Shown here: positions 1 to 64,000 of the stretch, piece after piece | Position numbering within the stretch: position 1 is the first letter of the stretch | Layout: each line of letters starts with the position of its first letter | NCBI RefSeq assembly: GCF_001426885.1 | Contig: NZ_LMFP01000010.1 | Coordinates: 8,949 to 72,948, forward strand | Direction: 5' to 3' | DNA from: Pelomonas sp. Root1444 | GTDB lineage: Bacteria; Pseudomonadota; Gammaproteobacteria; Burkholderiales; Burkholderiaceae_C | DNA: 64,000 nt | Position numbers and translations under genes: made by a program | Notes under the pieces: model-generated | Told to the model about the DNA's origin: nothing | The model's database searches: none | The model's input: only the letters and a program-made list of their open reading frames with translations

Positions 1-1089
1 GCGCTTGGAACTTTCGTCGATGCCCTTCATCGTCGTGACGACGTCCCCGACGACGCTACCGCCACGCTCGGCGATCTGTGAGGCCGACAGCGCGAGTTGG
101 TTCGCCTGCTTGGCGTTGTCCGCGTTGCTGCGCACGGTGCCAGCCAGCTCGTCCATCGTGGCGGCCGTTTCCTCCAATGCGCTGGCCTGTGCTTCGGTCC
201 GCTGGCTGAGGTCGGCATTGCCGGTCGCGATTTCGGCGGAACCGGTGGCGATGGAGTCCGACGCGTCGCGCACCTGTCGAACGATGGATGCGAGGCTGGC
301 CTGCATGGTGCCCAGCGAAGCGAGCACGCTGCCTGTTGCAGCGGCGTTCGCACCTTCGACAGGGCTCAGGTCGCCGCGCGCCACGCGTTGGGCGGTGGCG
401 CCCAGTTCGGCCGGTTCGGCGCCCAGGTCCAGACGCAGCCGGCGCATGATCCCCCACCCGGCCAGCACGGCGGCGATCACGGCCACCGTGCAGGCGGCGA
501 GCAGCAGGTTGCGTTGCAGTGCGTAGTCGTGAGCGGCGGCCTCGATGAGCTGGTTGGCGCGCATCTGCGTGTGCTCGCTGTATGCGCGCGCCGCCTTGAT
601 CAGCGCATCGAGCAGCGGGCGGCATTCATTGTTCATCTGGGTCACGGCGGCCTCGGTCTGCTTGCGCACCGCGAGGTCGACGATGGCCACCGCGACAGGG
701 CCGTAGCGCTCCTCGACTTGGGCAATGCCGCCGATCAGCTCGCGGGCCTTCTCGCTCGTGCCTTCGGCCTGGGCCAGGCGGCGCAGCTCCGCCAACTGCT
801 CGCCGACCCGGCGGTGCGCGTCGAGCACCCGCAAGCGCTCGTTTTCGCGGTCGGCGTCGTTCGTCAGCAGTACGAGGTTGCGCGCCGCGATCGCCCGATC
901 ATCCACGGCCGCACGCACCTGCATGGCCAGCGTGGCCCGCGCGTTGATGCCGTGCACGTAGTTATCGAACCGCGCGTTGCCGTCCTGCAGGGCCTTGATG
1001 GACAAGCCAGCGACCAGCAGCACCAGCAGCGCCAGGCCGCCGAATGCCGTGCCAAGCTTGGCGCGAAGGGTAGTGACTTGAAGCTTCAT
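1..1089 (-). CDS. methyl-accepting chemotaxis protein (3' end outside window)
   Basis: Inner-membrane chemoreceptor that would signal to CheA/CheW. The frame is open from an ATG at 1089 to the window edge, giving about 363 residues. TM1 lies at about residues 12-30. A periplasmic four-helix-type region covers about 31-190 and contains 'NLVLLTND', a motif common in 4HB_MCP receptors of Burkholderiales. TM2 is at about 194-214, followed by a HAMP region (about 215-265, 'ARGDLSP') and the start of the methyl-accepting domain ('QASALEETAATMDEL', 'KQANQLA', 'MKGIDESSKR'). The highly conserved signalling hairpin lies beyond position 1. The ligand cannot be told. No partner gene is adjacent; the next gene upstream is rfbC in the same orientation, 241 bases away. 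The receptor class is clear; the C-terminus is unseen. Confidence 0.93.
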   Translation of the reverse strand, partial: MKLQVTTLRAKLGTAFGGLALLVLLVAGLSIKALQDGNARFDNYVHGINARATLAMQVRAAVDDRAIAARNLVLLTNDADRENERLRVLDAHRRVGEQLAELRRLAQAEGTSEKARELIGGIAQVEERYGPVAVAIVDLAVRKQTEAAVTQMNNECRPLLDALIKAARAYSEHTQMRANQLIEAAAHDYALQRNLLLAACTVAVIAAVLAGWGIMRRLRLDLGAEPAELGATAQRVARGDLSPVEGANAAATGSVLASLGTMQASLASIVRQVRDASDSIATGSAEIATGNADLSQRTEAQASALEETAATMDELAGTVRSNADNAKQANQLALSASQIAERGGSVVGDVVTTMKGIDESSKR

Positions 1090-1330
1090 CGCGGACCTTT
1101 AGCGTTGCAGTGCCCTACGCCGACGCTGGCGGGGCACTGGTAAAGGCCCCGGAACCCGGTCAGGGGTTCATCAGCGTCCGAGGCCTATTGATGGCCGCAG
1201 TCTAGAAGGTCAAATGCGCGAATTGATAATTTCGGCGGAAGTGATAGATCGCCTGGGCGGCAATTTTGCACTTTCGGCGCTTTTTACTGCAGCTCGCCTG
1301 TGCTGCCCTCGCGATGGTCGCGCGGAAAGG

Positions 1331-1882
1331 TCAATCGAACGTTCTGGCGTCAGCCAGCGGAGGTGCAGTGAGGTCCTTGGCGGACAGCTGCGGCGTGATG
1401 CCCTCCAGCGGCCATTCGATGCCGATGCTGGCGTCGTCCCAACGCACGGCGCCCTCACATTCGGGCGCATAACGGCCGCTGGTCTTGTAGAGGAAGTCGG
1501 CCGTCTCGCTGACGACGACGAAGCCATGGGCGAAGCCTGGTGGGATCCACAGCTGGCGCTGGTTGTCGGCCGTCAGTTCGAAGCCCACCCAGCGCCCGAA
1601 ATTCGGGCTGGAACGGCGCATGTCGACAGCGACGTCGAACACGGCACCGGACACGCAGCGGACCAGCTTGCCTTGCGGGTGCGGATCGAGCTGGTAGTGC
1701 AGACCGCGCAACACGCCGCGCGACGAGCGGGAATGGTTGTCCTGCACGAAATGCACTTCGCGGCCCAGCGCCGCATTGAAGCGCGCCTCGTTCCAGCTTT
1801 CCATGAAGAAGCCGCGAGCGTCGCCGAACACCTTGGGCTCGATCAGCAGGACTTCGGGCAGGGCGGTGGCGGTGACTTGCAT
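1331..1882 (-). CDS. rfbC: dTDP-4-dehydrorhamnose 3,5-epimerase
   Basis: Third step of dTDP-L-rhamnose synthesis: epimerises C3 and C5 of dTDP-4-keto-6-deoxyglucose. The protein has 183 aa, the usual RmlC length. It is a cupin fold with 'VLRGLHYQ' carrying the catalytic His at about residue 62, 'IPPGFAHGF' at about 113-121, and the catalytic Tyr in 'FLYK' at about 132. The ATG at 1882 is preferred over an in-frame TTG one codon upstream. It is the last gene of the rfbBDAC unit. An 84-base spacer separates it from rfbA and holds a degenerate copy of an intergenic repeat. Confidence 0.96.
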   Translation of the reverse strand: MQVTATALPEVLLIEPKVFGDARGFFMESWNEARFNAALGREVHFVQDNHSRSSRGVLRGLHYQLDPHPQGKLVRCVSGAVFDVAVDMRRSSPNFGRWVGFELTADNQRQLWIPPGFAHGFVVVSETADFLYKTSGRYAPECEGAVRWDDASIGIEWPLEGITPQLSAKDLTAPPLADARTFD

Positions 1883-1889
1883 CAAAGGC

Positions 1890-1948
1890 CTCGCTCGCCA
1901 CCCGTGGGGCCATTGGCGCCTTCGCGAGGGGCAGTAAACGACGTGAAC
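1890..1948 (-). repeat. degenerate copy of a GC-rich intergenic repeat
   Basis: Read on the minus strand, the rfbA-rfbC spacer aligns with the pyrR-pyrB spacer (38243-38302). The shared core is GT-CAC-TCGTT-ACTGCCCC followed by CG and GGCG blocks, with scattered mismatches. Such elements are common between genes in Burkholderiales; I infer a dispersed non-coding repeat, possibly forming hairpins in mRNA. Confidence 0.5.
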
Positions 1949-1966
1949 ATGGTGACTGTCATGGCT

Positions 1967-2851
1967 TCAGAAGACCTTCTCGGTCAGCACCTTGAGCAGG
2001 TACTGGCCGTAGCCGTTCTTGGCCAGTGGCTTGGCCAGCGCCTCCAGCTGCGCGGCGTCGATCCAGCCGGCCCGATAGGCGATCTCCTCGGGGCAGGCCA
2101 CCTTGAGGCCCTGGCGCTTTTCCAGCGTCGCGATGAACTGGCCCGCTTCCATCAGGCTGTCATGCGTACCGGTGTCTAGCCAGGCGTAGCCGCGGCCCAT
2201 GATCTCCACGTTGAGCTGGCCGCGCTTCAGGTACTCGGCGTTGACGTCGGTGATCTCCAACTCGCCTCGCGGACTCGGCTTGATGTTGGCGGCGATGTCG
2301 CAGACCTGCTCGTCGTAGAAGTACAGGCCGGTGACGGCGTAGTTGCTTTTGGGGGCCTTTGGCTTTTCTTCGATGGACAACGCGCGCTTGTCGGCGCCGA
2401 ACTCGACGACGCCATAGCGCTCGGGGTCATGCACGTGGTAGGCGAAGACGCTGGCGCCGCCGTCGCGGGTGGTGGCGTTGCCCAGCAGGCCGGCGAAGTC
2501 ATGGCCGTAGAAAATGTTGTCGCCCAACACCAGCGCGCTGGGCGCGCCGCCGACGAAGTCGCGGCCGAGGATGAAGGCCTGCGCCAGACCGTCGGGGCTG
2601 GGCTGCACGCAATAGCTGATGTTCAGCCCCCAGCGCGCGCCGTCGCCCAGCAGCGCCTCGAAGCGTGGTGTGTCCTGCGGCGTGCTGATCAGGAGGATGT
2701 CGCGGATGCCCGCGAGCATCAGCGTGCTCAGCGGGTAATAGACCATCGGCTTGTCGTAGACGGGCAGCAGTTGCTTGCTGACGGCGAGCGTGGCGGGGTG
2801 CAGGCGCGTGCCGGACCCGCCGGCGAGGATGATGCCCTTGCGGTTCTTCAT
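1967..2851 (-). CDS. rfbA: glucose-1-phosphate thymidylyltransferase
   Basis: First step of dTDP-rhamnose synthesis: glucose-1-phosphate plus dTTP gives dTDP-glucose. The protein has 294 aa, typical for RmlA. The N-terminal nucleotide-binding signature '[11 protein letters not shown]' is at about residues 12-22, with '[11 protein letters not shown]' just after, '[10 protein letters not shown]' at about 107-116, and '[12 protein letters not shown]' near 222-233. The start is the ATG at 2851, 14 bases after the rfbD stop. It belongs to the rfbBDAC operon. Confidence 0.97.
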
Positions 2852-2865
2852 GACGGTCGGTCCCT

Positions 2866-3747
2866 TCAGAGGATTTCTTCAAGCATGCGGTCGACGCCTT
2901 GCTGCCACGTCGGCAGCGTCAGGCCGAAGCGCTGCTGCAGCTTGGCGGTGGACATGCGCGAGTTCAGCGGCCGTGTGGCGGGCGTGGGGTAGTCGCTGGT
3001 CGGAATGGCGAGGACCTGGTCCGGCGCCACCTTGATGTCCACGCCGCGGCTGCGGGCAAACTCGATGACGTGGCGGGCGTAGGCATGCCAACTGGTCTCG
3101 CCGCCCGCCACGGCGTGATAGGTGCCGCTCAGCGCCGGATTCGCCCGCGCCGCGCGCAGCATGTGGGCCGACAGGTCGGCGAGCAGGTCAGCGCCGGTTG
3201 GCGCGCCGATCTGGTCGGCAATGACCTTGAGCTGATCGCGTTCGCGCGCCAGGCGCAGCATGGTCTTGGCGAAGTTGCCGCCGCGTGCCGCGTAGACCCA
3301 ACTGGTGCGCAGGACCAGGTGCTGGCAGCCGCTTGCGCGGATGGCGTCCTCGCCCTCGGATTTGGTGGCGCCATAGACGCTCAGGGGCGCGATGGCGGCT
3401 TCCTCATCGCGAGGCCGGTCGCCGCTGCCGTCGAAGACATAGTCGGTCGAGTAGTGAACGAGCAGCGCGCCGGTGCGCCGGGCTTCGATGGCAAGCAGCG
3501 CCGGTGCCCGCGCATTGATGGCGCGGGCCGCCTCGACCTCGCTCTCGGCCTTGTCGACGGCCGTGTAGGCCGCCGCATTCACGATCACTTGCGGCGCCAC
3601 CGCCTGCACGGTCGCGAGCAGCGACTCTGCGTTGGCGAGGTCTGCGCCGCTGTGCCGGTCCAGCGCCACCACGTCGCCGACCACGGCCAGCGACCGCTGC
3701 AGCTCCCAGCCGAGCTGGCCGTTCTTGCCGAGCAGCAGAATCTTCAT
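2866..3747 (-). CDS. rfbD: dTDP-4-dehydrorhamnose reductase
   Basis: Final step of dTDP-L-rhamnose synthesis: NAD(P)H-dependent reduction of the 4-keto group. The protein has 293 aa. It is an SDR fold with '[10 protein letters not shown]' (nucleotide-binding loop) at residues 7-16, '[12 protein letters not shown]' at about 66-77, 'STDYVFDG' at about 105-112, and the catalytic Tyr/Lys pair in 'YGATKSEGE' at about 132-140. The ATG at 3747 shares an ATGA overlap with the rfbB stop, which indicates translational coupling. A longer in-frame extension upstream runs inside rfbB and is not used. Confidence 0.97.
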
Positions 3748-4805
3748 GCCGCGGTGTACTGCTGGCTGATCCAGTCGCGATAGGCACCGCTCTGCACGCG
3801 GGCGACCCAGTCCGGATGGTCGAGGTACCACTGCACGGTCTTGCGGATGCCGGTCTGGAAGGTCTCCGCCGGCCGCCAGCCCAGTTCACGCTCGATCTTG
3901 CGCGCGTCGATGGCATAGCGGCGGTCGTGGCCGGGGCGGTCCTTCACATAGGTGATGAGGCGCTCGTACTTGCCGGCCGGGTCGGGTCGCAGTTCGTCGA
4001 GCAGCGCACAGACGATCTTGACGATGTCGATGTTGGCCTGCTCGTTCCAGCCCCCGATGTTGTAGGTCTCGCCCAGCCGGCCTCCGGCCAGCACGGCGCG
4101 GATGCCGCTGCAATGGTCGGTCACGTACAACCAGTCGCGAATCTGCTGGCCGTCGCCGTAGACGGGCAGCGGTTTGCCGGCCAGCGCATTGACGATCATC
4201 AGCGGGATCAGCTTCTCAGGAAAGTGATAAGGCCCGTAGTTGTTCGAGCAGTTGGTCGTGACGACCGGCAGGCCATAGGTGTGGTGCCAGGCGCGCACGA
4301 GGTGGTCGCTGGCTGCCTTGCTGGCCGAGTAGGGGCTGTTGGGCTCGTAGGGGTTGGTTTCGGCGAACGGCGGGTCGTCGGCCTTCAGCGAGCCGTAGAC
4401 CTCGTCGGTTGAGACGTGGTGGAAGCGGAAGGCCGCCTTGGCCTCGGCCTCCATCGCCCCCCAATAGGCGCGGGCGGCTTCGAGCAGCGTGAAGGTGCCG
4501 TCGACATTGGTCTTCATGAAGGCGCCGGGGCCGCTGATGGAGCGGTCCACATGGCTCTCGGCCGCGAAATGGACGATGGCGCGTGGCTTGTGCGCGGCCA
4601 GCAGGCTGTCGACGAGGGCGCGGTCGCAGATGTCGCCCTTGACGAAGACGTGGCGGGCGTCGCCGTCCAGTGATGCGAGATTTTCGAGGTTGCCAGCGTA
4701 GGTCAGCGCGTCGAGGTTGACGACGGGCTCGTCGATTTGCGCCAGCCAGTCGAGCACGAAGTTGCTGCCGATGAAGCCGGCGCCGCCGGTGACAAGGATG
4801 GTCAT
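3744..4805 (-). CDS. rfbB: dTDP-glucose 4,6-dehydratase
   Basis: Second step of dTDP-rhamnose synthesis: dTDP-glucose to dTDP-4-keto-6-deoxyglucose, with bound NAD. The protein has 353 aa, as usual for RmlB. It shows GxxGxxG in '[10 protein letters not shown]' at residues 7-16, '[12 protein letters not shown]' at about 81-92, 'STDEVYGSL' with the catalytic Asp/Glu at about 131-139, and '[12 protein letters not shown]' with the Tyr/Lys pair at about 164-175. The ATG at 4805 was chosen because homology begins there; an upstream in-frame extension would cross the terminator of manC. It is the first gene of rfbBDAC, so its promoter should lie between 4806 and about 4863. Confidence 0.97.
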
Positions 4806-4863
4806 GGTGATGTGCGGTCTGAGCGGGACAGTGTCGCGCAACTGCAGCTGGCGCGAGAAACAG

Positions 4864-4889
4864 AACAGGCCCGAATGATCGGGCCTGTT
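4864..4889 (-). terminator. intrinsic terminator after manC
   Basis: A perfect 11-bp inverted repeat, AACAGGCCCGA / TCGGGCCTGTT, with a 4-base loop (ATGA on the plus strand). On the minus strand it is followed by CTGTTTCTC, a weak T tract. It lies 20 bases past the manC stop and separates epsB-epsL-galE-manC from rfbBDAC. Confidence 0.75.
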
Positions 4890-4908
4890 GCTCGGCGCCT
4901 GCCTATCG

Positions 4909-6354
4909 TCAGGTCCGGCCGTAAGTATCTTCAAAGCGGACGATGTCGTCCTCGCCCAGGTAGGAGCCGGACTGCACCTCGATGATTTCCAGCGGCACCT
5001 TGCCGGGGTTGGCCAGGCGGTGGGTCTGGCCCAGCGGGATGTAGGTGCTCTGGTTCTCGGTCAGCAGGATGGTCTTGTCGCCGTTGACGATCTCGGCGGT
5101 GCCGCTGACGACGATCCAGTGCTCGGCGCGGTGGTGGTGCATTTGCAGGCTCAGGGACGCGCCTGGCTTGACCATGATGCGCTTGACCTGGAAGCGCTCG
5201 CCCTGGTCGATGCTGTCGTACCAGCCCCAGGGGCGGTGGACCTTGCGGTGCAGCGCATGCTCGCCACGCTGGTCGGCGCCAAGGCGGTTGACGATCTGCT
5301 TGACTTCCTGACTGCGCGAGCGGTCGCTCACCAGCACGGCATCGGCCGTCTCGACGACGACGATGTCGGTCAGGCCGACGACGCCGACCAGGCGGCTGGT
5401 GGCATGCACCAGCGTGTTCTTGCTGTCCGCGAACAGCGCGTCGCCGACGAAGGCATTGCCGCTCTCGTCCTTCTCGGCGACCTGCCACACAGCCTCCCAG
5501 GCGCCGAGGTCGTTCCAGCCGGCGTCCAGCGCGACCATGCGCAGCGGGATGTCGGTGCCCGGGCAGCGCTCCATGACAGCGTAGTCGACCGACTCGCTCG
5601 GCACGGCGGCGAACTCGGCCTTGCCGGGGCGCACGAACTTGGCGTCGGTCTTGCGAGCCGCCCAGGCGGCGCGGGTGGCTTCGGCGATGTCGGGGCGGAA
5701 GCGCTCCAGCGCCTTCATCCAGACGCTGGCACGCAGCACGAACATGCCGCTGTTCCAGTAATAGTCGCCCTCGGCCAGATAGCGCTGGGCGGTTTCCAGA
5801 TTCGGCTTCTCGACGAACTGGGCGACGCTCAGCCCGCCGGCGTCGGGTTGGGTGCGGATGTAGCCATAGCCCGTTTCGGGACGGTCGGGCGTGATGCCGA
5901 GGATGGTGATGGCGCCTTCGGCGGCGATCCGGATCGCCTCCTGCAGTGCGGCCGTGAAGGCCGCACCATCGGTGACGGTCTGGTCGGCCGGCGTGACGAC
6001 GAGGACGGGGTCATTGCCGCCTTCAAGCGCGGCCAGTGCCGCCAGTGTCAGCGCCGGTGCAGTGTTGCGGCCCAGCGGCTCCAGCAACACACTGGTTGGC
6101 TCCTGTTTCGTTTCGCGCAGCTGGTCGAGCACCAGGAAGCGGTGCTCGTCGTTGCCGACGATGCAGGGTCCTGCCAGTTCGAACTCGGGCGAGGCGAGGG
6201 CGGCAAGACGCCGGGCGGCCAGTTGGAACAGGCTCTCATTGCCTGACAGCACGAGGAACTGCTTCGGATAACCGGCGCGTGACAGCGGCCAAAGGCGGGT
6301 GCCGGAGCCTCCAGCCATGATGACGGGCAGAACGGGGGTCTTGTGGATGGACAT
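4909..6354 (-). CDS. manC: mannose-1-phosphate guanylyltransferase / mannose-6-phosphate isomerase
   Basis: Bifunctional GDP-mannose synthesis enzyme (type II PMI family). The protein has 481 aa. The N-terminal pyrophosphorylase domain (about 1-290) has '[20 protein letters not shown]' at about 15-34 and '[10 protein letters not shown]' at about 178-187. The C-terminal cupin isomerase domain (about 330-475) has '[13 protein letters not shown]', '[14 protein letters not shown]', and '[16 protein letters not shown]' with metal-binding histidines. The ATG at 6354 follows the galE stop by 11 bases. A 21-residue upstream extension would overlap galE and was rejected. It is the last gene before the hairpin at 4864-4889. 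Confidence 0.96.
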
Positions 6355-6365
6355 GTCGGTTCGGA

Positions 6366-7379
6366 TCAATTGAAGCCCTGGGGATTGAGGTGCTGCCAGC
6401 GCCAGCTGTCCTCGCACATGCGGGTCAGGTCGAGCTTAGCCTCCCAGCCAAGCAATTCACGGGCCGAGGTCGGGTCGGCCCAGCAGGCCGCGACGTCGCC
6501 GGGGCGGCGCGCGACGATTTCGTAAGGCACGCTGCGGCCGCTGGCGGCCTCGTAGGCGCGGACGAGGTCCAGCACGCTGTAGCCCTGCCCGGTGCCAAGG
6601 TTGACGGTCAGCGAGCCGGGCTGGTCTAGCAGCCGGCGCAGCGCCGCGACATGGCCTTCGGCGAGGTCGGTCACATGGATGTAGTCGCGCACGCCGGTGC
6701 CATCGGGCGTGGCGTAGTCGTTGCCGAAGACCGACAGCTTGGCGCGCCGGCCGACAGCGACCTGGGCGACGTAAGGCATCAGGTTGTTGGGCGTGCCTCG
6801 CGGGTCCTCACCGATGCGGCCGCTCTCGTGGGCGCCGACCGGGTTGAAATAACGCAGGCAGGCGGTCTGCCAGGCCGGCTCGGCGATGCCGAGGTCGCGC
6901 AGGATCTGCTCGCCCATCAGCTTGGTGGCGCCATACGGGTTGGTCGCGGAGGTCGGCGCATCCTCGCGCAGTGGCAGCTGTTCCGGCGCGCCGTAGACCG
7001 TGGCGCTGGAGCTGAACACGATGCGCAGGCAGCCGTGGCGTTTCATCGCCTCGCAGGTGTTGACCAGGCCGCCGAGGTTGTTGCGGTAGTAGGCCAATGG
7101 CTGGCTGACCGATTCGCCCACTGCCTTGTAGGCGGCGAAATGCACGACCGCGGCCGGCCGGTAGCGGTCGAAGATTTCGTCCATCGCCGCGGCATCGCCA
7201 ACGTCCGCGCGTTCGAACTCGATGGGCGCCGGAGCGAGTTCCGCCAGGCGCTCCAGCACGATGGGTGAGCTGTTGACGAAGTTGTCAACGCCGACGACGC
7301 GATAACCGGCGTGTTGCAAGGCGAGCCAGGTGTGCGAAGCGATGTAGCCGGCAGCGCCGGTCAGCAGGACGGTGGTCAT
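6366..7379 (-). CDS. galE: UDP-glucose 4-epimerase
   Basis: Interconverts UDP-glucose and UDP-galactose; here it most likely feeds exopolysaccharide or LPS. The protein has 337 aa, the standard GalE length. The NAD-binding loop is 'GAAGYIASH' at 8-16; the third glycine of the usual GxxGxxG is Ala here, as in some extended SDRs. 'HFAAYKAVGESV' is at about 81-92, 'FSSSATVYG' at about 122-130, and 'NPYGATKLMGE' with the catalytic Tyr/Lys at about 147-157. It sits 14 bases after the epsL stop and 11 before manC, clearly in one operon. Confidence 0.95.
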   Translation of the reverse strand: MTTVLLTGAAGYIASHTWLALQHAGYRVVGVDNFVNSSPIVLERLAELAPAPIEFERADVGDAAAMDEIFDRYRPAAVVHFAAYKAVGESVSQPLAYYRNNLGGLVNTCEAMKRHGCLRIVFSSSATVYGAPEQLPLREDAPTSATNPYGATKLMGEQILRDLGIAEPAWQTACLRYFNPVGAHESGRIGEDPRGTPNNLMPYVAQVAVGRRAKLSVFGNDYATPDGTGVRDYIHVTDLAEGHVAALRRLLDQPGSLTVNLGTGQGYSVLDLVRAYEAASGRSVPYEIVARRPGDVAACWADPTSARELLGWEAKLDLTRMCEDSWRWQHLNPQGFN

Positions 7380-7393
7380 CGGCTCTCAGCCTC

Positions 7394-8638
7394 TCAGAAC
7401 AGGATGGCCTGGCCGGTGCAGCCGTAGCTGCTGGCGCTGTAGACGTATTGCGGCACGCTGCTGTCGCGGCTGGCGTGGTCGTACTGGCAGTTCAGGCTGA
7501 AGCCGCGCGAAATGGCCCAGCGCACGCCAATGTTGTAGAGCTTGGTGTCGTCGAACGCATTGGCGAGATTGACACCGGACTCGCCGTTGCGTCGTGTTCG
7601 ATTGCTGCTTGCCCTGGCGCTAAGGCTCAGCTTGCCTGTCAGGGAATAGCTGCTTCCCAGTTGCCACGTGGTGTAGACCCGGTTCAGGTCCGCCGCGCGG
7701 ACCACACTCTCCTGGCCCGTGTCGCGCGAATAGTTCAGGTCGAACTGCAGCTTGCCGGTGGGCCGCCAGTTCCAGCCGATGGCGCCCGTCGTCCCGCTGA
7801 AGTCGCGCAGCAGGTCCAGGCTGTTGCGGGTCTTGCTGCGGCTGATACGGGTATTCAGCGTGCTGTGGCCGCCGACGGTCCAGCGGGTCGTGAAATCGAT
7901 GTCGTCGCGGGTGAAGTCATTGATGGCATTGACCACGACCACTTCAGACGTGTCTGGGTCGATCGCCAGCCCGACGGGATAGCGTGGATTCGTGCCTTTG
8001 GTATGCCGCGCGACGAGACCCAGCCTCACGTTTCCGGCCGGTGTGGCGTAGAGGCCCAGCGACCCGGTGTTCTGGCGGTAGACGAAGCGGGCGTACTCCT
8101 CGGCGCTGAAGTCACGGCGGCGCTGCGTCCAGCCGCCTTCTAGCGTGTAGCGCGTGGTGACGCCCAGGCGGGCGATGGCCTGGTATTCGTCGTTGCGCTC
8201 GATGTTCTTCTTTCGGACCAGGTCGTCCGGATCAATGCCGTTGCCGATGTTGAAGTCGGCCAGCGAACGGTCGGACTTGGCGCTCAGCACGCCGGACAGG
8301 TTGCCGACCGTCTGCCAGTTCAGCGCACTGCGCAGGCTGTAGGAGCGGTAGTTCAGGTCGCTGTTGGTCGCATAGCGGTTGTTCTGCAGCGAGCCGTCCA
8401 CCGTCAGGTGCTGCCGCCCCAGGCGCTGGTCGATGCCGCCCAGCAAGCCCACACTCGTGACGGTGTCGTCATTCGTCGCGTTCGGCTCCCGGTAGACGTT
8501 GGACACCCGCGACACGCCCAGCGTGCCACCCACGTAGAAGGGCGTCGTGTCGTCCGTCTGCGCCTGGGCGGCCGCAGCCATCATGGCGAGCGCTGCAACC
8601 CAGACCGGGCGTGGAATTTGGAAGGGCTTAGTAGGCAT
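7394..8638 (-). CDS. epsL: EpsL-like exopolysaccharide outer-membrane beta-barrel protein
   Basis: Predicted outer-membrane protein of 414 aa. Residues 1-26 form a signal peptide (two Arg/Lys, then an Ala-rich core ending 'AAAAQAQ'). The rest alternates aromatic and polar residues with many Asn/Arg and ends in an aromatic residue ('GQAILF'), as expected for a barrel inserted by Bam. The pattern 'GVSRVSNVYRE' and 'DLNYRSYSLRSALNWQTVGN' matches my recollection of the EpsL family of EPS/PEP-CTERM loci (TIGR03014-type). Its role, EPS export or secretion, is inferred from the family. Its start lies 11 bases inside the upstream glycosyltransferase gene, so the two are coupled. Confidence 0.75.
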   Translation of the reverse strand: MPTKPFQIPRPVWVAALAMMAAAAQAQTDDTTPFYVGGTLGVSRVSNVYREPNATNDDTVTSVGLLGGIDQRLGRQHLTVDGSLQNNRYATNSDLNYRSYSLRSALNWQTVGNLSGVLSAKSDRSLADFNIGNGIDPDDLVRKKNIERNDEYQAIARLGVTTRYTLEGGWTQRRRDFSAEEYARFVYRQNTGSLGLYATPAGNVRLGLVARHTKGTNPRYPVGLAIDPDTSEVVVVNAINDFTRDDIDFTTRWTVGGHSTLNTRISRSKTRNSLDLLRDFSGTTGAIGWNWRPTGKLQFDLNYSRDTGQESVVRAADLNRVYTTWQLGSSYSLTGKLSLSARASSNRTRRNGESGVNLANAFDDTKLYNIGVRWAISRGFSLNCQYDHASRDSSVPQYVYSASSYGCTGQAILF

Positions 8639-10016
8639 GGCGATCGAACACCACCAGCCTCACGGTGCGCAGAATGATCTGCAGATCGAGGGCCAGTGAC
8701 CAGTTGCGCAGGTATTCCAGATCGTATTCGACGCGCGCGATCATCTTGTCGATGGTGTCGGTCTCGCCCCGCAGACCGTTGACCTGCGCCCAGCCGGTGA
8801 TGCCCGGCTTGACCTTGTGTCGCACCATGTAGGCCTTGATGAGCTTGCGGTATTCCTCGTTGTGCGCCACGGCGTGCGGGCGCGGGCCCACGATGCTCAT
8901 GCGGCCCTGCAGCACGTTGATGAATTGCGGCAGTTCGTCCAACGAGGTGCGGCGGATGAAGGCGCCGAAGGGCGTGATGCGCGGATCGCCCTTGGTGGCC
9001 TGCTTGACGACGTTGCCGTTGTCCTGCGTGCGCATGGAGCGGAACTTGTAGACGATGATCTCTTCGCCATCCAGGCCGTTGCGGCGCTGCTTGAAGATGA
9101 CCGGGCCGGGTGAGCTGAGCTTGACGCCGATGGCCAGCGCCAGCAGCACCGGCGAGATCAGGACCAGGATCAGCGATGCCAGCACGATGTCGCTGATGCG
9201 TTTGACGAGCTGGTTGGTGCCGGTGAAGGGCGTCTCGCAGATGCCCACGACCGGCACGCCGCTGATGTCCTGTAGGCGGCCCTGGATGATGCTGATGCCG
9301 AACACGTCCGGCACGAAGAAGAGCGACGCGGTGGTGCCCTGCACCTGTTCCAGCAGCTCCACGATGCGCGGCTGGGAGCCCAGTGGCAGCGTGATGTAGA
9401 CCTCCCGCACGCCCTTGTCGCGCACGTACTCGCTCAGCTTCGGCAGCGTGCCCAGCAGCTCCGCGCCGGCGTCCGGATGCAGGCGCTCGCGGTTGCGGTC
9501 GTCGAAGTAGCCCAGGCAGATGACGCCCTGCGTATCGCGCAGCGCGCGGGCCACCTTGTGGCCCAGCGTGCCGGCACCCACGACGACGGCCGTGCGGCGC
9601 GCACTGGGGTCACGGGCCCGCCACTTCTGGATGCGGCGGCCGATGGCGATCGCCGCCATCTGCAGCACCGGCGTGATGACCGCCCACCACAGCAGCACCT
9701 CGTTTTCGAAGTAGTGCAGGCTGCTCGTCGCATAGCCGCACAGCAGCAGGATGCCCAGCAGCACCAGCCAGGACGACACCACGTCCACCAGCGCACTGGC
9801 CGGGTGGTCGTTGAAGCGGTTGCGGCCCGGGAAGGTCAGGGCGAACACCAGCAGGCACAGCGTCAGCGTCGGCCGCATGACCGGCTCTTCAAAGTGGCCG
9901 TTCACCAGCAGGAAGGTCAGCACGATGATGCCCGGCTCGAGGAAGGCTGCTATCAGCGACTCGACCGACTGCGGTGCGCTGTAGAACGTTCTCTTGTAGC
10001 TGCGATCCTCGAACAT
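8628..10016 (-). CDS. epsB: undecaprenyl-phosphate glucose phosphotransferase (EpsB/WcaJ-type)
   Basis: Initiating polyprenyl glycosylphosphotransferase: transfers a hexose-1-phosphate from a UDP-sugar to undecaprenyl phosphate on the cytoplasmic face. The protein has 462 aa. Four to five hydrophobic segments lie at about 20-120, followed by a Rossmann-like region at about 125-250 ('VVVGAGTLGHKVARAL') and a reentrant/TM helix at about 268-292. The catalytic bacterial sugar transferase domain follows ('KLSSPGPVIFKQRRNGLDGE', 'FRSM', 'RRTSLDELPQFINVL', 'GPRPHAV', 'KPGITGWAQVNGLRG'). The ATG at 10016 is where homology begins. A much longer open frame upstream is antisense to ubiJ and was discarded. 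First gene of epsB-epsL-galE-manC. Confidence 0.93.
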   Translation of the reverse strand: MFEDRSYKRTFYSAPQSVESLIAAFLEPGIIVLTFLLVNGHFEEPVMRPTLTLCLLVFALTFPGRNRFNDHPASALVDVVSSWLVLLGILLLCGYATSSLHYFENEVLLWWAVITPVLQMAAIAIGRRIQKWRARDPSARRTAVVVGAGTLGHKVARALRDTQGVICLGYFDDRNRERLHPDAGAELLGTLPKLSEYVRDKGVREVYITLPLGSQPRIVELLEQVQGTTASLFFVPDVFGISIIQGRLQDISGVPVVGICETPFTGTNQLVKRISDIVLASLILVLISPVLLALAIGVKLSSPGPVIFKQRRNGLDGEEIIVYKFRSMRTQDNGNVVKQATKGDPRITPFGAFIRRTSLDELPQFINVLQGRMSIVGPRPHAVAHNEEYRKLIKAYMVRHKVKPGITGWAQVNGLRGETDTIDKMIARVEYDLEYLRNWSLALDLQIILRTVRLVVFDRHAY

Positions 10017-10050
10017 CGTGGAATATCTGTGGCCCAGGTAGGGATGGGCT

Positions 10051-10067
10051 TGCAAAAAGCGATCCGG
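10051..10067 (-). promoter_or_regulatory. possible sigma-54 (-24/-12) promoter for epsB
   Basis: On the minus strand, GG at 10065-10064 and GC at 10053-10052 are exactly 10 bases apart, with TTTGCA at the -12 element. The -24 element (CGGATC) is a poor match to TGGCAC. The predicted start would be about 25 bases before the epsB ATG. EPS/PEP-CTERM loci are often sigma-54 controlled (PrsK/PrsR), which is why this weak site is listed. Confidence 0.3.
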
Positions 10068-10142
10068 GATTCTCCACCAACAAATTTGACAAGCGCCTGC
10101 GCCTCGTCCCCTGTTCAGGGTCCGCTGCCTACAATCTTGAAC

Positions 10143-10676
10143 ATGTCTTCCCCCTGGCCGTTCCCGCCTTTGCCCGCCCTGTCGCCGCTGCTGATGCCCG
10201 CGCTGCAGGACCGCCTCGTGCTGCTGATCAACCATGTCGTGTCGCGCGAGCCGATTGCTGCGAGGCGGCTCCAGCCCCTGGCCGGGCGTGGGCTGGTTGT
10301 GCATCTCTCGGGCTGGCCGGCACTGCTGCCGGCCGCGCCCGATCTGATACTCGGTGTTACACCTGCTGGCTTGTTCGAGCGGCTCGACGCGCCGCCGCCC
10401 GGTCCGGGTGGCTTGCGCATCGAGATCGACGCCTCCAATCCCGCGAAGCTGGCGCTCGGTGCGCTCAGTGGCGGTGCCCCGGGCGTCAGCGTGCAGGGCG
10501 ATGCGGCCTTTGCCGGCGAGATGCATTGGCTGATGGACAACCTGCGCTGGGACATCGAGGATGACCTCGCCGCCGTCGTGGGCCCGCTGCCGGCGCGCCA
10601 GCTCGCGCAGTTCGGCCGGGCGCTGCGCCGCAGCCTGTCGGGCATGGCCCAGCGCTTTGCCGGTAGCGGCGCATGA
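10143..10676 (+). CDS. ubiJ: ubiquinone biosynthesis accessory protein UbiJ (SCP2-like)
   Basis: Small lipid-binding SCP2-domain protein that scaffolds the aerobic ubiquinone (Ubi) complex in proteobacteria. The protein has 177 aa. It begins 'MSSPWPFPP', with the SCP2-like core at about 40-130 ('[12 protein letters not shown]', '[14 protein letters not shown]', '[14 protein letters not shown]'), and ends in a helical C-terminus ('LARQLAQFG'-type). The ATG at 10143 was chosen because upstream in-frame codons overlap the divergent epsB region. The stop overlaps the ubiB start (ATGA), the classic ubiJ-ubiB pairing, which supports the call more than sequence alone. Confidence 0.88.
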
Positions 10677-12238
10677 GGTTTGTCTCACGGCTGCTGGTCA
10701 TTCTGTGGACGGTCTGGCGCTTCGGTCTCGATGACCTGGCGCTGTCCGGCCTGCGCCGGCGGCGTTTTCAGCTGCTGCGACGCCTGACCCGCCTGGGCCG
10801 ACGCTGGCAGGAGCCGCGCGGGGTGCGCCTGCGCCTCGCCTTGGAGCGGCTGGGCCCCATCTTCGTGAAGTTCGGGCAGGTGCTGTCGACGCGGCGTGAC
10901 CTGCTGCCCAACGATGTGGCTGTTGAACTGGCCCGGCTGCAGGATCGCGTGCCGCCGTTCCCGGCGGCGCTGTCGCGCGAGATGGTGGAGCGGGCGTTCG
11001 GCCAGCCTCTGGAAGAACTTTTTGCCAGCTTCGACGCCGAACCGGTGGCGAGCGCCAGCATCGCCCAGGTGCATTTCGCGACGCTGAAGGACGGTCGCGA
11101 AGTCGCCGTCAAGGTGCTGCGTCCTGGCATGCTGGATGTCATCGATGACGACCTGTCGCTGATGCGCCGGCTGGCGGTCTGGATCGAGCGCTTCTCGGCC
11201 GACGGCCGCAGGCTGAAGCCCCGCGAGGTGGTGGCCGAGTTCGACATGTACCTGCACGACGAGCTGGACCTCGTTCGCGAGGCGGCGAATGCCGCGCAGC
11301 TGCGCCGCAACATGGACGGCCTGGACCTGGTGCTGGTGCCGGAGATGCACTGGGACCTGTGCAGCTCCGAGGTCATCGTCATGGAGCGGATGAAGGGCGT
11401 GCCGATCTCGCAGCGCGCCATGCTGGAAGAGGCCGGCATCGACATCAAGAAGCTGGCCCGCGACGGCGTGACCATCTTCTTCACGCAGGTGTTCCGCGAC
11501 GGCTTCTTCCACGCCGACATGCACCCCGGCAACATCCAGGTGAGCCTGGCGCCCGAGACCTTCGGCCGCTACGTGGCGCTGGACTTCGGCATCATCGGCA
11601 CGCTGACCGAGGTGGACAAGGACTACCTCGCGCAGAACTTCATCGCCTTCTTCCAGCGCGACTACAAGCGGGTGGCCGAGTTGCACATCGCGTCCGGCTG
11701 GGTGCCGCCCGAGACCCGGGTGGATGCGCTGGAAAGCGCGGTCCGGGCCGTGTGCGAGCCTCATTTCGACCGGCCGCTGAAGGACATTTCGCTGGGCCAG
11801 GTGCTGATGCGGCTGTTCCAGACCTCGCGCCGCTTCAACGTCGAGATCCAGCCCCAACTGGTGCTGCTGCAGAAGACGCTGCTCAATGTCGAAGGCCTGG
11901 GCCGCCAGCTCGACCCTGAGCTGGACCTGTGGGCCACGGCCAAGCCTTTCCTCGAGCGCTGGATGAACGAGCAGGTCGGCTGGCCCGCGCTGAACAAGCA
12001 GCTGCAGAAGGAGGCGCCGCGCTTTGCCCAGCTCATCCCGGCGCTGCCGCGCCTGCTGCATGACGCGCTGAAGCACCAGGCCCAGCGCGGCGGCGATGCC
12101 GAGATGCGCGCCCTGGTGCGCGAATTGCGCAGCACCAACCGCCTGCTGTCCGGCCTGCTCTGGGGCGCCGCGGGCTTCGCAATCGGCATCGCCTTGGCGT
12201 GGCTGACGGTGCGCTTTCTCGATCTCGGCTTCTACTGA
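10673..12238 (+). CDS. ubiB: ubiquinone biosynthesis regulatory kinase-like protein UbiB
   Basis: Atypical ABC1/ADCK-family kinase-like ATPase needed for ubiquinone biosynthesis. The protein has 521 aa. Visible family motifs are '[16 protein letters not shown]' (the KxGQ signature) at about 65-80, the A-rich loop replacing the kinase P-loop ('[11 protein letters not shown]') at about 127-137, 'VAVKVLRPG' with the ATP-binding Lys at about 145-153, '[10 protein letters not shown]' (catalytic loop) at about 278-287, and 'ALDFGIIG' (metal-binding DFG) at about 302-309. A C-terminal TM helix is at about 493-515. Translationally coupled to ubiJ. Confidence 0.97.
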
Positions 12239-12246
12239 AGGGCGCT

Positions 12247-12277
12247 GGCGCGCACCTCATAATCCGCGCCAATTTTT
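12247..12277 (+). terminator. possible weak terminator after ubiB
   Basis: Stem GGCGCG (12247-12252) / CGCGCC (12265-12270) with a 12-base loop, followed by AATTTTT. The stem is only 6 bp. The loop contains CATAATCC, a -10-like octamer that recurs before secB, so the site could instead be the promoter of the symporter gene at 12299. Confidence 0.4.
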
Positions 12278-12298
12278 CCGGCCCACCACCCGCCTCCC

Positions 12299-13762
12299 AT
12301 GAACACCACGCTGATCGTTTTCGTCGTGCTCTACCTGCTCGGCACGCTGGGCATCGGCGTCTGGGCCGGCACACGGGTCAAGAACACCGCGGACTTCGCC
12401 ATCGCCGGCCGCAGCCTGCCATTGGTGATGGTCATCACGACGACCTTCGCGACGTGGTTCGGTGCCGAGACGGTGATGGGCATCCCGGCGAAGTTCGTGC
12501 AGGGCGGCCTGGGCGCCATCGTCGAGGACCCCTTCGGTGCCGGCCTGTGCCTGGTGCTGGTGGGCGCGTTCTTCGCCGCCAAGCTGTACCAGAAGAACCT
12601 GCTGACCATCGGCGACTTCTACCGCCAGCGCTATGGCAAGGGCGTGGAGATCGTCTGCTCGCTCGCCATCATCCTCAGCTACCTGGGCTGGGTGGCGGCG
12701 CAGGTCACGGCGCTGGGGCTGGTGTTCAACATCCTGACCAACGGCGCGATGAGCACCGAGATGGGCATGATCGTGGGCTTGCTGGCGGTGCTGGTCTACG
12801 TGGTGATCGGCGGCTTCCTGGCAGTGGCCTGGACGGACTTCATCCAGATGATCGTGCTGGTCATCGGCCTGTCCGTGATTGCCGTGTTCTCGGCCGATCT
12901 GGCCGGCGGCGCGGGCGTCGTGCTGGACCTGGCCGTGCAGAAGGACCTCGGCAAGTTCTTCCCCGAGCCCACGTTCACCCAGATCGCGATGTTCCTCGGC
13001 GCGGCGCTGACCATGATGCTGGGCTCCATCCCGCAGCAGGACGTCTTCCAGCGCGTCATGTCCGCCAAGGACGCCAAGACCGCCCAGCGCGGCGCCATCA
13101 TCGGCGGCTTCAGCTACATCGCCTTCGCCTTCGTGCCGATGTTCATCGTGCTGGCCGCCGTCGCCGTCATGGGCGACAAGGCGCTGGATCTGGCGCAGAA
13201 CGACTACCAGCGCCTGTTGCCCACCTTCATCATGGGCCACATGCCGCTGGTCTTCTCTATCCTGTTCTTCGGCGCACTGCTGTCTGCCATCAAGAGCACC
13301 TCCTCGGCCACGCTGCTGGCGCCGACGACCAGCTTCGTCGAGAACATCCTCAAGCAGATCCGCCCCGGCATGAGCGACCGGCAGGCGCTCGTCGCCATGC
13401 GGGTCACGCTGGTCATCTTCGCGCTGTGCGTGCTGGCGTATTCCATCGCGCTGCAGGGCACGCCCATCTATGAGATGGTCAGCGCCGCCTACCAGGTTAC
13501 GCTGGTGGCCGCCTTCATCCCGCTGGTCTTCGGCCTCTACTGGCGGCGCGCGACGACGCAGGGCGCCGTGTTTTCCATCTTCGCCGGCATCGCCGTCTGG
13601 GTGGCCTTCTTCCCGCAGGTGACGACCTGGGGCGAGTTCTTCCCGGGCCAGCTGGCGGGCCTGCTCGCCGCCCTCGTCGGCATGGTGGCGGGCTCGCTGG
13701 CGCCCCAGGTGCTGACCGACCGGCACGAGCACGTCAGCCACCATCTGCAGCCCCATCGCTGA
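12299..13762 (+). CDS. sodium:solute symporter family protein
   Basis: Secondary transporter of the SSS family (proline/pantothenate/sialic-acid symporter fold), 487 aa with about 13 hydrophobic helices. It begins 'MNTTLIVFVVLYLLGTLGIG' (TM1); residues about 30-45 read 'VKNTADFAIAGRSLPLVM', and the family region 'ATWFGAETVMGIP' at about 51-63 follows. 'QQDVFQRVMSAKDAKTAQRG' lies at about 244-263. The end is hydrophilic and His-rich ('HEHVSHHLQPHR'). The substrate cannot be told. It is monocistronic: 60 bases after ubiB and 53 before fmdB. Confidence 0.9.
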   Translation: MNTTLIVFVVLYLLGTLGIGVWAGTRVKNTADFAIAGRSLPLVMVITTTFATWFGAETVMGIPAKFVQGGLGAIVEDPFGAGLCLVLVGAFFAAKLYQKNLLTIGDFYRQRYGKGVEIVCSLAIILSYLGWVAAQVTALGLVFNILTNGAMSTEMGMIVGLLAVLVYVVIGGFLAVAWTDFIQMIVLVIGLSVIAVFSADLAGGAGVVLDLAVQKDLGKFFPEPTFTQIAMFLGAALTMMLGSIPQQDVFQRVMSAKDAKTAQRGAIIGGFSYIAFAFVPMFIVLAAVAVMGDKALDLAQNDYQRLLPTFIMGHMPLVFSILFFGALLSAIKSTSSATLLAPTTSFVENILKQIRPGMSDRQALVAMRVTLVIFALCVLAYSIALQGTPIYEMVSAAYQVTLVAAFIPLVFGLYWRRATTQGAVFSIFAGIAVWVAFFPQVTTWGEFFPGQLAGLLAALVGMVAGSLAPQVLTDRHEHVSHHLQPHR

Positions 13763-13815
13763 GCCTCCCCTAAAATGCTGGGCTTTTCGCCTCCCGAGAC
13801 TCACGAGAGCCCACC

Positions 13816-14145
13816 ATGCCGATCTACGCCTACCGCTGCAGCGCCTGTGGCCACGCCAAGGACGTGCTGCAGAAGCTTTCCGACGCACCCCTGACCACCT
13901 GCCCCGCCTGCGCGGCGGAGACGTTTTCCAAACAGATCACTGCCGCGGGCTTCCAGCTCAAGGGATCGGGCTGGTATGTGACCGACTTCCGCGGCGGCAA
14001 CAGTGGCGCCGGCGCCGCTGCGGCGCCCGCCGCGGGCGCTGCGGCTTCTACTGCCGCCGAGCCGGCCAAGAGCGAGTCGTCAGGCACGACGGAGGCCTCG
14101 TCGGCCTCGTCCACACCCTGCGGCGGCTCCTGCGCCTGCCACTGA
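13816..14145 (+). CDS. FmdB-family zinc-ribbon protein
   Basis: Small regulatory-type protein of 109 aa. The N-terminal CxxC...CxxC zinc ribbon has cysteines at about 8, 11, 29 and 32 ('YRCSACGH', 'TCPACA'), followed by the FmdB-type stretch 'KQITAAGFQLKGSGWYVTDF'. The second half is Ala/Ser-rich low complexity and ends in a Cys-rich tail ('CGGSCACH'). The molecular role of the family is not established. It precedes a DUF502 gene and aspS, an arrangement common in Burkholderiales. A TAAAAT box is at 13771-13776, 40 bases upstream. Confidence 0.9.
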   Translation: MPIYAYRCSACGHAKDVLQKLSDAPLTTCPACAAETFSKQITAAGFQLKGSGWYVTDFRGGNSGAGAAAAPAAGAAASTAAEPAKSESSGTTEASSASSTPCGGSCACH

Positions 14146-14157
14146 ACCGGTATCTTC

Positions 14158-14898
14158 GTGGGCGCTTCGTTACGCAAATACCTCGTCGCCGGCCTGCTGG
14201 TCTGGTTGCCGCTGGCCATCACGGTCTGGGTGCTCAGCCAGGTGCTGGACGTCGTCAACGGCGTCTTCGGCTCCCTGCTGGCGGCGCTGGCCCTGGTCAT
14301 GCCGGCCTCGCTGCGCGAGGGCTTGCTGGGCCTGCAGCATGTGCCGGGCCTGGGTCTCGTCATCCTGGCCGGCGGCCTGCTGGCGACGGGCGTTTTCGTG
14401 GCCAACATCTTCGGTCAGTGGCTGCTGACGCAGTGGGACCGGCTGATGTCCCACATCCCCATCGTCAAGAGCATCTACAGCTCGGTCAAGCAGGTGTCGG
14501 ACACGCTGTTTTCCAGCAGCGGCAACGCCTTCCGCGAAGCCGTGCTGGTGCAGTATCCGCGTGCCGGCAGCTGGACCATCGCGTTCGTCACCGGTTCTCC
14601 CAGCGGGGAGGTCGCCCGGCATCTCGAGGACGAGCATCTCAGTCTCTACGTGCCGACGACGCCCAACCCCACATCAGGCTTCTTCCTCATCGTGCCGCGT
14701 GCCGACGTCAGACCGCTGCACATGACGGTGGACGAGGCGCTCAAGTACATCATTTCGATGGGCACCGTGGCGCCGCTGCCGCACGCGGGCGAACTGGCCC
14801 ATGCCAGCCAGGCGGTCGCGCCGGCGGTGGCGCTCGATGCCAAGCCCAACCTGCGGGGTCCGGCCGACCCGGCGGGCCAGTCAAATCGACCGGGTTGA
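14158..14898 (+). CDS. DUF502 family membrane protein
   Basis: Inner-membrane protein of unknown function, 246 aa, GTG start at 14158, 12 bases after the fmdB stop. TM1 is at about 7-28 ('[19 protein letters not shown]') and TM2 at about 60-85 ('[18 protein letters not shown]'). DUF502 landmarks follow: '[18 protein letters not shown]' at about 101-118, '[18 protein letters not shown]' and '[16 protein letters not shown]' at about 162-177. The tail after about 215 is low-complexity. Probably co-transcribed with fmdB and aspS. Confidence 0.9.
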
Positions 14899-14986
14899 GC
14901 GCCCCGGCAGGCGTTCAATCCTGAGAGCCGAGCGAGCTCGTCAGCGCCCCACAGAACACCCCGCAAAGAATTCGGAGAAGAACACC

Positions 14987-16777
14987 ATGCGTACCTGCTA
15001 TGCCGGCCAAGTCAGCGAGAAGCTGCTCGACCAGACCGTGACCCTGATGGGCTGGGCCCATCGCCGCCGTGACCACGGCGGCGTCATCTTCATCGACCTG
15101 CGTGACCGCGAAGGTCTCGTGCAGGTCGTCTGCGACCCCGACCGCGCGGACAGCTTCCAGATCGCCGAGGACGTTCGCAGCGAGTACTGCCTGAAGATCG
15201 TCGGCAAGGTGCGCTCGCGCCCCGCCGGCACCGAGAACGCCAACCTCGTCAGCGGCAAGATCGAGGTGCTGTGCCACGAGATCGAGGTGCTGAACCCGTC
15301 GGTGCCCATCCCCTTCCAGATCGACGAGGACAACCTCAGCGAGACGACCCGCCTCACGCACCGCGTGCTGGACCTGCGCCGCCCGTACATGCAGAACAAC
15401 CTGATGCTGCGCTACCGCGTCGCGATGGAAGTGCGCAAATTCCTGGACGAGCATGGCTTCGTCGACATTGAGACGCCGATGCTCACGAAGAGCACGCCCG
15501 AAGGCGCGCGCGACTACCTCGTGCCCAGCCGCGTGCACGACGGTCACTTCTTCGCGCTGCCGCAGTCGCCCCAGCTGTTCAAGCAGCTGCTGATGGTGTC
15601 GGGCTTCGACCGCTACTACCAGATCACCAAGTGCTTCCGCGACGAGGACCTGCGCGCCGACCGCCAGCCTGAGTTCACGCAGATCGATATCGAAACATCG
15701 TTCCTCACCGAGGAAGAGATCCGTTCGATGTTCGAGGGCATGATCCGCCACGTCTTCCGCAAGGCGCTGAACGTCGAGCTGGGCGACTACCCCGTCATGA
15801 AGTATGCGGAGGCCATGCATCGCTTCGGTTCCGACAAACCCGACCTGCGCGTCAAGCTCGAGTTCACCGAGCTGACCGACGCGATGACGACGGTGGACTT
15901 CAAGGTCTTCAGCGGCCCGGCCACGACACCGGGTGGCCGCGTCGTCGCGCTGCGCGTGCCCAAGGGTGCCGCCATGAGCCGCGGCGAGATCGACGCCTAC
16001 ACCGAGTTCGTCAAGATCTATGGCGCCAAGGGCCTGGCCTGGATCAAGGTCAACGAAGTGGCCAAGGGCCGCGAAGGCTTGCAGTCGCCCATCGTCAAGA
16101 ACCTGCATGACGAAGCCGTCGCCGAAATCCTGAAGCGCACCGGCGCGCAGGATGGTGACCTGCTGTTCTTCGGTGCGGACAAGGCCAAGGTCGTCAACGA
16201 CGCCATCGGTGCGCTGCGCCTGAAGGTCGGTCACAGCGACTTCGGCAAGGCCAACGGCTTGTTCGAGGACAAGTGGGCGCCGCTGTGGGTGGTCGACTTC
16301 CCGATGTTCGAGCACGACGAGGAGAACAACCGCTGGGCGGCCGTTCACCACCCGTTCACGGCACCCAAGGATGGCCATGAGGACCTGATGGCCAGCGACC
16401 CGGGCAAGTGCATCGCCAAGGCCTACGACATGGTGCTCAACGGCTGGGAGCTGGGTGGTGGCTCGGTGCGTATCCACCGCGCCGAAGTGCAGGCGAAGGT
16501 CTTCGAGGCGCTGAACATCAGCGCGGAAGACCAGCGCATCAAATTCGGCTTCCTGCTGGACGCGCTGCAGTACGGCGCGCCCCCGCACGGCGGCCTGGCC
16601 TTCGGCCTGGACCGCATCGTCACGATGATGACCAAGGCCGAGTCCATCCGCGACGTCATCGCCTTCCCGAAGACCCAGCGCGCCCAGTGCCTGCTGACCG
16701 GCGCGCCGTCGCTGGTGGACGAGAAGCAGCTGCGCGAGCTGCACATCCGGCTGCGCAACGCGACGCCGCTCGTCTGA
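14987..16777 (+). CDS. aspS: aspartate--tRNA ligase
   Basis: Class II aminoacyl-tRNA synthetase, 596 aa, the bacterial AspRS length. The N-terminal OB-fold anticodon domain covers about 1-105 ('[21 protein letters not shown]'-type). The catalytic core has motif 2 '[18 protein letters not shown]' at about 217-234, the bacterial GAD insertion at about 285-420, and motif 3 '[10 protein letters not shown]' at about 536-545. The ATG at 14987 has a good ribosome site (GGAGAAG) 6 bases upstream; longer in-frame extensions overlap the DUF502 gene. Its natural downstream neighbour appears displaced by an insertion sequence. Confidence 0.97.
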
Positions 16778-16986
16778 TTTGGTTTGAGCCTCAAGCGGTC
16801 CGCCGCGCGGCCTGACCACGTCTTGACATGTGTGGCGTCACCGATCAGCGTCAAGCTGCGCTATGAACGGTGCGGCTTGGCCGGGCTCAGCCAACCGAAT
16901 CTCCCATTTGCTCAAAAATGGCGGTGAAGGGTTCTCTGAATCGCACCGACTTCCGAGGAGGCTCCTTCGTTTGAGAACATGGAACC

Positions 16987-17311
16987 ATGAAGAGAAACTC
17001 CCCGAAGTTCCCCTCGGAGTTTGTTGAGCGCTCAGTGTGCATGACGCTGGAGTCGCAGGGCCAGAGCATGAGTCGCAGTGGGCGGCGATCGTCTCATTTG
17101 CGGCCAAGATGGGCTGCACATCCGAGACACTACGGCGCTGGGTGCGCCAAGCCGAGCGTGACGAGGGCCTTCGCCAGATCCCACCACTGCCGAGCAGCAG
17201 CGCACCGAGCTGGAGCGCGAGGTGCGAGAGCTGCGCCAGATCAACGAGATTCTCAAGCTGGCCAGCGCGTTTTTGCCAAGGCGGAGCTCGACCGCCACAT
17301 CAAGAAGTGAG
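16987..17311 (+). pseudogene. IS3 orfA (transposase N-terminal protein), frameshifted
   Basis: The OrfA peptide is split over frames. 'MKRNSPKFPSEFVERSV' starts at 16987. It continues in another frame as 'SQWAAIVSFAAKMGCTSETL' plus 'RRWVRQAERDEGL' (about 17070-17170). It then continues as 'ELEREVRELRQINEILKLAS' (leucine-zipper region, from about 17207). The end 'FFAKAELDRHIKK' stops at 17309-17311 but needs one more base at the T5 run near 17269-17273. At least three frame changes make it non-functional. Confidence 0.85.
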
Positions 17312-18209
17312 GCGCTTCATCGACGTGCAGCGCGAGCACTTCGGGGTCGAGTTGATCTGCAACGTACTGGATGTCGCCCCGTCGGGCTACTGACGCCACG
17401 CCGCGCGCCAGCGCAAGCCAGCGCTGCTGCCCGCCAGAGCGCAACGTGATGCCCAACTGGCGCCACAGGTTCAGCGCGTATGGACGAGCCACCTGCAGGT
17501 CTATGGCCATCGCAAGGTCTGGCACCAACTGCGTCGCGAGGACGTGACGGTGGCGCGCACGGTCCAGCGGCTGATGCGGCTGCAGGGCCTGCAAGGGGCC
17601 AGACGCGGCAAGTGGGTGCGCACCACGGTGCTCGACGCCAAGGCGCCATGCCCGCTGGACCGCGTCAATCGACAGTTCAAGGCCGAGCGGTCGAACCCAG
17701 TCGTGGGTGAGCGACTTCACCTACGTCTCAACCTGGCAGGGCATGTGGTCTACGTGGCCTTCGTCGTCGATGTGTACGCGCGCTTCATCGTCGGCTGGCA
17801 GGTCAGCAGTTCCATGCGGGCTGACTTCGTGCTGGATGCGCTGGAGCAGGCGCCGTACGAGCGCAAGCCCGAGCGCGACGGCGCGCTGATCCATCACTCG
17901 GATCGCGGGTCGCAGTACCTCAGCATCCGCTACAGCGAGCAGCTGGCCGAGGCGGGCATCCAGGGCTCGGTTGGCTCCAAGGGCGACAGCTACGACAACG
18001 CGCTGGCCGAGACGATCAACGGTCTGTTCAAGACCGAACTGATCTACCGCCGCCGTCCTTGGAAGACCAAGGAGGGCGTCGAATTCGCCACGTTCGAATG
18101 GGTCTCGTGGTTCACCATCGCTTGCTTGAGCCCATGGCTACATCAACCTGCCGAGGCCGAGGCAAACCACTACCGGCAAGTCGCCGAACGTCAGGCCGTT
18201 ACGTTCTGA
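17312..18209 (+). pseudogene. IS3 orfB (DDE transposase), frameshifted
   Basis: The DDE catalytic pieces are recognisable but not in one frame. The start 'RRFIDVQREHFGVELICNVL' ends at a stop near 17391. 'HLQVYGHRKVWHQL' lies near 17490-17530. The first Asp is in 'MSDFTYVSTWQG' (17707 frame). The second Asp is in 'VAFVVDVYARFIVGW' and the Glu in 'SYDNALAETINGLFK', both in the 17544 frame. The end is shifted again, where 'EWVSWF' should lead into an Asn/His-rich segment. Catalytic residues survive, but several indels break the frame. Confidence 0.87.
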
Positions 18210-18278
18210 CTCACACCAACTTGCCTCCACGAAAGCAGGGGCGATTCATTCGAAGACCACGACGTTTGCAAACTGTTG

Positions 18279-18788
18279 TCATCCGGCCCTTTTAGGGCGC
18301 AGGACATGCACACCCCCGAGTGCAATAAAACCTACGCACAGAAGCGCTGATGACCCGGGCTCCGGCACGGGCGCGGAAGCAGCGGTGATGTAGCTGGTCG
18401 GACCTAGCCTGTATGCGACGGTATAGCCTCCGCTCCCGCCATAGTATCCGGACGTCGTATCAACGTAACTTCGGTAGCCGTAAGCCTGGAAGCTGAGCTG
18501 GTTCCCGCCGCCGTAGGTAAACGACCCAACTTCGTAGGGTTCGCCGCCACCAAAGTACAGCTGGTCGAGTTCATTACGACTGATGACGCCGTCGTTATTA
18601 TCGTCAAACCCGGTGAAGTAACCATCGATAGACGCAAAACCATAATCGATGGTTTCGTCAGTCATCAGATCTGTGTAGGTATGATGCAGATTATGGAAAG
18701 TGAAATTCCACTGGTCGGCGTACGCGGCTGAAATGCCTGCGCAGCTGGCGAGCAACACAAGTTTTACGGCAACTAGAGGGCGTTTCAT
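18279..18788 (-). CDS. PEP-CTERM sorted protein with an EF-hand (paralogue A)
   Basis: Predicted secreted or surface protein of 169 aa. The signal peptide is at about 1-24 ('MKRPLVAVKLVLLASC…AYA'). The mature part starts 'DQWNFTFHNLHHTY'. A canonical calcium EF-hand loop 'DDNNDGVISRNE' (D1, N3, D5, G6, I8, E12) is at about residues 62-73, followed by Gly/Tyr-rich sequence ('SGYYGGSGGY'). The C-terminus is a PEP-CTERM sorting signal: 'VPEPGSS', a hydrophobic helix and a basic tail 'RPKRAG'. Exosortase would cleave there. Function unknown. A shorter paralogue lies just upstream in the same orientation (19062-19577). G+C is lower than in core genes. Confidence 0.88.
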   Translation of the reverse strand: MKRPLVAVKLVLLASCAGISAAYADQWNFTFHNLHHTYTDLMTDETIDYGFASIDGYFTGFDDNNDGVISRNELDQLYFGGGEPYEVGSFTYGGGNQLSFQAYGYRSYVDTTSGYYGGSGGYTVAYRLGPTSYITAASAPVPEPGSSALLCVGFIALGGVHVLRPKRAG

Positions 18789-18840
18789 AGGCGATGTCCA
18801 AGTTTGGGGCTCCACGATTGCATCGAACCGAAATGCAGTC

Positions 18841-18851
18841 AATCCCTAACG
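18841..18851 (-). promoter_or_regulatory. 11-base motif shared upstream of both EF-hand PEP-CTERM genes (copy 1)
   Basis: CGTTAGGGATT on the minus strand, 53 bases before the ATG of paralogue A. The same 11-mer occurs 65 bases before paralogue B. It may be a regulator site or a remnant of the duplicated promoter; no clear -35/-10 is seen. Confidence 0.35.
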
Positions 18852-19061
18852 CAGCGATTGAGTGCGGGGCGTGAAATGCGATACCAGCTTCTCGTGTGCT
18901 CCGCTTGGTGGGCGAAGAGCAGGCGAGGGAGCTGCTTTATGCGGTCTCGTCATGTGACTCCAGGAGCCCGCTCTGGTTACGGAGAACCCGCGTCTGCAGG
19001 TTTTCGTTGAGGTGGCAAGTTGGCGGGCGGGCAGTTTCCCCACCAGCCGCCGGTGGGAGGT

Positions 19062-19577
19062 TCAAGGTGTCGGCGAACGAAGCCTACGTGATGCTCGCAA
19101 GAATCCCGAGAACCCAACGAGCCCCACTATCAGCATCGTCGTAGAGGCGACTTCGGGCACTGGCGATGCCACGAATGTAATTCTGCTCGTTGGCCCCGCG
19201 TAGTAGCTGTCGTTATATCCGCCGCTAATATAAAAGAGGCCGGTGGAATCTAGTTTGCTTCGGAAGCCGATTGCACTCACATTGATCACATTGCCGGTGA
19301 TTGAGAAGTGAGAAATCTCATCCGGACCAAATGAGTAACCCGCAATGCTGAGTGACCAAACCTCATCTTTGCTGATCCGGTTATCGTGGTTGTAATCCTC
19401 ACCTAACAGATGGCCGCTGATCGTGACATTTCCATAGTCAATGGGTATTCCGTCACTGGCTTCATATAGATGGCGGACGTCGTTGAATGTCAAATTCCAC
19501 ATGGCCGCCTGCACCGGCAGAGCGGCCGCGCAGGCGGACAAGGCTAGGCACCGCGCTACGGACGCGATCTTTTTCAT
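19062..19577 (-). CDS. PEP-CTERM sorted protein with an EF-hand-like loop (paralogue B)
   Basis: Predicted secreted protein of 171 aa. The signal peptide is at about 1-24 ('MKKIASVARCLALSACAAAL…QA'). The mature part 'MWNLTFNDVRHLYEA' and 'PIDYGNVTISGHLLG' parallels paralogue A ('QWNFTFHNLHHTY', 'TIDYGFASIDGYFTG'). The loop 'DYNHDNRISKDE' matches an EF-hand except that Asn replaces the usual Gly6. The C-terminal sorting signal is 'PVPEVAS', a hydrophobic helix and 'RASRRLR'; PEV replaces PEP, which is tolerated in this class. The ATG at 19577 heads the signal peptide. The gene is markedly A+T-rich: 19201-19260 has 26 G/C of 60. Function unknown. Confidence 0.85.
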   Translation of the reverse strand: MKKIASVARCLALSACAAALPVQAAMWNLTFNDVRHLYEASDGIPIDYGNVTISGHLLGEDYNHDNRISKDEVWSLSIAGYSFGPDEISHFSITGNVINVSAIGFRSKLDSTGLFYISGGYNDSYYAGPTSRITFVASPVPEVASTTMLIVGLVGFSGFLRASRRLRSPTP

Positions 19578-19641
19578 GACTTCTCCCAATGCACTCAAGT
19601 TGGCGATGGTGCGCAGAATCCCACGCGGCTCGGAAAGGTCG

Positions 19642-19652
19642 AATCCCTAACG
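19642..19652 (-). promoter_or_regulatory. 11-base motif shared upstream of both EF-hand PEP-CTERM genes (copy 2)
   Basis: Second exact copy of CGTTAGGGATT (minus strand), 65 bases before the ATG of paralogue B, in the divergent spacer with the third PEP-CTERM gene. Confidence 0.35.
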
Positions 19653-19822
19653 AGTTGACTGTGTTCAATGCGCGACGCCATTCGCGGTAGACAAACGTGA
19701 GGGCATTGGTGTCCGCCCATTCCCTCTTATGTGGTCGAGCGGGCTGGTGGACCCCCTAAGGCTTGGCATCTACGGAACGAAGGGACGGGCGTAACGTCAC
19801 TGTCGAACTACGAAGGCGTGTC

Positions 19823-20410
19823 ATGAAGATCGTCACCCGCTGCGTCGCGAGCGCCTCTCTCTTGTTTGGAATGGGGTCTGCGCACGCGACATTCATGCCG
19901 TGGCAAGAAGGCTTGTTCTTCCCTGATTTCGATGAGCCGTCGGCACCGGTGGCCTTCGGTCTGGACGACTCGAGGTTCTACGAGTACGCGGGCGTCTTCA
20001 TCGGCAATGTAGGCAAGGCCGGTGACAACAGTGACACGATCAACTTCTCGTGGCCGGCGCTGACTCGCGGCGAGCAGATCTCATCCAGCTTCTCGGTTCG
20101 TGCCGCAGTTGGCGGTACTGCGCTCTCATCCGGGCAGCAATTGCAAATCGTCATCGTCGACGCGCAGTCGAGCAGCCTGATTCGAACGATCAATCTCAAC
20201 GCCGCTCAACCTAGCTACACGGACCCGGCCTTCGTCTTCGACAACCGCCTCTACCGAATGACGGTAAGCCCGCTGGGCCTTGCGGGGGCCGAATCGATGG
20301 ACTACTCGATCGATGTGATGTTGGCGCCGGTGCCTGAGCCGGCAACCAGCATGCTGATGGCCGCAGGAATCGGCCTGTTTGTGCTGGCCCGGCGCCGCCA
20401 GTCGGCGTGA
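19823..20410 (+). CDS. PEP-CTERM sorted protein
   Basis: Predicted secreted protein of 195 aa, divergent from the EF-hand pair. The signal peptide is at about 1-23 ('MKIVTRCVASASLLFGMGSA'). The middle is beta-rich without a recognised motif ('RGEQISSSFSVRAAVGGTAL', 'NRLYRMTVSPLGLAGAESM'). The C-terminal PEP-CTERM signal is 'VPEPATS', the hydrophobic stretch 'MLMAAGIGLFVLA', and 'RRRQSA'. The ATG at 19823 fits the signal peptide; upstream in-frame codons do not. It converges with mpl, with 6 bases between stops. Confidence 0.87.
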   Translation: MKIVTRCVASASLLFGMGSAHATFMPWQEGLFFPDFDEPSAPVAFGLDDSRFYEYAGVFIGNVGKAGDNSDTINFSWPALTRGEQISSSFSVRAAVGGTALSSGQQLQIVIVDAQSSSLIRTINLNAAQPSYTDPAFVFDNRLYRMTVSPLGLAGAESMDYSIDVMLAPVPEPATSMLMAAGIGLFVLARRRQSA

Positions 20411-20416
20411 CAAGCC

Positions 20417-21778
20417 CTATCTGGTCAACGCGGCCAGCAGCTTATCGTGAATGCCGCCAAACCCGCCGTTGCTCATGCACAGCAAGTGGTCACCTGGCAT
20501 TGCGACCTTCGCGACCGCCGCCACCAGCGCGTCAACGTCAGTACCTACAACGGCCTGCGCGCCCATCGGCGCGAGCACCTCTTTCGCATCCCAGCTCAGC
20601 CCTTGCTGGTTGCAGAAGGCCAGGTCCGCTTCCTCCAGAGCCCACGGCAGCTGCGCCTTCATCGTGCCCAGCTTCATCGTGTTGGAGCGCGGCTCGAAAA
20701 TGGCCAGGATGCGGTCGGCGGGCGCGATGCGGCGGCGCAGGCCGTTGATGGTGGTGCGGATGGCGGTCGGGTGGTGGGCGAAGTCGTCGTAGACCTTGAT
20801 GCCGTTGACTTCGCCGCGCAGTTCCATGCGACGACGCACATTCTGGAACTCGGCCAGCGCAGCAGCCGACTGTTCGGGTGACACGCCGACATGCTCCGCT
20901 GCCGCGATCGCGGCCAGCGCGTTGAGCTGGTTGTGCTCGCCGATCAGCGCCCACTCCACGCGGGCGACCTTCAAGCTGCCGCGCAGCACGTCGAAAGCCT
21001 GCGGCTCGCCGCGGGCGCGCAGCATGCCGGCTTCTTCCTTCTTGGCGCCGAAGCGCTGCACGTCGCTCCAGCAGCCGCGCGCGATGACGCGCTGCAGCGC
21101 CTCCTCGCGGGCGTTGACGACGAGGCGGCCGCTGGCGGGCACCGTGCGCACGAGGTGGTGGAACTGCGTCTCGATGGCCGCCAGGTCCGGGAAGATATCG
21201 GCGTGGTCGTGCTCGAGGTTGTTCAGGATGGCCGTGCGCGGCCGGTAGTGGACGAACTTGCTGCGCTTGTCGAAGAACGCGGTGTCGTACTCGTCGGCCT
21301 CGATGACGAACGGCGCGCCCTCGCCAAGGCGCGCCGACACGCCGAAGTTCTGCGGCACGCCGCCGACCAGGAAGCCGGGTTTCTGTCCGGCGTGCTCCAG
21401 GATCCACGCCAGCATGGAGGTCGTCGTCGTCTTGCCATGCGTGCCGGCGACGGCCAGCACATGGCGGCCCTGCAGCACATGCTCGGCCAGCCACTGCGGG
21501 CCGGAGACGTAGGGCAGGCCGGCGTCGAGGATGGCTTCCATCAACGCGAAGCGCTCACCGCGCGTGACGACGTTGCCGATGACGAAGACGTCGGGCTTGA
21601 ACTCCAGCTGCTCGGCGCCAAAGCCTTCGATCAGCTCGATGCCCAGCGCCTCGAGCTGGGTGCTCATCGGTGGGTACACGTTGGCGTCGCAGCCGGTCAC
21701 GCGATGGCCGGCCTCGCGTGCCAGCGCTGCGAGGCCACCCATGAAGGTGCCGCAGATGCCAAGGATGTGGAGATGCAT
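20417..21778 (-). CDS. mpl: UDP-N-acetylmuramate:L-alanyl-gamma-D-glutamyl-meso-diaminopimelate ligase
   Basis: Murein-peptide recycling ligase that joins the recovered tripeptide to UDP-MurNAc in the cytoplasm. The protein has 453 aa. Mur-ligase features: N-terminal 'HILGICGTFMGGLA' at 4-17, the ATP loop 'AGTHGKTTTTSMLAWILE' at about 110-127, 'EADEYDTAFFDKRSKF' at about 160-175, 'NNLEHDHADIF' at about 188-198, and 'VYDDFAHHPTAI' at about 331-342. The Mpl-specific N-terminus and length favour Mpl over MurC. It lies 26 bases after hemL and is probably the last gene of thiD-hemL-mpl. Confidence 0.95.
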   Translation of the reverse strand: MHLHILGICGTFMGGLAALAREAGHRVTGCDANVYPPMSTQLEALGIELIEGFGAEQLEFKPDVFVIGNVVTRGERFALMEAILDAGLPYVSGPQWLAEHVLQGRHVLAVAGTHGKTTTTSMLAWILEHAGQKPGFLVGGVPQNFGVSARLGEGAPFVIEADEYDTAFFDKRSKFVHYRPRTAILNNLEHDHADIFPDLAAIETQFHHLVRTVPASGRLVVNAREEALQRVIARGCWSDVQRFGAKKEEAGMLRARGEPQAFDVLRGSLKVARVEWALIGEHNQLNALAAIAAAEHVGVSPEQSAAALAEFQNVRRRMELRGEVNGIKVYDDFAHHPTAIRTTINGLRRRIAPADRILAIFEPRSNTMKLGTMKAQLPWALEEADLAFCNQQGLSWDAKEVLAPMGAQAVVGTDVDALVAAVAKVAMPGDHLLCMSNGGFGGIHDKLLAALTR

Positions 21779-21804
21779 ATCGGTCAGCCCCGCAGGGCGT
21801 GGGA

Positions 21805-23091
21805 TCAGCGCAGGGCGGTGCGCGCGGCCGCGAGAGTGGCGTCGATGTCGGCCTGGCTGTGCGCCGCCGATACGAAGCCCGCCTCGTAGAGGGCCGGAGC
21901 AAGATAGATGCCGGCGTCCAGCATCGCGTGGAAGAAGCGGTTGAAGCGCTCCTTGTCGGTCGTCATCACCTGGGTGTAGTTCTGCGGCAGCTCCGGCAGC
22001 AGGAAGAAGCCGAACATGCCGCCTTCGCCGTCGGCGCTGAAGGGCACGCCGTTCTCCGCGGCGACCGCCTTCAAGCCATTGACGAGCTGGCGCGTTCTGG
22101 CGGACAGGGCCTCGAAGAAGCCAGGCTTCTGGATCTCGCGCAGCGTGGCCAGCCCGCAGGCCGTGGCCACCGGGTTGCCCGACAGCGTGCCGGCCTGGTA
22201 GACACCGCCCAGCGGCGCCAGGTGTTGCATGACCTCGCGCCGGGCGCCGAAAGCCGCGAGCGGCATGCCGCCACCGATGACCTTGCCGAACACGGAGATG
22301 TCCGGCGCGAAGCCCGGGATGAGCTTGGCGTAGTGGGCCTGCGCCGAGCCCAGCCCGACGCGAAAGCCCGTCATCACCTCGTCCAGCACGAGCAGTGCGC
22401 CATGCTGCGTGCAGAGTGCGCGCATCGCGGTCATGAACGGCACGGAAGCCCGCACGAAGTTCATGTTGCCGGCGATCGGCTCGACGATGACGCAGGCGAG
22501 CTCGCTGCCGTACTGGGCAAATGCGGCTTCCAGTTGCTCGACGTTGTTGTATTCCAGGACGACCGTGTCCGCTGCGGCGCCGGGCGTGACGCCGGCGCTG
22601 GTCGGGTGGCCGAAGGTCGCCAGGCCGGACCCGGCCTTCACGAGCAGCGCGTCCGTGTGGCCGTGGTAGCAGCCCTCGAACTTGATGAACTTCGGCCGCC
22701 CGGTCGCGCCGCGTGCCAGGCGGATGGCGCTCATCGTCGCCTCGGTGCCGGAGCTGACCAGGCGCACCTGGTCCATGCTCGGCACGAGTTTCAAGATCTC
22801 CTCGGCCAGCTCGATCTCGCGCTCGGTCGGTGCGCCGAAAGAGAAGCCTTCGACGGCGGCTTTCTGCACCGCATCCAGCACGGCCGGGTGGCCGTGGCCC
22901 AGGATCATCGGCCCCCAGGAGCCGATGTAGTCGACATAGCGCTTGCCTTCGGCGTCGACGATGTAGGCGCCTTCACCGCGGGCGATGAAGCGCGGCGTGC
23001 CGCCCACGGCGCGGAAGGCGCGCACCGGGGAGTTGACCCCGCCCGGAATGACGCGCGCGGCGCGCTCGAAAAGCTCGTTATTGCTGGCCAT
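21805..23091 (-). CDS. hemL: glutamate-1-semialdehyde 2,1-aminomutase
   Basis: PLP enzyme making 5-aminolevulinate in the C5 heme pathway. The protein has 428 aa. Landmarks: '[20 protein letters not shown]' at about 16-35, '[15 protein letters not shown]' at about 55-69, '[16 protein letters not shown]' at about 121-136, '[12 protein letters not shown]' near 200, '[13 protein letters not shown]' at about 239-251, and the PLP lysine in '[10 protein letters not shown]' at about 269-278. It supplies tetrapyrrole for the heme A oxidase encoded further along. It lies between thiD-like and mpl on one transcript. Confidence 0.97.
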
Positions 23092-23110
23092 GGGACAGGA
23101 TCGGAGAAAG

Positions 23111-24058
23111 TCAGTGCATGCGCCGCGGCGTCTTCGGCGCGGGCTCGGGTTCTGCTTCGACCTCTTCGAAGGCCGGCTCGGCGCCGTCCTCGTCGGCCGG
23201 GGGCAGCGCCCAGAAGAAGCGGTCGGGCACTACATTGCCCATGCCCGGGCGGAAGCCGGCATCGAGCGACTGGTCCAGGAAGGACAGCGCCTCACTGACG
23301 GCCGAATGCAGTTCGGCACCGACCGACAGCAGCGCGGCGAGCGCTGCGGACAAGGTGTCGCCCGCGCCGACGAAAGCGGTCTCGAAGCGCTCGAACTTCT
23401 CGCCGGTGATGGGGCCTTGCGCGTTGGCCAGCACGTTGTCCACGTACTGGTTGGGCAACTGCATGCCCGTTACCAGCACATGCTGGGCGCCCGACTGTGC
23501 GGCGGCCACCGCCAGCTCGCGGGCCGATGGGCTGCGTTCGTTGTCCCAGTCGGGCAGCAGGAAGTCGGTCAGCGTCTTGTGGTTGCCGACCAGCACGACC
23601 GTCTGCGGCAGCACCAGCTCGCGCAGCGCGTCCAGGTATTGCTGCTGCTCGTCCTCGTCGATCCAGGCGACCGACGGCAGGTAAGTGACCAGAGGGACAT
23701 CCGGGTAGTCGCTCAGCACCTCGGCGACGGCGCTGACGCCTTCAGCATTGCCGAGGAAGCCGACCTTCCAGGCGGTGATGGGCACATCTTCAAGGATGTG
23801 GCGGGCCTGCTCAGCGATGGTGTCGGGGTCGAGGTTCTCGTGTTCGAAGACCTCGGCCGTGTCGCGCAGCACCACGGCGGTGACGACGGGCAGGCAGTGG
23901 GCGCCCATCGCAGCGATCGTGGCCACGTCGCCAGCCAGGCCGCCGGCGCCGGAAGCGTCGCTGGCATTGAAGCTCAGCACGCAGGCCGGCGGCGGGCTTT
24001 CCTGCTCGTCTTGAGGCTGATCGACCTCGGTGTCGGTGGGAGTGGGTGTTGGGCTCAT
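23111..24058 (-). CDS. thiD: hydroxymethylpyrimidine/phosphomethylpyrimidine kinase-like protein
   Basis: Ribokinase-superfamily kinase; the family phosphorylates HMP and HMP-P for thiamine. The protein has 315 aa, longer than ThiD (about 266) owing to a Pro/Thr/Glu-rich N-terminus (1-25) and an acidic C-terminus. The HMP-kinase-like front '[20 protein letters not shown]' is present. The anion-hole motif is '[15 protein letters not shown]' (about 250-264), whereas classical ThiD has GTGC with a catalytic Cys. The mid-protein 'TPN' motif of ThiD is also replaced ('VGNHKTL'). I therefore hold the substrate as likely but not certain. Divergent from rubredoxin; probably the first gene of thiD-hemL-mpl. 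Confidence 0.72.
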
Positions 24059-24217
24059 GGGGAGTCGTGGCGGTCGCGGCCAAAGAGTTGCCGCAAAGCG
24101 TGGAGTCTGCCGCTAAATGGGCGATTCCGAGGCCTTGGGCACAGGCGTTTGCCCTCAGCATTGCGCCCTAGGCCCTGGCTAGAATGAATCGATTGTAGTG
24201 AGCAAACTCTAAGCACC

Positions 24218-24391
24218 GTGAGCGAACCCTGTACCTGGATGTGCCTGATCTGTGGATGGATCTATGACGAAGAAACGGGCGATCCCGAGCACGGTATCGC
24301 AGCCGGCACCAAGTGGGCCGACGTCGACATGAACTGGACCTGTCCCGACTGCGGCGCACGCAAGGAAGATTTCGAGATGGTTCGCATCTGA
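24218..24391 (+). CDS. rubredoxin
   Basis: Small iron-sulfur electron carrier, 57 aa, GTG start at 24218. It has two knuckles, C9-x2-C12-G ('CLICGWIYDEETGDPEHGI') and C42-x2-C45-G ('TCPDCGARKEDFEM'), with the conserved aromatic residues, so it should bind one Fe(Cys)4 centre. A -10-like TAGAAT lies at 24180-24185. It precedes pilG by 52 bases in the same direction; this neighbour relation recurs in Burkholderiales, but whether it is functional is unknown. Confidence 0.95.
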   Translation: MSEPCTWMCLICGWIYDEETGDPEHGIAAGTKWADVDMNWTCPDCGARKEDFEMVRI

Positions 24392-24443
24392 CTCGGCCTC
24401 ACGAGCGGCCAGGCCCCGAGCTGAAGTTCCGAGGAGACGAGGT

Positions 24444-24848
24444 TTGAACGAGCAAGTTTCCGGCGCGGCGCCGACCCGCATCCTGGTCATCGACGACAGC
24501 AACACGATCCGCCGCAGCGCGGAGATCTTCCTGAAACAGGGCGGCCACGAGGTGGCCCTGGCCGAGGACGGTTTCGACGCGCTGGCCAAGCTGGGAGATT
24601 TCCATCCCGACCTCGTGTTCTGCGACATCCTGATGCCGCGCCTGGACGGCTACCAGACCTGCGCGATCATCAAGCGCAACCCGCAGTTTTCGGGGGTGCC
24701 GGTGATCATGCTGTCGTCCAAGGACGGCCTCTTCGACAAGGCCCGCGGGCGCATGGTGGGCTCGCAGGACTACCTGACCAAGCCTTTCACCAAGGACCAG
24801 CTGCTTCAGGCGGTGTTGCAGCACCGGCGCCAAGAAGCACGTACCTAA
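24444..24848 (+). CDS. pilG: twitching-motility response regulator PilG
   Basis: Single-domain receiver (REC), 134 aa, in the Pil-Chp chemosensory pathway that controls type IV pilus extension. TTG start at 24444 with a GAGGAG ribosome site just upstream. 'RILVIDDSNTIRRSAEIFLK' holds the acidic pair; the phospho-Asp is in 'LVFCDILMPRLDGY' at about residue 61; the conserved Lys is in 'YLTKPFTKDQL' near 112. The N-terminus resembles Pseudomonas PilG ('MIDDSKTIRRTAE'). No output domain. First gene of pilG-pilH-pilI-pilJ. Confidence 0.92.
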   Translation: MNEQVSGAAPTRILVIDDSNTIRRSAEIFLKQGGHEVALAEDGFDALAKLGDFHPDLVFCDILMPRLDGYQTCAIIKRNPQFSGVPVIMLSSKDGLFDKARGRMVGSQDYLTKPFTKDQLLQAVLQHRRQEART

Positions 24849-24859
24849 AGAGAACTGCC

Positions 24860-25225
24860 ATGAGCATCCACAACATCCTGCTGGTCGACGATTCGAAGAC
24901 CGAACTGCACGCCTTGTCCGAGATGCTGGTCAAGCGCGGCTACAGCGTGCGCACGGCCGAGAACGGCGAAGAGGCGATGAAGCGCCTGGCCGAGGCCAAG
25001 CCCGACCTGATCCTGATGGACGTCGTCATGCCCGGCCAGAACGGCTTCCAGTTGACCCGCGCCATCACGCGCGACGAACGCTACGTCGGCGTGCCCGTCA
25101 TCATGTGCACGAGCAAGGGCCAGGAGACCGACAAGGTCTGGGGCATGCGCCAGGGCGCCAGCGACTACGTCGTCAAGCCCGTCAAGGCCGAGGAGCTGCT
25201 GGCCAAGATCAAGGCCCTGGGCTGA
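24860..25225 (+). CDS. pilH: twitching-motility response regulator PilH
   Basis: Second single-domain receiver, 121 aa, 11 bases after pilG. 'NILLVDDSKTELHALSEML' at 5-23, the phospho-Asp in 'LILMDVVMPGQNGFQL' at about residue 54, and the Lys in 'YVVKPVKAEELLAKI' near 104. In Pseudomonas PilH tunes pilus retraction and drains phosphate from the kinase; by analogy here. Followed by pilI after 7 bases. Confidence 0.92.
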   Translation: MSIHNILLVDDSKTELHALSEMLVKRGYSVRTAENGEEAMKRLAEAKPDLILMDVVMPGQNGFQLTRAITRDERYVGVPVIMCTSKGQETDKVWGMRQGASDYVVKPVKAEELLAKIKALG

Positions 25226-25232
25226 GCCGGCC

Positions 25233-25763
25233 ATGGCAAACAAGACGGCCCTCCGTGAGCTGCAGCAGCGCCTGGCCGAGCGCATGCAGGCCGCCCGCGA
25301 GACGACGCTGATCGCCAGCTGGCTGGCCGTGGAGTGCGCCGGTGTCGGCCTGCTGTTCTCGCTGAAGCAGGCCAGCGAGATCTTCGCGCCCGTGCCGATC
25401 AAGCCGGTGCCCTATGCCAAGCCCTGGCTGGCTGGTGTGGCCAACCTGCGTGGCGGCCTGTTCACCGTCGTCGACCTCGCCGTCTACCTCGGCCTGCGCG
25501 AGCCTTCGCTGGGCCGGGCCTTCGCGCCGCAGGCTCGGCTGGTGTCGCTGGGCACCGAGCTGAACCTGAATTGCGCGCTGCTGGTCGACCGCCTGGCCGG
25601 CCTGCGCAGCGACGAACAACTGCCATTGGCCGCCGAGCAGCCCGCCGGACCGCTGCCCCGGTTTGCCGGCGCGTTGCGCCGCGACGAGGCCGGTCGCCAT
25701 TGGCAGGAAATCAATCTCGAAGCGCTGTCGAGGCAGGAGAACTTCCTGCACATCGTCGCGTGA
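25233..25763 (+). CDS. pilI: CheW-like adaptor PilI
   Basis: CheW-domain coupling protein, 176 aa, linking receptor PilJ to kinase ChpA at the membrane. CheW features are 'LKQASEIFAPVPIKPVPYAK', then 'GVANLRGGLFTVVDLAVYLG' at about 68-87 (the conserved NLRG element) and 'LLVDRLAGLRS' near 116-126. The ATG at 25233 follows the pilH stop by 7 bases. The gap to pilJ is 73 bases. Confidence 0.92.
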   Translation: MANKTALRELQQRLAERMQAARETTLIASWLAVECAGVGLLFSLKQASEIFAPVPIKPVPYAKPWLAGVANLRGGLFTVVDLAVYLGLREPSLGRAFAPQARLVSLGTELNLNCALLVDRLAGLRSDEQLPLAAEQPAGPLPRFAGALRRDEAGRHWQEINLEALSRQENFLHIVA

Positions 25764-25836
25764 AGCGAACCAATGAGCCCCAAGGTCCGCGCCCAAAAGG
25801 CGGCGGACATCACAAACACTGAAGGACGAGGGTGAG

Positions 25837-28203
25837 ATGAGCCTGCTGGACAAGATGAGGGGAAAGTCCGAAGCCGATGCGCTGCCGCTGTCAGCGAGGG
25901 AAGGCGTCGATACGACCATCGACTCGCAACCCGGTGCTTTCGACACGACGCGTACCGCCGATTCGACGCTTGCCGGCGTCGAGATGTCGACGCGCGCCGA
26001 GGCTTTCATGCGTGACGAGACGCCGTCCATCATCTCGCCCGCGGTGCCGACCGAGCCCGGCCCCAACAGCGAATTCCCGCCCAGCACGATCAACTTCGCG
26101 CCGACGACGCAGGCCGCCGACCCGACGATGTTGCCGCCGCAGCCCGCCACCGGCGCGGAGCAGCTCGGCGACCTGTTCGGCCGCCACCGCCAGCGTGTGC
26201 TGACCGGCCTGGTCGCACTGGGCATCCTGGGTACGGCGTTTTCCGTCTTCCTGGTGTTGAACAGTTCCAACCGCAGCGCCGCACAGGTCCGCGCCACCGG
26301 CCAGGCGCTGATGCACTCGCAGCGGATGGCCAAGTCGGTGTCTGCCGCGCTGGTGGGCAACCCGGCCGCGTTCGCGGAACTGCGCGAATCCGTCGGCACG
26401 CTGAGCGGCGTTGTCCACAACCTGCGTACGGGCGAGGGTGAACTGGCCGTCGCGCCGACGGGCGTGCAGCCGACGCTGGACACGCTGATGCCGCTGGTCG
26501 AGCGCGCCGAGAAGAACGGCAAGGTGGTGCAGGCCCAGGAAAAGATCCTGACGCAGGTTGGCCAGGCGCTGCGCGCCATCAACCGCCAATCCAGCGACCT
26601 GCTGGAATCCGCCGAGGCGGTGTCCTCGCAGGCCCTGCAGATCGGCGCCTCAGCGGGCGAGGTCTCGGCGGTCGGCCAGCTGGTCATGCTGACGCAGCGC
26701 ATCGGCAAGAGCGCCAACGAGTTCCTGACGCAGGAGGGCGTGAGCCCCGAGGCCGTCTTCCTGCTGGGCAAGGACTTGAACTCCTTCAAGCTGATCACCG
26801 AAGCGCTGATCAGTGGCAGCCCCGAGCTGCGCCTGAACGCCGCGCGTGACCCGCAGTTGAAGGAACGGCTGCAGACCTTGCTGAAGCAGTACGAGCAGAC
26901 CCGCACGCAGGCGTCGGCGATTCTGGGCAACCTGCAGGGCCTGGTGTCGGCGCGCGAGGCCCAGACAGCCATCCTGAACGACTCCGAGCCGCTGCGCAAA
27001 GGCCTGGAGCAGGCGGCTGCCGAGCTGGAAAAGTCCGGTGGCGCTGGCTGGGGCCTGATCCTCTTCCTGGTCGCGTCGCTCGCGGCCTTGGTGGGCGGTG
27101 CGATCGGTTTCCTGCGCCTCTTCGTTGCGGACCAGTCCGAACGCGCCGCGCTGGCGGAAGCCCAGCGTCGCGAAGCCGAGGCCCAGGAGCAGGAGGCCAA
27201 GCGCGTCAACGACGCCAACCAGGCCGCCATTCTGCGTTTGATGAACGAGCTGTCCACGGTTGCTGAAGGTGACCTGACGCAGCAGGCCACCGTGACCGAG
27301 GACATCACCGGTGCGATCGCCGACTCGGTGAACTACACGGTGGAAGAGCTGCGCAACCTGGTGGGCCAGGTGCAGGCCACGGCAGCCCGCGTGACGGACA
27401 CGACCGGCGCGGTCGACCAGACCTCGACCGACCTGCTGGCCGCGTCCAAGGAACAGCTGCACGAGATCCGTGCGACCGGCGAGGCGGTGCTGGGCATGGC
27501 CGGCCGAATCAACGACGTGTCGGCCCAGGCGCAGACGACCGCTGCGGTGGCGCGCCAGAGCCGCCAGGCCGCCGAGCAAGGCTTGGCCGCGATGCAGAAC
27601 AACATCGCCGGCATGAACGCCATCCGCGACTCCATCCAGGAGACCTCCAAGCGCATCAAGCGCCTGGGTGAGTCATCTCAGGAGATCGGCGAGATCACCG
27701 AGCTGATCTCGGACATTACCGAGCAGACCAACGTGCTGGCCTTGAACGCCGCCATCCAGGCCGCGTCGGCCGGCGAAGCGGGCCGCGGCTTCTCGGTCGT
27801 TGCGGAAGAAGTGCAGCGGCTGGCGGAACGCTCCGGCGATGCGACGCGGCGGATTGCCGCGCTGGTCAAGACCATTCAGACCGACACCCACGACGCCGTG
27901 GCCGCCATGGAGCGCTCGACGCGCGGCGTGGTGGAAGGTACCCAGCTGTCCGACGCCGCCGGCCGCGCGCTGGAAGACATCGACAACGTGTCGCGCCAGC
28001 TGGACGAGCTGATCGTGCGCATCTCGGCGCAAGCGCGCCAGGAAGCCGAATCCGCCAACGAGGTGGCTTCCAACATCCAGCACATTTTTGCGGTGACGGA
28101 GCAGACCTCCGAAGGCACGCGCTCCACGGCGCAGATGGTCCATGAGCTGTCGCGCTCGGCCGAGGCGCTGCGCGCGTCGGTGTCGCGATTCAAGGTCGCC
28201 TGA
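25837..28203 (+). CDS. pilJ: type IV pilus methyl-accepting chemotaxis protein PilJ
   Basis: Chemoreceptor of the Pil-Chp array, 788 aa. It has an unusual cytoplasmic Thr/Pro-rich N-terminal extension of about 120 residues before TM1 (about 124-146, 'VLTGLVALGILGTAFSVFLV'). A periplasmic PilJ-type region (about 147-400) contains two 'HSQRMAKS'/'LTQRIGKS' repeats. TM2 is at about 405-430, then HAMP. The methyl-accepting domain has its hairpin tip at about 630-665 ('EQTNVLALNAAIQAASAGEA', 'GRGFSVVAEEVQRLAERS'). Pseudomonas PilJ lacks such an N-terminal extension as I recall it. The ATG at 25837 has GGACGAGGGTGAG upstream. Confidence 0.94.
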   Translation: MSLLDKMRGKSEADALPLSAREGVDTTIDSQPGAFDTTRTADSTLAGVEMSTRAEAFMRDETPSIISPAVPTEPGPNSEFPPSTINFAPTTQAADPTMLPPQPATGAEQLGDLFGRHRQRVLTGLVALGILGTAFSVFLVLNSSNRSAAQVRATGQALMHSQRMAKSVSAALVGNPAAFAELRESVGTLSGVVHNLRTGEGELAVAPTGVQPTLDTLMPLVERAEKNGKVVQAQEKILTQVGQALRAINRQSSDLLESAEAVSSQALQIGASAGEVSAVGQLVMLTQRIGKSANEFLTQEGVSPEAVFLLGKDLNSFKLITEALISGSPELRLNAARDPQLKERLQTLLKQYEQTRTQASAILGNLQGLVSAREAQTAILNDSEPLRKGLEQAAAELEKSGGAGWGLILFLVASLAALVGGAIGFLRLFVADQSERAALAEAQRREAEAQEQEAKRVNDANQAAILRLMNELSTVAEGDLTQQATVTEDITGAIADSVNYTVEELRNLVGQVQATAARVTDTTGAVDQTSTDLLAASKEQLHEIRATGEAVLGMAGRINDVSAQAQTTAAVARQSRQAAEQGLAAMQNNIAGMNAIRDSIQETSKRIKRLGESSQEIGEITELISDITEQTNVLALNAAIQAASAGEAGRGFSVVAEEVQRLAERSGDATRRIAALVKTIQTDTHDAVAAMERSTRGVVEGTQLSDAAGRALEDIDNVSRQLDELIVRISAQARQEAESANEVASNIQHIFAVTEQTSEGTRSTAQMVHELSRSAEALRASVSRFKVA

Positions 28204-28239
28204 CATGGAGCCCCTCGCCCAGTCTTGCCGCGCTGGACA

Positions 28240-28307
28240 CGGGCAAGCCCGGTCGGTCCTCCCGGAGGACGGCGATACCTGCGGTATCGAACCGCAGGCA
28301 CATCGCC
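28240..28307 (+). repeat. three consecutive hairpins in the pilJ-chpA spacer
   Basis: In the 197-base gap: CGGGC-AA-GCCCG (28240-28251), TCCTCC-C-GGAGGA (28257-28269), and a compound hairpin GGCGAT…CCTGCGGT-atcga-ACCGCAGG…ATCGCC (28271-28307). No T run follows, so it is not a standard terminator. It may protect or process the mRNA, or be a REP-like element. Confidence 0.6.
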
Positions 28308-28400
28308 CAACGCGGTCCGGCTTGGGAGCGGCCCGGCGCTCGGCCCGCAACACCCACACTTCAGCCGTCGGCATGGCGCGCGGCGCTGTAAAGCACTGAT

Positions 28401-31400
28401 ATGGACAGCTCCCTGCGAGACTCCGAACTCCCGGCCGACCTCAGCCCACTGGCCTGGGTGCAGGAGGAACTGCGCCGCTCGCTGGAGTCGGTGCACAAGA
28501 CCCTGCGCCGCCTCGTGCGGGACGGCAGCGACAACCGGCTCACGGCCTTCGGTGCCGACGCCCAGCCCAGCCCGCCTTTGCAGCAGGCGGCCGCCCAGCT
28601 GCACCAGGTCAGCGGCGTGCTGTCGCTCGTCGGCCTGCCGGCCGGCGCTGCCGTGCTGCGCGCCGCCGAGACGGCCGTGGCCCGCCTGGCCGAGCACCCG
28701 CTGGAGGTCGATGCCAGCACCGTCGACGTCATCGAGCGCGCGGACTTCGCATTGCTCGCCTATGTCGCCCGCCTGCTGGCCGGCAACAAGACCTCGTCGC
28801 TCGCCCTCTACCCCGGCTACCGCGCCCTGCAGCAGCTCAACGGGGCCGAGCGCATCCACCCCGCCGACCTGTGGCCCTACGACTGGGCCTGGCGCTCCAT
28901 CCCGCTCGAATCCGGCGTGCTGCCGCGTTCGCCCGATGCCGTGCGTGCGCCCTTCGAAACCGCGCTGCTGCGCCAGATGCGCGAGCCCAGCTCCGCCCAT
29001 GCGGCCAACTTGTCCGGGCTGTGCGCCGGCCTCGCGGCCGCGCTGCCGGCCGGCACGTCGCGCACGCTGTGGCAACTCGCCGCCGCCGTCTTCGAAGGCC
29101 AGGCGCTGAAGCTGATCGGCAGCGATGCCTACACCAAGCGCCTGGGCTCCAAGCTGCTGCATGAGCTGCGCGTGCTCGGCCAGGGCGAGGTGTCCGAACG
29201 CCTCGCGCAGGACCTGCTGTTCTTCTGCGCCCAGTGCCGCCTCACCCAGGGCGCCGGGCCGCGCCTGCAGGCCGTGCACGAGGCCTACCGGCTGACCGAC
29301 GAGCAGGCCGGCGACTATGAAGACGCCAGCCTCGGCCGCATCGACCCCGCCTGGGTCACGCAGGCCAAGCGCCGTGTGCTGGCCGCCAAGGAAAGCTGGT
29401 CGAGCGCTGCCGAGGGTGACCAGCATCGCCTGACGGGCCTGGACGAGCAGTTCGCGGCCCTCGCCGACTCGCTGACGCGCCTGTTCCCGAGCGGCGAGGT
29501 GCTGGCGCAGACGCTGCAGCGCGCCATCGTGGCGACGCTGCGCTCGCGTGCCGCGCCCACGCCCGCGCTGGCGATGGAGGTGGCCACCAGCCTGCTCTAC
29601 GTCGAAGCCGCGCTGGAAGACGCCGCCTTCGACCAGCCCGAGCAGGCCGACCGCGTGCGCCGCCTGGCGCGCCGCGTGGAAGCCGTCGCCCATGGCCAGC
29701 CGGCCGAGCCGCTGGAAGACTGGATGGAGGACCTCTACCGCCGGGTCTCCGACCGCCAGACGCTGGGCAGCGTCGTGCACGAGCTGCGCGCCAGCCTGTC
29801 CGAGGTGGAGAAGCAGTGCGACGAGTATTTCCGCAACCCGACCCAGCGTGAGCTGCTGATCCCCGTGCCCGGCCAGTTGCAGGCCATGCGCGGCGTGCTC
29901 AGCGTGTTGGGCCTGGACCAGGCCGCACATGCCACCGTGCGCATGCGCGACGAGGTGGACGGCCTGGCCAGTACCGAGATCGATTTCGAGCGCGCCAGCG
30001 CCCGCGGTGCCTTCGAGCGCCTGGCCAACAACCTCGGCGCGCTGGGCTTCCTTATCGACATGTTGAGCGTGCAGCCGGCCTTGGCCAAGCGCATGTTCCA
30101 GTTCGACGAAGCCAGCGGCCGCCTGGACGCCGTCATGGGCCGCCGCGACGGCGCCGTCGAGCTGCCGAGCTTCGAAGCCAGCGGCTTCCACGTCGACCTG
30201 GGCGACGAATCGCCCGAAGGCGCGCCGGCGCATGAGCGGACGCAGCCGCTGCGTGTGGACCTGGCCACGCTGGACTTGCCCGACCTCAGCCTGCCCGACC
30301 TCGACCTGACCGAACCGGCCGCCGCACCACCTGCACCCGTGCGGGTCGCCCCGCTCGAGCCCAGCGTCGCGGACGACCCGGAAATGCGGGAGATCTTCCT
30401 GGAGGAGGCCGACGAGGTCATCGGCAACGCGCGCGCCGCGCTGGAGGCCCTGCGCGAGGAGCCGGCCGACCACGGGCAGCTCACCATCGTCCGCCGCGCC
30501 TTCCACACGCTCAAGGGCAGTGCCCGCATGGTGGGCCTGAACGATTTCGGCGAAGGCGCCTGGGCCTGTGAGCAGCTCTACAACGCCCGCCTGGCCGAGG
30601 CGCAGCCGCAGGCCGATGCGGCCCTGCTCGGCTTCACCGCCGAGGCGTTGGACTATCTCGCCCAGTGGCGCCAGCAGATCGCCGGTGCCGAGCCGGGCCA
30701 CAGCGTGTCCGACCCGCTGCGCCGCAGTGCCGACTCGCTGCGCCTGCAGGGCCAGCCATTGCCGCTGGACTGGCCGGCGGCCGCCGCCGCGCCCGCGATC
30801 GACCTGCCGCTGGAGGACGAGAACGAAGTCGAGGTCGAAGTCATCGATTTCGCCCCCACCGTTCCGGTCGACCCGGCGGCGGCCGACACGCAGCCGTTCG
30901 AACCTGCCTTCGTGCTGGAGCTTGCCGAGCCGGCGCCGCCGATCGCCGGCGTGCCCGACGAGATCACGCTGGATCTCGGCGCGCTGGTGCCGGCACACCC
31001 GCCCACCGAGCCGATGCCGCTGGCCGCGCCCGACGAGGAGACGCTGGCCAACTTCCGTCTCGAACTGGACCTGGACGAGCCGGTGCTCGCGCCGCCGCAG
31101 CCCGAACCCGGCGGCGAACCGCCCGCGCGGCCGGAGGAGACCACGTTGGTCCTTCCCGCGCTGGAACCCGCCGAACCTGAAGCGTTTGTGGCACCCGCCG
31201 TGCCCTCGCTGCACCTCGTCGAAACCGCGCCGCCGGAACCTGAGCCCGAGTTCTCGGACCCCGATGAAGGCTTCAAGCTCATCGGTCCGCTGCGCATCAG
31301 CATCGCGCTGTTCAACATCTTCCTGAACGAGGCCGACGAACTGTCGCGCAAGCTGTCCATCGGCCTGGCCGAATGGGCCGCCGACCTCAGCCAGCCCGTG

Positions 31401-34268
31401 CCGCAGAGCTGCGAGGTGCAGGCGCATGCGCTGGCCGGCAATGCCGGCACGGTGGGCTACGAGGACCTCTCCAGCCTGGCCCGCGAACTGGAGCACGCCC
31501 TGGGCCGCGCGCAGCGTGCGGCAGGCTTCGATGAGGCCGATGCCGAGCTTTTCGTGCGCGCCGCCGACGACATCCGTCGCCTGCTGCACCAGTTTGCCGC
31601 CGGCTTCCTGAAGCCCAACGACCCCGACGTTCTCAGCCGCCTGCACGCCTACCAGCCGCAGGAGGAATCCACCACGGCGAGCGCGGCGCTGGATGAACTG
31701 CCGGTACCGCAACTGCACGACGACACCCTGGTGGGGCATCTCGACGAAGTTCACCAGGACGCTCCGCCGACCGAGCCCGCCCCGCTGGCGGAGCCGGTCG
31801 AGCCGGCGCCAGTCGAACCCGAACCGGTGCTCGCCGCCGCCACACCGGCGGAACCCGAACCTGAGCCTGAGGCCGGCCTGCCGGACGCCATCGAGCCCGA
31901 GCTCTACCCGATCTTCGAAGAGGAAGGTCGCGACCTGCTGCAGCAGCTGCACGCCGCGCTGCGCGACTGGCTGGCCGACCCGGCCGACATGGGTCGCTCG
32001 GACGCCTGCATGCGGGCCCTGCACACGTTCAAGGGCGGCGCCCGTCTCGCCGGCGCCATGCGCCTGGGCGAGCAGGCCCACCACCTCGAATCCGCCATCG
32101 AAGCGCTGCTGCGCGCCGGCACCGCCGATATCGGCCAGGTGCAGGCGCTGCAGCATGACGGCGACGCGCTGGAGCAGGCCTTCGAGGCACTGGGTCGCAG
32201 TCTGAATGCGCCCGCTCCCGTGGCCGTGCCCGAGCCCAAGCCAGAGCCCAGGCCGGAGCCCGAGGCCAGGCCCGAACCGCTGGCCCGCTTCGCCAAGGCC
32301 GCTGCCGCGCCGGTCGCCGAGGAGGCCACGGCCGAGCCGGCCCGCGAGATCGACTGGAGCCGCTTCGCCGACGCTGCCGAGGTGGCGCCTGGCACCGAGA
32401 ACCTGGCCATCGGCCAGGCCCTGGTGCGCGTACGCGGCAGCCTGCTGGAACGCATGGCCACGCAGGCCGGGGAGGTCAGCATCCGCCGCGCGCGAATGGA
32501 GTCCGAGCTGGCCCAGATGAAGGGCGCGCTGCTCGATCTCGACGACAACCTGGAACGCCTGCGTGCCCAGCTGCGCGAGCTGGAGCTGCAGGCCGAAGCC
32601 CAGATGCACACCCAGCAGGAGCTGGCGCAGCAGGGCGGCCGCGAGTTCGACCCGCTGGAGTTCGACCGCTACACCCGCTTCCAGGAGCTGACCCGCATGC
32701 TGGCCGAGTCGGTCGGCGACGTGGCCACGCTCCAGCGCACGCTGAGCCGCAACGTGCAGACCGGCGAAGACGAGCTGGCCGCGCAATCGCGGCTGACACG
32801 CGAACTGCAGGACGACCTGCTGCGCACCCGCCTCGTCGACTTCGACAGCATCGGCGAACGCATGCACCGCGTCGTGCGCCAGGCGGCGCGCGACAGCGGC
32901 AAGCAGGTCAAGCTGGAGATCAGCGGCGGCCAGACCGAGCTGGACCGCTCGGTGCTGGAACGCACCGCGGGCGCCTTCGAGCATCTGCTGCGCAACAGCG
33001 TCGCCCACGGCATCGAGGCGCCCGAGGTGCGCGCGGCGGCGGGCAAGGACCCGGTCGGCACGCTGCGCATCGAGGTCAGCCAGCATGGCAACGAGGTGCT
33101 GCTGAACTTTGCGGACAACGGCGCCGGCCTCAACCTCGCCCGCATTCGCGAGCGTGGGCTGCAGCTGGGCCTGATCTCGGCGGACGCCGAGCCCGATGAC
33201 GCCCAGCTCAAGCGCCTGATCTTCGCGCCGGGCTTCTCCACGGCCAGCCAGATCACCGAGCTGAGCGGTCGCGGCATCGGCATGGACGTCGTCCGCGCCG
33301 AGGTCGGCACGCTGGGCGGCAGCATCGAGACCGCCTCGACGGCGGGGCAGGGCACCAGCTTCCTGCTGCGCCTGCCGCTGACGACGGCACTGACGCAGAT
33401 CGTGCTGCTCAAGAGCGGTGACCAGGTGGTCGCCGTGCCGGCGGCGCTGATGGAGTCGGTGCAGCGCGTGCCGGTCGACGTGGTGGAGACGGCCTACGCC
33501 ACGGGCAAGCTGCAGCACGGCGGCGCCGAGCTGCCGTTCTACTGGCTGGGTGGCCTGCTGGGCCACGGCGGTCGCGGCCACACGCACGGCCGCCATGCGC
33601 CCATCGTGCTGGTGCGCAGCGCCCAGGGCGCCCTGGCGCTGCACGTGGACGAAGTCGTCGGCAACCAGGAAGTCGTGGTCAAGAACCTCGGTGCGCAGCT
33701 CAACCGCGTGCCGGGCCTGGCGGGCATCAGCCTGCTGGCCTCGGGCGAGGTGGCGTTGATCTACAACGTCGTCGCGCTGGCCGACTGGTACGGCGTCGAC
33801 GCCCAGGCTCGCCTGGTGGCGGCCCATGCGCAGTCGCAGTCCGCCGCACCGGCGCCGGTCGTGCCGGTCATCGAGGAAACCGCGCAGGCACCTCTGGTGA
33901 TGGTGGTGGACGATTCGCTGACCGTGCGCCGCGTCACCCAGCGCCTGCTGGAGCGCGTGGGCTACCGCGTCTTGCTGGCGAAGGACGGTTTGGATGCGAT
34001 GGAGAAGCTGTCCGGCGACGAGCTGCCGTCGGTGGTGCTGTCCGACATCGAGATGCCGCGCATGGACGGCTTCGACCTCGTGCGCAACATGAGGGCCGAT
34101 TCGCGCCTGGCCGGGCTGCCGGTCATCATGATCACCTCGCGCATCGCGCAGAAGCACCGCGACTACGCGGCACAGCTCGGCGTGGATCACTACCTTGGCA
34201 AGCCCTATGACGAGGAGCAGGTACTGGCGCTGATCCGCCAGTACACGCAGGCCGCAGTGGTAGCCTGA
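28401..34268 (+). CDS. chpA: multi-Hpt hybrid CheA-type kinase ChpA/PilL
   Basis: Histidine kinase core of the Pil-Chp system, 1955 aa. Hpt domains with phospho-accepting His are visible at about H702 ('RRAFHTLKGSARMVG'), H1009 ('QAHALAGNAGTVGYEDL') and H1208 ('RALHTFKGGARLAG'). Two Hpt-like repeats lack the accepting His (near residue 65, 'LHQVSGVLSLVGLPAG', and near 495, 'QLQAMRGVLSVLGL'). Linkers are Pro/Glu-rich. Then come a coiled dimerisation region (about 1350-1450), HATPase (N box 'NSVAHGIEAPE' near 1532, 'GRGIGMDVV' near 1625), a CheW-like domain (about 1660-1800) and a receiver (about 1830-1955; phospho-Asp 1882 in 'LSDIEMPRMDG'). It phosphorylates PilG/PilH. ATG at 28401; the ribosome site is weak. 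The stop is 4 bases before the next gene. Confidence 0.95.
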   Translation: MDSSLRDSELPADLSPLAWVQEELRRSLESVHKTLRRLVRDGSDNRLTAFGADAQPSPPLQQAAAQLHQVSGVLSLVGLPAGAAVLRAAETAVARLAEHPLEVDASTVDVIERADFALLAYVARLLAGNKTSSLALYPGYRALQQLNGAERIHPADLWPYDWAWRSIPLESGVLPRSPDAVRAPFETALLRQMREPSSAHAANLSGLCAGLAAALPAGTSRTLWQLAAAVFEGQALKLIGSDAYTKRLGSKLLHELRVLGQGEVSERLAQDLLFFCAQCRLTQGAGPRLQAVHEAYRLTDEQAGDYEDASLGRIDPAWVTQAKRRVLAAKESWSSAAEGDQHRLTGLDEQFAALADSLTRLFPSGEVLAQTLQRAIVATLRSRAAPTPALAMEVATSLLYVEAALEDAAFDQPEQADRVRRLARRVEAVAHGQPAEPLEDWMEDLYRRVSDRQTLGSVVHELRASLSEVEKQCDEYFRNPTQRELLIPVPGQLQAMRGVLSVLGLDQAAHATVRMRDEVDGLASTEIDFERASARGAFERLANNLGALGFLIDMLSVQPALAKRMFQFDEASGRLDAVMGRRDGAVELPSFEASGFHVDLGDESPEGAPAHERTQPLRVDLATLDLPDLSLPDLDLTEPAAAPPAPVRVAPLEPSVADDPEMREIFLEEADEVIGNARAALEALREEPADHGQLTIVRRAFHTLKGSARMVGLNDFGEGAWACEQLYNARLAEAQPQADAALLGFTAEALDYLAQWRQQIAGAEPGHSVSDPLRRSADSLRLQGQPLPLDWPAAAAAPAIDLPLEDENEVEVEVIDFAPTVPVDPAAADTQPFEPAFVLELAEPAPPIAGVPDEITLDLGALVPAHPPTEPMPLAAPDEETLANFRLELDLDEPVLAPPQPEPGGEPPARPEETTLVLPALEPAEPEAFVAPAVPSLHLVETAPPEPEPEFSDPDEGFKLIGPLRISIALFNIFLNEADELSRKLSIGLAEWAADLSQPVPQSCEVQAHALAGNAGTVGYEDLSSLARELEHALGRAQRAAGFDEADAELFVRAADDIRRLLHQFAAGFLKPNDPDVLSRLHAYQPQEESTTASAALDELPVPQLHDDTLVGHLDEVHQDAPPTEPAPLAEPVEPAPVEPEPVLAAATPAEPEPEPEAGLPDAIEPELYPIFEEEGRDLLQQLHAALRDWLADPADMGRSDACMRALHTFKGGARLAGAMRLGEQAHHLESAIEALLRAGTADIGQVQALQHDGDALEQAFEALGRSLNAPAPVAVPEPKPEPRPEPEARPEPLARFAKAAAAPVAEEATAEPAREIDWSRFADAAEVAPGTENLAIGQALVRVRGSLLERMATQAGEVSIRRARMESELAQMKGALLDLDDNLERLRAQLRELELQAEAQMHTQQELAQQGGREFDPLEFDRYTRFQELTRMLAESVGDVATLQRTLSRNVQTGEDELAAQSRLTRELQDDLLRTRLVDFDSIGERMHRVVRQAARDSGKQVKLEISGGQTELDRSVLERTAGAFEHLLRNSVAHGIEAPEVRAAAGKDPVGTLRIEVSQHGNEVLLNFADNGAGLNLARIRERGLQLGLISADAEPDDAQLKRLIFAPGFSTASQITELSGRGIGMDVVRAEVGTLGGSIETASTAGQGTSFLLRLPLTTALTQIVLLKSGDQVVAVPAALMESVQRVPVDVVETAYATGKLQHGGAELPFYWLGGLLGHGGRGHTHGRHAPIVLVRSAQGALALHVDEVVGNQEVVVKNLGAQLNRVPGLAGISLLASGEVALIYNVVALADWYGVDAQARLVAAHAQSQSAAPAPVVPVIEETAQAPLVMVVDDSLTVRRVTQRLLERVGYRVLLAKDGLDAMEKLSGDELPSVVLSDIEMPRMDGFDLVRNMRADSRLAGLPVIMITSRIAQKHRDYAAQLGVDHYLGKPYDEEQVLALIRQYTQAAVVA

Positions 34269-34272
34269 CGGC

Positions 34273-35310
34273 ATGTCCCAGGTTGTCGATCATCTTGCCG
34301 AGCTCACCGGTTTCCGCGACCGTGACGTCATGGACGTCACGCTGGTCATGGCGTTGCGCGACCTGCTGGAGCCCGAGTCCGTCGCCATCTACCGCAGCGT
34401 CGGCGAACAGGGCGACGAGCGCTGGCTGACGCGCGCCCACCTGCGCGCCGGCGACGCGGTCGCGTCCGCCGACCCGCTGTGGGCCAAGCCCGACGCGCTG
34501 CCCAAGGTGGCGGACCATCCCTTGCGCCTGGAAGCGATGCGCAGCCGCAGCGTGACCCAGGTCGCGCAGGGCGGCCAGTGGCTCTACCTGTTCCCGATCG
34601 CAACCGACCGCGACGTCGTCGGCGTCATCGAGATCCTGTCCACACGCCGCCTGGGCACCGGCGCGCAGCGCATGGTCAGCAGCGTGCTGCGCATCTATCA
34701 CAACTTCCAGGGGCTGCTGGATTACTCCGAGCGCGACACGCTGACCGGCCTGCTCAATCGCAAGACCTTCGACGAGAGCTTCCTGAAGGTGCTTTCCGAG
34801 ATCCCGGTCAGGCCCGCGGTCCAGCACGAGGCCGAGGACCGCCGCCACGAGACGGCCACGCCGCATTACGTGCTCGGCGTCATCGACATCGACCACTTCA
34901 AGTCCGTCAACGATCGCTTCGGCCACCTGATCGGCGACGAGGTGCTGCTGCTGCTGTCGCGGCTGATGCGCGGCTCCTTCCGCTTCCACGACCTGCTCTA
35001 CCGCTTCGGCGGCGAGGAGTTCGTCGTGCTGATGCGCTGCGACGAGGAGATCCACGCCGGCGAAGCCTTCGAGCGGCTGCGCGTGAACACCGAGCGCTAC
35101 GCCTTCCCGCAGGTGGGCCGCATCACGGTCAGCATCGGCTTCACCGAAGTGCGGGCCGGGGATTCGCCGGCCGGCGCCTTCGAGCGCGCCGACAAGGCCG
35201 TCTACCACGCCAAAGGGCATGGCCGGAACCAGGTCCACAACTACGCGGCCCTGGTGGCCAGCGGCGTCATCAAGGAATCGACGCAGCAGAGCGACGTCGA
35301 GCTGTTCTGA
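34273..35310 (+). CDS. diguanylate cyclase (GGDEF) with N-terminal sensor-like region
   Basis: Makes cyclic di-GMP from GTP. The protein has 345 aa. Residues 1-150 form a GAF-like region ('LLEPESVAIYRSVGEQGDER', 'LYLFPIATDRDVVGVIEIL'). The GGDEF domain starts at 'DTLTGLLNRKTFDESF' (about 156). The active site is 'RFGGEEFVVLMR' near 250, with the substrate Asp in 'VIDIDHFKSVND'. An inhibitory I-site RxxD ('RFHD') lies five residues before GGEEF, so product feedback is likely. It begins 4 bases after chpA, pointing to co-transcription and a c-di-GMP link to pilus control. In Pseudomonas this position holds other chp genes. Confidence 0.94.
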   Translation: MSQVVDHLAELTGFRDRDVMDVTLVMALRDLLEPESVAIYRSVGEQGDERWLTRAHLRAGDAVASADPLWAKPDALPKVADHPLRLEAMRSRSVTQVAQGGQWLYLFPIATDRDVVGVIEILSTRRLGTGAQRMVSSVLRIYHNFQGLLDYSERDTLTGLLNRKTFDESFLKVLSEIPVRPAVQHEAEDRRHETATPHYVLGVIDIDHFKSVNDRFGHLIGDEVLLLLSRLMRGSFRFHDLLYRFGGEEFVVLMRCDEEIHAGEAFERLRVNTERYAFPQVGRITVSIGFTEVRAGDSPAGAFERADKAVYHAKGHGRNQVHNYAALVASGVIKESTQQSDVELF

Positions 35311-35316
35311 GCCCGC

Positions 35317-36750
35317 TCAGATCGCCCGGCTCTTGACGACGGCGTAGCGCGCCAGCGTGCGTTCCCGCGCCACGGCATGGTCGACGATGGGGTGCGGATA
35401 GTCGCGGCCCTGCATCTGCAGTGGCGCGCTTGGCCACGGCGCGTGGATCTCGGCGCGCGACAGGTCGGCCAGTTCCGGGCAATAGCGGCGGATGAAGTGA
35501 CCCTGCGGATCGAACTTCTCGCTCTGGCTGGTGGGGTTGAAGATGCGGAAATACGGCTGCGCATCGCAGCCGCTGCTGCTGGCCCACTGCCAGCCGCCGT
35601 TGTTCGACGCCAGGTCGTAGTCCAGCAACTGCCGTGCAAAGTAGGCCTCGCCACGCCGCCAGTCCAGGCCGAGATCCTTGGTCAGGAAGCTGGCTGTCAC
35701 CATGCGCAGGCGGTTGTGCATGTAGCCGGTCTGGTTGAGCTGGCGCATCGCCGCGTCCACCAGCGGGTAGCCGGTGCGACCTTCGCACCAGGCGCTGAAG
35801 AGCTGCTCGGCCTGCGTGCCGGTTTCCCAATGAATCTGATCGTATTCGGGCCGGAAGGCCGCCGTCATCGCGTGGGGGTGGTGGTGCATGACCTGGTGAT
35901 AGAAATCGCGCCAGATCAGCTCCGACAGCCAGACCTCGGCACCATGGTCGCCTCCCTGCATGAGCTGGTGGGCGATGCGCGCGAGGCGCCGGATGGACAC
36001 GGTGCCGAAGCGCAGGTGCACGCTCAGGTAGCTCGGGCCCTTGAGCGCGGGGAAGTCGCGCCTCTGGTCGTAATCGGTGATGCGGTCGAGGAAGTCGTCC
36101 AGCAGTGCCGCGGCACCGCGGCTGCCCTGGCCGACGTGCGCGATCAGCCCGGCCGGCTGGAAGCCGATGTCCGCCAGTGCGGGCACGCCGGTGGCGATTT
36201 CGCTGCCGGCCAGCGCCGCTGCGTGGCGCTCGACGGGATAGCTGCTCAGATAGAACGCGTCGACCTTGCGCAGCCAGGCGTTCTTGTAGGGCGTGAACAC
36301 GCTGTAGGCCCCGCCCGCCGCGGTCATGACCTCGCGGCGCTCGAAGATGACATGGTCCTTGAAGGTGCGCAGGTCGGCGTTGAAGCTCGCCAGCCGCTCG
36401 GCCACCCGGGCATCCCGCGTCAGCGCCTGCGGCTCGTCGTCATGGTTGGCGAACACGGCCTGTACGCGCAGTTCGGCGGCCAGCCGGGGCAGCTCGTCCG
36501 CCGCGATGCCGTGGCGCACGATGAGCGCGCCGCCCAGCTGGCGCAGATCCTCGTCCAGCACCTGCAGCGCACCGAGGATGAACTCCACGCGCCGGTCCGC
36601 GCGGGGCAGGGCGTCGAGGATGTCGCGGTCGAGGATGAAGGCGCAGTACACCTGCTTCGCGGCCTTCAGCGCGTGATACAGCGCGGCGTTGTCATCCACG
36701 CGCAGGTCGCGGCGCAACCAGACGAGGGCGCGGTCTAAAGGCTGGGTCAT
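35317..36750 (-). CDS. phrB: deoxyribodipyrimidine photolyase
   Basis: Light-driven repair of cyclobutane pyrimidine dimers with FAD. The protein has 477 aa. The N-terminal alpha/beta antenna domain begins 'ALVWLRRDLRVDDNAALYHA' at about 8-27. The FAD domain has 'LSVHLRFGTVSIRRL' near 240-254, 'ELIWRDFYHQVMHHHP' near 281-296, 'TGYPLVDAAMRQLNQTGYMH' near 335-354, and the tryptophan-bearing 'DLASNNGGWQWASSSGCDAQ' near 390. The ATG at 36750 lies only 15 bases from the divergent algH start. Converges with the diguanylate cyclase gene. Confidence 0.96.
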   Translation of the reverse strand: MTQPLDRALVWLRRDLRVDDNAALYHALKAAKQVYCAFILDRDILDALPRADRRVEFILGALQVLDEDLRQLGGALIVRHGIAADELPRLAAELRVQAVFANHDDEPQALTRDARVAERLASFNADLRTFKDHVIFERREVMTAAGGAYSVFTPYKNAWLRKVDAFYLSSYPVERHAAALAGSEIATGVPALADIGFQPAGLIAHVGQGSRGAAALLDDFLDRITDYDQRRDFPALKGPSYLSVHLRFGTVSIRRLARIAHQLMQGGDHGAEVWLSELIWRDFYHQVMHHHPHAMTAAFRPEYDQIHWETGTQAEQLFSAWCEGRTGYPLVDAAMRQLNQTGYMHNRLRMVTASFLTKDLGLDWRRGEAYFARQLLDYDLASNNGGWQWASSSGCDAQPYFRIFNPTSQSEKFDPQGHFIRRYCPELADLSRAEIHAPWPSAPLQMQGRDYPHPIVDHAVARERTLARYAVVKSRAI

Positions 36751-36765
36751 GGTCCCAAGAATAAA

Positions 36766-37353
36766 ATGCCGCCCATGCCTGCCGACCGGATCGTCCTGAC
36801 CAACCAGTTCCTCATCGCCATGCCCGGCATGGCCGACGAGGCTTTCGCAGGCACGGTGGTCTACCTCTGCGAGCACAACGACAACGGCGCACTGGGCCTC
36901 GTCATCAACAAGCCCATCTCGCTGACGCTGGGCAACCTGTTCGAGAAGGTCGAGCTCAGCCCACCGGCCGAGCCGCTGGCCGACAGCCCCGTCTTCTACG
37001 GCGGCCCGGTGCAGACCGACCGTGGCTTCGTGCTGCACGAGCCGCTGGACGAGCAGGGCGGCCACTACAACGCGACGCTGGCCGTGCCCGGTGGCCTGGA
37101 GATGACCACCAGCCGCGACGTGTTGGAGGCGCTGTCCAACGGCGCCGGCCCGCGCAAGATCCTGGTGACGCTGGGCTACAGCGGCTGGGCAGCCGGCCAG
37201 CTGGAAGAGGAGATCGGCCGCAACGGCTGGCTGACCGTCGATGCGGCGCCCGAGATCATCTTCGACACGCCGGTCGAGCTGCGCTACGAGAAGGCCCTGG
37301 GCCTGCTGGGCATCGACCCGCGCATGCTCAGCTCGGACGCGGGGCACGCGTGA
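36766..37353 (+). CDS. YqgE/AlgH family protein
   Basis: Conserved proteobacterial protein (UPF0301), 195 aa from the first ATG, or 192 aa if it starts at the ATG at 36775, which fits the family N-terminus better ('LTNQFLIAMPGMADEAFAGT'). Signature parts: 'VVYLCEHNDNGALGLVINKP' at about 28-47, 'VFYGGPVQTDRGFVLH', and 'GYSGWAAGQLEEEIGRNGWL'. The molecular function is not established. It overlaps the ruvX start, the usual yqgE-yqgF pairing. TAAAAT at 36763-36768 overlaps the first ATG; if it is the -10, the message would be nearly leaderless and begin at 36775. Confidence 0.92.
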   Translation: MPPMPADRIVLTNQFLIAMPGMADEAFAGTVVYLCEHNDNGALGLVINKPISLTLGNLFEKVELSPPAEPLADSPVFYGGPVQTDRGFVLHEPLDEQGGHYNATLAVPGGLEMTTSRDVLEALSNGAGPRKILVTLGYSGWAAGQLEEEIGRNGWLTVDAAPEIIFDTPVELRYEKALGLLGIDPRMLSSDAGHA

Positions 37354-37748
37354 TGGTGGCCCTGGCGCCATCGCAGCTCCAATCTTTTCTTGCGTTTGAT
37401 TTCGGCACCCGTCGCATCGGCGTGGCGTCGGGCACGCGCCTGCTCGGCGTCGCGGAGCCGCGCGGCACCGTCAAGAGCGGCGACTTCGCGGCCATCGCCG
37501 CACTCGTCAAGACCTGGCAGCCCGACGCCCTGGTCGTCGGCGTGCCGCGCCACCCCGACGGCGCGCCGCACGAGATGACGGCCAAGGCACAGAACTTCGG
37601 CCGGCGCCTGTCCGGGCGCCACCACCTGCCGGTCTTCGAGGTGGACGAGCGCTACACCAGCGTCGAGGCCGAGGCCGAAGGGGCCCACGACGTGGACGCC
37701 GCCGCCGCCGCTTTGATCCTTGAACAATTCTTCAGAGAACATCCATGA
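37353..37748 (+). CDS. ruvX: Holliday-junction-resolvase-fold protein RuvX/YqgF
   Basis: RNase H-like nuclease family (YqgF), 131 aa, implicated in 16S rRNA 5' maturation or resolution; which applies here is not shown. 'LAFDFGTRRIGVASG' holds the first catalytic Asp, 'LVVGVPRHPDG' the central motif, and 'VDERYTSVEAEAE' the second acidic motif; the last acidic patch is in 'AHDVDAAAAALILE'. ATG at 37353 (TGATG overlap with yqgE); an upstream in-frame GTG is less likely. Its stop overlaps the pyrR ATG. Confidence 0.93.
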   Translation: MVALAPSQLQSFLAFDFGTRRIGVASGTRLLGVAEPRGTVKSGDFAAIAALVKTWQPDALVVGVPRHPDGAPHEMTAKAQNFGRRLSGRHHLPVFEVDERYTSVEAEAEGAHDVDAAAAALILEQFFREHP

Positions 37749-38230
37749 GCGACCTCAAGCTGGATGCCGAGGCCCTGTACCTCGTGCTCAAGAAAGGCGT
37801 GCAGCGGCTGCTGACGCCCGACACCGCCCTCGTCGGCATCTGGAGCGGCGGCGCCTGGCTGGCCGAGCGGCTGGCGGCCGACCTCGGCGTCGCCTCCGGG
37901 GTCATCTCCAGCGCGCTGCACCGCGACGACTTCGGCTCGCGCGGCCTTGCCAAGGCCGACCACACGACGCTGCCCTTCGACGTCAATGGCCGCGACATCC
38001 TGCTGATCGACGACGTGCTCTACACCGGCCGCACGACGCGCGCGGTCATCAACGAGCTGTTCGACTTCGGCCGCCCGGCCAGCGTGCAGCTCGCGGTGCT
38101 GGTGGACCGCGGCGGGCGGCAGCTGCCCATCGAGGCGGCGTTCTCGGCCGCGCGCGTGGCGCTTGGCAGCGACCAACACCTGCGTCTGGCCCGCAGTGAA
38201 GATGGCCGCTTCAGCTTCGAGGTGAAGTAA
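37745..38230 (+). CDS. pyrR: pyr operon regulator / uracil phosphoribosyltransferase PyrR
   Basis: 161 aa. PRTase fold with the PRPP loop '[20 protein letters not shown]' at about 82-101 and PyrR-like '[14 protein letters not shown]' and '[11 protein letters not shown]'. PyrR binds pyr mRNA in Bacillus and has UPRT activity. In betaproteobacteria its regulatory role is less clear, and I see no obvious PyrR anti-antiterminator stem in the short spacer. ATGA overlap with ruvX; pyrB follows after 79 bases containing an intergenic repeat. Confidence 0.92.
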
Positions 38231-38242
38231 TGGCCCCCACGT

Positions 38243-38302
38243 CCACTTCGTTCACTGCCCCCCGAGGGGGCGTCGGCCTCCCTTGGGGCGGCCCTGCAGG
38301 AG
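38243..38302 (+). repeat. GC-rich intergenic repeat (pyrR-pyrB)
   Basis: Contains CCCCCCGAGGGGGCG and GCCTCCCTTGGGGCGG, each self-complementary enough to form a hairpin. A degenerate relative lies in the rfbA-rfbC spacer (1890-1948, opposite strand), and a different GC-rich hairpin element follows pyrB. Confidence 0.6.
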
Positions 38303-38309
38303 TCCGGTG

Positions 38310-39272
38310 ATGCTGAGCAAGCGCAACCCCCAGCTGAACAAGCACGGCGAGCTGATCCACCTGCTGTCCATCGAAGGCCTGCCGCGCGCGGTCATCGAGC
38401 AGATCCTGGACACCGCCGGCAGCTTCCTGTCCGTCAACGACCGCGAGGTCAAGAAGGTGCCGCTGCTGCGCGGCAAATCGGTGTTCAACCTGTTCTTCGA
38501 GAACAGCACGCGCACCCGCACGACCTTCGAGATCGCCGCCAAGCGCCTGTCCGCCGACGTCATCAACCTCGACATCGCACGCAGCTCCACCGCCAAGGGC
38601 GAGACGCTGCTGGATACGGTCGCCAACCTCAGCGCCATGCATGCCGACATGTTCGTCGTGCGCCACAGCGAGAGCGGCGCGCCGCACCTGATCGCCCAGC
38701 ACTGCGCGCCGCACGTGCACGTCGTCAACGCCGGCGACGGCCGCCACGCGCATCCGACGCAGGGCCTGCTGGACATGTACACGATCCGGCACTTCAAGCA
38801 GGACTTCCGCAACCTGACGGTGGCCATCGTCGGCGACATCGTGCACTCGCGCGTGGCCCGCTCCGACATCCACGCGCTGAACATCCTGGGCGTGCCGGAG
38901 ATCCGCGCCGTCGGCCCCAAGACGCTGGTGCCGGGCGACCTGCGAGACATGGGCGTGCGCGTCTGCCACGACATGGCCGAGGGCGTGAAGGACGCCGACG
39001 TCGTCATCATGCTGCGCCTGCAGAACGAGCGCATGAACGGCGGCATGCTGCCCAGCAGCGGCGAGTTCTTCAAGCACTTCGGCCTGACGCCGGACAAGCT
39101 GGCGCTGGCCAAGCCCGACGCCATCGTCATGCACCCGGGCCCGATCAACCGCGGCGTGGAGATCGCGTCCGAGGTGGCGGACGGCAAGAGCAGCGTCATC
39201 CTGCCCCAAGTGACATTCGGCATCGCTGTCCGAATGGCGGTCATGGCCATCCTCGCCGGGAACGAAGCATGA
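38310..39272 (+). CDS. pyrB: aspartate carbamoyltransferase catalytic subunit
   Basis: Carbamoyl phosphate plus aspartate to carbamoyl-aspartate, second step of UMP synthesis. The protein has 320 aa. '[18 protein letters not shown]' is the carbamoyl-phosphate loop at about 53-70, '[12 protein letters not shown]' is at about 141-152, and '[12 protein letters not shown]' near 265. The ATG at 38310 replaces an upstream in-frame start inside the repeat. It is followed by a PyrC-like protein, the arrangement of Pseudomonas-type class A ATCase, where PyrB needs the non-catalytic dihydroorotase homologue for assembly. Confidence 0.96.
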
Positions 39273-39282
39273 GGGCAGCCCA

Positions 39283-39345
39283 CCCCCGCGGCGCTTCGCG
39301 CCACCCCCTCAAGGAGGCACTCCCGGCCGCCCGGCAAAGCCGGAT
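39283..39345 (+). repeat. GC-rich hairpins in the pyrB-pyrC' spacer
   Basis: GGCGC-TTC-GCGCC at 39290-39302, CCCCCTCAAGGAGG at about 39304-39317, and CCGGC-AAA-GCCGG at 39331-39343. It resembles the family of Burkholderiales intergenic elements. No T run follows, so readthrough into the next gene is expected. Confidence 0.5.
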
Positions 39346-39414
39346 CGGCGGGAGTCACTGGATGGACGGCGACGCTGCGCGCGCCTTGAACGGTTCTGCA
39401 CGGGAGTGCTGCAA

Positions 39415-40725
39415 GTGAAGATCCTCATCAAGAATGGCCGCCTTGTTGATCCGGCATCCAACCTCGACCGCATCGGTGATGTCGCCATCGCCAACGGCCG
39501 CATCGTCCATCTGGGCGACGTCGGCGACTTCAACGCCGAGCGTACGGTGGACGCCACCGGCCTCGTCGTCGCGCCCGGCCTCGTGGACCTGTGCGCCCGT
39601 CTGCGCGAGCCCGGCCATGAGCATGAAGGCCTGTTGGAAAGCGAACTTGCCGCGGCCGCGGCCGGCGGCGTGACCAGCCTGGTCTGCCCGCCCGACACCG
39701 ACCCCGTGCTGGACGAGCCGGGCTTGGTCGAGATGCTGAAGTTCCGCGCCCGCAAGCTGAGCCGCTGCCGGCTGTTCCCGCTCGGCGCGCTGACGCGCCA
39801 GTTGAGCGGCGCCGCGCTGACCGAGATGGCCGAGCTGACCGAGGCCGGCTGCATCGGCTTCTCGCAGGCCGAGGTGCCGGTCAAGGACACCGTCGTGCTG
39901 AGCCGCGCGCTGCAATACGCCGCCACCTACGGCTACACGGTCTGGCTGCGCCCGCAGGACGCCTGGCTGGGCGGCGGCGTGGCCGCCAGTGGCGCGGTGG
40001 CGACGCGGCTGGGCCTGTCCGGCGTGCCGGTCAGCGCCGAGACCATCGCGCTGCACACCATCTTCGAGCTGGTGCGCGCCACCGGCGCCCGCGTGCACCT
40101 GTGCCGCCTGTCCAGCGCGGCCGGTGTCGAACTTGTGCGCGCGGCCAAGAAGGAAGGCCTGCCCATCACGGCCGACGTGTCCATCAATTCGCTGCACCTC
40201 AGCGACGTGGACATCGGCTACTTCGACTCCGCGATGCGCCTGACGCCACCGCTGCGCCAGGGCCGTGACCGCGACGCGCTGCGCGCCGGCCTGGCCGACG
40301 GCACGCTCGACGCGCTGGTGTCCGACCACATGCCCGTGACGACCGACGAGAAGGCCGTGCCCTTCGCCGAGGCCACGCCGGGCGCGACCGGCCTTGAGCT
40401 GTTGCTGAGCCTGGCCATGCGCTGGGCGCGGGACTCCGGCCTGCCGCTGCAGCGGGCGCTTGCCGTCGTCACCGCCGAACCGGTGCGCGTGCTCGGCAGC
40501 GCTTTAGGCTCGCTGTCCGCCAGCGCGGGCCGCCTCGTCGAAGGCGGCGTGGCCGACGTCTGCGTGTTCGACGCGGGCGCCAGTTGGGCCGTCACGCCCG
40601 AGCGCCTGGCCAGCCAGGGCAAGCACACGCCTTTCGCATTCGCGTCCAGCGGCTTCGAGCTGCCAGCACGGGTGCGCTGCACGCTGGTGGCCGGCCACAT
40701 CGCCTACGAAGCCCCGGCCGAATGA
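39415..40725 (+). CDS. dihydroorotase-like protein PyrC' (metal-site histidines missing)
   Basis: Amidohydrolase fold of the dihydroorotase family, 436 aa. Catalytic members have D-x-H-x-H-x-R-E-P; here the segment reads 'GLVDLCARLREPGHEHEG', so both metal-binding histidines are Cys and Arg. 'VCPPDTDPVLDEP', 'ADVSINSLHLSDVDI' and 'LVSDHMPVTTDEKAVPF' follow the family order. I infer a structural partner for PyrB rather than a hydrolase, like PyrC' of Pseudomonas. GTG at 39415 has GGGAG 8 bases upstream; another in-frame GTG at 39406 is possible. A true dihydroorotase should be elsewhere. The stop overlaps the next ATG. Confidence 0.87.
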   Translation: MKILIKNGRLVDPASNLDRIGDVAIANGRIVHLGDVGDFNAERTVDATGLVVAPGLVDLCARLREPGHEHEGLLESELAAAAAGGVTSLVCPPDTDPVLDEPGLVEMLKFRARKLSRCRLFPLGALTRQLSGAALTEMAELTEAGCIGFSQAEVPVKDTVVLSRALQYAATYGYTVWLRPQDAWLGGGVAASGAVATRLGLSGVPVSAETIALHTIFELVRATGARVHLCRLSSAAGVELVRAAKKEGLPITADVSINSLHLSDVDIGYFDSAMRLTPPLRQGRDRDALRAGLADGTLDALVSDHMPVTTDEKAVPFAEATPGATGLELLLSLAMRWARDSGLPLQRALAVVTAEPVRVLGSALGSLSASAGRLVEGGVADVCVFDAGASWAVTPERLASQGKHTPFAFASSGFELPARVRCTLVAGHIAYEAPAE

Positions 40726-41441
40726 GGGCGGTGTGGCGCCTGGCGCGCCTGGTGCCGCATGTGCTGCACGGCCTGTGGATCGTCAAGCGCCGCTTCGAGC
40801 TGCTGACGGCCGTCGAGCGGCACCAGCTCATTCAGTGGTGGTCGCTCAAGACGCTGCGCCTGCTCGGCATCGCGCTGAAGTGCGACGGTCAGGCGCTGCC
40901 CGCGGGTCATCTCGTCGTCGCCAACCACGTCTCCTGGCTGGACATCGCGGCCGTGCATGCGGTGCTGCCGCAGGCGCGCTTCGTCTCCAAGGCCGACGTG
41001 AAGCACTGGCCGCTGGTGGGCGCGCTGGTGGACGGCGCGGGCACGCTCTTCATCGAGCGCGCCAGCAAACGCGACGCATTGCGCGTCGTGCACCAGGCGG
41101 CCGCAGCCCTGCAGGCGGGCGACTGCGTGGCCGTCTTCCCGGAGGGCACGACCGGCGCCGGCCCGGAGTTGCTGCCCTTCCACGCCAACCTGCTGCAAGC
41201 GGCGGTGGCCACCGAGGCACCGGTGCTGCCGGTGGTGCTGCGCTGGCACGAGCCCGGCGAACGCTTCAGCACGTCCGCCCGTTTCATTGGCGACATGACG
41301 CTGGCGCAGAGCCTGTGGCGCATCGCCTCGGCGCGCGGCCTGGGCATAGACGTGCAGATCCTGCCGAGCGTGGCGGCGGCGGGCCAGGACCGCCGCGCGC
41401 TGGGCGAGGCGCTGCGCAGCGCGATCAGCGCGCGGCTGTAA
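40722..41441 (+). CDS. 1-acyl-glycerol-3-phosphate acyltransferase (PlsC/LPLAT family)
   Basis: Membrane-associated acyltransferase, 239 aa. Motif I 'NHVSWLDIAAVH' (H-x4-D) is at about 67-78, motif II-like 'GTLFIERASKRDAL' near 107-120, and motif III 'VFPEGTTGAG' near 139-148. A hydrophobic N-terminus ('LARLVPHVLHGLWI') suggests membrane contact. It could make phosphatidic acid or modify ornithine lipids; the acceptor is not determinable. ATGA overlap with the dihydroorotase-like gene; this coupling with pyr genes recurs in Burkholderiales. It overlaps the convergent isomerase gene by 17 bases at the 3' end. Confidence 0.88.
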   Translation: MRAVWRLARLVPHVLHGLWIVKRRFELLTAVERHQLIQWWSLKTLRLLGIALKCDGQALPAGHLVVANHVSWLDIAAVHAVLPQARFVSKADVKHWPLVGALVDGAGTLFIERASKRDALRVVHQAAAALQAGDCVAVFPEGTTGAGPELLPFHANLLQAAVATEAPVLPVVLRWHEPGERFSTSARFIGDMTLAQSLWRIASARGLGIDVQILPSVAAAGQDRRALGEALRSAISARL

Positions 41442-42183
41442 GCCAGGCCAGGCCGGCGGCCGTGGCGCCCCGCGGCCGGTATTCCAGGCCGATGGCACCG
41501 GGCCAGGCGCGCGCCTGCAGCAGCGCGAACTCGGCGGCGTACTCGCCGGCTTCCGGTTCGCCCCGGCCGGCCACGCCCGCCACCTGCACATGGCCGAGCC
41601 GGCCCAGATCGAGCGCGCGCGTCAGGTGGCTCAGCGATTCGCCCTCGGCGATGCGGCAGTGGTAGAGGTCGAGCTGCAGCTGCACGCGCGGGGAATCGAG
41701 CGCCGCCAGCAGCGCCAGCGCCTGCGCCTGGCGGTGCAGGAAGTAGCCCGGCATGTCGCGCCGGTTGATGGGCTCGACGACCAGCGGCAGCGCCGACTGT
41801 TCCGCGGCCCAGGCCAGGTTGGCCAGCCAGGTGGCGCGCGTCGCCTCGCCGTCCTCGGCCATGCCCGACAGCAGGTGCACGCGCGCGGCGCCCAGGCGTG
41901 CGGCCAGGTCCAGGCCGCGCAGCGTCGCGTCGCGGAACTCGGCCTCCCGGCCGGGCAGGGCCGCAAAGCCGCGTTCGCCGGCCGCCCAGTCGCCAGCCGG
42001 CGCGTTGATCAGCACGACGCGCATGCCGCTCAATCGCGCCGTCAGTGCGTCGGCGTCATGCAGGTGCGGCTGCTGCAACTCGACGGCCGAGAAGCCGTCG
42101 GCGCGCGCGGCGTCGATGCGGTCGAGGTAGGCGTGCTCCGGATAGAGCCAGTCGAGGTTGGGTGCGAAGCGCTGTGCGGTCAC
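41425..42183 (-). CDS. hydroxypyruvate isomerase-family protein
   Basis: TIM-barrel xylose-isomerase-like protein, 252 aa. Family features: 'FAPNLDWLYPEHAYLDRIDA' at about 6-25, 'GFSAVELQQPH' near 30, metal-ligand Glu in 'LVVEPINRRDMPGYFL', 'LQLDLYHCRIAEG', 'HVQVAGVAGRGEPEAGE', and a final Glu in 'IGLEYRPRGAT'. This matches Hyi/YgbM-type enzymes; the actual sugar is uncertain. GTG start at 42183 with GGAGGCGGG just upstream. The start overlaps the DUF4254 stop by 4 bases. Confidence 0.85.
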   Translation of the reverse strand: MTAQRFAPNLDWLYPEHAYLDRIDAARADGFSAVELQQPHLHDADALTARLSGMRVVLINAPAGDWAAGERGFAALPGREAEFRDATLRGLDLAARLGAARVHLLSGMAEDGEATRATWLANLAWAAEQSALPLVVEPINRRDMPGYFLHRQAQALALLAALDSPRVQLQLDLYHCRIAEGESLSHLTRALDLGRLGHVQVAGVAGRGEPEAGEYAAEFALLQARAWPGAIGLEYRPRGATAAGLAWLTAAR

Positions 42184-42803
42184 CCCGCCTCCGCCACCAG
42201 CGCCGGGTTCAGCCGCGGGTCGTTGTACATCTTGAACTGGCGGTAGACCTTGAAATAGGCGCGGCCGGCGCGTGCGTCGGCGAGCAGCTCGTCATAGCAG
42301 GCGCCCAGGTCCGCGCGCTGCTGCACCAGGCGTTGCAGGCGTTCGCCGCACATCCGGCGGTGGGCATCATCGACATCCGTGCGCCGCGACTGTTCGCGCA
42401 TCGCGGCGATCTTCAGGCCGAGGATGGAGATGCGGTCCAGCATGGAGCCCGCGGTCTCGCTGTTCAGGCGTGCGCCGGGCGCGGCGGTGGCGCGGGGCAG
42501 GGCGCTCGCCAGCGTCGCCGGGTCGACCAGGCCGAGGGCGCTCAGCAGGACTTCGTCGATGCGTTCGATGGCGTCGTTGCGCGCCTGGTTGTGGCGGTCG
42601 ATGGCGCGCTTGTTGGCCACGATCTCGGCGTTCGGCGCCTGGGTGCGGCGGGCCAGGTCTTCGTGCGCCCACAGGCTGCGGTTGTGGAAGTGGTTGGCGG
42701 CGATCCAGCCGCGCAGGTCGTTCGCATCGCCGGCCACGGGCGGCGCGCCCAGCGCCGCGTCGTGGGCGGCGATCACATCGGCCGAGGAGGGCAGGTCGGT
42801 CAT
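42180..42803 (-). CDS. DUF4254 domain protein
   Basis: Uncharacterised alpha-helical protein, 207 aa. 'VIAAHDAALG' and 'NHFHNRSLWAHEDLARR' near the N-terminus, 'VANKRAIDRHNQARNDAIER' in the middle and 'DPRLNPALV' at the end match the DUF4254 family. The family is often next to glycosyltransferase-9 genes, as here (divergent, 45 bases). The ATG at 42803 begins the homology; a longer open frame upstream lies antisense to the GT9 gene. A role with LPS or surface sugar is context inference only. Confidence 0.82.
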   Translation of the reverse strand: MTDLPSSADVIAAHDAALGAPPVAGDANDLRGWIAANHFHNRSLWAHEDLARRTQAPNAEIVANKRAIDRHNQARNDAIERIDEVLLSALGLVDPATLASALPRATAAPGARLNSETAGSMLDRISILGLKIAAMREQSRRTDVDDAHRRMCGERLQRLVQQRADLGACYDELLADARAGRAYFKVYRQFKMYNDPRLNPALVAEAG

Positions 42804-42848
42804 GAGGCTGCGCTGGCAGAATCCCGCGCCACTTTGTAAAGACCGCTG

Positions 42849-43799
42849 ATGATAGAAGCCAGACCCCTGATCGTGCGCCTGCGCAACTTCGTCGGCGACA
42901 CGGTGCTGAGCCTGCCGGCGCTGCGCCTGCTGGCGCAGCACGGCTACCGGCTGGAGCTGGTCGGCAAGGGCTGGGCGCGCGGGCTGCTGGAGGCCGAGGG
43001 GTGGCCGGTGCATGTGCGGCCGGGCGGGCTGCGTGAGCGCGTCGCGCAGCTGCGCGAGCTGCGGCGGCGCTTCAAGGCCGGCGAGCCGGGTTTCGACCGG
43101 CGCGCCAACATGCTGCTCTTCCCCTATGCCTTCTCGGCCGCGCTGGACGCGCGGCTGGCCGGGCTGCAGGCCGAGGGCCACGCGGGCGACGGCCGCACCT
43201 GGCTGATGCGGCGCGGCCACCTGCGCCGCGACGGGCGGCACACGTTGGTGGAGTACTGGGAGCTGGCGTGCGACTTCCTGGGCGTCCAGGCCGAGCCGCC
43301 GGCCGACATCCACATGAAGGTAAGTGACGCGCAGCACGAGCAGGCGCGGGCACTGCTCGCGGCGCATGGCGTGGCGCCTGGGCGCTTCGTGCTGATCTGC
43401 CCGTTCGCGAACGGCAAGGTGGAGTTTCTGGACCGCAGCTGGCCGGCCTTCCCCGACTTCGCGCGCCGCCTGCATGCCGCCGGCCGGCAGGTCGTCATCG
43501 TGCCGGGGCCTGCCGAAGTGGAGGGGGCGAAGCAGCTCTACCCCGACGCGATACGCCTGGACGGCGTGCAGCTGGGTGTTTACAACGCGCTGCTGCAGGG
43601 CGCTGGCGTCGTCGTCGCCAACGACACCGGACCGGCGCACATGGCCGCTGGCGTGGGGGCCAGGCTGCTGAGCGTGCTCGGCCCCACCGACCCCGCGCGC
43701 TGGGCGCCGTGGGGCACGACGGTGACCGTCATGCGGCGCTGGCCCGGGTGGCCCAGCGTCGACGAGGTGCGGTCAGCCGTGGATCAGGCCTTGCCCTGA
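42849..43799 (+). CDS. glycosyltransferase family 9 (heptosyltransferase-like)
   Basis: GT-B glycosyltransferase, 316 aa, of the ADP-heptose:LPS heptosyltransferase family. The N-terminus '[20 protein letters not shown]' matches the family start (R-x-x-x-x-G-D). The C-terminal half has '[20 protein letters not shown]', '[15 protein letters not shown]', and the donor-site signature '[20 protein letters not shown]' followed by '[12 protein letters not shown]'. Which LPS heptose it adds cannot be told. Its 3' end overlaps convergent gpmA by 16 bases. Confidence 0.88.
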
Positions 43800-44527
43800 T
43801 TGGCCACCGCGGCCGCGGCCTTGGCGGCGGCTTCGGCATCGCCCAGGTAGTAGCTCTTGAGGGGCTTCAGGTTCTCGTCCAGCTCGTAGACCAGCGGGAT
43901 GCCGTTGGGGATGTTGACGCCGACGATCGCGTCGTCCGCGATATTGTCGAGGTACTTCACCAGCGCGCGGATGCTGTTGCCGTGCGCGGCGATGACGACG
44001 CGCTGGCCGCTCTTGATCGTCGGCGCGACGGTCTCGTTCCAGAACGGCAGCACGCGGGCGACGGTGTCCTTCAGGCATTCGGTCAGCGGCACGTCGCCTT
44101 CGGCCAGGCCGGCATAGCGGCGGTCGCTGCGCTCGCTGCGCGGGTCGGTCGCTTCCAGCGCCGGCGGCGGCGTGTCGTAGCTGCGGCGCCAGATCAGCAC
44201 CTGCTCGTCGCCGTACTGCTTGGCCATGTCGGCCTTGTTGAGGCCTTGCAGCGCGCCGTAGTGGCGCTCGTTCAGGCGCCAGGCGTGGCGCACCGGCAGC
44301 CAGGTGCGGTCCATCTGGTCCAGGCAGTGCCACAGCGTCCAGACGGCGCGCTTGAGCACTGAGGTGTAGGCGATGTCGAAGTCGTAGCCGGCTTCCTTCA
44401 GCAGGCGGCCCGCGGTCTTGGCCTGCTCGACACCGGTGGGCGTCAGGTCCACATCGGTCCAGCCGGTGAAGCGGTTTTCCAGGTTCCAGGTCGATTCGCC
44501 GTGGCGGATGAGGACGAGCTTGTACAT
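43784..44527 (-). CDS. gpmA: 2,3-bisphosphoglycerate-dependent phosphoglycerate mutase
   Basis: Glycolytic 3-PG/2-PG interconversion, 247 aa, standard dPGM length. '[20 protein letters not shown]' at 4-23 carries the phospho-His (about H10); '[20 protein letters not shown]' is near 86-105; the second catalytic His is in '[17 protein letters not shown]' near 182. The ATG at 44527 heads '[10 protein letters not shown]'. The C-terminal tail is Ala-rich. Divergent from the rhodanese gene. Confidence 0.97.
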
Positions 44528-44615
44528 GGGGCAGGGGCGCAACAGGTGGTGGGAGCGGCGGATTATCGGACCCGGCGATAATCACCGGCTTCGTTGAATT
44601 ACACGGGATGCTTGC

Positions 44616-45026
44616 TTGAACTTCCTGATCGAGAACTGGTTTTTGATCGTCGCCGCGCTGGTCTCCGGCGGCATGCTGATCTGGCCCATGGTGGTGTCGG
44701 GCTCGCAGGGTGCGGCCGTCGGTACCGCCGAGGCCGTGCGGCTCGTCAACCGCGAGAAGGGCGTGCTGATCGACGTCAGCGAGCCCGAGGAGTTCGCCAA
44801 GGTCCACGCGGTCGGTGCGCGCAACATCCCCTTCGGCCAACTGGAAGGCCACAAGTCCCTGCCGGCCAACAAGGCCCTGCCGCTGGTGGTGGTGTGTCCG
44901 ACCGGCGCGCGCGCCGGCCGCGCCGCGGGCATGCTGCGCAAGCTGGGCTACGAAAAGGCCCAGGTGCTTGCCGGCGGCCTCAAGGCCTGGCGGGAGGCAA
45001 ATTTGCCGGTGGAAAAGTGCGCGTAG
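44616..45026 (+). CDS. membrane-anchored rhodanese-like protein
   Basis: 136 aa, TTG start at 44616. An N-terminal TM (about 5-27, 'IENWFLIVAALVSGGMLIW') is followed by a rhodanese domain: 'EAVRLVNREKGVLIDVSEPE', 'GARNIPFGQLE', and active-site loop Cys in 'VVVCPTGARAGRAA' near 94. Such proteins (YibN-like) accompany grxC-secB-gpsA in many proteobacteria; persulfide transfer is a family inference, the partner is unknown. Confidence 0.9.
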   Translation: MNFLIENWFLIVAALVSGGMLIWPMVVSGSQGAAVGTAEAVRLVNREKGVLIDVSEPEEFAKVHAVGARNIPFGQLEGHKSLPANKALPLVVVCPTGARAGRAAGMLRKLGYEKAQVLAGGLKAWREANLPVEKCA

Positions 45027-45073
45027 CGGACTTTCGCCAAACTGGACTGCATTCGGCTTTCCATTTGGCAAAA

Positions 45074-45116
45074 AACGGCGTAAGCCGTTTCGCCGAAACC
45101 GCTTGAGCGGTTTTTC
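45074..45116 (+). terminator. tandem hairpins between rhodanese gene and grxC
   Basis: AACGGC-GTAA-GCCGTT (45074-45089) and AAACCGC-TTGA-GCGGTTT (45096-45113) followed by TTC. The second resembles an intrinsic terminator ending just before the grxC ribosome site, so it may terminate upstream transcription or restrict grxC expression. Confidence 0.6.
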
Positions 45117-45128
45117 ATGGAGATGACG

Positions 45129-45389
45129 ATGGCCCACGTGAAGATGTACACCACGCTGGTCTGCCCCTTCTGCATCCGCGCCAAGATGCTGCTCAAGCAG
45201 CGTGGCGTGCAGCAGATCGAGGAGATCCGCGTGGACCTCAACCCCGACGAGCGCGACGCGATGATGAACAAGACCGGCCGCCGCACCGTGCCGCAGATCT
45301 TCATCGGCGACACCCATGTGGGCGGCTGTGACGACCTGATAGCGCTGGACCAGCGCGGCGAACTCGCCCCCTTGCTCCAGGCGGCCTGA
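45129..45389 (+). CDS. grxC: glutaredoxin 3
   Basis: Dithiol glutaredoxin, 86 aa, reduces protein disulfides with glutathione in the cytoplasm. The active site 'CPFC' is at about 12-15 in 'MYTTLVCPFCIRAKMLLKQR'. The cis-Pro loop is 'RRTVPQIFIG' near 54-63 and the GSH site 'HVGGCDDLIAL' near 66-76. Of three in-frame ATGs (45117, 45123, 45129) the last has GGAG at the right distance. Precedes secB. Confidence 0.96.
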   Translation: MAHVKMYTTLVCPFCIRAKMLLKQRGVQQIEEIRVDLNPDERDAMMNKTGRRTVPQIFIGDTHVGGCDDLIALDQRGELAPLLQAA

Positions 45390-45449
45390 TTTCAAGCCCG
45401 GGCAAGCCCCGGGCGGCCTGTCAGGAGGCCTCGCCCATAATCCATCACC

Positions 45450-45480
45450 GCCCGCAGCGCGCCGCCTGCGGGCTTTTGTT
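45450..45480 (+). terminator. intrinsic terminator between grxC and secB
   Basis: GCCCGCAG (45450-45457), 8-base loop, CTGCGGGC (45466-45473), then TTTTGTTTG. A -10-like CATAATCC sits at 45436-45443, so this hairpin could instead lie in a secB leader. Confidence 0.7.
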
Positions 45481-45504
45481 TGACGCTCCGCTAGAAAGAG
45501 TTCC

Positions 45505-45978
45505 ATGGCCGACGAGATCCAAGCTGCCGCCGAAGGCACCCCCGTGTTCCAGATCCAGCGCATGTACCTGAAGGATCTGTCGCTGGAACAGCCAAACGCG
45601 CCGCACATCCTGCTGGAGCAGCAGCAGCCCCAGGTCGACATCAACCTGACGCTGTCGGCCGAGAACGTCACCGACGGCATCTTCGAAGTCTGCGTGACGG
45701 CCACCGTCAACACCAAGGTCGGCGACAAGACGCTGTTCCTGGTCGAGGCCAAGCAGGCCGGTATCTTCGAGATCCGCAACGTGCCGCAGGACCAGGTCGA
45801 AGGCATCCTGGGCATCGTCTGCCCGCAGATGGTCTACCCCTACCTGCGCGCCATCGTGTCGGACGTCTGCACCCGCGCCGGCTTCCCGCCGGTGCTGCTG
45901 ACCGAAGTGAACTTCCAGGCGATGTTCGAAGCCCAGCAGGCACAGCGCGCAGTGCAGGGCGGCTCGGCCGTCAACTGA
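45505..45978 (+). CDS. secB: protein-export chaperone SecB
   Basis: Tetrameric cytoplasmic chaperone that keeps preproteins unfolded for SecA. The protein has 157 aa. '[20 protein letters not shown]' near 14-33, '[10 protein letters not shown]', '[19 protein letters not shown]' near 84-102, '[20 protein letters not shown]' near 112-131 and '[16 protein letters not shown]' are typical. ATG at 45505 with AAAGAG upstream. It is followed by a strong terminator. Confidence 0.97.
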
Positions 45979-46007
45979 ACATCGAGGCCCGCCTCGCGAC
46001 GACGCCC

Positions 46008-46028
46008 CGCCCCGAGCGGGGCGTTTTT
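46008..46028 (+). terminator. intrinsic terminator after secB
   Basis: CGCCCCG-AG-CGGGGCG followed by TTTTT, 30 bases past the secB stop. Confidence 0.85.
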
Positions 46029-46048
46029 CTTGGTGGACACTTCTGCGC

Positions 46049-47056
46049 ATGACGACGATGAAGATCAGCGTGCTGGGTGCCGGCGCCTGGGGCACGGCCC
46101 TGGCCATCCAGGCCACTCATGCAGGCCATGACGTGAAGCTGTGGGGACGCGACGCCGCCGCCATCGGACAGATGCGGGCGAGCCGCCGCAACGCGGCCTA
46201 TCTGCCGGACAGCGAACTGCCCGCGCCGCTCGCACTGACGGCCGACCGGGGCCAGGCCATCGCCCATGCGGCCGAGGGCCTGACCGTCATCGCCACGCCC
46301 ATGTCCGGCCTGCGCGAGACGCTCGCCGCCCTGCCGCCGACGCACCGGACGCTGTGGCTGTGCAAGGGCTTCGAGGCCGGCAGCGGGCGTCTGGGCCACG
46401 AGATCGCACGCGAGCTGCAACTGGGCAGGCGCGTGGGCGTGCTGTCGGGGCCGAGTTTTGCGCAGGAGGTCGCTGCCGGCCGCCCAACGGCGCTGGTGGC
46501 GGCCAGCGAGGATGCCGGCCTGGCCCAGGCCGCGGTCGACGCCTTCCACGGCGAGCGGCTGCGCGTCTACACGTCGACCGATCCGATCGGCGTCGAGGTC
46601 GGTGGCGCGGTCAAGAACGTGCTGGCGATCGCGGTCGGCGTTTGCGACGGGCTCTCGAACGTCGCGCCCGACGCTCCGGGCCTGAACGCCCGCGCCGCGC
46701 TGATCACGCGGGGCTTGGCAGAGATGCTGCGCCTGGGCCTGGCGCTGGGTGCCAAGGCCGAGACCTTCATGGGCCTGTCGGGCCTGGGCGACCTGGTGCT
46801 GACGGCGACGGGCGACCTGTCGCGCAACCGGCGCGTCGGCCTGATGCTGGCCGAGGGCCTGGCCGTGCCGGACATCCTGAAGCGGCTGGGCCATGTGGCC
46901 GAAGGCGTCTACAGCGCGCCGACGGTCCTCGCGCGAGCCCGCGAAGCCGGTGTCGAGATGCCCATCACCGAGGCCATGGTGGCCCTGCTTGAAGGCCGCT
47001 TGCGCGCGGGCCAGGCGGTCGACCACCTGATGGGCCGCGAGGCCCGGCCCGAATAG
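46049..47056 (+). CDS. gpsA: NAD(P)-dependent glycerol-3-phosphate dehydrogenase
   Basis: Makes sn-glycerol-3-phosphate for phospholipids from DHAP. The protein has 335 aa. The N-terminal nucleotide site is '[14 protein letters not shown]' at about 5-18; '[17 protein letters not shown]' is near 108-124; '[20 protein letters not shown]' near 129-148; the catalytic Lys is in '[14 protein letters not shown]' near 188; '[13 protein letters not shown]' near 258. The ATG at 46049 was chosen; 46058 is possible. Convergent with trmL. Confidence 0.96.
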
Positions 47057-47058
47057 GC

Positions 47059-47529
47059 TCAGCTGCCGCCCTGGTAGCCGTTCTGCCGCCAGGCTTCGAA
47101 GACGGCCACGGCGACGCTGTTGCTGAGGTTCAGGCTGCGCTGGCCCTCGCGCATCGGCAGCCGGACGCGCTGTTCAAGCGCAAAGCCGTCACGCAGCGCA
47201 GGTGGCAGCCCGGCCGTCTCGCTGCCGAAGACCAGGTAGTCGCCCGGTTGCCATGCCACGTCGCCGAAGGGTCGGCTGCCGCGCGTCGTGAAGGCGAACA
47301 GCCGTGCCGGGTCGGGGGACTCGGCGGTGAGGAAGGCGGCCCAGTCGGCGTGGCGCTGCACGCGGGCGTACTCGTGATAGTCCAGCCCGGCGCGCTGCAG
47401 CAGCCGGTCTTCCATCGAAAAGCCCAGCGGTTCGATCAGGTGCAGCGTGCAGCCGGTATTGGCCGCGAGCCGGATCACGTTGCCCGTGTTGGGCGGGATC
47501 TCGGGGTGGACGAGGACGATGTGAAACAT
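47059..47529 (-). CDS. trmL: tRNA (cytidine/uridine-34-2'-O)-methyltransferase
   Basis: SPOUT methyltransferase acting on the wobble base of tRNA-Leu. The protein has 156 aa, the TrmL length. 'FHIVLVHPEIPPNTGNVIRL' at 2-21, 'HLIEPLGFSMEDRLLQRAGL' near 30-49, 'DYLVFGSETAGLP' near 97-109 and 'LPMREGQRSLNLSNSVAVAV' (the knot) near 126-145. It sits 22 bases after the comF stop, so probably co-transcribed with comF. Confidence 0.94.
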   Translation of the reverse strand: MFHIVLVHPEIPPNTGNVIRLAANTGCTLHLIEPLGFSMEDRLLQRAGLDYHEYARVQRHADWAAFLTAESPDPARLFAFTTRGSRPFGDVAWQPGDYLVFGSETAGLPPALRDGFALEQRVRLPMREGQRSLNLSNSVAVAVFEAWRQNGYQGGS

Positions 47530-47551
47530 GGGCGGGAGTATCCCCGCCGCC

Positions 47552-48307
47552 TCATTCCTGGCCGGGCTCCGGGGTGCGAGCGATGACCCAGGCCTGCACG
47601 CTCATCACGCCGGCCTGCAGCAGCACGCGGGCCAGCTCGTACAGCGTCGCGCCGCTGGTCATCACGTCGTCCAGCAGGGCGACGCTGGTGCCGCGCAGCC
47701 GCTGGGCACGCAACGGCTCGACGGCGAACACGCCGCGCACATTGGCCGTCCGGGCCTGCAACTTCAGGCCGGCCTGGCGCTCGTTGTGGCGCACGCGCAG
47801 CAGCAGGTGCGGGTCGCAGCGCAGGCCGCGGCGGCGCGCCAACGCGCGGGCCAGCTCGTACGACTGGTTGTAGCCGCGCTCGCGCAGGCGCTCGGCGGAC
47901 AGCGGCACGGGCAGCAGCCAGTCGGGCTCGACGACCTCGGCGGCACTGAGGGCGACGTTGAGCCGCTCCAGCAGGCTCTCGCGCAGTTGCAGGCCCTGGT
48001 GGTACTTGAAGTGCTGCAGCAGGCCGTCCCAGGGAAAGCCGTAGTCCAGCGCGGCCACGGTACGGTCCAGCGGCGGGGCCTCGTGCAAACAGCGCCCGCA
48101 CTGCGGCCGAGGCCGGCCGGTCAGCTCCGGTGGCAGCCGGGCCGCGCAGGTCCAGCAGCGCGCCTGAGGCCGGGCGTAAAGGTCCACGCAAGTCCCGCAG
48201 ATCGTCTGGTGGCTCCAGGCGCGGCAGACCGCGCACTGGCCGGCGCAGCGCATCAGCACTTTCTCGATCAACGGGGGCTTCGTTGCCGCCAGGGCGCGCT
48301 CGGGCAT
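47552..48307 (-). CDS. ComF family phosphoribosyltransferase-like protein
   Basis: 251 aa from the ATG at 48307. An N-terminal zinc-ribbon region has CxxC pairs ('CAGQCAVC', 'CGTC', 'CWTC', 'CGRCLH'), and the C-terminal PRTase fold has the PRPP loop 'VALLDDVMTSGATLYE' near 215-230 and 'ERGYNQSYELARALARRRGL'. Related to ComF/GntX used in DNA uptake and utilisation; exact role unknown. An earlier in-frame ATG (48346) would overlap the divergent methyltransferase and was not chosen. Confidence 0.9.
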   Translation of the reverse strand: MPERALAATKPPLIEKVLMRCAGQCAVCRAWSHQTICGTCVDLYARPQARCWTCAARLPPELTGRPRPQCGRCLHEAPPLDRTVAALDYGFPWDGLLQHFKYHQGLQLRESLLERLNVALSAAEVVEPDWLLPVPLSAERLRERGYNQSYELARALARRRGLRCDPHLLLRVRHNERQAGLKLQARTANVRGVFAVEPLRAQRLRGTSVALLDDVMTSGATLYELARVLLQAGVMSVQAWVIARTPEPGQE

Positions 48308-48330
48308 CGGCTCAATATACTGACCGGCCC

Positions 48331-49254
48331 ATGAGCGAGCCGGCATCGACCCCTACTTCAAACAAGGGGCCGCGGCCTCAGGATCTCGATGCGGCCGCGC
48401 TGCGCCACCAGGTCCGACGGCTGGCGCGCGCCGAGCAGCCGCCGTGGCTGCATGCCGAGGTCGCGCGCCGCATGGCCGAGCGGCTGAGCTTCATCAAATT
48501 GCAGCCGGCGCGTGTGCTGGACACCTCACCGGCCCTCGGCGCCAGCGCCGAACTGCTGCGGCTGGCCTATCCAAACGCGGAAATGCTGTGGCACGAGGCC
48601 GACCCCGTGCTGGTGGAGCGCGCGGCCAGCGCCCGGGCGCTGAACTGGTGGCGCAAGCTGCGCGGCGCCGGCTCGGGCCAGGTGGCGGCGCTGCCGGCCA
48701 CGCCGGCGGTCGAGCTGCTTTGGTCCAACATGGCCTTGCACGCCTGCCCCGAACTGCCGGCGTTGCTGGGGCAATGGCAGGCCAGCATCGCCGTCGGTGG
48801 CTTCGTCATGTTCTCGTGCCTGGGGCCCGACAGCTTCGTCGAGCTGCGGCCGCTGTATGCCCGCAACAGCTGGGGGCGCCCGGCGCCGGACTGGTGGGAC
48901 ATGCATGACATCGGCGACCTGCTGCTGAAGGCGGGCTTCGCCGACCCGGTGATGGATCAGGAGCGGCTGCGCCTGACCTGGGCCAGCCCCGAAAGCCTGT
49001 TGGGCGACCTGCGCGCCCTGGGTGGCAACGTGGCGCCGGCGCGCTTCGCCGGATTGCGCGGCCGCGGTTGGCAGCGGCGGCTGCTGGCCGAGCTCGACAC
49101 CATGCGCGACGCGGAGGGCCGCCTCGTGCTGACGCTGGAGCTGGTGTTCGGCCATGCCTTCAAGGCCGCGCCGCGTCTGGCCGTCGCGGCGCAGACGCAT
49201 GTGTCGGTCGACGCGATGCGCGCTACGCTGCGCAAGGGGCGCCCGGAACGCTGA
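48331..49254 (+). CDS. BioC-like SAM-dependent methyltransferase
   Basis: 307 aa. The order resembles BioC (malonyl-ACP O-methyltransferase of biotin synthesis): 'RMAERLSFIKLQPARVLDTS' near 47-66, 'LLWSNMALHACPELPALLGQ' near 130-149, 'GGFVMFSCLGPDSFVEL' near 157-173, and 'DMHDIGDLLLKAGFADPVMD' near 190-209. The usual glycine-rich motif I (GCGTG-like) is degraded ('TSPALGAS'), so catalysis is less certain than in classical BioC. Divergent from comF; no other bio gene is nearby. Confidence 0.72.
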   Translation: MSEPASTPTSNKGPRPQDLDAAALRHQVRRLARAEQPPWLHAEVARRMAERLSFIKLQPARVLDTSPALGASAELLRLAYPNAEMLWHEADPVLVERAASARALNWWRKLRGAGSGQVAALPATPAVELLWSNMALHACPELPALLGQWQASIAVGGFVMFSCLGPDSFVELRPLYARNSWGRPAPDWWDMHDIGDLLLKAGFADPVMDQERLRLTWASPESLLGDLRALGGNVAPARFAGLRGRGWQRRLLAELDTMRDAEGRLVLTLELVFGHAFKAAPRLAVAAQTHVSVDAMRATLRKGRPER

Positions 49255-49431
49255 TCGCTAGGTGATTCCCAGGGGCCCGGGCCGGGCGGAGGCGCGGGGG
49301 TGCTGGGCTAAAATGCCGCGCCGCCAAGAGGGCCATGGGCAAAACCCGGCTCAATCCACGGAACTTGCATTCCAGCCCTGCCGCAACGCCGGGCCAGCAA
49401 GACCCGCTCTTCAAAGAACCAAGTGACAACC

Positions 49432-50622
49432 ATGACGATGATGAACGCACGAGTGCATAGCGCCTCACGCGGCTGGGCCCAGCGGGCCGCCGTGGCGGCG
49501 ACGGCGGCCCTGGCAACGGGTTCGGCCCTCGCGGTGAACGACCTCAAAGGCGGCCCCGGCGTCAATCAGCTCAACCTGCACGAGCCGGTCACGCGCATCG
49601 CGGCCGACCAGATGTGGTTGCACAACTTCATGCTGATCGTCTGCCTCGTCATCTTCGTGGCGGTGTTCGGGGTGATGTTCTATTCCATCTTCAAGCACCG
49701 CAAGTCCAAGGGCGCGGTGTCGGCCAACTTCCACGAGAGCGTGGCCGTCGAGATCGCCTGGACCGTCGTGCCCTTCCTCATCGTCATCGGCATGGCGCTG
49801 CCGGCCACCAAGGTCGTCGTCGCGATGAAGGACACGACCAATGCCGACGTGACCATCAAGGCCACCGGCTACCAGTGGAAGTGGGGCTACGACTACCTGA
49901 AGGGCGAGGGCGAGGGCATCGGCTTCCTGGCCACGCTGGACACCGAGCAGCGCGAGGCCTCGAACTCCGGCAAGCCCGCGCCGGTCGACAACTACCTGCT
50001 CAAGGTCGACAACCCGCTGGTCGTGCCGGTGGACAAGAAGGTCCGCATCATCACGACCGCCAACGACGTCATCCATGCCTGGATGGTGCCGGCCTTCGGC
50101 GTGAAGCAGGACGCCATCCCCGGCTTCGTGCGCGACACCTGGTTCAAGGCCGAGAAGATCGGCGACTACTACGGCCAGTGCGCCGAGCTGTGCGGCAAGG
50201 AGCACGCCTACATGCCCATCCACGTGAAGGTCGTGTCCGCCGAGGACTACACCAAGTGGGTCGACGGCAAGAAGAAGGAAATGGCCGCCAAGGCCGACGA
50301 TCCGAGCAAGGTCTGGGAGCAGGCGGCGCTGGTCGCCCGCGGCGAGAAGGTCTATGCCGCCAACTGCGCGGTCTGCCACAAGGCCGACGGCTCCGGCGCC
50401 GGCCCGATCAAGGCGCTGGACAAGTCGCCCGTCGTGCTGTCCGACAACCACCTCGAGCAGATCCAGGTCGTGCTGAACGGCCGCATGGACAAGGGCATGC
50501 CCGCCTGGAAGCAGCTCAGCGACACCGACATCGCCGCCGTCGTGACCTACACGAAGAACAGCTGGTCCAACAAGACGGGCCAGACCGTGCAGCCGGCTGA
50601 AATCGTCGCTGCCCGCAAGTAA
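49432..50622 (+). CDS. coxB: cytochrome c oxidase subunit II with fused cytochrome c domain
   Basis: 396 aa. Signal/TM at about 17-40; two TM hairpin helices at about 60-85 and 100-120; the cupredoxin CuA domain has '[20 protein letters not shown]' (Cys-x3-Cys-x3-His-x2-Met) near 245-264 and the upstream His in '[14 protein letters not shown]'. A C-terminal cytochrome c domain is attached, with heme motif 'CAVCHK' near 313 and axial Met in '[10 protein letters not shown]', so the enzyme is caa3-like. The ATG at 49432 was chosen; an in-frame GTG at 49423 precedes it. A -10-like TAAAAT lies at 49309-49314. Start of the oxidase operon. Confidence 0.95.
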
Positions 50623-50650
50623 TACCGAACGCCGAATCAGAGGAAATCAC

Positions 50651-52297
50651 ATGAGTGCAGTGCTCCCCCCCCACGGCGTTCACGGTGGCCACGCTGGCGA
50701 CCACGCCCACGACGACCATCACGACCACCACGCACCCCACGGCTGGCGCCGCTGGGTGTTCGCGACCAACCACAAGGACATCGGTACGCTGTACCTGCTG
50801 TTCTCGTTCACGATGCTGATGGTCGGTGGCATCCTGGCGCTGTGCATCCGCGCGGAACTCTTCCAGCCCGGCCTGCAGTTCTTCAACCCCGAGCTGTTCA
50901 ACCAGTTCACGACCATGCACGGTCTGATCATGGTGTTCGGGGCCATCATGCCGGCCTTCGTGGGCTTCGCGAACTGGATGATCCCGCTGCAGATCGGCGC
51001 GAGCGACATGGCCTTCGCGCGGATGAACAACTTCAGCTTCTGGCTGCTGATCCCCGCGGCCATCATGCTGGTGGGCAGCTTCTTCATGCCCGGCGGCGCG
51101 CCCGCCGCGGGCTGGACGCTGTACGCACCGTTGACGCTGCAGATGGGCCCGTCGATGGACGCCGGCATCTTCGCGATGCACATCATGGGCGCATCAAGCA
51201 TCATGGGCTCGATCAACATCATCGTGACCATCCTCAACATGCGCGCCCCCGGCATGACGCTGATGAAGATGCCGATGTTCGCGTGGACCTGGCTGATCAC
51301 CGCCTACCTGCTGATCGCCGTCATGCCCGTGCTGGCCGGTGCCATCACGATGACGCTGACCGACCGCCATTTCGGCACCGCCTTCTTCAACCCCGCAGGC
51401 GGCGGCGACCCGGTCATGTACCAGCACATCTTCTGGTTCTTCGGCCACCCCGAGGTCTACATCATGATCTTGCCGGCCTTCGGCATCGTCAGCCAGATCG
51501 TGCCGGCCTTCGCCCGCAAGCGCCTGTTCGGCTACGCGTCCATGGTGTACGCGACGGCCTCCATCGCCATCCTGTCCTTCATCGTCTGGGCCCACCACAT
51601 GTTCGCCACCGGCATGCCGGTGACGGGCCAGCTGTTCTTCATGTACGCGACCATGCTGATCGCGGTGCCCACGGGCGTGAAGATCTTCAACTGGCTGGCG
51701 ACGATGTGGCGCGGCTCGATGACCTTCGAGACCCCGATGCTGTGGGCCGTGGGTTTCATCTTCGTGTTCACGATGGGCGGCTTCACCGGCCTGATCTGCG
51801 CGATGGCCCCCATCGACATCCAGATCCAGGACACCTACTACGTCGTGGCCCACTTCCACTACGTGCTGGTGGCTGGCTCGCTGTATGCGCTGTTCGCCGG
51901 CGTCTACTACTGGGGCCCGAAGTGGACCGGCGTCATGTATTCGGAGTTCCGCGGCAAGCTGCACTTCTGGTGGTCGCTGATCGCCTTCAACGTGACCTTC
52001 TTCCCGATGCACTTCCTGGGTCTGGCCGGCATGCCGCGTCGCTACGCCGACTACCCGATGCAGTTCACCGACTTCAACCAACTGGCCTCCATCGGTGCCT
52101 TCGCCTTCGGCCTGGCGCAGGTCTACTTCTTCCTGTTCATCGTCGTCCCGATGATGCGCGGCAAGGGTGAGAAGGCCTCGCAGAAGCCCTGGGAAGCCGC
52201 CGAAGGCCTGGAGTGGGAGATCCCGTCGCCGGCGCCCTTCCACACCTTCGAAGAGCCGCCCAAGCTGGACGCCTCGGCCACCAAGGTCATCGGCTGA
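50651..52297 (+). CDS. coxA: cytochrome c oxidase subunit I
   Basis: 548 aa, 12 TM helices, catalytic subunit. Ligands visible: low-spin heme His in '[12 protein letters not shown]'; CuB His/Tyr '[12 protein letters not shown]'; the HH pair in '[12 protein letters not shown]'; heme a3/a pair in '[13 protein letters not shown]'. The K-pathway Lys and 'GGFTGL' motifs are present, as in A-type oxidases. The N-terminus is unusually His-rich (residues 8-30 with '[13 protein letters not shown]'), possibly copper-binding. Followed directly by the 36-residue assembly gene. Confidence 0.98.
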
Positions 52298-52304
52298 TCG
52301 CGAC

Positions 52305-52415
52305 ATGACACCCGAGCAGCGCAAGAGCAACCGTCGGCTGGGCCTGATCCTGCTGACGATCGCACTGGCCTTCGGCGTCGGCTTCATCGCCAAGATGACG
52401 CTGTTTGCGCACTGA
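52305..52415 (+). CDS. cytochrome oxidase small assembly protein
   Basis: A 36-residue membrane peptide between coxA and ctaG. A basic N-terminus ('MTPEQRKSNRRLG') leads into one TM helix ('LILLTIALAFGVGFIAKMTL'). It lies 7 bases after coxA and 1 base before ctaG. The small assembly peptide at this locus is known in Burkholderiales; its role is not shown by sequence. Confidence 0.85.
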   Translation: MTPEQRKSNRRLGLILLTIALAFGVGFIAKMTLFAH

Positions 52416-52416
52416 C

Positions 52417-53031
52417 ATGCGGCTGCTGGACGCCCTTCGCCGCGACAACCGGCAGCTTCTGGTGAAGCTGGCGGTTGTCGTGGCGTTGATGTTCGGCTTC
52501 GGCTATGCATTGGTGCCGCTGTACAAGTCGATCTGCGAGGCGCTGGGCATCAACGTGCTGTCGCTGGCCGAGCGCCAGGCGCTCTCCACCGACAAGGGGC
52601 TGGCCAACGGCAATGGCCAGATCGACTACAGCCGCGAGATCACCGTCGAGTTCGACACCAATGCGCGCGGCCCGTGGGACTTCAAGCCGGCGGTGCGCCA
52701 CATGACGGTGCACCCGGGCCAGCTGAGCCAGGTCATGTACGAGTTCCGCAACGTGCAGGACCGGACCATGGCCGCGCAGGCCATCCCGAGCTATGCGCCC
52801 ATGCAGGCCAGCGCGCATTTCAACAAGCTGGAATGCTTCTGCTTCAACGAGTACACGCTGAAGCCGGGCGAGAGCAAGCAGTGGCCGGTCGTGTTCGTCA
52901 TCGACCCCAAGCTGCCCAAGGATGTGAAGACCATCACCCTGTCCTACACCTTCTTCGAGGTGGCGGGCAAGGGCGGTGTGAAGTTGGGCCAGGCGCCCAC
53001 GGATGTGCAGGCACTGAAAGGCGCGCTGTGA
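52417..53031 (+). CDS. ctaG: cytochrome c oxidase assembly protein CtaG (Cox11 family)
   Basis: Copper chaperone that delivers Cu to the CuB site of subunit I. The protein has 204 aa. N-terminal TM at about 14-33 ('LLVKLAVVVALMFGFGYALV'), then a periplasmic Ig-like domain with 'YKSICEALG', the copper motif 'LECFCFNEYTLKPGE' (Cys-Phe-Cys) near 140, and 'FVIDPKLPKDVKTITLSYTF'. The ATG at 52417 is preferred over an upstream in-frame start overlapping the small gene. The stop overlaps the DUF2970 GTG. Confidence 0.95.
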   Translation: MRLLDALRRDNRQLLVKLAVVVALMFGFGYALVPLYKSICEALGINVLSLAERQALSTDKGLANGNGQIDYSREITVEFDTNARGPWDFKPAVRHMTVHPGQLSQVMYEFRNVQDRTMAAQAIPSYAPMQASAHFNKLECFCFNEYTLKPGESKQWPVVFVIDPKLPKDVKTITLSYTFFEVAGKGGVKLGQAPTDVQALKGAL

Positions 53032-53270
53032 GCAAGCCGGGTCAGGACCTGAAGGACGCCGTGGGCCGCAAGGCCTCGCTGCGTCAGACGATCTCGGCCG
53101 TGGCCTGGGGTTTCTTCGGCGTGCGCCGGGGCAAGGATCATGAGCAGGACATCGCCAAGCTCAACCCGGTGCATGTGTTGATCGCGGGCGTGCTTGGCGC
53201 GGCCCTGTTTGTATTGGTGCTGGTGCTGGTGGTCCGTTGGGTCATCGGCAGCGGCGTGGCTGGTGCCTGA
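53028..53270 (+). CDS. DUF2970 membrane protein
   Basis: 80 aa, GTG start in a GTGA overlap with ctaG. 'LRQTISAVAWGFFGVRRGKD' and 'HEQDIAKLNPVHVLIAGVLG' match DUF2970, then one TM helix to the C-terminus ('ALFVLVLVLVVRWVIG'). The family is found within cox operons of betaproteobacteria; function unknown. Confidence 0.87.
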   Translation: MSKPGQDLKDAVGRKASLRQTISAVAWGFFGVRRGKDHEQDIAKLNPVHVLIAGVLGAALFVLVLVLVVRWVIGSGVAGA

Positions 53271-53321
53271 CGGCCCGGTCACAACGAAGTTCAGAACGCA
53301 GAGTAGAACCAGGAGAACGAC

Positions 53322-54206
53322 ATGTCGGCAACGACGACCCCGGGCAAGGCCCCGTACTACTACGTCCCGGCGCCCTCGCGGCATCCGGTGATGGCCGCCA
53401 TCGGCCTGTTCTTCGTCATCCTCGGCGCGGGCCAGTGGGTCAACGGCCATGGCTGGGGCATGTACTCGCTGTTCGGCGGCCTGCTGTTCTGGGCCTTCGT
53501 GCTGCAGCAGTGGTTCCGCGAGGCCATCCATGAGAGCGAGACGGGCCTCTATAGCGACCGCATCGACGTCTCCTTCCGCTGGAGCATGGGCTGGTTCATC
53601 TTCTCGGAGGTGATGTTCTTTGCCGCCTTCTTCGGCGCGCTGTTCTGGGCCCGCGTCTACTCGGTGCCCACGCTGGGCAGCCTGGAGAACGCACTGCTGT
53701 GGCCGGACTTCAAGGCCATCTGGCCCAGCACCGCCGCCGGCTTCACCGCCGCGCCGGGTGGCACGGTCGAGCCCTTCTCGACCATCGGCCCCTGGCCGCT
53801 GCCGACGCTGAACACCGCGCTGCTGCTGACCTCGGGCGTGACGCTGACCATCGCCCACCACGCGCTGATCGCCGGCCAACGCGCCAAGACCATCGCCTTC
53901 ATGTGGATCACCGTGCTGCTGGGCCTGGTGTTCCTGTTCGTGCAGGGCTTCGAGTACGCCCACGCCTACAAGGACCTGAACCTCAAGCTCAGCTCCGGCA
54001 TCTTCGGCTCGACCTTCTTCATGCTGACGGGCTTCCACGGCTTCCACGTGTTCGTGGGCATGCTGATGCTGCTGTTCATCACCATCCGCGTGATGAAGGG
54101 CCACTTCACGCCCGAGCGCCACTTCGGCTTCGAAGGTGCGGCCTGGTACTGGCACTTCGTCGACGTGGTCTGGCTGGGCCTGTACGTCGTCGTCTACTGG
54201 ATGTGA
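53322..54206 (+). CDS. coxC: cytochrome c oxidase subunit III
   Basis: 294 aa, seven-helix subunit that stabilises the proton pathways of subunit I. 'YYYVPAPSRHPVMAAIGLFF' at 12-31, 'RWSMGWFIFSEVMFFAAFFG' near 87-106, 'LLTSGVTLTIAHHAL' near 168-182, 'GFHGFHVFVGMLMLLFITIR' near 237-256 and 'EGAAWYWHFVDVVWLGLYV' near 272-290 are typical. ATG at 53322 with AGGAG 9 bases upstream. A strong terminator follows. Confidence 0.97.
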   Translation: MSATTTPGKAPYYYVPAPSRHPVMAAIGLFFVILGAGQWVNGHGWGMYSLFGGLLFWAFVLQQWFREAIHESETGLYSDRIDVSFRWSMGWFIFSEVMFFAAFFGALFWARVYSVPTLGSLENALLWPDFKAIWPSTAAGFTAAPGGTVEPFSTIGPWPLPTLNTALLLTSGVTLTIAHHALIAGQRAKTIAFMWITVLLGLVFLFVQGFEYAHAYKDLNLKLSSGIFGSTFFMLTGFHGFHVFVGMLMLLFITIRVMKGHFTPERHFGFEGAAWYWHFVDVVWLGLYVVVYWM

Positions 54207-54227
54207 CGGGGCGCCCAGCCCAAAAGC

Positions 54228-54256
54228 AAAGCGCCGCGGAAGCGGCGCTTTTTTTT
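54228..54256 (+). terminator. intrinsic terminator after coxC
   Basis: AAAGCGCCGC-GGAA-GCGGCGCTTT followed by further T (eight T at 54249-54256). It ends the coxBAC transcript; the reverse strand also has T-rich sequence and may serve the convergent DUF2909 gene. Confidence 0.92.
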
Positions 54257-54273
54257 GACGGCCTCGGCGCTCG

Positions 54274-54495
54274 TCAGCGGCCCACGGGCACGCCCTTGGG
54301 CTCGATCCAGCCCATCCACCAGCAAAACAGGATGAAGGCGAACAAGGCCACCGAGACCGCGACGCGCACCGCCAGTGCCCGCGCCATGTTCGAGCCGCGC
54401 TTGTCGTTGCCGCGGCCGTGGCGAAGCATGAAAAATCCAGCGGCCGCAAGCGCACCGAGGATGCCGATGAAGGCAATCAGGAACACGAATTTCAT
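54274..54495 (-). CDS. DUF2909-type twin-transmembrane protein
   Basis: 73 aa with two TM helices (about 3-23 'FVFLIAFIGILGALAAAGFF' and 43-62 'VRVAVSVALFAFILFCWWMG') joined by a basic loop ('RHGRGNDKRGSNMARAL'). Matches the DUF2909 family that sits between ctaE/coxC and SURF1 in betaproteobacteria, on the opposite strand. Function unknown; likely linked to oxidase assembly by position only. Confidence 0.83.
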   Translation of the reverse strand: MKFVFLIAFIGILGALAAAGFFMLRHGRGNDKRGSNMARALAVRVAVSVALFAFILFCWWMGWIEPKGVPVGR

Positions 54496-54525
54496 GGGCT
54501 GGGATTATCCGCCGCGGGGCCGTGC

Positions 54526-55233
54526 ATGACGCGGCACGGCTGGCTGGTGCTCGCCGCAGCGTTGCTGTGCGCCGCGCTGACCGCGCGCCTGGGCCTGTGG
54601 CAGCTCGACCGCGCCGCGCAGAAGCTCGCGCTGCAGGCCGCCATCGACGCGGAGGGCCAGCGGCCCGCCCTCGCCAATGCCGACATCGGCCAGGCGCAGC
54701 TGCACCGCCGCGTCGCGCTGCGCGGCACCTGGGTCGCCGAGCACACGGTGTGGCTGGACAACCGACCCATGGACGGCCGCGCCGGTTTCTACGTCGTCAC
54801 GCCGCTGCGGCTCGCCGGCCGCAGCGATGCCGTGCTGGTGCAGCGGGGCTGGGCGCCGCGCGACGCGGTCGACCCGAGGCGGCTGCCGCCGCTCGCCACG
54901 CCGGCCGGCGAGGTCGAGGTGGCCGGCCGCCTCGCCGCTTCGCCGTCACGGCTTTACGAGCTCGGCGAAGGGGCCACTGGAGCGATCCGGCAAAATCTCG
55001 ACCCTGTCGCCTTCGCCGCGGAAGCCGGCCTCAAACTGCTGCCGCTGACCGTCGTGCAGACCAGCCCCGGCACCGGCGACGGCCTGCTGCGCCACTGGCC
55101 GGCGCCGGACCTCGGCCTTCACAAGCACTACGGCTACGCCTTCCAATGGTTCGCGCTCTGCGCGCTGATCCTGATCCTCTATGTCTGGTTCCAACTCCTC
55201 CGCCCCCGGCTCTGCCGCCAGCAGCAGCCCTGA
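54526..55233 (+). CDS. SURF1-family oxidase assembly protein
   Basis: 235 aa, inner-membrane heme A handling protein. N-terminal TM at about 5-22 and C-terminal TM near 205-228 flank a periplasmic domain. SURF1 marks: 'ARLGLWQLDRAAQKLAL' near 20-36, 'LRGTWVAEHTVWLDNRPMDG' near 65-84, 'GFYVVTPLRLAG', 'VLVQRGWAPRD' near 104-114, 'LHKHYGYAFQWFALCALILI' near 197-216. ATG at 54526; the 30-base divergent spacer to the DUF2909 gene holds its signals. Its end overlaps the next gene by 53 bases. Confidence 0.94.
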   Translation: MTRHGWLVLAAALLCAALTARLGLWQLDRAAQKLALQAAIDAEGQRPALANADIGQAQLHRRVALRGTWVAEHTVWLDNRPMDGRAGFYVVTPLRLAGRSDAVLVQRGWAPRDAVDPRRLPPLATPAGEVEVAGRLAASPSRLYELGEGATGAIRQNLDPVAFAAEAGLKLLPLTVVQTSPGTGDGLLRHWPAPDLGLHKHYGYAFQWFALCALILILYVWFQLLRPRLCRQQQP

Positions 55234-55885
55234 GCCATTGAGCTTCGCGGTGCACAGCCTGCCCGACCCGCGCTCGGCCACGCGCCAGCGCGCCGGCCGC
55301 TGGAAGATGCTGTTGCTGCTGGCGCTGTGCGCCGCGCCGGTCGTCGCCTCCTACTTCACCTTCTACGTCATCAAGCCCAGCGGCTCGGCCTATGGCGAGC
55401 TGATCGTGCCGACGGTGGAGATCCCGGCCGACCTGCCGCTGACCGACTTGCAGGGCCGCCCGGTCAGCGCGGCGTCGCTGCACGGCCAGTGGCTGCTGAC
55501 GGTGGTGCAGCCCGCCGCCTGCGGCGAGGCCTGCGAGCGCCAGCTGTACGTGCAGCGCCAGCTGCGCGAGATGCTCGGCAAGAACCGCGACCGCGTCGAC
55601 AAGCTGTGGCTCATCGGCCAGGACGAACCGGCGCCGCGGCCCGAGCTGCTGGCGGCGCTGAGCCAGAAGGGCGTCGAGGTCACGGTGCTGCGCGTGCCGC
55701 GCGAGCGCCTGGCCGCCTGGCTCAAGCCGGCCACCGGCAAGGCGCTGTCCGACCATTTCTTCCTCGTCGACCCGATGGGCCGCTGGATGCTGCGCGCGCC
55801 CGCCGACCCCGATCCCAAGAAGCTCAAGGGCGACCTCGACAAGCTGCTCAAGGCCAGCGCCGGCTGGGACAACCCCGGACGATGA
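55181..55885 (+). CDS. membrane-anchored SCO-like thioredoxin-fold protein
   Basis: 234 aa, no firm family name. N-terminal cytosolic tail, TM at about 43-63 ('MLLLLALCAAPVVASYFTFY'), then a periplasmic thioredoxin-like domain. It has C114-G-E-A-C118, the CxxxC spacing of SCO copper chaperones, and 'SDHFFLVDPMGRWMLR' with H192 where SCO proteins have the copper His ('MDHTAASF' in the SCO gene of this cluster). I infer a second SCO-like, possibly redox or copper, factor for CuA. The long overlap with the SURF1 gene means the ATG at 55181 is likely but a later start is possible. ATGA overlap with ctaA. Confidence 0.72.
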   Translation: MSGSNSSAPGSAASSSPEPLSFAVHSLPDPRSATRQRAGRWKMLLLLALCAAPVVASYFTFYVIKPSGSAYGELIVPTVEIPADLPLTDLQGRPVSAASLHGQWLLTVVQPAACGEACERQLYVQRQLREMLGKNRDRVDKLWLIGQDEPAPRPELLAALSQKGVEVTVLRVPRERLAAWLKPATGKALSDHFFLVDPMGRWMLRAPADPDPKKLKGDLDKLLKASAGWDNPGR

Positions 55886-56970
55886 ACGAAGCCCTGCTTC
55901 CGCTCGGCCAGGTCGCCGCCATCGGCGGCGTGGTCGCCATCGGCCCGCTGCTGTGGTGGCGCCAGCGCTCGCGCCATGCCGCGCCAGTGGGCCGGCTGCG
56001 CGCGTTGACGCTGCTGACGCTGTTCCTCACCTTCGACCTGATCGTCTTCGGTGCCTTCACCCGTTTGACCGACTCCGGCCTGGGCTGCCCCGACTGGCCC
56101 GGCTGCTACGCCTCGGCCAGCCCGGTCGGCGCCCGCGACCACATCGAGGCGGCGCAGGTGGCGATGCCGACCGGCCCCGTCACCCATGGCAAGGCCTGGA
56201 TCGAGATGCTGCACCGCTACCTGGCCAGCGGCGTGGGCCTGCTCATCCTCGTCATGACGGTGCTGGGCTGGCGCCTCAAGCGCCGAGCGGGCGAGGCGGC
56301 GCCGTCGCCCTGGCTGCCGACGCTGACGCTGGTCTGGGTCTGCGTGCAGGGCGCCTTCGGCGCGCTGACGGTGACGATGAAGCTCTTCCCGGCCATCGTC
56401 ACGCTGCACCTGCTGTTCGGCCTGGGCCTGCTGATGCTGCTGGCCTGGCAGCACGAGGCCTATGAGCCGCGGCCGCTGCCCGTGCCGGCGGCGCTGCGCC
56501 GCGCCGTGATCGCGGTCCTGGCGCTCGCGCTGGTCCAGGTCGCCCTCGGCGGCTGGGTCAGCACGAACTACGCCGTGCTGGCCTGCGACGAGTTCCCCAC
56601 CTGCCACGGCGGCCAATGGTGGCCGCATATGGACTTCGGCCAGGGCTTCCAGCTCTGGCGCGAACTGGGCCAGCGCGCCGACGGCGGCTGGCTGGGCTTC
56701 GAGGCGCTGGCCGCCATCCACATGGCCCACCGGGCCGGCGCGGCGTTCGTCTTCGCCGCCATCCTCGCGCTGGCCTGGGCCCTTCGTCGAGTTGCGCCGG
56801 GCTGGTCCAAGGCGCTGCTGGCGGCGGCGGGCTGGCAGCTGGCCTCGGGGCTGTCCAATGTCGTGCTCGACTGGCCCATCATTGCGGCCCTGGCCCATAC
56901 CGCCGGCGCCGCCGTGCTGCTGGCCCTGCTCACCACCTTGCTCGCGCGTACCCAGCGCCTTGATTCCTGA
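55882..56970 (+). CDS. ctaA: heme A synthase (COX15/CtaA family)
   Basis: Oxidises the C8 methyl of heme O to make heme A. The protein has 362 aa, with about eight TM helices. Conserved: '[20 protein letters not shown]' near 55-74, the His in '[17 protein letters not shown]' near 104-120, '[15 protein letters not shown]' near 174-188, '[20 protein letters not shown]' near 219-238, '[13 protein letters not shown]' near 278-290 and '[15 protein letters not shown]' near 335-349. The ATG at 55882 replaces a longer frame inside the previous gene. Confidence 0.95.
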
Positions 56971-56972
56971 CC

Positions 56973-57878
56973 ATGGCTTCCACGTCCACCGCCAGTGCCC
57001 TCATGCACAGCCCGCGCTGGCAGCAGTTCTACCAGCTGACCAAGCCGCGCGTCGTCCAGCTCATCGTCTTCTGCGCCGCCATCGGCATGGCCCTGGCCGT
57101 GCCCGGCCTGCCGGACCTGCAGCAAGCGCTGACGATGCTCGCGGCCATCGCCGGCATCTGGCTGGTCGCCGGCGCCGCCGCCGCCTTCAACTGCCTCATC
57201 GAGGACGGCATCGACGCGCGCATGAAGCGCACCGCCTGGCGCGCCACCGCCAAGGGCGAGCTGAGCCGCACGCAGACGCTGGCCTTCTCGGCGCTGCTGT
57301 GCGCGGCCGGCATGGCGCTGCTTGGGTTCTACGTCAACCTGCTGACGATGTGGCTCACCTTCGCCACCTTCGTCGGCTACGCGGTCATCTACACCGTCAT
57401 CCTGAAGCCGACGACACCGCAGAACATCGTCATCGGCGGCGCCTCCGGTGCGATGCCACCGGTGCTGGGCTGGGCGGCGCTGCGCGGCGAACTGGGCCCG
57501 GAGCCCTGGCTGCTGTGCCTCATCATCTTCCTGTGGACGCCGCCGCATTTCTGGGCGCTGGCGCTGTACCGCGCCGAGGACTACGCCCGCGCCGGCCTGC
57601 CCATGCTGCCGGTCACGCACGGCAATGACTACACGCGGTTGCAGATCCTGCTCTACACCTGGGTGCTGTTCGCGGCCACGCTGTTGCCCTTCCTGGCCGG
57701 CATGAGTGGGTGGTTCTACCTGGTCTGCGCCGTCGCGCTGGGCCTGGGTTTCTGCGGCTATGCCTTCCGGCTCTGGCGCTCCTATTCGGAGAAGCTGGCA
57801 CGGCGGACCTTCTGGTTCTCCATCTGGCACTTGTCGCTGCTGTTCGCGGCCCTCCTGATCGACCACTACCTGCCATGA
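56973..57878 (+). CDS. ctaB: protoheme IX farnesyltransferase (heme O synthase)
   Basis: UbiA-type prenyltransferase that farnesylates heme B to heme O before ctaA acts. The protein has 301 aa, about nine TM helices. '[20 protein letters not shown]' near 21-40, the first Asp-rich motif '[18 protein letters not shown]' near 73-90, '[20 protein letters not shown]' near 145-164, '[20 protein letters not shown]' near 189-208. It starts 2 bases after ctaA and overlaps the SCO gene (ATGA). Confidence 0.96.
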
Positions 57879-58477
57879 ACACTCGTCGCTTCGCCCTGGC
57901 CGTGCTGGCCGCGCTGACCTTGGCCGGCTGCCAGAAGGCAACGCCCGACAAACCCGCCTTCAAGGGCATCGACCTCACCGGCGCCGACTACGCCAAGCAG
58001 CTCAACCTGACCGACCAGGACGGCCGCGCCCGGTCCCTGGCGGATTTCAAGGGCAAGGTGCTGGTGATCTTCTTCGGCTACACGCAGTGCCCGGACGTCT
58101 GCCCGACGACCATGGCCGAGGTCGCCGAGGTCAAGCGCTCGCTCGGTGCCGACGGCGACAAAGTGCAAGGCGTCTTCGTCACCGTCGACCCCGAACGCGA
58201 CACCGCGGCGCTGCTCAAGGCCTACCTGGCCAGCTTCGATCCCAGCTTCGTCGGCCTGCGCGGCAGCGAGGAGCAGACCAAGGCCGCCGCCAAGGAGTTC
58301 AAGGTCTTCTACGCCAAGGTGCCCGGCAAGACGCCCGAGACCTACACGATGGACCACACCGCCGCCAGCTTCATCTTCGACACGGAAGGCCGCGTGCGCG
58401 TCTACGTGCGCTACGGCGCCGGCGCCAAGCCCCTGGCCGACGACATCAAGCTGCTGCTGGCCGAGGCGCAGAAATGA
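57875..58477 (+). CDS. SCO1/SenC family copper chaperone lipoprotein
   Basis: 200 aa, delivers copper to CuA of subunit II. Lipobox 'LAGC' with lipid Cys19, then a thioredoxin fold: '[20 protein letters not shown]' with C72 and C76 (CxxxC), '[20 protein letters not shown]' and the copper His161 in '[20 protein letters not shown]'. Last gene of the oxidase assembly unit, coupled to ctaB; a bidirectional hairpin follows. Confidence 0.95.
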
Positions 58478-58478
58478 C

Positions 58479-58502
58479 AAAGGCCCCATCAGGGGCCTTT
58501 TA
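58479..58502. terminator. bidirectional intrinsic terminator (SCO gene / rpoH)
   Basis: AAAGGCCCC-ATCA-GGGGCCTTT followed by T on the plus strand and by TTTGTC on the minus strand, between the convergent SCO gene and rpoH. Confidence 0.8.
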
Positions 58503-58517
58503 AAGGGTGGAAGAGGA

Positions 58518-59435
58518 TCAGGCCGCTTCGGTCAGCGCCTTCTTCATCTTCTTCATCGCCGCCACCTCGATCTGGCGGATGCGCTCGGCCGACACGCCGT
58601 ACTCGGCCGCCAACTCGTGCAGCGTCATGCCGCCGGACGCGTCGTCGTTCACCTTCAGCCAGCGCTCCTCGACGATGCGGCGGCTGCGCGGGTCCAGCAC
58701 GTCCAGCGCGCGGTGGATGCCGTCGCCGGCCAGCTCATCGCGCGAACGGGCCTCGATGACGCGCGTCGGCTCGTGGCTGTCGTCGGCCAGATAGGCGATG
58801 GGGGCGAAGCTCTCGCCTTCGTCGTCGGTCTGCGGCTCCAGGGCCACGTCGCCGCCGGACATGCGCGTCTCCATCTCCAGCACTTCCTCGCGCTTGACGT
58901 TCAGCGTGCTGGCCACATGGGCCACTTCGGCTTCGGTCAGCGTGTTGCGGTGCGTGGCAGCGTCGCTCTGGCCCGCCTTGAGCTGGTGCTTCATCGAGCG
59001 CAGGTTGAAGAACAGCTTGCGCTGGGCCTTGGTCGTCGCGACCTTGACCATGCGCCAGTTCTTCAGGATGTACTCGTGGATCTCGGCCTTGATCCAGTGC
59101 ATCGCATAGCTGACCAGCCGCACGCCCTGGTCCGGGTCGAAGCGCTTGACGGCCTTCATCAGGCCGACGTTGCCTTCCTGGATCAGGTCGCCCTGGGGCA
59201 GGCCGTAGCCGACGTACTGGCGCGAGATGGACACGACCAGACGCAGGTGCGACAGCACCAGCCGGCCCGCGGCTTCCAGGTCACCCTCGTCACGCAGGCT
59301 GCGCGCGGCGGAACTTTCCTCCTCCGCGGTCAGCAGCGGCAGGCGGTTGACGGCGGAGATGTACGCGTCCAGATTGCCCAGCGAGGGCACGAGGGCCCAA
59401 GGGTCGCGAACGGCAATGGCGGAAGAGGCAGACAT
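58518..59435 (-). CDS. rpoH: RNA polymerase heat-shock sigma factor 32
   Basis: 305 aa. Region 1-2: 'NLDAYISAVNRLPLLTAEEE', 'LVLSHLRLVVSISRQYVGYG' and 'LPQGDLIQEGNVGLMKAVKR' near 83-102, 'YAMHWIKAEIHEYILKNWRM' (2.3-2.4) near 117-136. The RpoH-specific box 'QRKLFFNLRSMK' is near 143-154. Region 4 HTH is 'TLHELAAEYGVSAERIRQIE' near 274-293. ATG at 59435 with AAGGAA upstream. The promoter is overlapped by a perfect CIRCE operator, so HrcA control is expected in addition to the usual sigma-32 circuits. Confidence 0.97.
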   Translation of the reverse strand: MSASSAIAVRDPWALVPSLGNLDAYISAVNRLPLLTAEEESSAARSLRDEGDLEAAGRLVLSHLRLVVSISRQYVGYGLPQGDLIQEGNVGLMKAVKRFDPDQGVRLVSYAMHWIKAEIHEYILKNWRMVKVATTKAQRKLFFNLRSMKHQLKAGQSDAATHRNTLTEAEVAHVASTLNVKREEVLEMETRMSGGDVALEPQTDDEGESFAPIAYLADDSHEPTRVIEARSRDELAGDGIHRALDVLDPRSRRIVEERWLKVNDDASGGMTLHELAAEYGVSAERIRQIEVAAMKKMKKALTEAA

Positions 59436-59484
59436 CGTCTTGATTCCTTCTGAACCGCCGCGTGTGGATGCGGCGGCGAAGGGA

Positions 59485-59514
59485 ATATTAGCACTCCGCC
59501 ATACCGAGTGCTAA
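59485..59514 (-). promoter_or_regulatory. predicted rpoH promoter overlapping CIRCE
   Basis: On the minus strand TTAGCA (59514-59509) and TAATAT (59490-59485) are 18 bases apart, matching a sigma-70 promoter (4/6 and 5/6). The predicted start is about 43 bases before the rpoH ATG. HrcA bound here would block polymerase. Confidence 0.55.
59488..59514. promoter_or_regulatory. CIRCE element (HrcA operator) upstream of rpoH
   Basis: TTAGCACTC (59488-59496), nine-base spacer, GAGTGCTAA (59506-59514): a perfect match to the CIRCE consensus. It is 53 bases upstream of the rpoH ATG. CIRCE usually controls groESL or dnaKJ through HrcA; no groESL or dnaKJ gene is nearby, so it must serve rpoH. Confidence 0.95.
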
Positions 59515-59542
59515 GGATGATGCCGTCTGGGCTAAAACGCAG

Positions 59543-59561
59543 TGTTTCAGCGGCTGAAACA
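59543..59561 (-). terminator. possible terminator after cheW
   Basis: Palindrome TGTTTCAGC-G-GCTGAAACA, 22 bases beyond the cheW stop. On the minus strand it is followed by CTGCGTTTTAG, a weak T tract. It lies between cheW and the rpoH promoter. Confidence 0.4.
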
Positions 59562-59582
59562 GTTGGCGGCCGCTAACTTCGT

Positions 59583-60083
59583 TCAGTCGACGAGGCCGAA
59601 ATCGGGGCTTTTGATCATCGCCTCGATGTCCAGCAGGATCAGCATGCGCTCGCCGAGCTTGCCCAGGCCGGTGATGAAGCGGGCGTCCATCGCCGCCGGC
59701 ACCTCGGGGCGGGCCTTGATCTCGTCGGCGCTCAGCTCCAGCACGTCGGACACCGAGTCGACGACGATGCCGACGATGCGGCCGGCCACGTTCAGCACGA
59801 TGACGACGGTGAAGGCGTTGTACTCGCCGGGCTGGCCCAGGCGGATGCGCAGGTCCAGGATGGGCACGATGACGCCGCGCAGGTTGACGACACCCTTGAC
59901 GAAGGCCGGCGCGTTGGCCACGCGGGTGGGCGCTTCGTAGGAGCGGATTTCCTGCACGCGCAGGATGTCGAGGCCGTATTCCTCCTCGCCGATGCGGAAG
60001 GTCAGGAACTGGCGGCCGTCGGCGCGCGCGAGGGTCTGCACGGCCTGGGCGCCGGTGGTGGGTACGAGATCGGTGGAGCTCAT
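59583..60083 (-). CDS. cheW: CheW-type chemotaxis coupling protein
   Basis: 166 aa, one CheW domain bridging receptor and kinase. 'QFLTFRIGEEEYGLDILRVQ' near 24-43, 'RSYEAPTRVANAPAFVKGVV' and 'NLRGVIVPILDLRIRLG' near 68-84, 'VDSVSDVLELSADEIKARPE' near 114-133. It is 32 bases after the hybrid kinase gene and probably co-transcribed with it, which is unusual: no CheA or receptor is adjacent. It may serve the chemotaxis array encoded elsewhere or the partial receptor at 1-1089. Confidence 0.92.
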   Translation of the reverse strand: MSSTDLVPTTGAQAVQTLARADGRQFLTFRIGEEEYGLDILRVQEIRSYEAPTRVANAPAFVKGVVNLRGVIVPILDLRIRLGQPGEYNAFTVVIVLNVAGRIVGIVVDSVSDVLELSADEIKARPEVPAAMDARFITGLGKLGERMLILLDIEAMIKSPDFGLVD

Positions 60084-60115
60084 CGGGCGCTGCGCTTCGG
60101 GGTGGGGTCAGGCCG

Positions 60116-63100
60116 TCATTCTGCCCGCTCCGACCTTGGCGGCGATGCCAACAATTCGTCAACCAGGGCCAGCAGTTCACGCACGTCCAGTGGCTTGGTC
60201 AGGTAGTGGTCGGCACCGGCTGTGCGGGCCAGCGCCATCTGATCGGGCTGGGCATTGGCGGACACCACGACGACCGGCGGCGCGGCGCCGCCCAGCTCGC
60301 GCAGGCGGGCGAGCAGGCTCAGGCCGTCGCCGTCGGGCAGCTGCCAGTCCAGCAGCAGCAGGGCCGGTGGCCGTTCGCGCAAGGCCTTCAGGCCGGCTGC
60401 GACCGTCGGCGCCACCTCCAGCTCCAGCCCCGGGCGCTGCTCGAGGATGCCGCGCATGACCTCGGCGTTCAGCGGGTTGTCCTCCACGTACAGCACGCGC
60501 CGGTGCGGGCCGGCCTGCGGCGCTGCGGGGCCGTCCGCGGCGGTGGCGGGGGCGGCGGGTACGGCAGCGCCCGCCGCCGGCAGCCGCAGCACGAAGCAGG
60601 CGCCAGGGCCGTCCTGCGCTTCGGCGCGCAGGCTGCCACCCATCATTTCGGCCAGCCGCAGGCTGATGACCAGGCCGATGCCGGTGCCGGGCAGGCCGCT
60701 GCTCTCGCGGCCGAGGCGGTTGAAGGGCTGGAAGAGGGCAGCGCGCTGCTCATCCGTCAAACCCAGTCCCGTGTCGCGCACCGCGACCTCCACCCAGCCG
60801 GGCTCTGGGCTGGTCGCCGTGATGCTGACGCTGCCGCCGTCCCGGTTGTACTTGACCGCGTTGCTCAGCAGGTTGGTCAGCACCTGCGTGACGCGCGTCG
60901 GGTCGCCGACCACGCGCAGGGAGCCCGGGTCCAGCCGCTGGCTGATGGCCAGGCCGCGCTCGGCCGCGCCCTGCTGCACCAGGGCCAGCGCCCGGGCCAG
61001 CAGCGGCGGCAGCTCCAGCGCCACCGGCTCCAGCCGCAGCGAACCGGCCTCGATGCGCGACAGGTCCAGCGTGTCGTTGATCATCTCCAGCAGGTGCCAG
61101 CCGGCCTGGGCGATCTGCTGGGCGCGGCCGCGCTGCGAGGCTGCGAGCGGCTCGGCGGCGTCCATCTGCATCAGCTGCGTGAAGCCGAGGATGGCGTTCA
61201 TCGGCGTGCGCAGCTCATGGCTCATGCGCGACAGGAACTCGTTCTTGGCCTGGTTGGCCGCCTCGGCGGCCTCGCGCGCGCGGTCCAGTTCCTCGATGCG
61301 CAGCTGGTCGGTGATGTCCTCGACGACACCGACCAGCCGCTGCGGCCGGCCATCGTCACCGCGCAGCAGGCTGACGAGCACGCGGGCGTGCACGATGGTG
61401 CCGTCCGGCCGCACATAGCGCTTCAGGCGCCGGTAGAAGGGAATCTCGCCGCGTGTCAGGCGGCGCGCCTGGCGAACGTCCTCGCGGCGGTCGTCCGCGT
61501 GGGTCACGTCGATGGAGCGTTTGGCCGCCAGCGCCTCGGCCGGGTAGCCGACCATGCGGCAGAAATGCGCGTTGACCTCCTTGAAACCGCCATCCAGGTC
61601 GGTGAAGGCGATGCCGATGGGTGCCGTCTCGAAGATGCTGCGAAAGCGCTGCTCGCTCTGGCGCAGCGCCTGCTCGCCCTCGGCGCGGTTGGCGATCTCG
61701 CGCTCCAGTTCCGCCGTGCGCTTCTTGACCAGCGCTTCGACATGCTGCGTGCGACCCGACATCAGCAGCAGCAACGCGCCCACCATGGCGGTGGCCAGCA
61801 GGCCCACCAGCGCGAAGGCCCAGCTGCGCCCTGGGGCGTGGACCATCCCGGGTAGGTCGTAGATGCGCACCTCCCAGTGCCGGCCGCCGAACTCCAGCGG
61901 CATCCTGACGAGCGGCAACACGGCGTCGCTGCCGCGCTGCACGGCCTCGCAGCCGCGCCGGCCGCCCAGGCGCGGATAGGCCGCGCCCGGCTCCAGGTCG
62001 ACGAGGCAGGCGCCCAGATGCTCGGGCCAGTTGGCGGACAGGCGCGACAGCAGCACGTCCGGCCGCAGCGTTGCAAAGGCCACGCCGTCTAGCGCATCCT
62101 CCCCGGGCCCTGCCGCGGCGCGGAACAGGCGCTGGTAGACGACGACGCCGACGGCGCCTTCCTTGTCCTGCGACAGCTGGAAACCTGCCGACGCGACCGG
62201 CCGGCCCGAGGCCGCCGCCTGGGCGATCGCGGCGCGCGCGCTCGGGATGGTGCGCACATTGATGCCGAGCGCCCCGGCGTTGCGCGACAGCGGCTCGACG
62301 AGGCGGATGACCATCATGTCCTCGTCCGCCGGGGGGCTGACGTCGCCCGCCCGGGTGCGGTCACGCGCCCGGAAGCCGCCCGGGAAGCCGTCCGCCGCCG
62401 CGGCGGCATTGAAACGCTCGACGTCCGCGCGCGCCACGCGCAGCGACTGGCCCAACGCGATCAACGGGCTGTCCTGAGCCAGGAAACCCTGAGTCGCGCG
62501 GGCGAACTCCTCGCGCGTGGGCCGCGGCTTGACCTTCAACAGGCCATGCACGCTCTCCAGCGCCAGCAGCGGCTCGCGCAACCGGCCGGCCAGCGCCTGG
62601 GCGGCGTTGCTGGCTTCGCGCACGAAATCGGCGCGGTCGCGCTGGCGGTCCCATTCCACCGTCACGGCCACCCCCAGCCCGACCAGCAGCGTCGTCAGCA
62701 GCATGGGCAGCCCGACGCTGAAGCGTCGCGTCGCCCACGCCGAGCGCGGGTGGCCGATCAGCGCCAGCGTGATGGGCGTGGCGATCAGCACGCCCATCAG
62801 GTCGCCGGTCCACCAGATCGTCCAGACCAGGCCCATCTGAGCGGTGGCGATGACGTCGGTTGCCCTGAGCAGCAGCGTCGCGCAACTGGGGCTGATGAGA
62901 CCGGCCAGCGTCGCCGCCACCAGGTACCCCGCGATCTCGCGCGGCGAGGCCAGCAGCAGCGGCCGGCCGCACCAGCGCCGCATCAGCAGCGTGCCGGCCG
63001 CGGCCTGGGCCGCGGCGCCGCAGCCGATGCCCAGTGCCAGTTGCACCGGCTGGCTGCTGAGTTCGCCCAGCATCGTCGCCTGCACGACGAAGGAGCCCAG

Positions 63101-63307
63101 CGCCACCGCCGGCAGGTAGCGCAGGCCCAGCACCAGCAGCACCGCCAGGCCCCAGCCTGCCGCCGGGTAGATGGGCGCCACCTGGTAGGGCGGCAGCACC
63201 ATCAGCAGCCCCAACCGGCCCAGCAGGTAATAGACGACCGTGATGCCCGCGGACAGCGCCAGGTAGCGGCCGAGGTCGCGGGCGCTGACCCCGCGCGCCA
63301 CGCTCAT
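60116..63307 (-). CDS. hybrid sensor histidine kinase (MASE1-CHASE-PAS-HisKA-HATPase-REC)
   Basis: 1063 aa from the ATG at 63307. N-terminal MASE1 with about eight TM helices (about 10-270: 'LSAGITVVYYLLGRLGLLMV', 'PIYPAAGWGLAVLLVLGLRY', 'WTIWWTGDLMGVLIATPITL'). A periplasmic CHASE domain (about 285-470) is followed by a TM near 505-525. A PAS domain follows ('QRFRSIFETAPIGIAFTDLD', about 560-680). HisKA has the phospho-His in 'SRMSHELRTPMNAILG' near 695. HATPase has 'LLSNAVKYNRDGGSVSI' and 'GLPGTGIGLVISLRL'. The C-terminal receiver has its Asp in 'LLLDWQLPDGDG' near 988. The signal is unknown. Its start overlaps the upstream permease stop (ATGA), and cheW follows. A longer frame upstream of 63307 lies in the permease gene. 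Confidence 0.93.
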   Translation of the reverse strand: MSVARGVSARDLGRYLALSAGITVVYYLLGRLGLLMVLPPYQVAPIYPAAGWGLAVLLVLGLRYLPAVALGSFVVQATMLGELSSQPVQLALGIGCGAAAQAAAGTLLMRRWCGRPLLLASPREIAGYLVAATLAGLISPSCATLLLRATDVIATAQMGLVWTIWWTGDLMGVLIATPITLALIGHPRSAWATRRFSVGLPMLLTTLLVGLGVAVTVEWDRQRDRADFVREASNAAQALAGRLREPLLALESVHGLLKVKPRPTREEFARATQGFLAQDSPLIALGQSLRVARADVERFNAAAAADGFPGGFRARDRTRAGDVSPPADEDMMVIRLVEPLSRNAGALGINVRTIPSARAAIAQAAASGRPVASAGFQLSQDKEGAVGVVVYQRLFRAAAGPGEDALDGVAFATLRPDVLLSRLSANWPEHLGACLVDLEPGAAYPRLGGRRGCEAVQRGSDAVLPLVRMPLEFGGRHWEVRIYDLPGMVHAPGRSWAFALVGLLATAMVGALLLLMSGRTQHVEALVKKRTAELEREIANRAEGEQALRQSEQRFRSIFETAPIGIAFTDLDGGFKEVNAHFCRMVGYPAEALAAKRSIDVTHADDRREDVRQARRLTRGEIPFYRRLKRYVRPDGTIVHARVLVSLLRGDDGRPQRLVGVVEDITDQLRIEELDRAREAAEAANQAKNEFLSRMSHELRTPMNAILGFTQLMQMDAAEPLAASQRGRAQQIAQAGWHLLEMINDTLDLSRIEAGSLRLEPVALELPPLLARALALVQQGAAERGLAISQRLDPGSLRVVGDPTRVTQVLTNLLSNAVKYNRDGGSVSITATSPEPGWVEVAVRDTGLGLTDEQRAALFQPFNRLGRESSGLPGTGIGLVISLRLAEMMGGSLRAEAQDGPGACFVLRLPAAGAAVPAAPATAADGPAAPQAGPHRRVLYVEDNPLNAEVMRGILEQRPGLELEVAPTVAAGLKALRERPPALLLLDWQLPDGDGLSLLARLRELGGAAPPVVVVSANAQPDQMALARTAGADHYLTKPLDVRELLALVDELLASPPRSERAE

Positions 63308-64000
63308 TCCGCCTGGGCCTCGCGCAACGTCTGCATCACCGGCCGTTGCAGCACGCCGCGCAGGCTCCACCAGCCGGCGCTCCAGGCCAGCAGTGCACCG
63401 CAGACCGCGCTGACGAACGGCACCCAAGGCTTGATCGCCCAGTCGAACTCGAAGACATAGCGCGCCAGCAGCGCGGCCAGCACCAGCGCCACGCCACCGG
63501 CCAGGAAGCCGGCCAGCGCGCCCACGCCCAGCAGCTCGGCACGCTGCACCTGTGCCAGCAGCGACGACGGCGCGCCCAGCGCCCGCATCAGCGCGAACTC
63601 GCGCGTGCGCGCCTCGCGTGTGCTGCCCACGGCGGCCAGCAGGACGACCAGGCCGGTCGCCAGCGTGAAGCCGAACAGGAATTGCACCGCCTGGATGACC
63701 TGGTCCAGCACGCCCTGCACCTGGTTGAGCTGGGCCGACACGTCGATGACGGTGAGGTTGGGGAACTGCCGCGCCAGCTCGCGGTCCAGCTTCGCGCCGG
63801 CTGGCAGCCGAAAGGCGGCGATCTGCGTGGATGGCAGGTCGGGCAGGTTGGCGGGCTCGAACAGCACGAAGAAGTTGACCCGCATCGACGACCAGTCCAC
63901 CTTGCGCAGGCTGGTGACGCGGCCCTGCACCGGCTGGCCGGCGATGTCGAACGCCAGCTGGTCGCCCAGCTTCAGGCCCAGCGTCTGCGCCAGGCCTTCC
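63304..64000 (-). CDS. ABC transporter permease, FtsX/YbbP-like (5' end outside window)
   Basis: C-terminal part of a permease, about 231 codons visible; the frame is open to the window edge. A periplasmic segment ('LAQTLGLKLGDQLAF', 'NFFVLFEPANLPDLPSTQIA', 'FPNLTVIDVSAQLNQVQGVL') leads into FtsX-domain helices ('FLFGFTLATGLVVLLAAVGS', 'REFALMRALGAPSSLL', 'LLGVGALAGFLAGGVALVLA'). This matches YbbP-type permeases of the lysophospholipase-associated YbbA/YbbP transporter. The stop overlaps the hybrid kinase ATG. Confidence 0.87.
   Translation of the reverse strand, partial: EGLAQTLGLKLGDQLAFDIAGQPVQGRVTSLRKVDWSSMRVNFFVLFEPANLPDLPSTQIAAFRLPAGAKLDRELARQFPNLTVIDVSAQLNQVQGVLDQVIQAVQFLFGFTLATGLVVLLAAVGSTREARTREFALMRALGAPSSLLAQVQRAELLGVGALAGFLAGGVALVLAALLARYVFEFDWAIKPWVPFVSAVCGALLAWSAGWWSLRGVLQRPVMQTLREAQAE

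Follow-up and report, generated by a model that had tools for sequence, protein, structure and literature searches.

In Escherichia coli the heat-shock gene rpoH is read from several promoters and is under the control of a translational thermosensor. The sigma factor and its purpose are the same there as in the bacterium studied here, but HrcA and its operator CIRCE are absent from E. coli (according to the passages of PMC545781 drawn on here), and repression by HrcA at the promoter of rpoH would add a level of control. The closest described system is that of Geobacter sulfurreducens, for which a perfect 9-9-9 CIRCE at -51 of rpoH was predicted in 2004 (PMC545781, Table 8); the same passages give groESL as the only constant HrcA target and cite Permina and Gelfand 2003 for beta-, gamma- and epsilon-proteobacteria. 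For Bacillus subtilis and Helicobacter pylori, parts of a review describe HrcA operators that overlap core promoters, and an HrcA that is activated by GroE until unfolded protein titrates GroE away (PMC6032397). CIRCE upstream of rpoH is known as a kind, and our literature searches for it in betaproteobacteria led only to the Geobacter case; no priority is claimed. What is added here is a rule for the whole order, the shared absence of site and hrcA, and the overlap of operator and promoter, all of which may have appeared in print earlier.

We have found a comparable arrangement in Pelomonas sp. Root1444, in a stretch of 64,000 nucleotides (hereafter the window). Its minus strand carries rpoH (58518..59435), coding for a sigma-32 of 305 aa with an equivalog-level match to TIGR02392 (391.5 bits, cut-off 323.1), a match to NF005143 (409 bits) and the stretch QRKLFFNLR, which we take to be the RpoH box. 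The protein is 96% identical to that of a Burkholderiales MAG (L278) and 85% to that of Roseateles violae (L316), which places the window in their vicinity. Close before the gene, at 59488..59514 and with no strand of its own, the letters TTAGCACTC-CGCCATACC-GAGTGCTAA form a perfect 9-9-9 inverted repeat. Scored against the published CIRCE consensus of 18 positions, TTAGCACTC-N9-GAGTGCTAA, the site has 0 mismatches (18/18), which bears out the base-for-base match claimed in the first-pass annotation; a perfect consensus CIRCE upstream of rpoH is also what was described in G. sulfurreducens (PMC545781, same passages). Even when 3 mismatches are allowed the window has no other site, and none at this tolerance appeared in any of 100 dinucleotide-shuffled windows. 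Between the site and the ATG of rpoH lie 52 bases. The span originally given, 59485-59514, corresponds to CIRCE plus the three bases past it in the rpoH direction (TTAGCACTCGGTATGGCGGAGTGCTAATAT), which complete a -10 hexamer.

Along the minus strand the order is a cheW-like gene (60083-59583; PF01584 130.7 bits, NF007903 195.1 bits, below the cut-off of 260), a weak terminator-like hairpin (59561-59543; one found by consensus scan versus 0.6 expected from shuffles), CIRCE (59514-59488) and rpoH (59435-58518). Upstream of the cheW-like gene there is a long ORF of the hybrid sensor histidine kinase type (60116-63427), with TorS/ArcB-like matches below cut-off.

At rpoH the operator coincides with a promoter-like pair. 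Read toward rpoH, the first six bases of CIRCE are a -35-like TTAGCA (left arm; 59509..59514, minus strand), which agrees with TTGACA in 4/6 letters and lies 18 bases before TAATAT (59485..59490, minus strand), the TAA of which ends the right arm while TAT falls outside. A TG at 59492..59493 on the same strand, inside the right arm, gives an extended -10 (TGC-TAATAT) when compared with the sigma-70 pattern TTGACA / TGN-TATAAT at 16-18 bases. The first-pass annotation had described a good -35/-10 pair overlapping the operator: the overlap, the extended -10 and the conservation of the pattern in relatives hold, but the pair has 8/12 consensus letters and was not reported by a promoter consensus scan of the window at a threshold of 9. 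With CIRCE on the putative -35 and -10, the same 30 bases would be required by both HrcA and RNA polymerase. The Geobacter passages give no such promoter overlap (PMC545781).

To follow this geometry among relatives we have used 121 rpoH sites with no more than 2 mismatches (69 in the family and 52 elsewhere in the order, where two sites with 4 mismatches were set aside), and 27 groESL sites obtained by applying a simple groES motif to 51 loci (L002, L035-L064, L252-L271), some of which are rpoH loci. The hexamer reads TAANAT in 102/121 rpoH sites, TANNAT in 108/121 and TANNNT in 121/121, and with the preceding bases TGC-TAANAT is found in 102 and TGC-TANNNT in all 121. TGCTA is likewise present in 121/121, although the conservation of the TG is by itself no proof of a promoter, these bases being shared with CIRCE. 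Past the operator, bases 2-3 are AT in 108/121 rpoH sites versus 0/27 at groESL, and the third base, the closing T of the -10, is found in 121/121 versus 1/27 (p 4e-28; kinship among the genomes makes this and the p values given below overstate the evidence). A longer palindrome was rejected as the cause of the conserved T: only 12/121 sites have an A at the mirrored third position ahead of CIRCE, and a -10 starting inside the site is therefore the better reading. The arms also change unequally at the 121 rpoH sites (left-arm position 3 in 27 of them, right-arm position 25 in 0); as evidence for a protected -10 this was dropped, given that groESL leans likewise (3 versus 1 of 27).

CTTGA, with which the sigma-32 -35 consensus opens, precedes CIRCE in 27/27 groESL sites (within a 35-base stretch) versus 6/121 rpoH sites (within a 30-base stretch), and in most of the 27 TATA-like bases separate it from the operator. 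The groESL promoters thus look sigma-32-dependent. Within the order the same operator and repressor appear to serve two designs, with CIRCE downstream of a sigma-32-type promoter at groESL and on the putative promoter core at rpoH. Some Gram-positive CIRCE elements act from the 5' UTR, and the groESL sites, lying downstream of sigma-32-type bases, indicate that both placements exist in the order. The rpoH promoter could by analogy lie further upstream, leaving CIRCE in the 5' UTR as a roadblock or as an mRNA hairpin. We regard this as very improbable, because the AT past the site is conserved at rpoH and not at groESL and the mirrored A is rare, which argues for the -10 that starts inside the operator.

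The repressor on which such an operator would depend is encoded in the genome: L004 contains an ORF of 335 aa with both HrcA Pfam domains (PF01628, 223 bits; PF03444, 29 bits), the presence of hrcA having been singled out in the first-pass annotation as a point to check. A divergent ORF next to hrcA is presumably NAD-kinase-like, a name given from its sequence, and two simple sigma-32 promoter patterns had no match upstream of hrcA. The whole genome (5.89 Mb) has three CIRCE sites with up to 3 mismatches, located before rpoH (0 mismatches), groES-groEL (1, in L002) and a CBASS-type operon (2). Within this limit there is none before hrcA or any further gene, dnaK and grpE included (neither gene was itself located), unlike in G. 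sulfurreducens, where CIRCE is also found at hrcA-grpE-dnaKJ (PMC545781, same passages).

The CBASS-type site (L003 1501-1527, G000:C28:65673-65699) stops 12 bases short of the start codon of a gene for an oligonucleotide cyclase (PADLOC Cyclase 486 bits, Pfam SMODS 157 bits); next comes an E1-E2-like gene, truncated where the locus ends. By chance, about 0.02-0.12 sites with 2 mismatches are expected per genome. The cyclase had a match in 14/300 order genomes and, besides the genome's own, only that of G206 (41% identity) was near full length. A conserved CIRCE at CBASS was rejected, the G206 locus having no site better than 5 mismatches (8/18 fetched loci were scanned). From the site in this genome, HrcA control of the anti-phage (CBASS-type) system is conceivable.

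The scan of related genomes proposed in the first-pass annotation gave a uniform picture within the family. CIRCE with up to 2 mismatches was found before 69/70 rpoH genes from 69 same-family genomes, our own included: before all 30 top-ranked genes (20 of the sites perfect) and 39/40 further ones. The 30 loci were the best RpoH matches of 120 genomes, own genome included, and the 40 took in the ranks that follow, except rows G045 and G043, and the 20 full-length matches at the bottom of the ranking; 51/120 family genomes lie outside these counts. One rpoH per genome, the best-matching, was examined in this and the other sets, except for G067 (6% contamination listed), which is in both sets with two copies, hence 70 genes in 69 genomes. 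The sole miss, G093, is a 55% complete genome without hrcA match.

Outside the family the site was present at rpoH in 54/60 genomes of the order (52 with up to 2 mismatches and two with 4), covering 41/46 families sampled; the set comprised G120-G182 minus G125, G149 and G164, where rpoH was not matched well. CIRCE with up to 2 mismatches was absent from the whole genome of all six misses (G138, G153, G159, G160, G163 and G171, with a 5-mismatch remnant in G153), and so was any hrcA match. Counting sites with up to 4 mismatches, 53/53 genomes with hrcA had one at rpoH, versus 1/7 without it (Fisher p 1.4e-7); the lone exception, G170, is 84% complete, and two of the hrcA-bearing genomes had weak sites only (4 mismatches). 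The hrcA-less genomes without site fall in six families. The same association appeared when CIRCE with up to 2 mismatches was searched anywhere in 150 order genomes (129/133 with hrcA versus 3/17 without, p 1e-13), and the three hrcA-less genomes that have it are 78-84% complete. Four genomes had hrcA and no CIRCE: G125 (68% complete), G191 (87% complete), G149 (96% complete, no good rpoH match) and G203. In this last one hrcA is a fragment with an internal stop (G203:C49:23722-24117), possibly an hrcA loss in progress.

As far as these genomes go, CIRCE at rpoH is the usual arrangement in Burkholderiales and no oddity of a single genome. The first-pass annotation had called it not a textbook arrangement, which needs correcting: it is the usual state of the order and was already predicted in G. 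sulfurreducens (PMC545781, same passages). A palindrome present at rpoH by chance or as a relic would be contradicted by the conservation through the order and by the joint absence with hrcA, and only about 1e-5 to 1e-4 perfect matches are expected per genome of this size. Together with the shuffled windows, the order-wide conservation rules out a chance origin, and we give the chance-or-relic explanation practically no credit.

We have also searched beyond the order, in 160 genomes drawn from the phylum, 40 of them in the class and six of these in the order. In the class part, CIRCE with up to 2 mismatches was found at rpoH in 11/12 genomes with hrcA (G620 being the lone exception) versus 0/26 without it (p 1e-8); these 26, of the 28 that lack hrcA, were examined up to 4 mismatches, G606 and G644 being left out. 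Outside the class, 32 rpoH genes were fetched from among the 120 genomes, and 26/32 of the genomes concerned have hrcA. Two of them, G642 and G645, have a 1-mismatch site and G511 a weak one with 4 mismatches; in 24/26 genomes with hrcA the best-matching rpoH lacked a site within 2 mismatches, and HrcA control of rpoH is therefore not obligatory. Among the genomes sampled, CIRCE at rpoH is thus mostly a feature of the beta/gamma lineage. A separate pattern search, which required the CIRCE core, AANAT and an RpoH box and so shows taxa and is no test of conservation, gave at least 120 matches, and rpoH was confirmed at 80/80 loci among the matches listed. Examples with rpoH checked, gammaproteobacteria among them, include Variovorax, Comamonas, Roseateles, Bordetella and Nitrosomonas, and further ones are Alcanivorax, Pseudoalteromonas, Rheinheimera, Thiothrix and Methyloglobulus. 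Two of the 11 class genomes with hrcA and the site, G602 (L074) and G540 (L076) from one gammaproteobacterial family, have TTAGCAGTC as left arm at rpoH, with right arms GACTGCTAA and GATTGCTAA respectively. The G602 arms carry a matching change, which suggests an HrcA with shifted specificity.

Downstream of the promoter-like element, the 62-nt rpoH leader folds with -22.5 kcal/mol (z -2.57). The predicted hairpin (59454..59477, minus strand) lies immediately past the expected transcription start and leaves free the Shine-Dalgarno-like GAAGGA (59445..59450, minus strand). Several near relatives (L006, L009-L013, L015) have leader hairpins of other sequence in the same place, which suggests a conserved structure in the rpoH leader. 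In 16/69 family rpoH sites (e.g., L017, L019-L021, L023, L028, L030, L033, L194 and L199) a GGAAC right after CIRCE is followed at 17-19 bases by TCTGA or something close to it (letter shuffles gave a mean of 0.04 and at most 1), versus 0/52 order sites. The pattern resembles a sigma-E promoter, for which P3 of E. coli rpoH is the comparison, and in some leaders its -10 overlaps the start codon region. The window's own rpoH leader has no GGAAC after CIRCE.

HrcA might bind at rpoH with only a minor effect, the level of sigma-32 being set mainly by translation and stability, as in E. coli, and the operator only trimming basal transcription. We consider this possible, if rather unlikely. The predicted 5' UTR hairpin in this genus is in its favour, and so is E. 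coli, where chaperones and proteolysis govern how active and how stable sigma-32 is (PMC6032397, in part). In Xylella fastidiosa under nitrogen starvation hrcA increased more than 4-fold, groESL decreased about 6-fold and rpoH increased 2-fold (PMC11764788, in the portion used), a pattern in which rpoH rose together with hrcA and that, if Xylella has the site, would count against simple HrcA repression of rpoH. Against a minor effect, a near-perfect operator that is kept in 41/46 families sampled outside the family and missing where hrcA is missing argues for a selected control, of whatever size. One temperature comparison in one symbiont, with GroEL and RpoH both up (PMC12617022, in the part consulted), was not used as evidence.

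The perfect site, the conserved promoter-like element and the distribution of hrcA all support the HrcA control of rpoH put forward at first pass, as a prediction from genomes. The mechanism that we favour, and that very probably applies, is a feed-forward control by HrcA and GroEL in which HrcA would repress the embedded rpoH promoter and groESL too. A housekeeping promoter of the sigma-70 type would drive rpoH, with CIRCE lying on its -35, spacer and -10, and active HrcA bound there would exclude RNA polymerase by competition. Extending to Pelomonas rpoH the HrcA/GroE behaviour reviewed in PMC6032397, we infer that free GroEL would assist HrcA, as it does in B. subtilis and H. pylori. Once GroEL is taken up by unfolded proteins, or HrcA itself is unfolded by heat, rpoH and groESL would both be released. 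Since groESL carries what looks like a sigma-32-type promoter along with its own CIRCE, the three connections (HrcA repressing rpoH, HrcA repressing groESL and sigma-32 activating groESL) would make a coherent feed-forward loop, which GroEL would close by restoring HrcA.

HrcA repression and sigma-32 activation, often seen as parallel, would here stand in series: HrcA would limit the amount of sigma-32, and both would act on groESL. The conservation in the order, and the fact that site and hrcA are missing together in six of the families sampled, provide a testable rule for the joining of repressor and sigma-factor circuits; if the rule is true, an hrcA mutant of these bacteria is expected to be altered in sigma-32 too. 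A broader reading, which in our judgement could equally well prove right or wrong, is that in members of the beta/gamma lineage with hrcA the repressor stands at the head of the entire sigma-32 response. A single 30-base element would be both operator and rpoH core promoter, hard to evolve apart, and with the loss of hrcA the rpoH gene would have lost its operator and changed its promoter. If this is true, HrcA regulons, usually called small, would be global via sigma-32.
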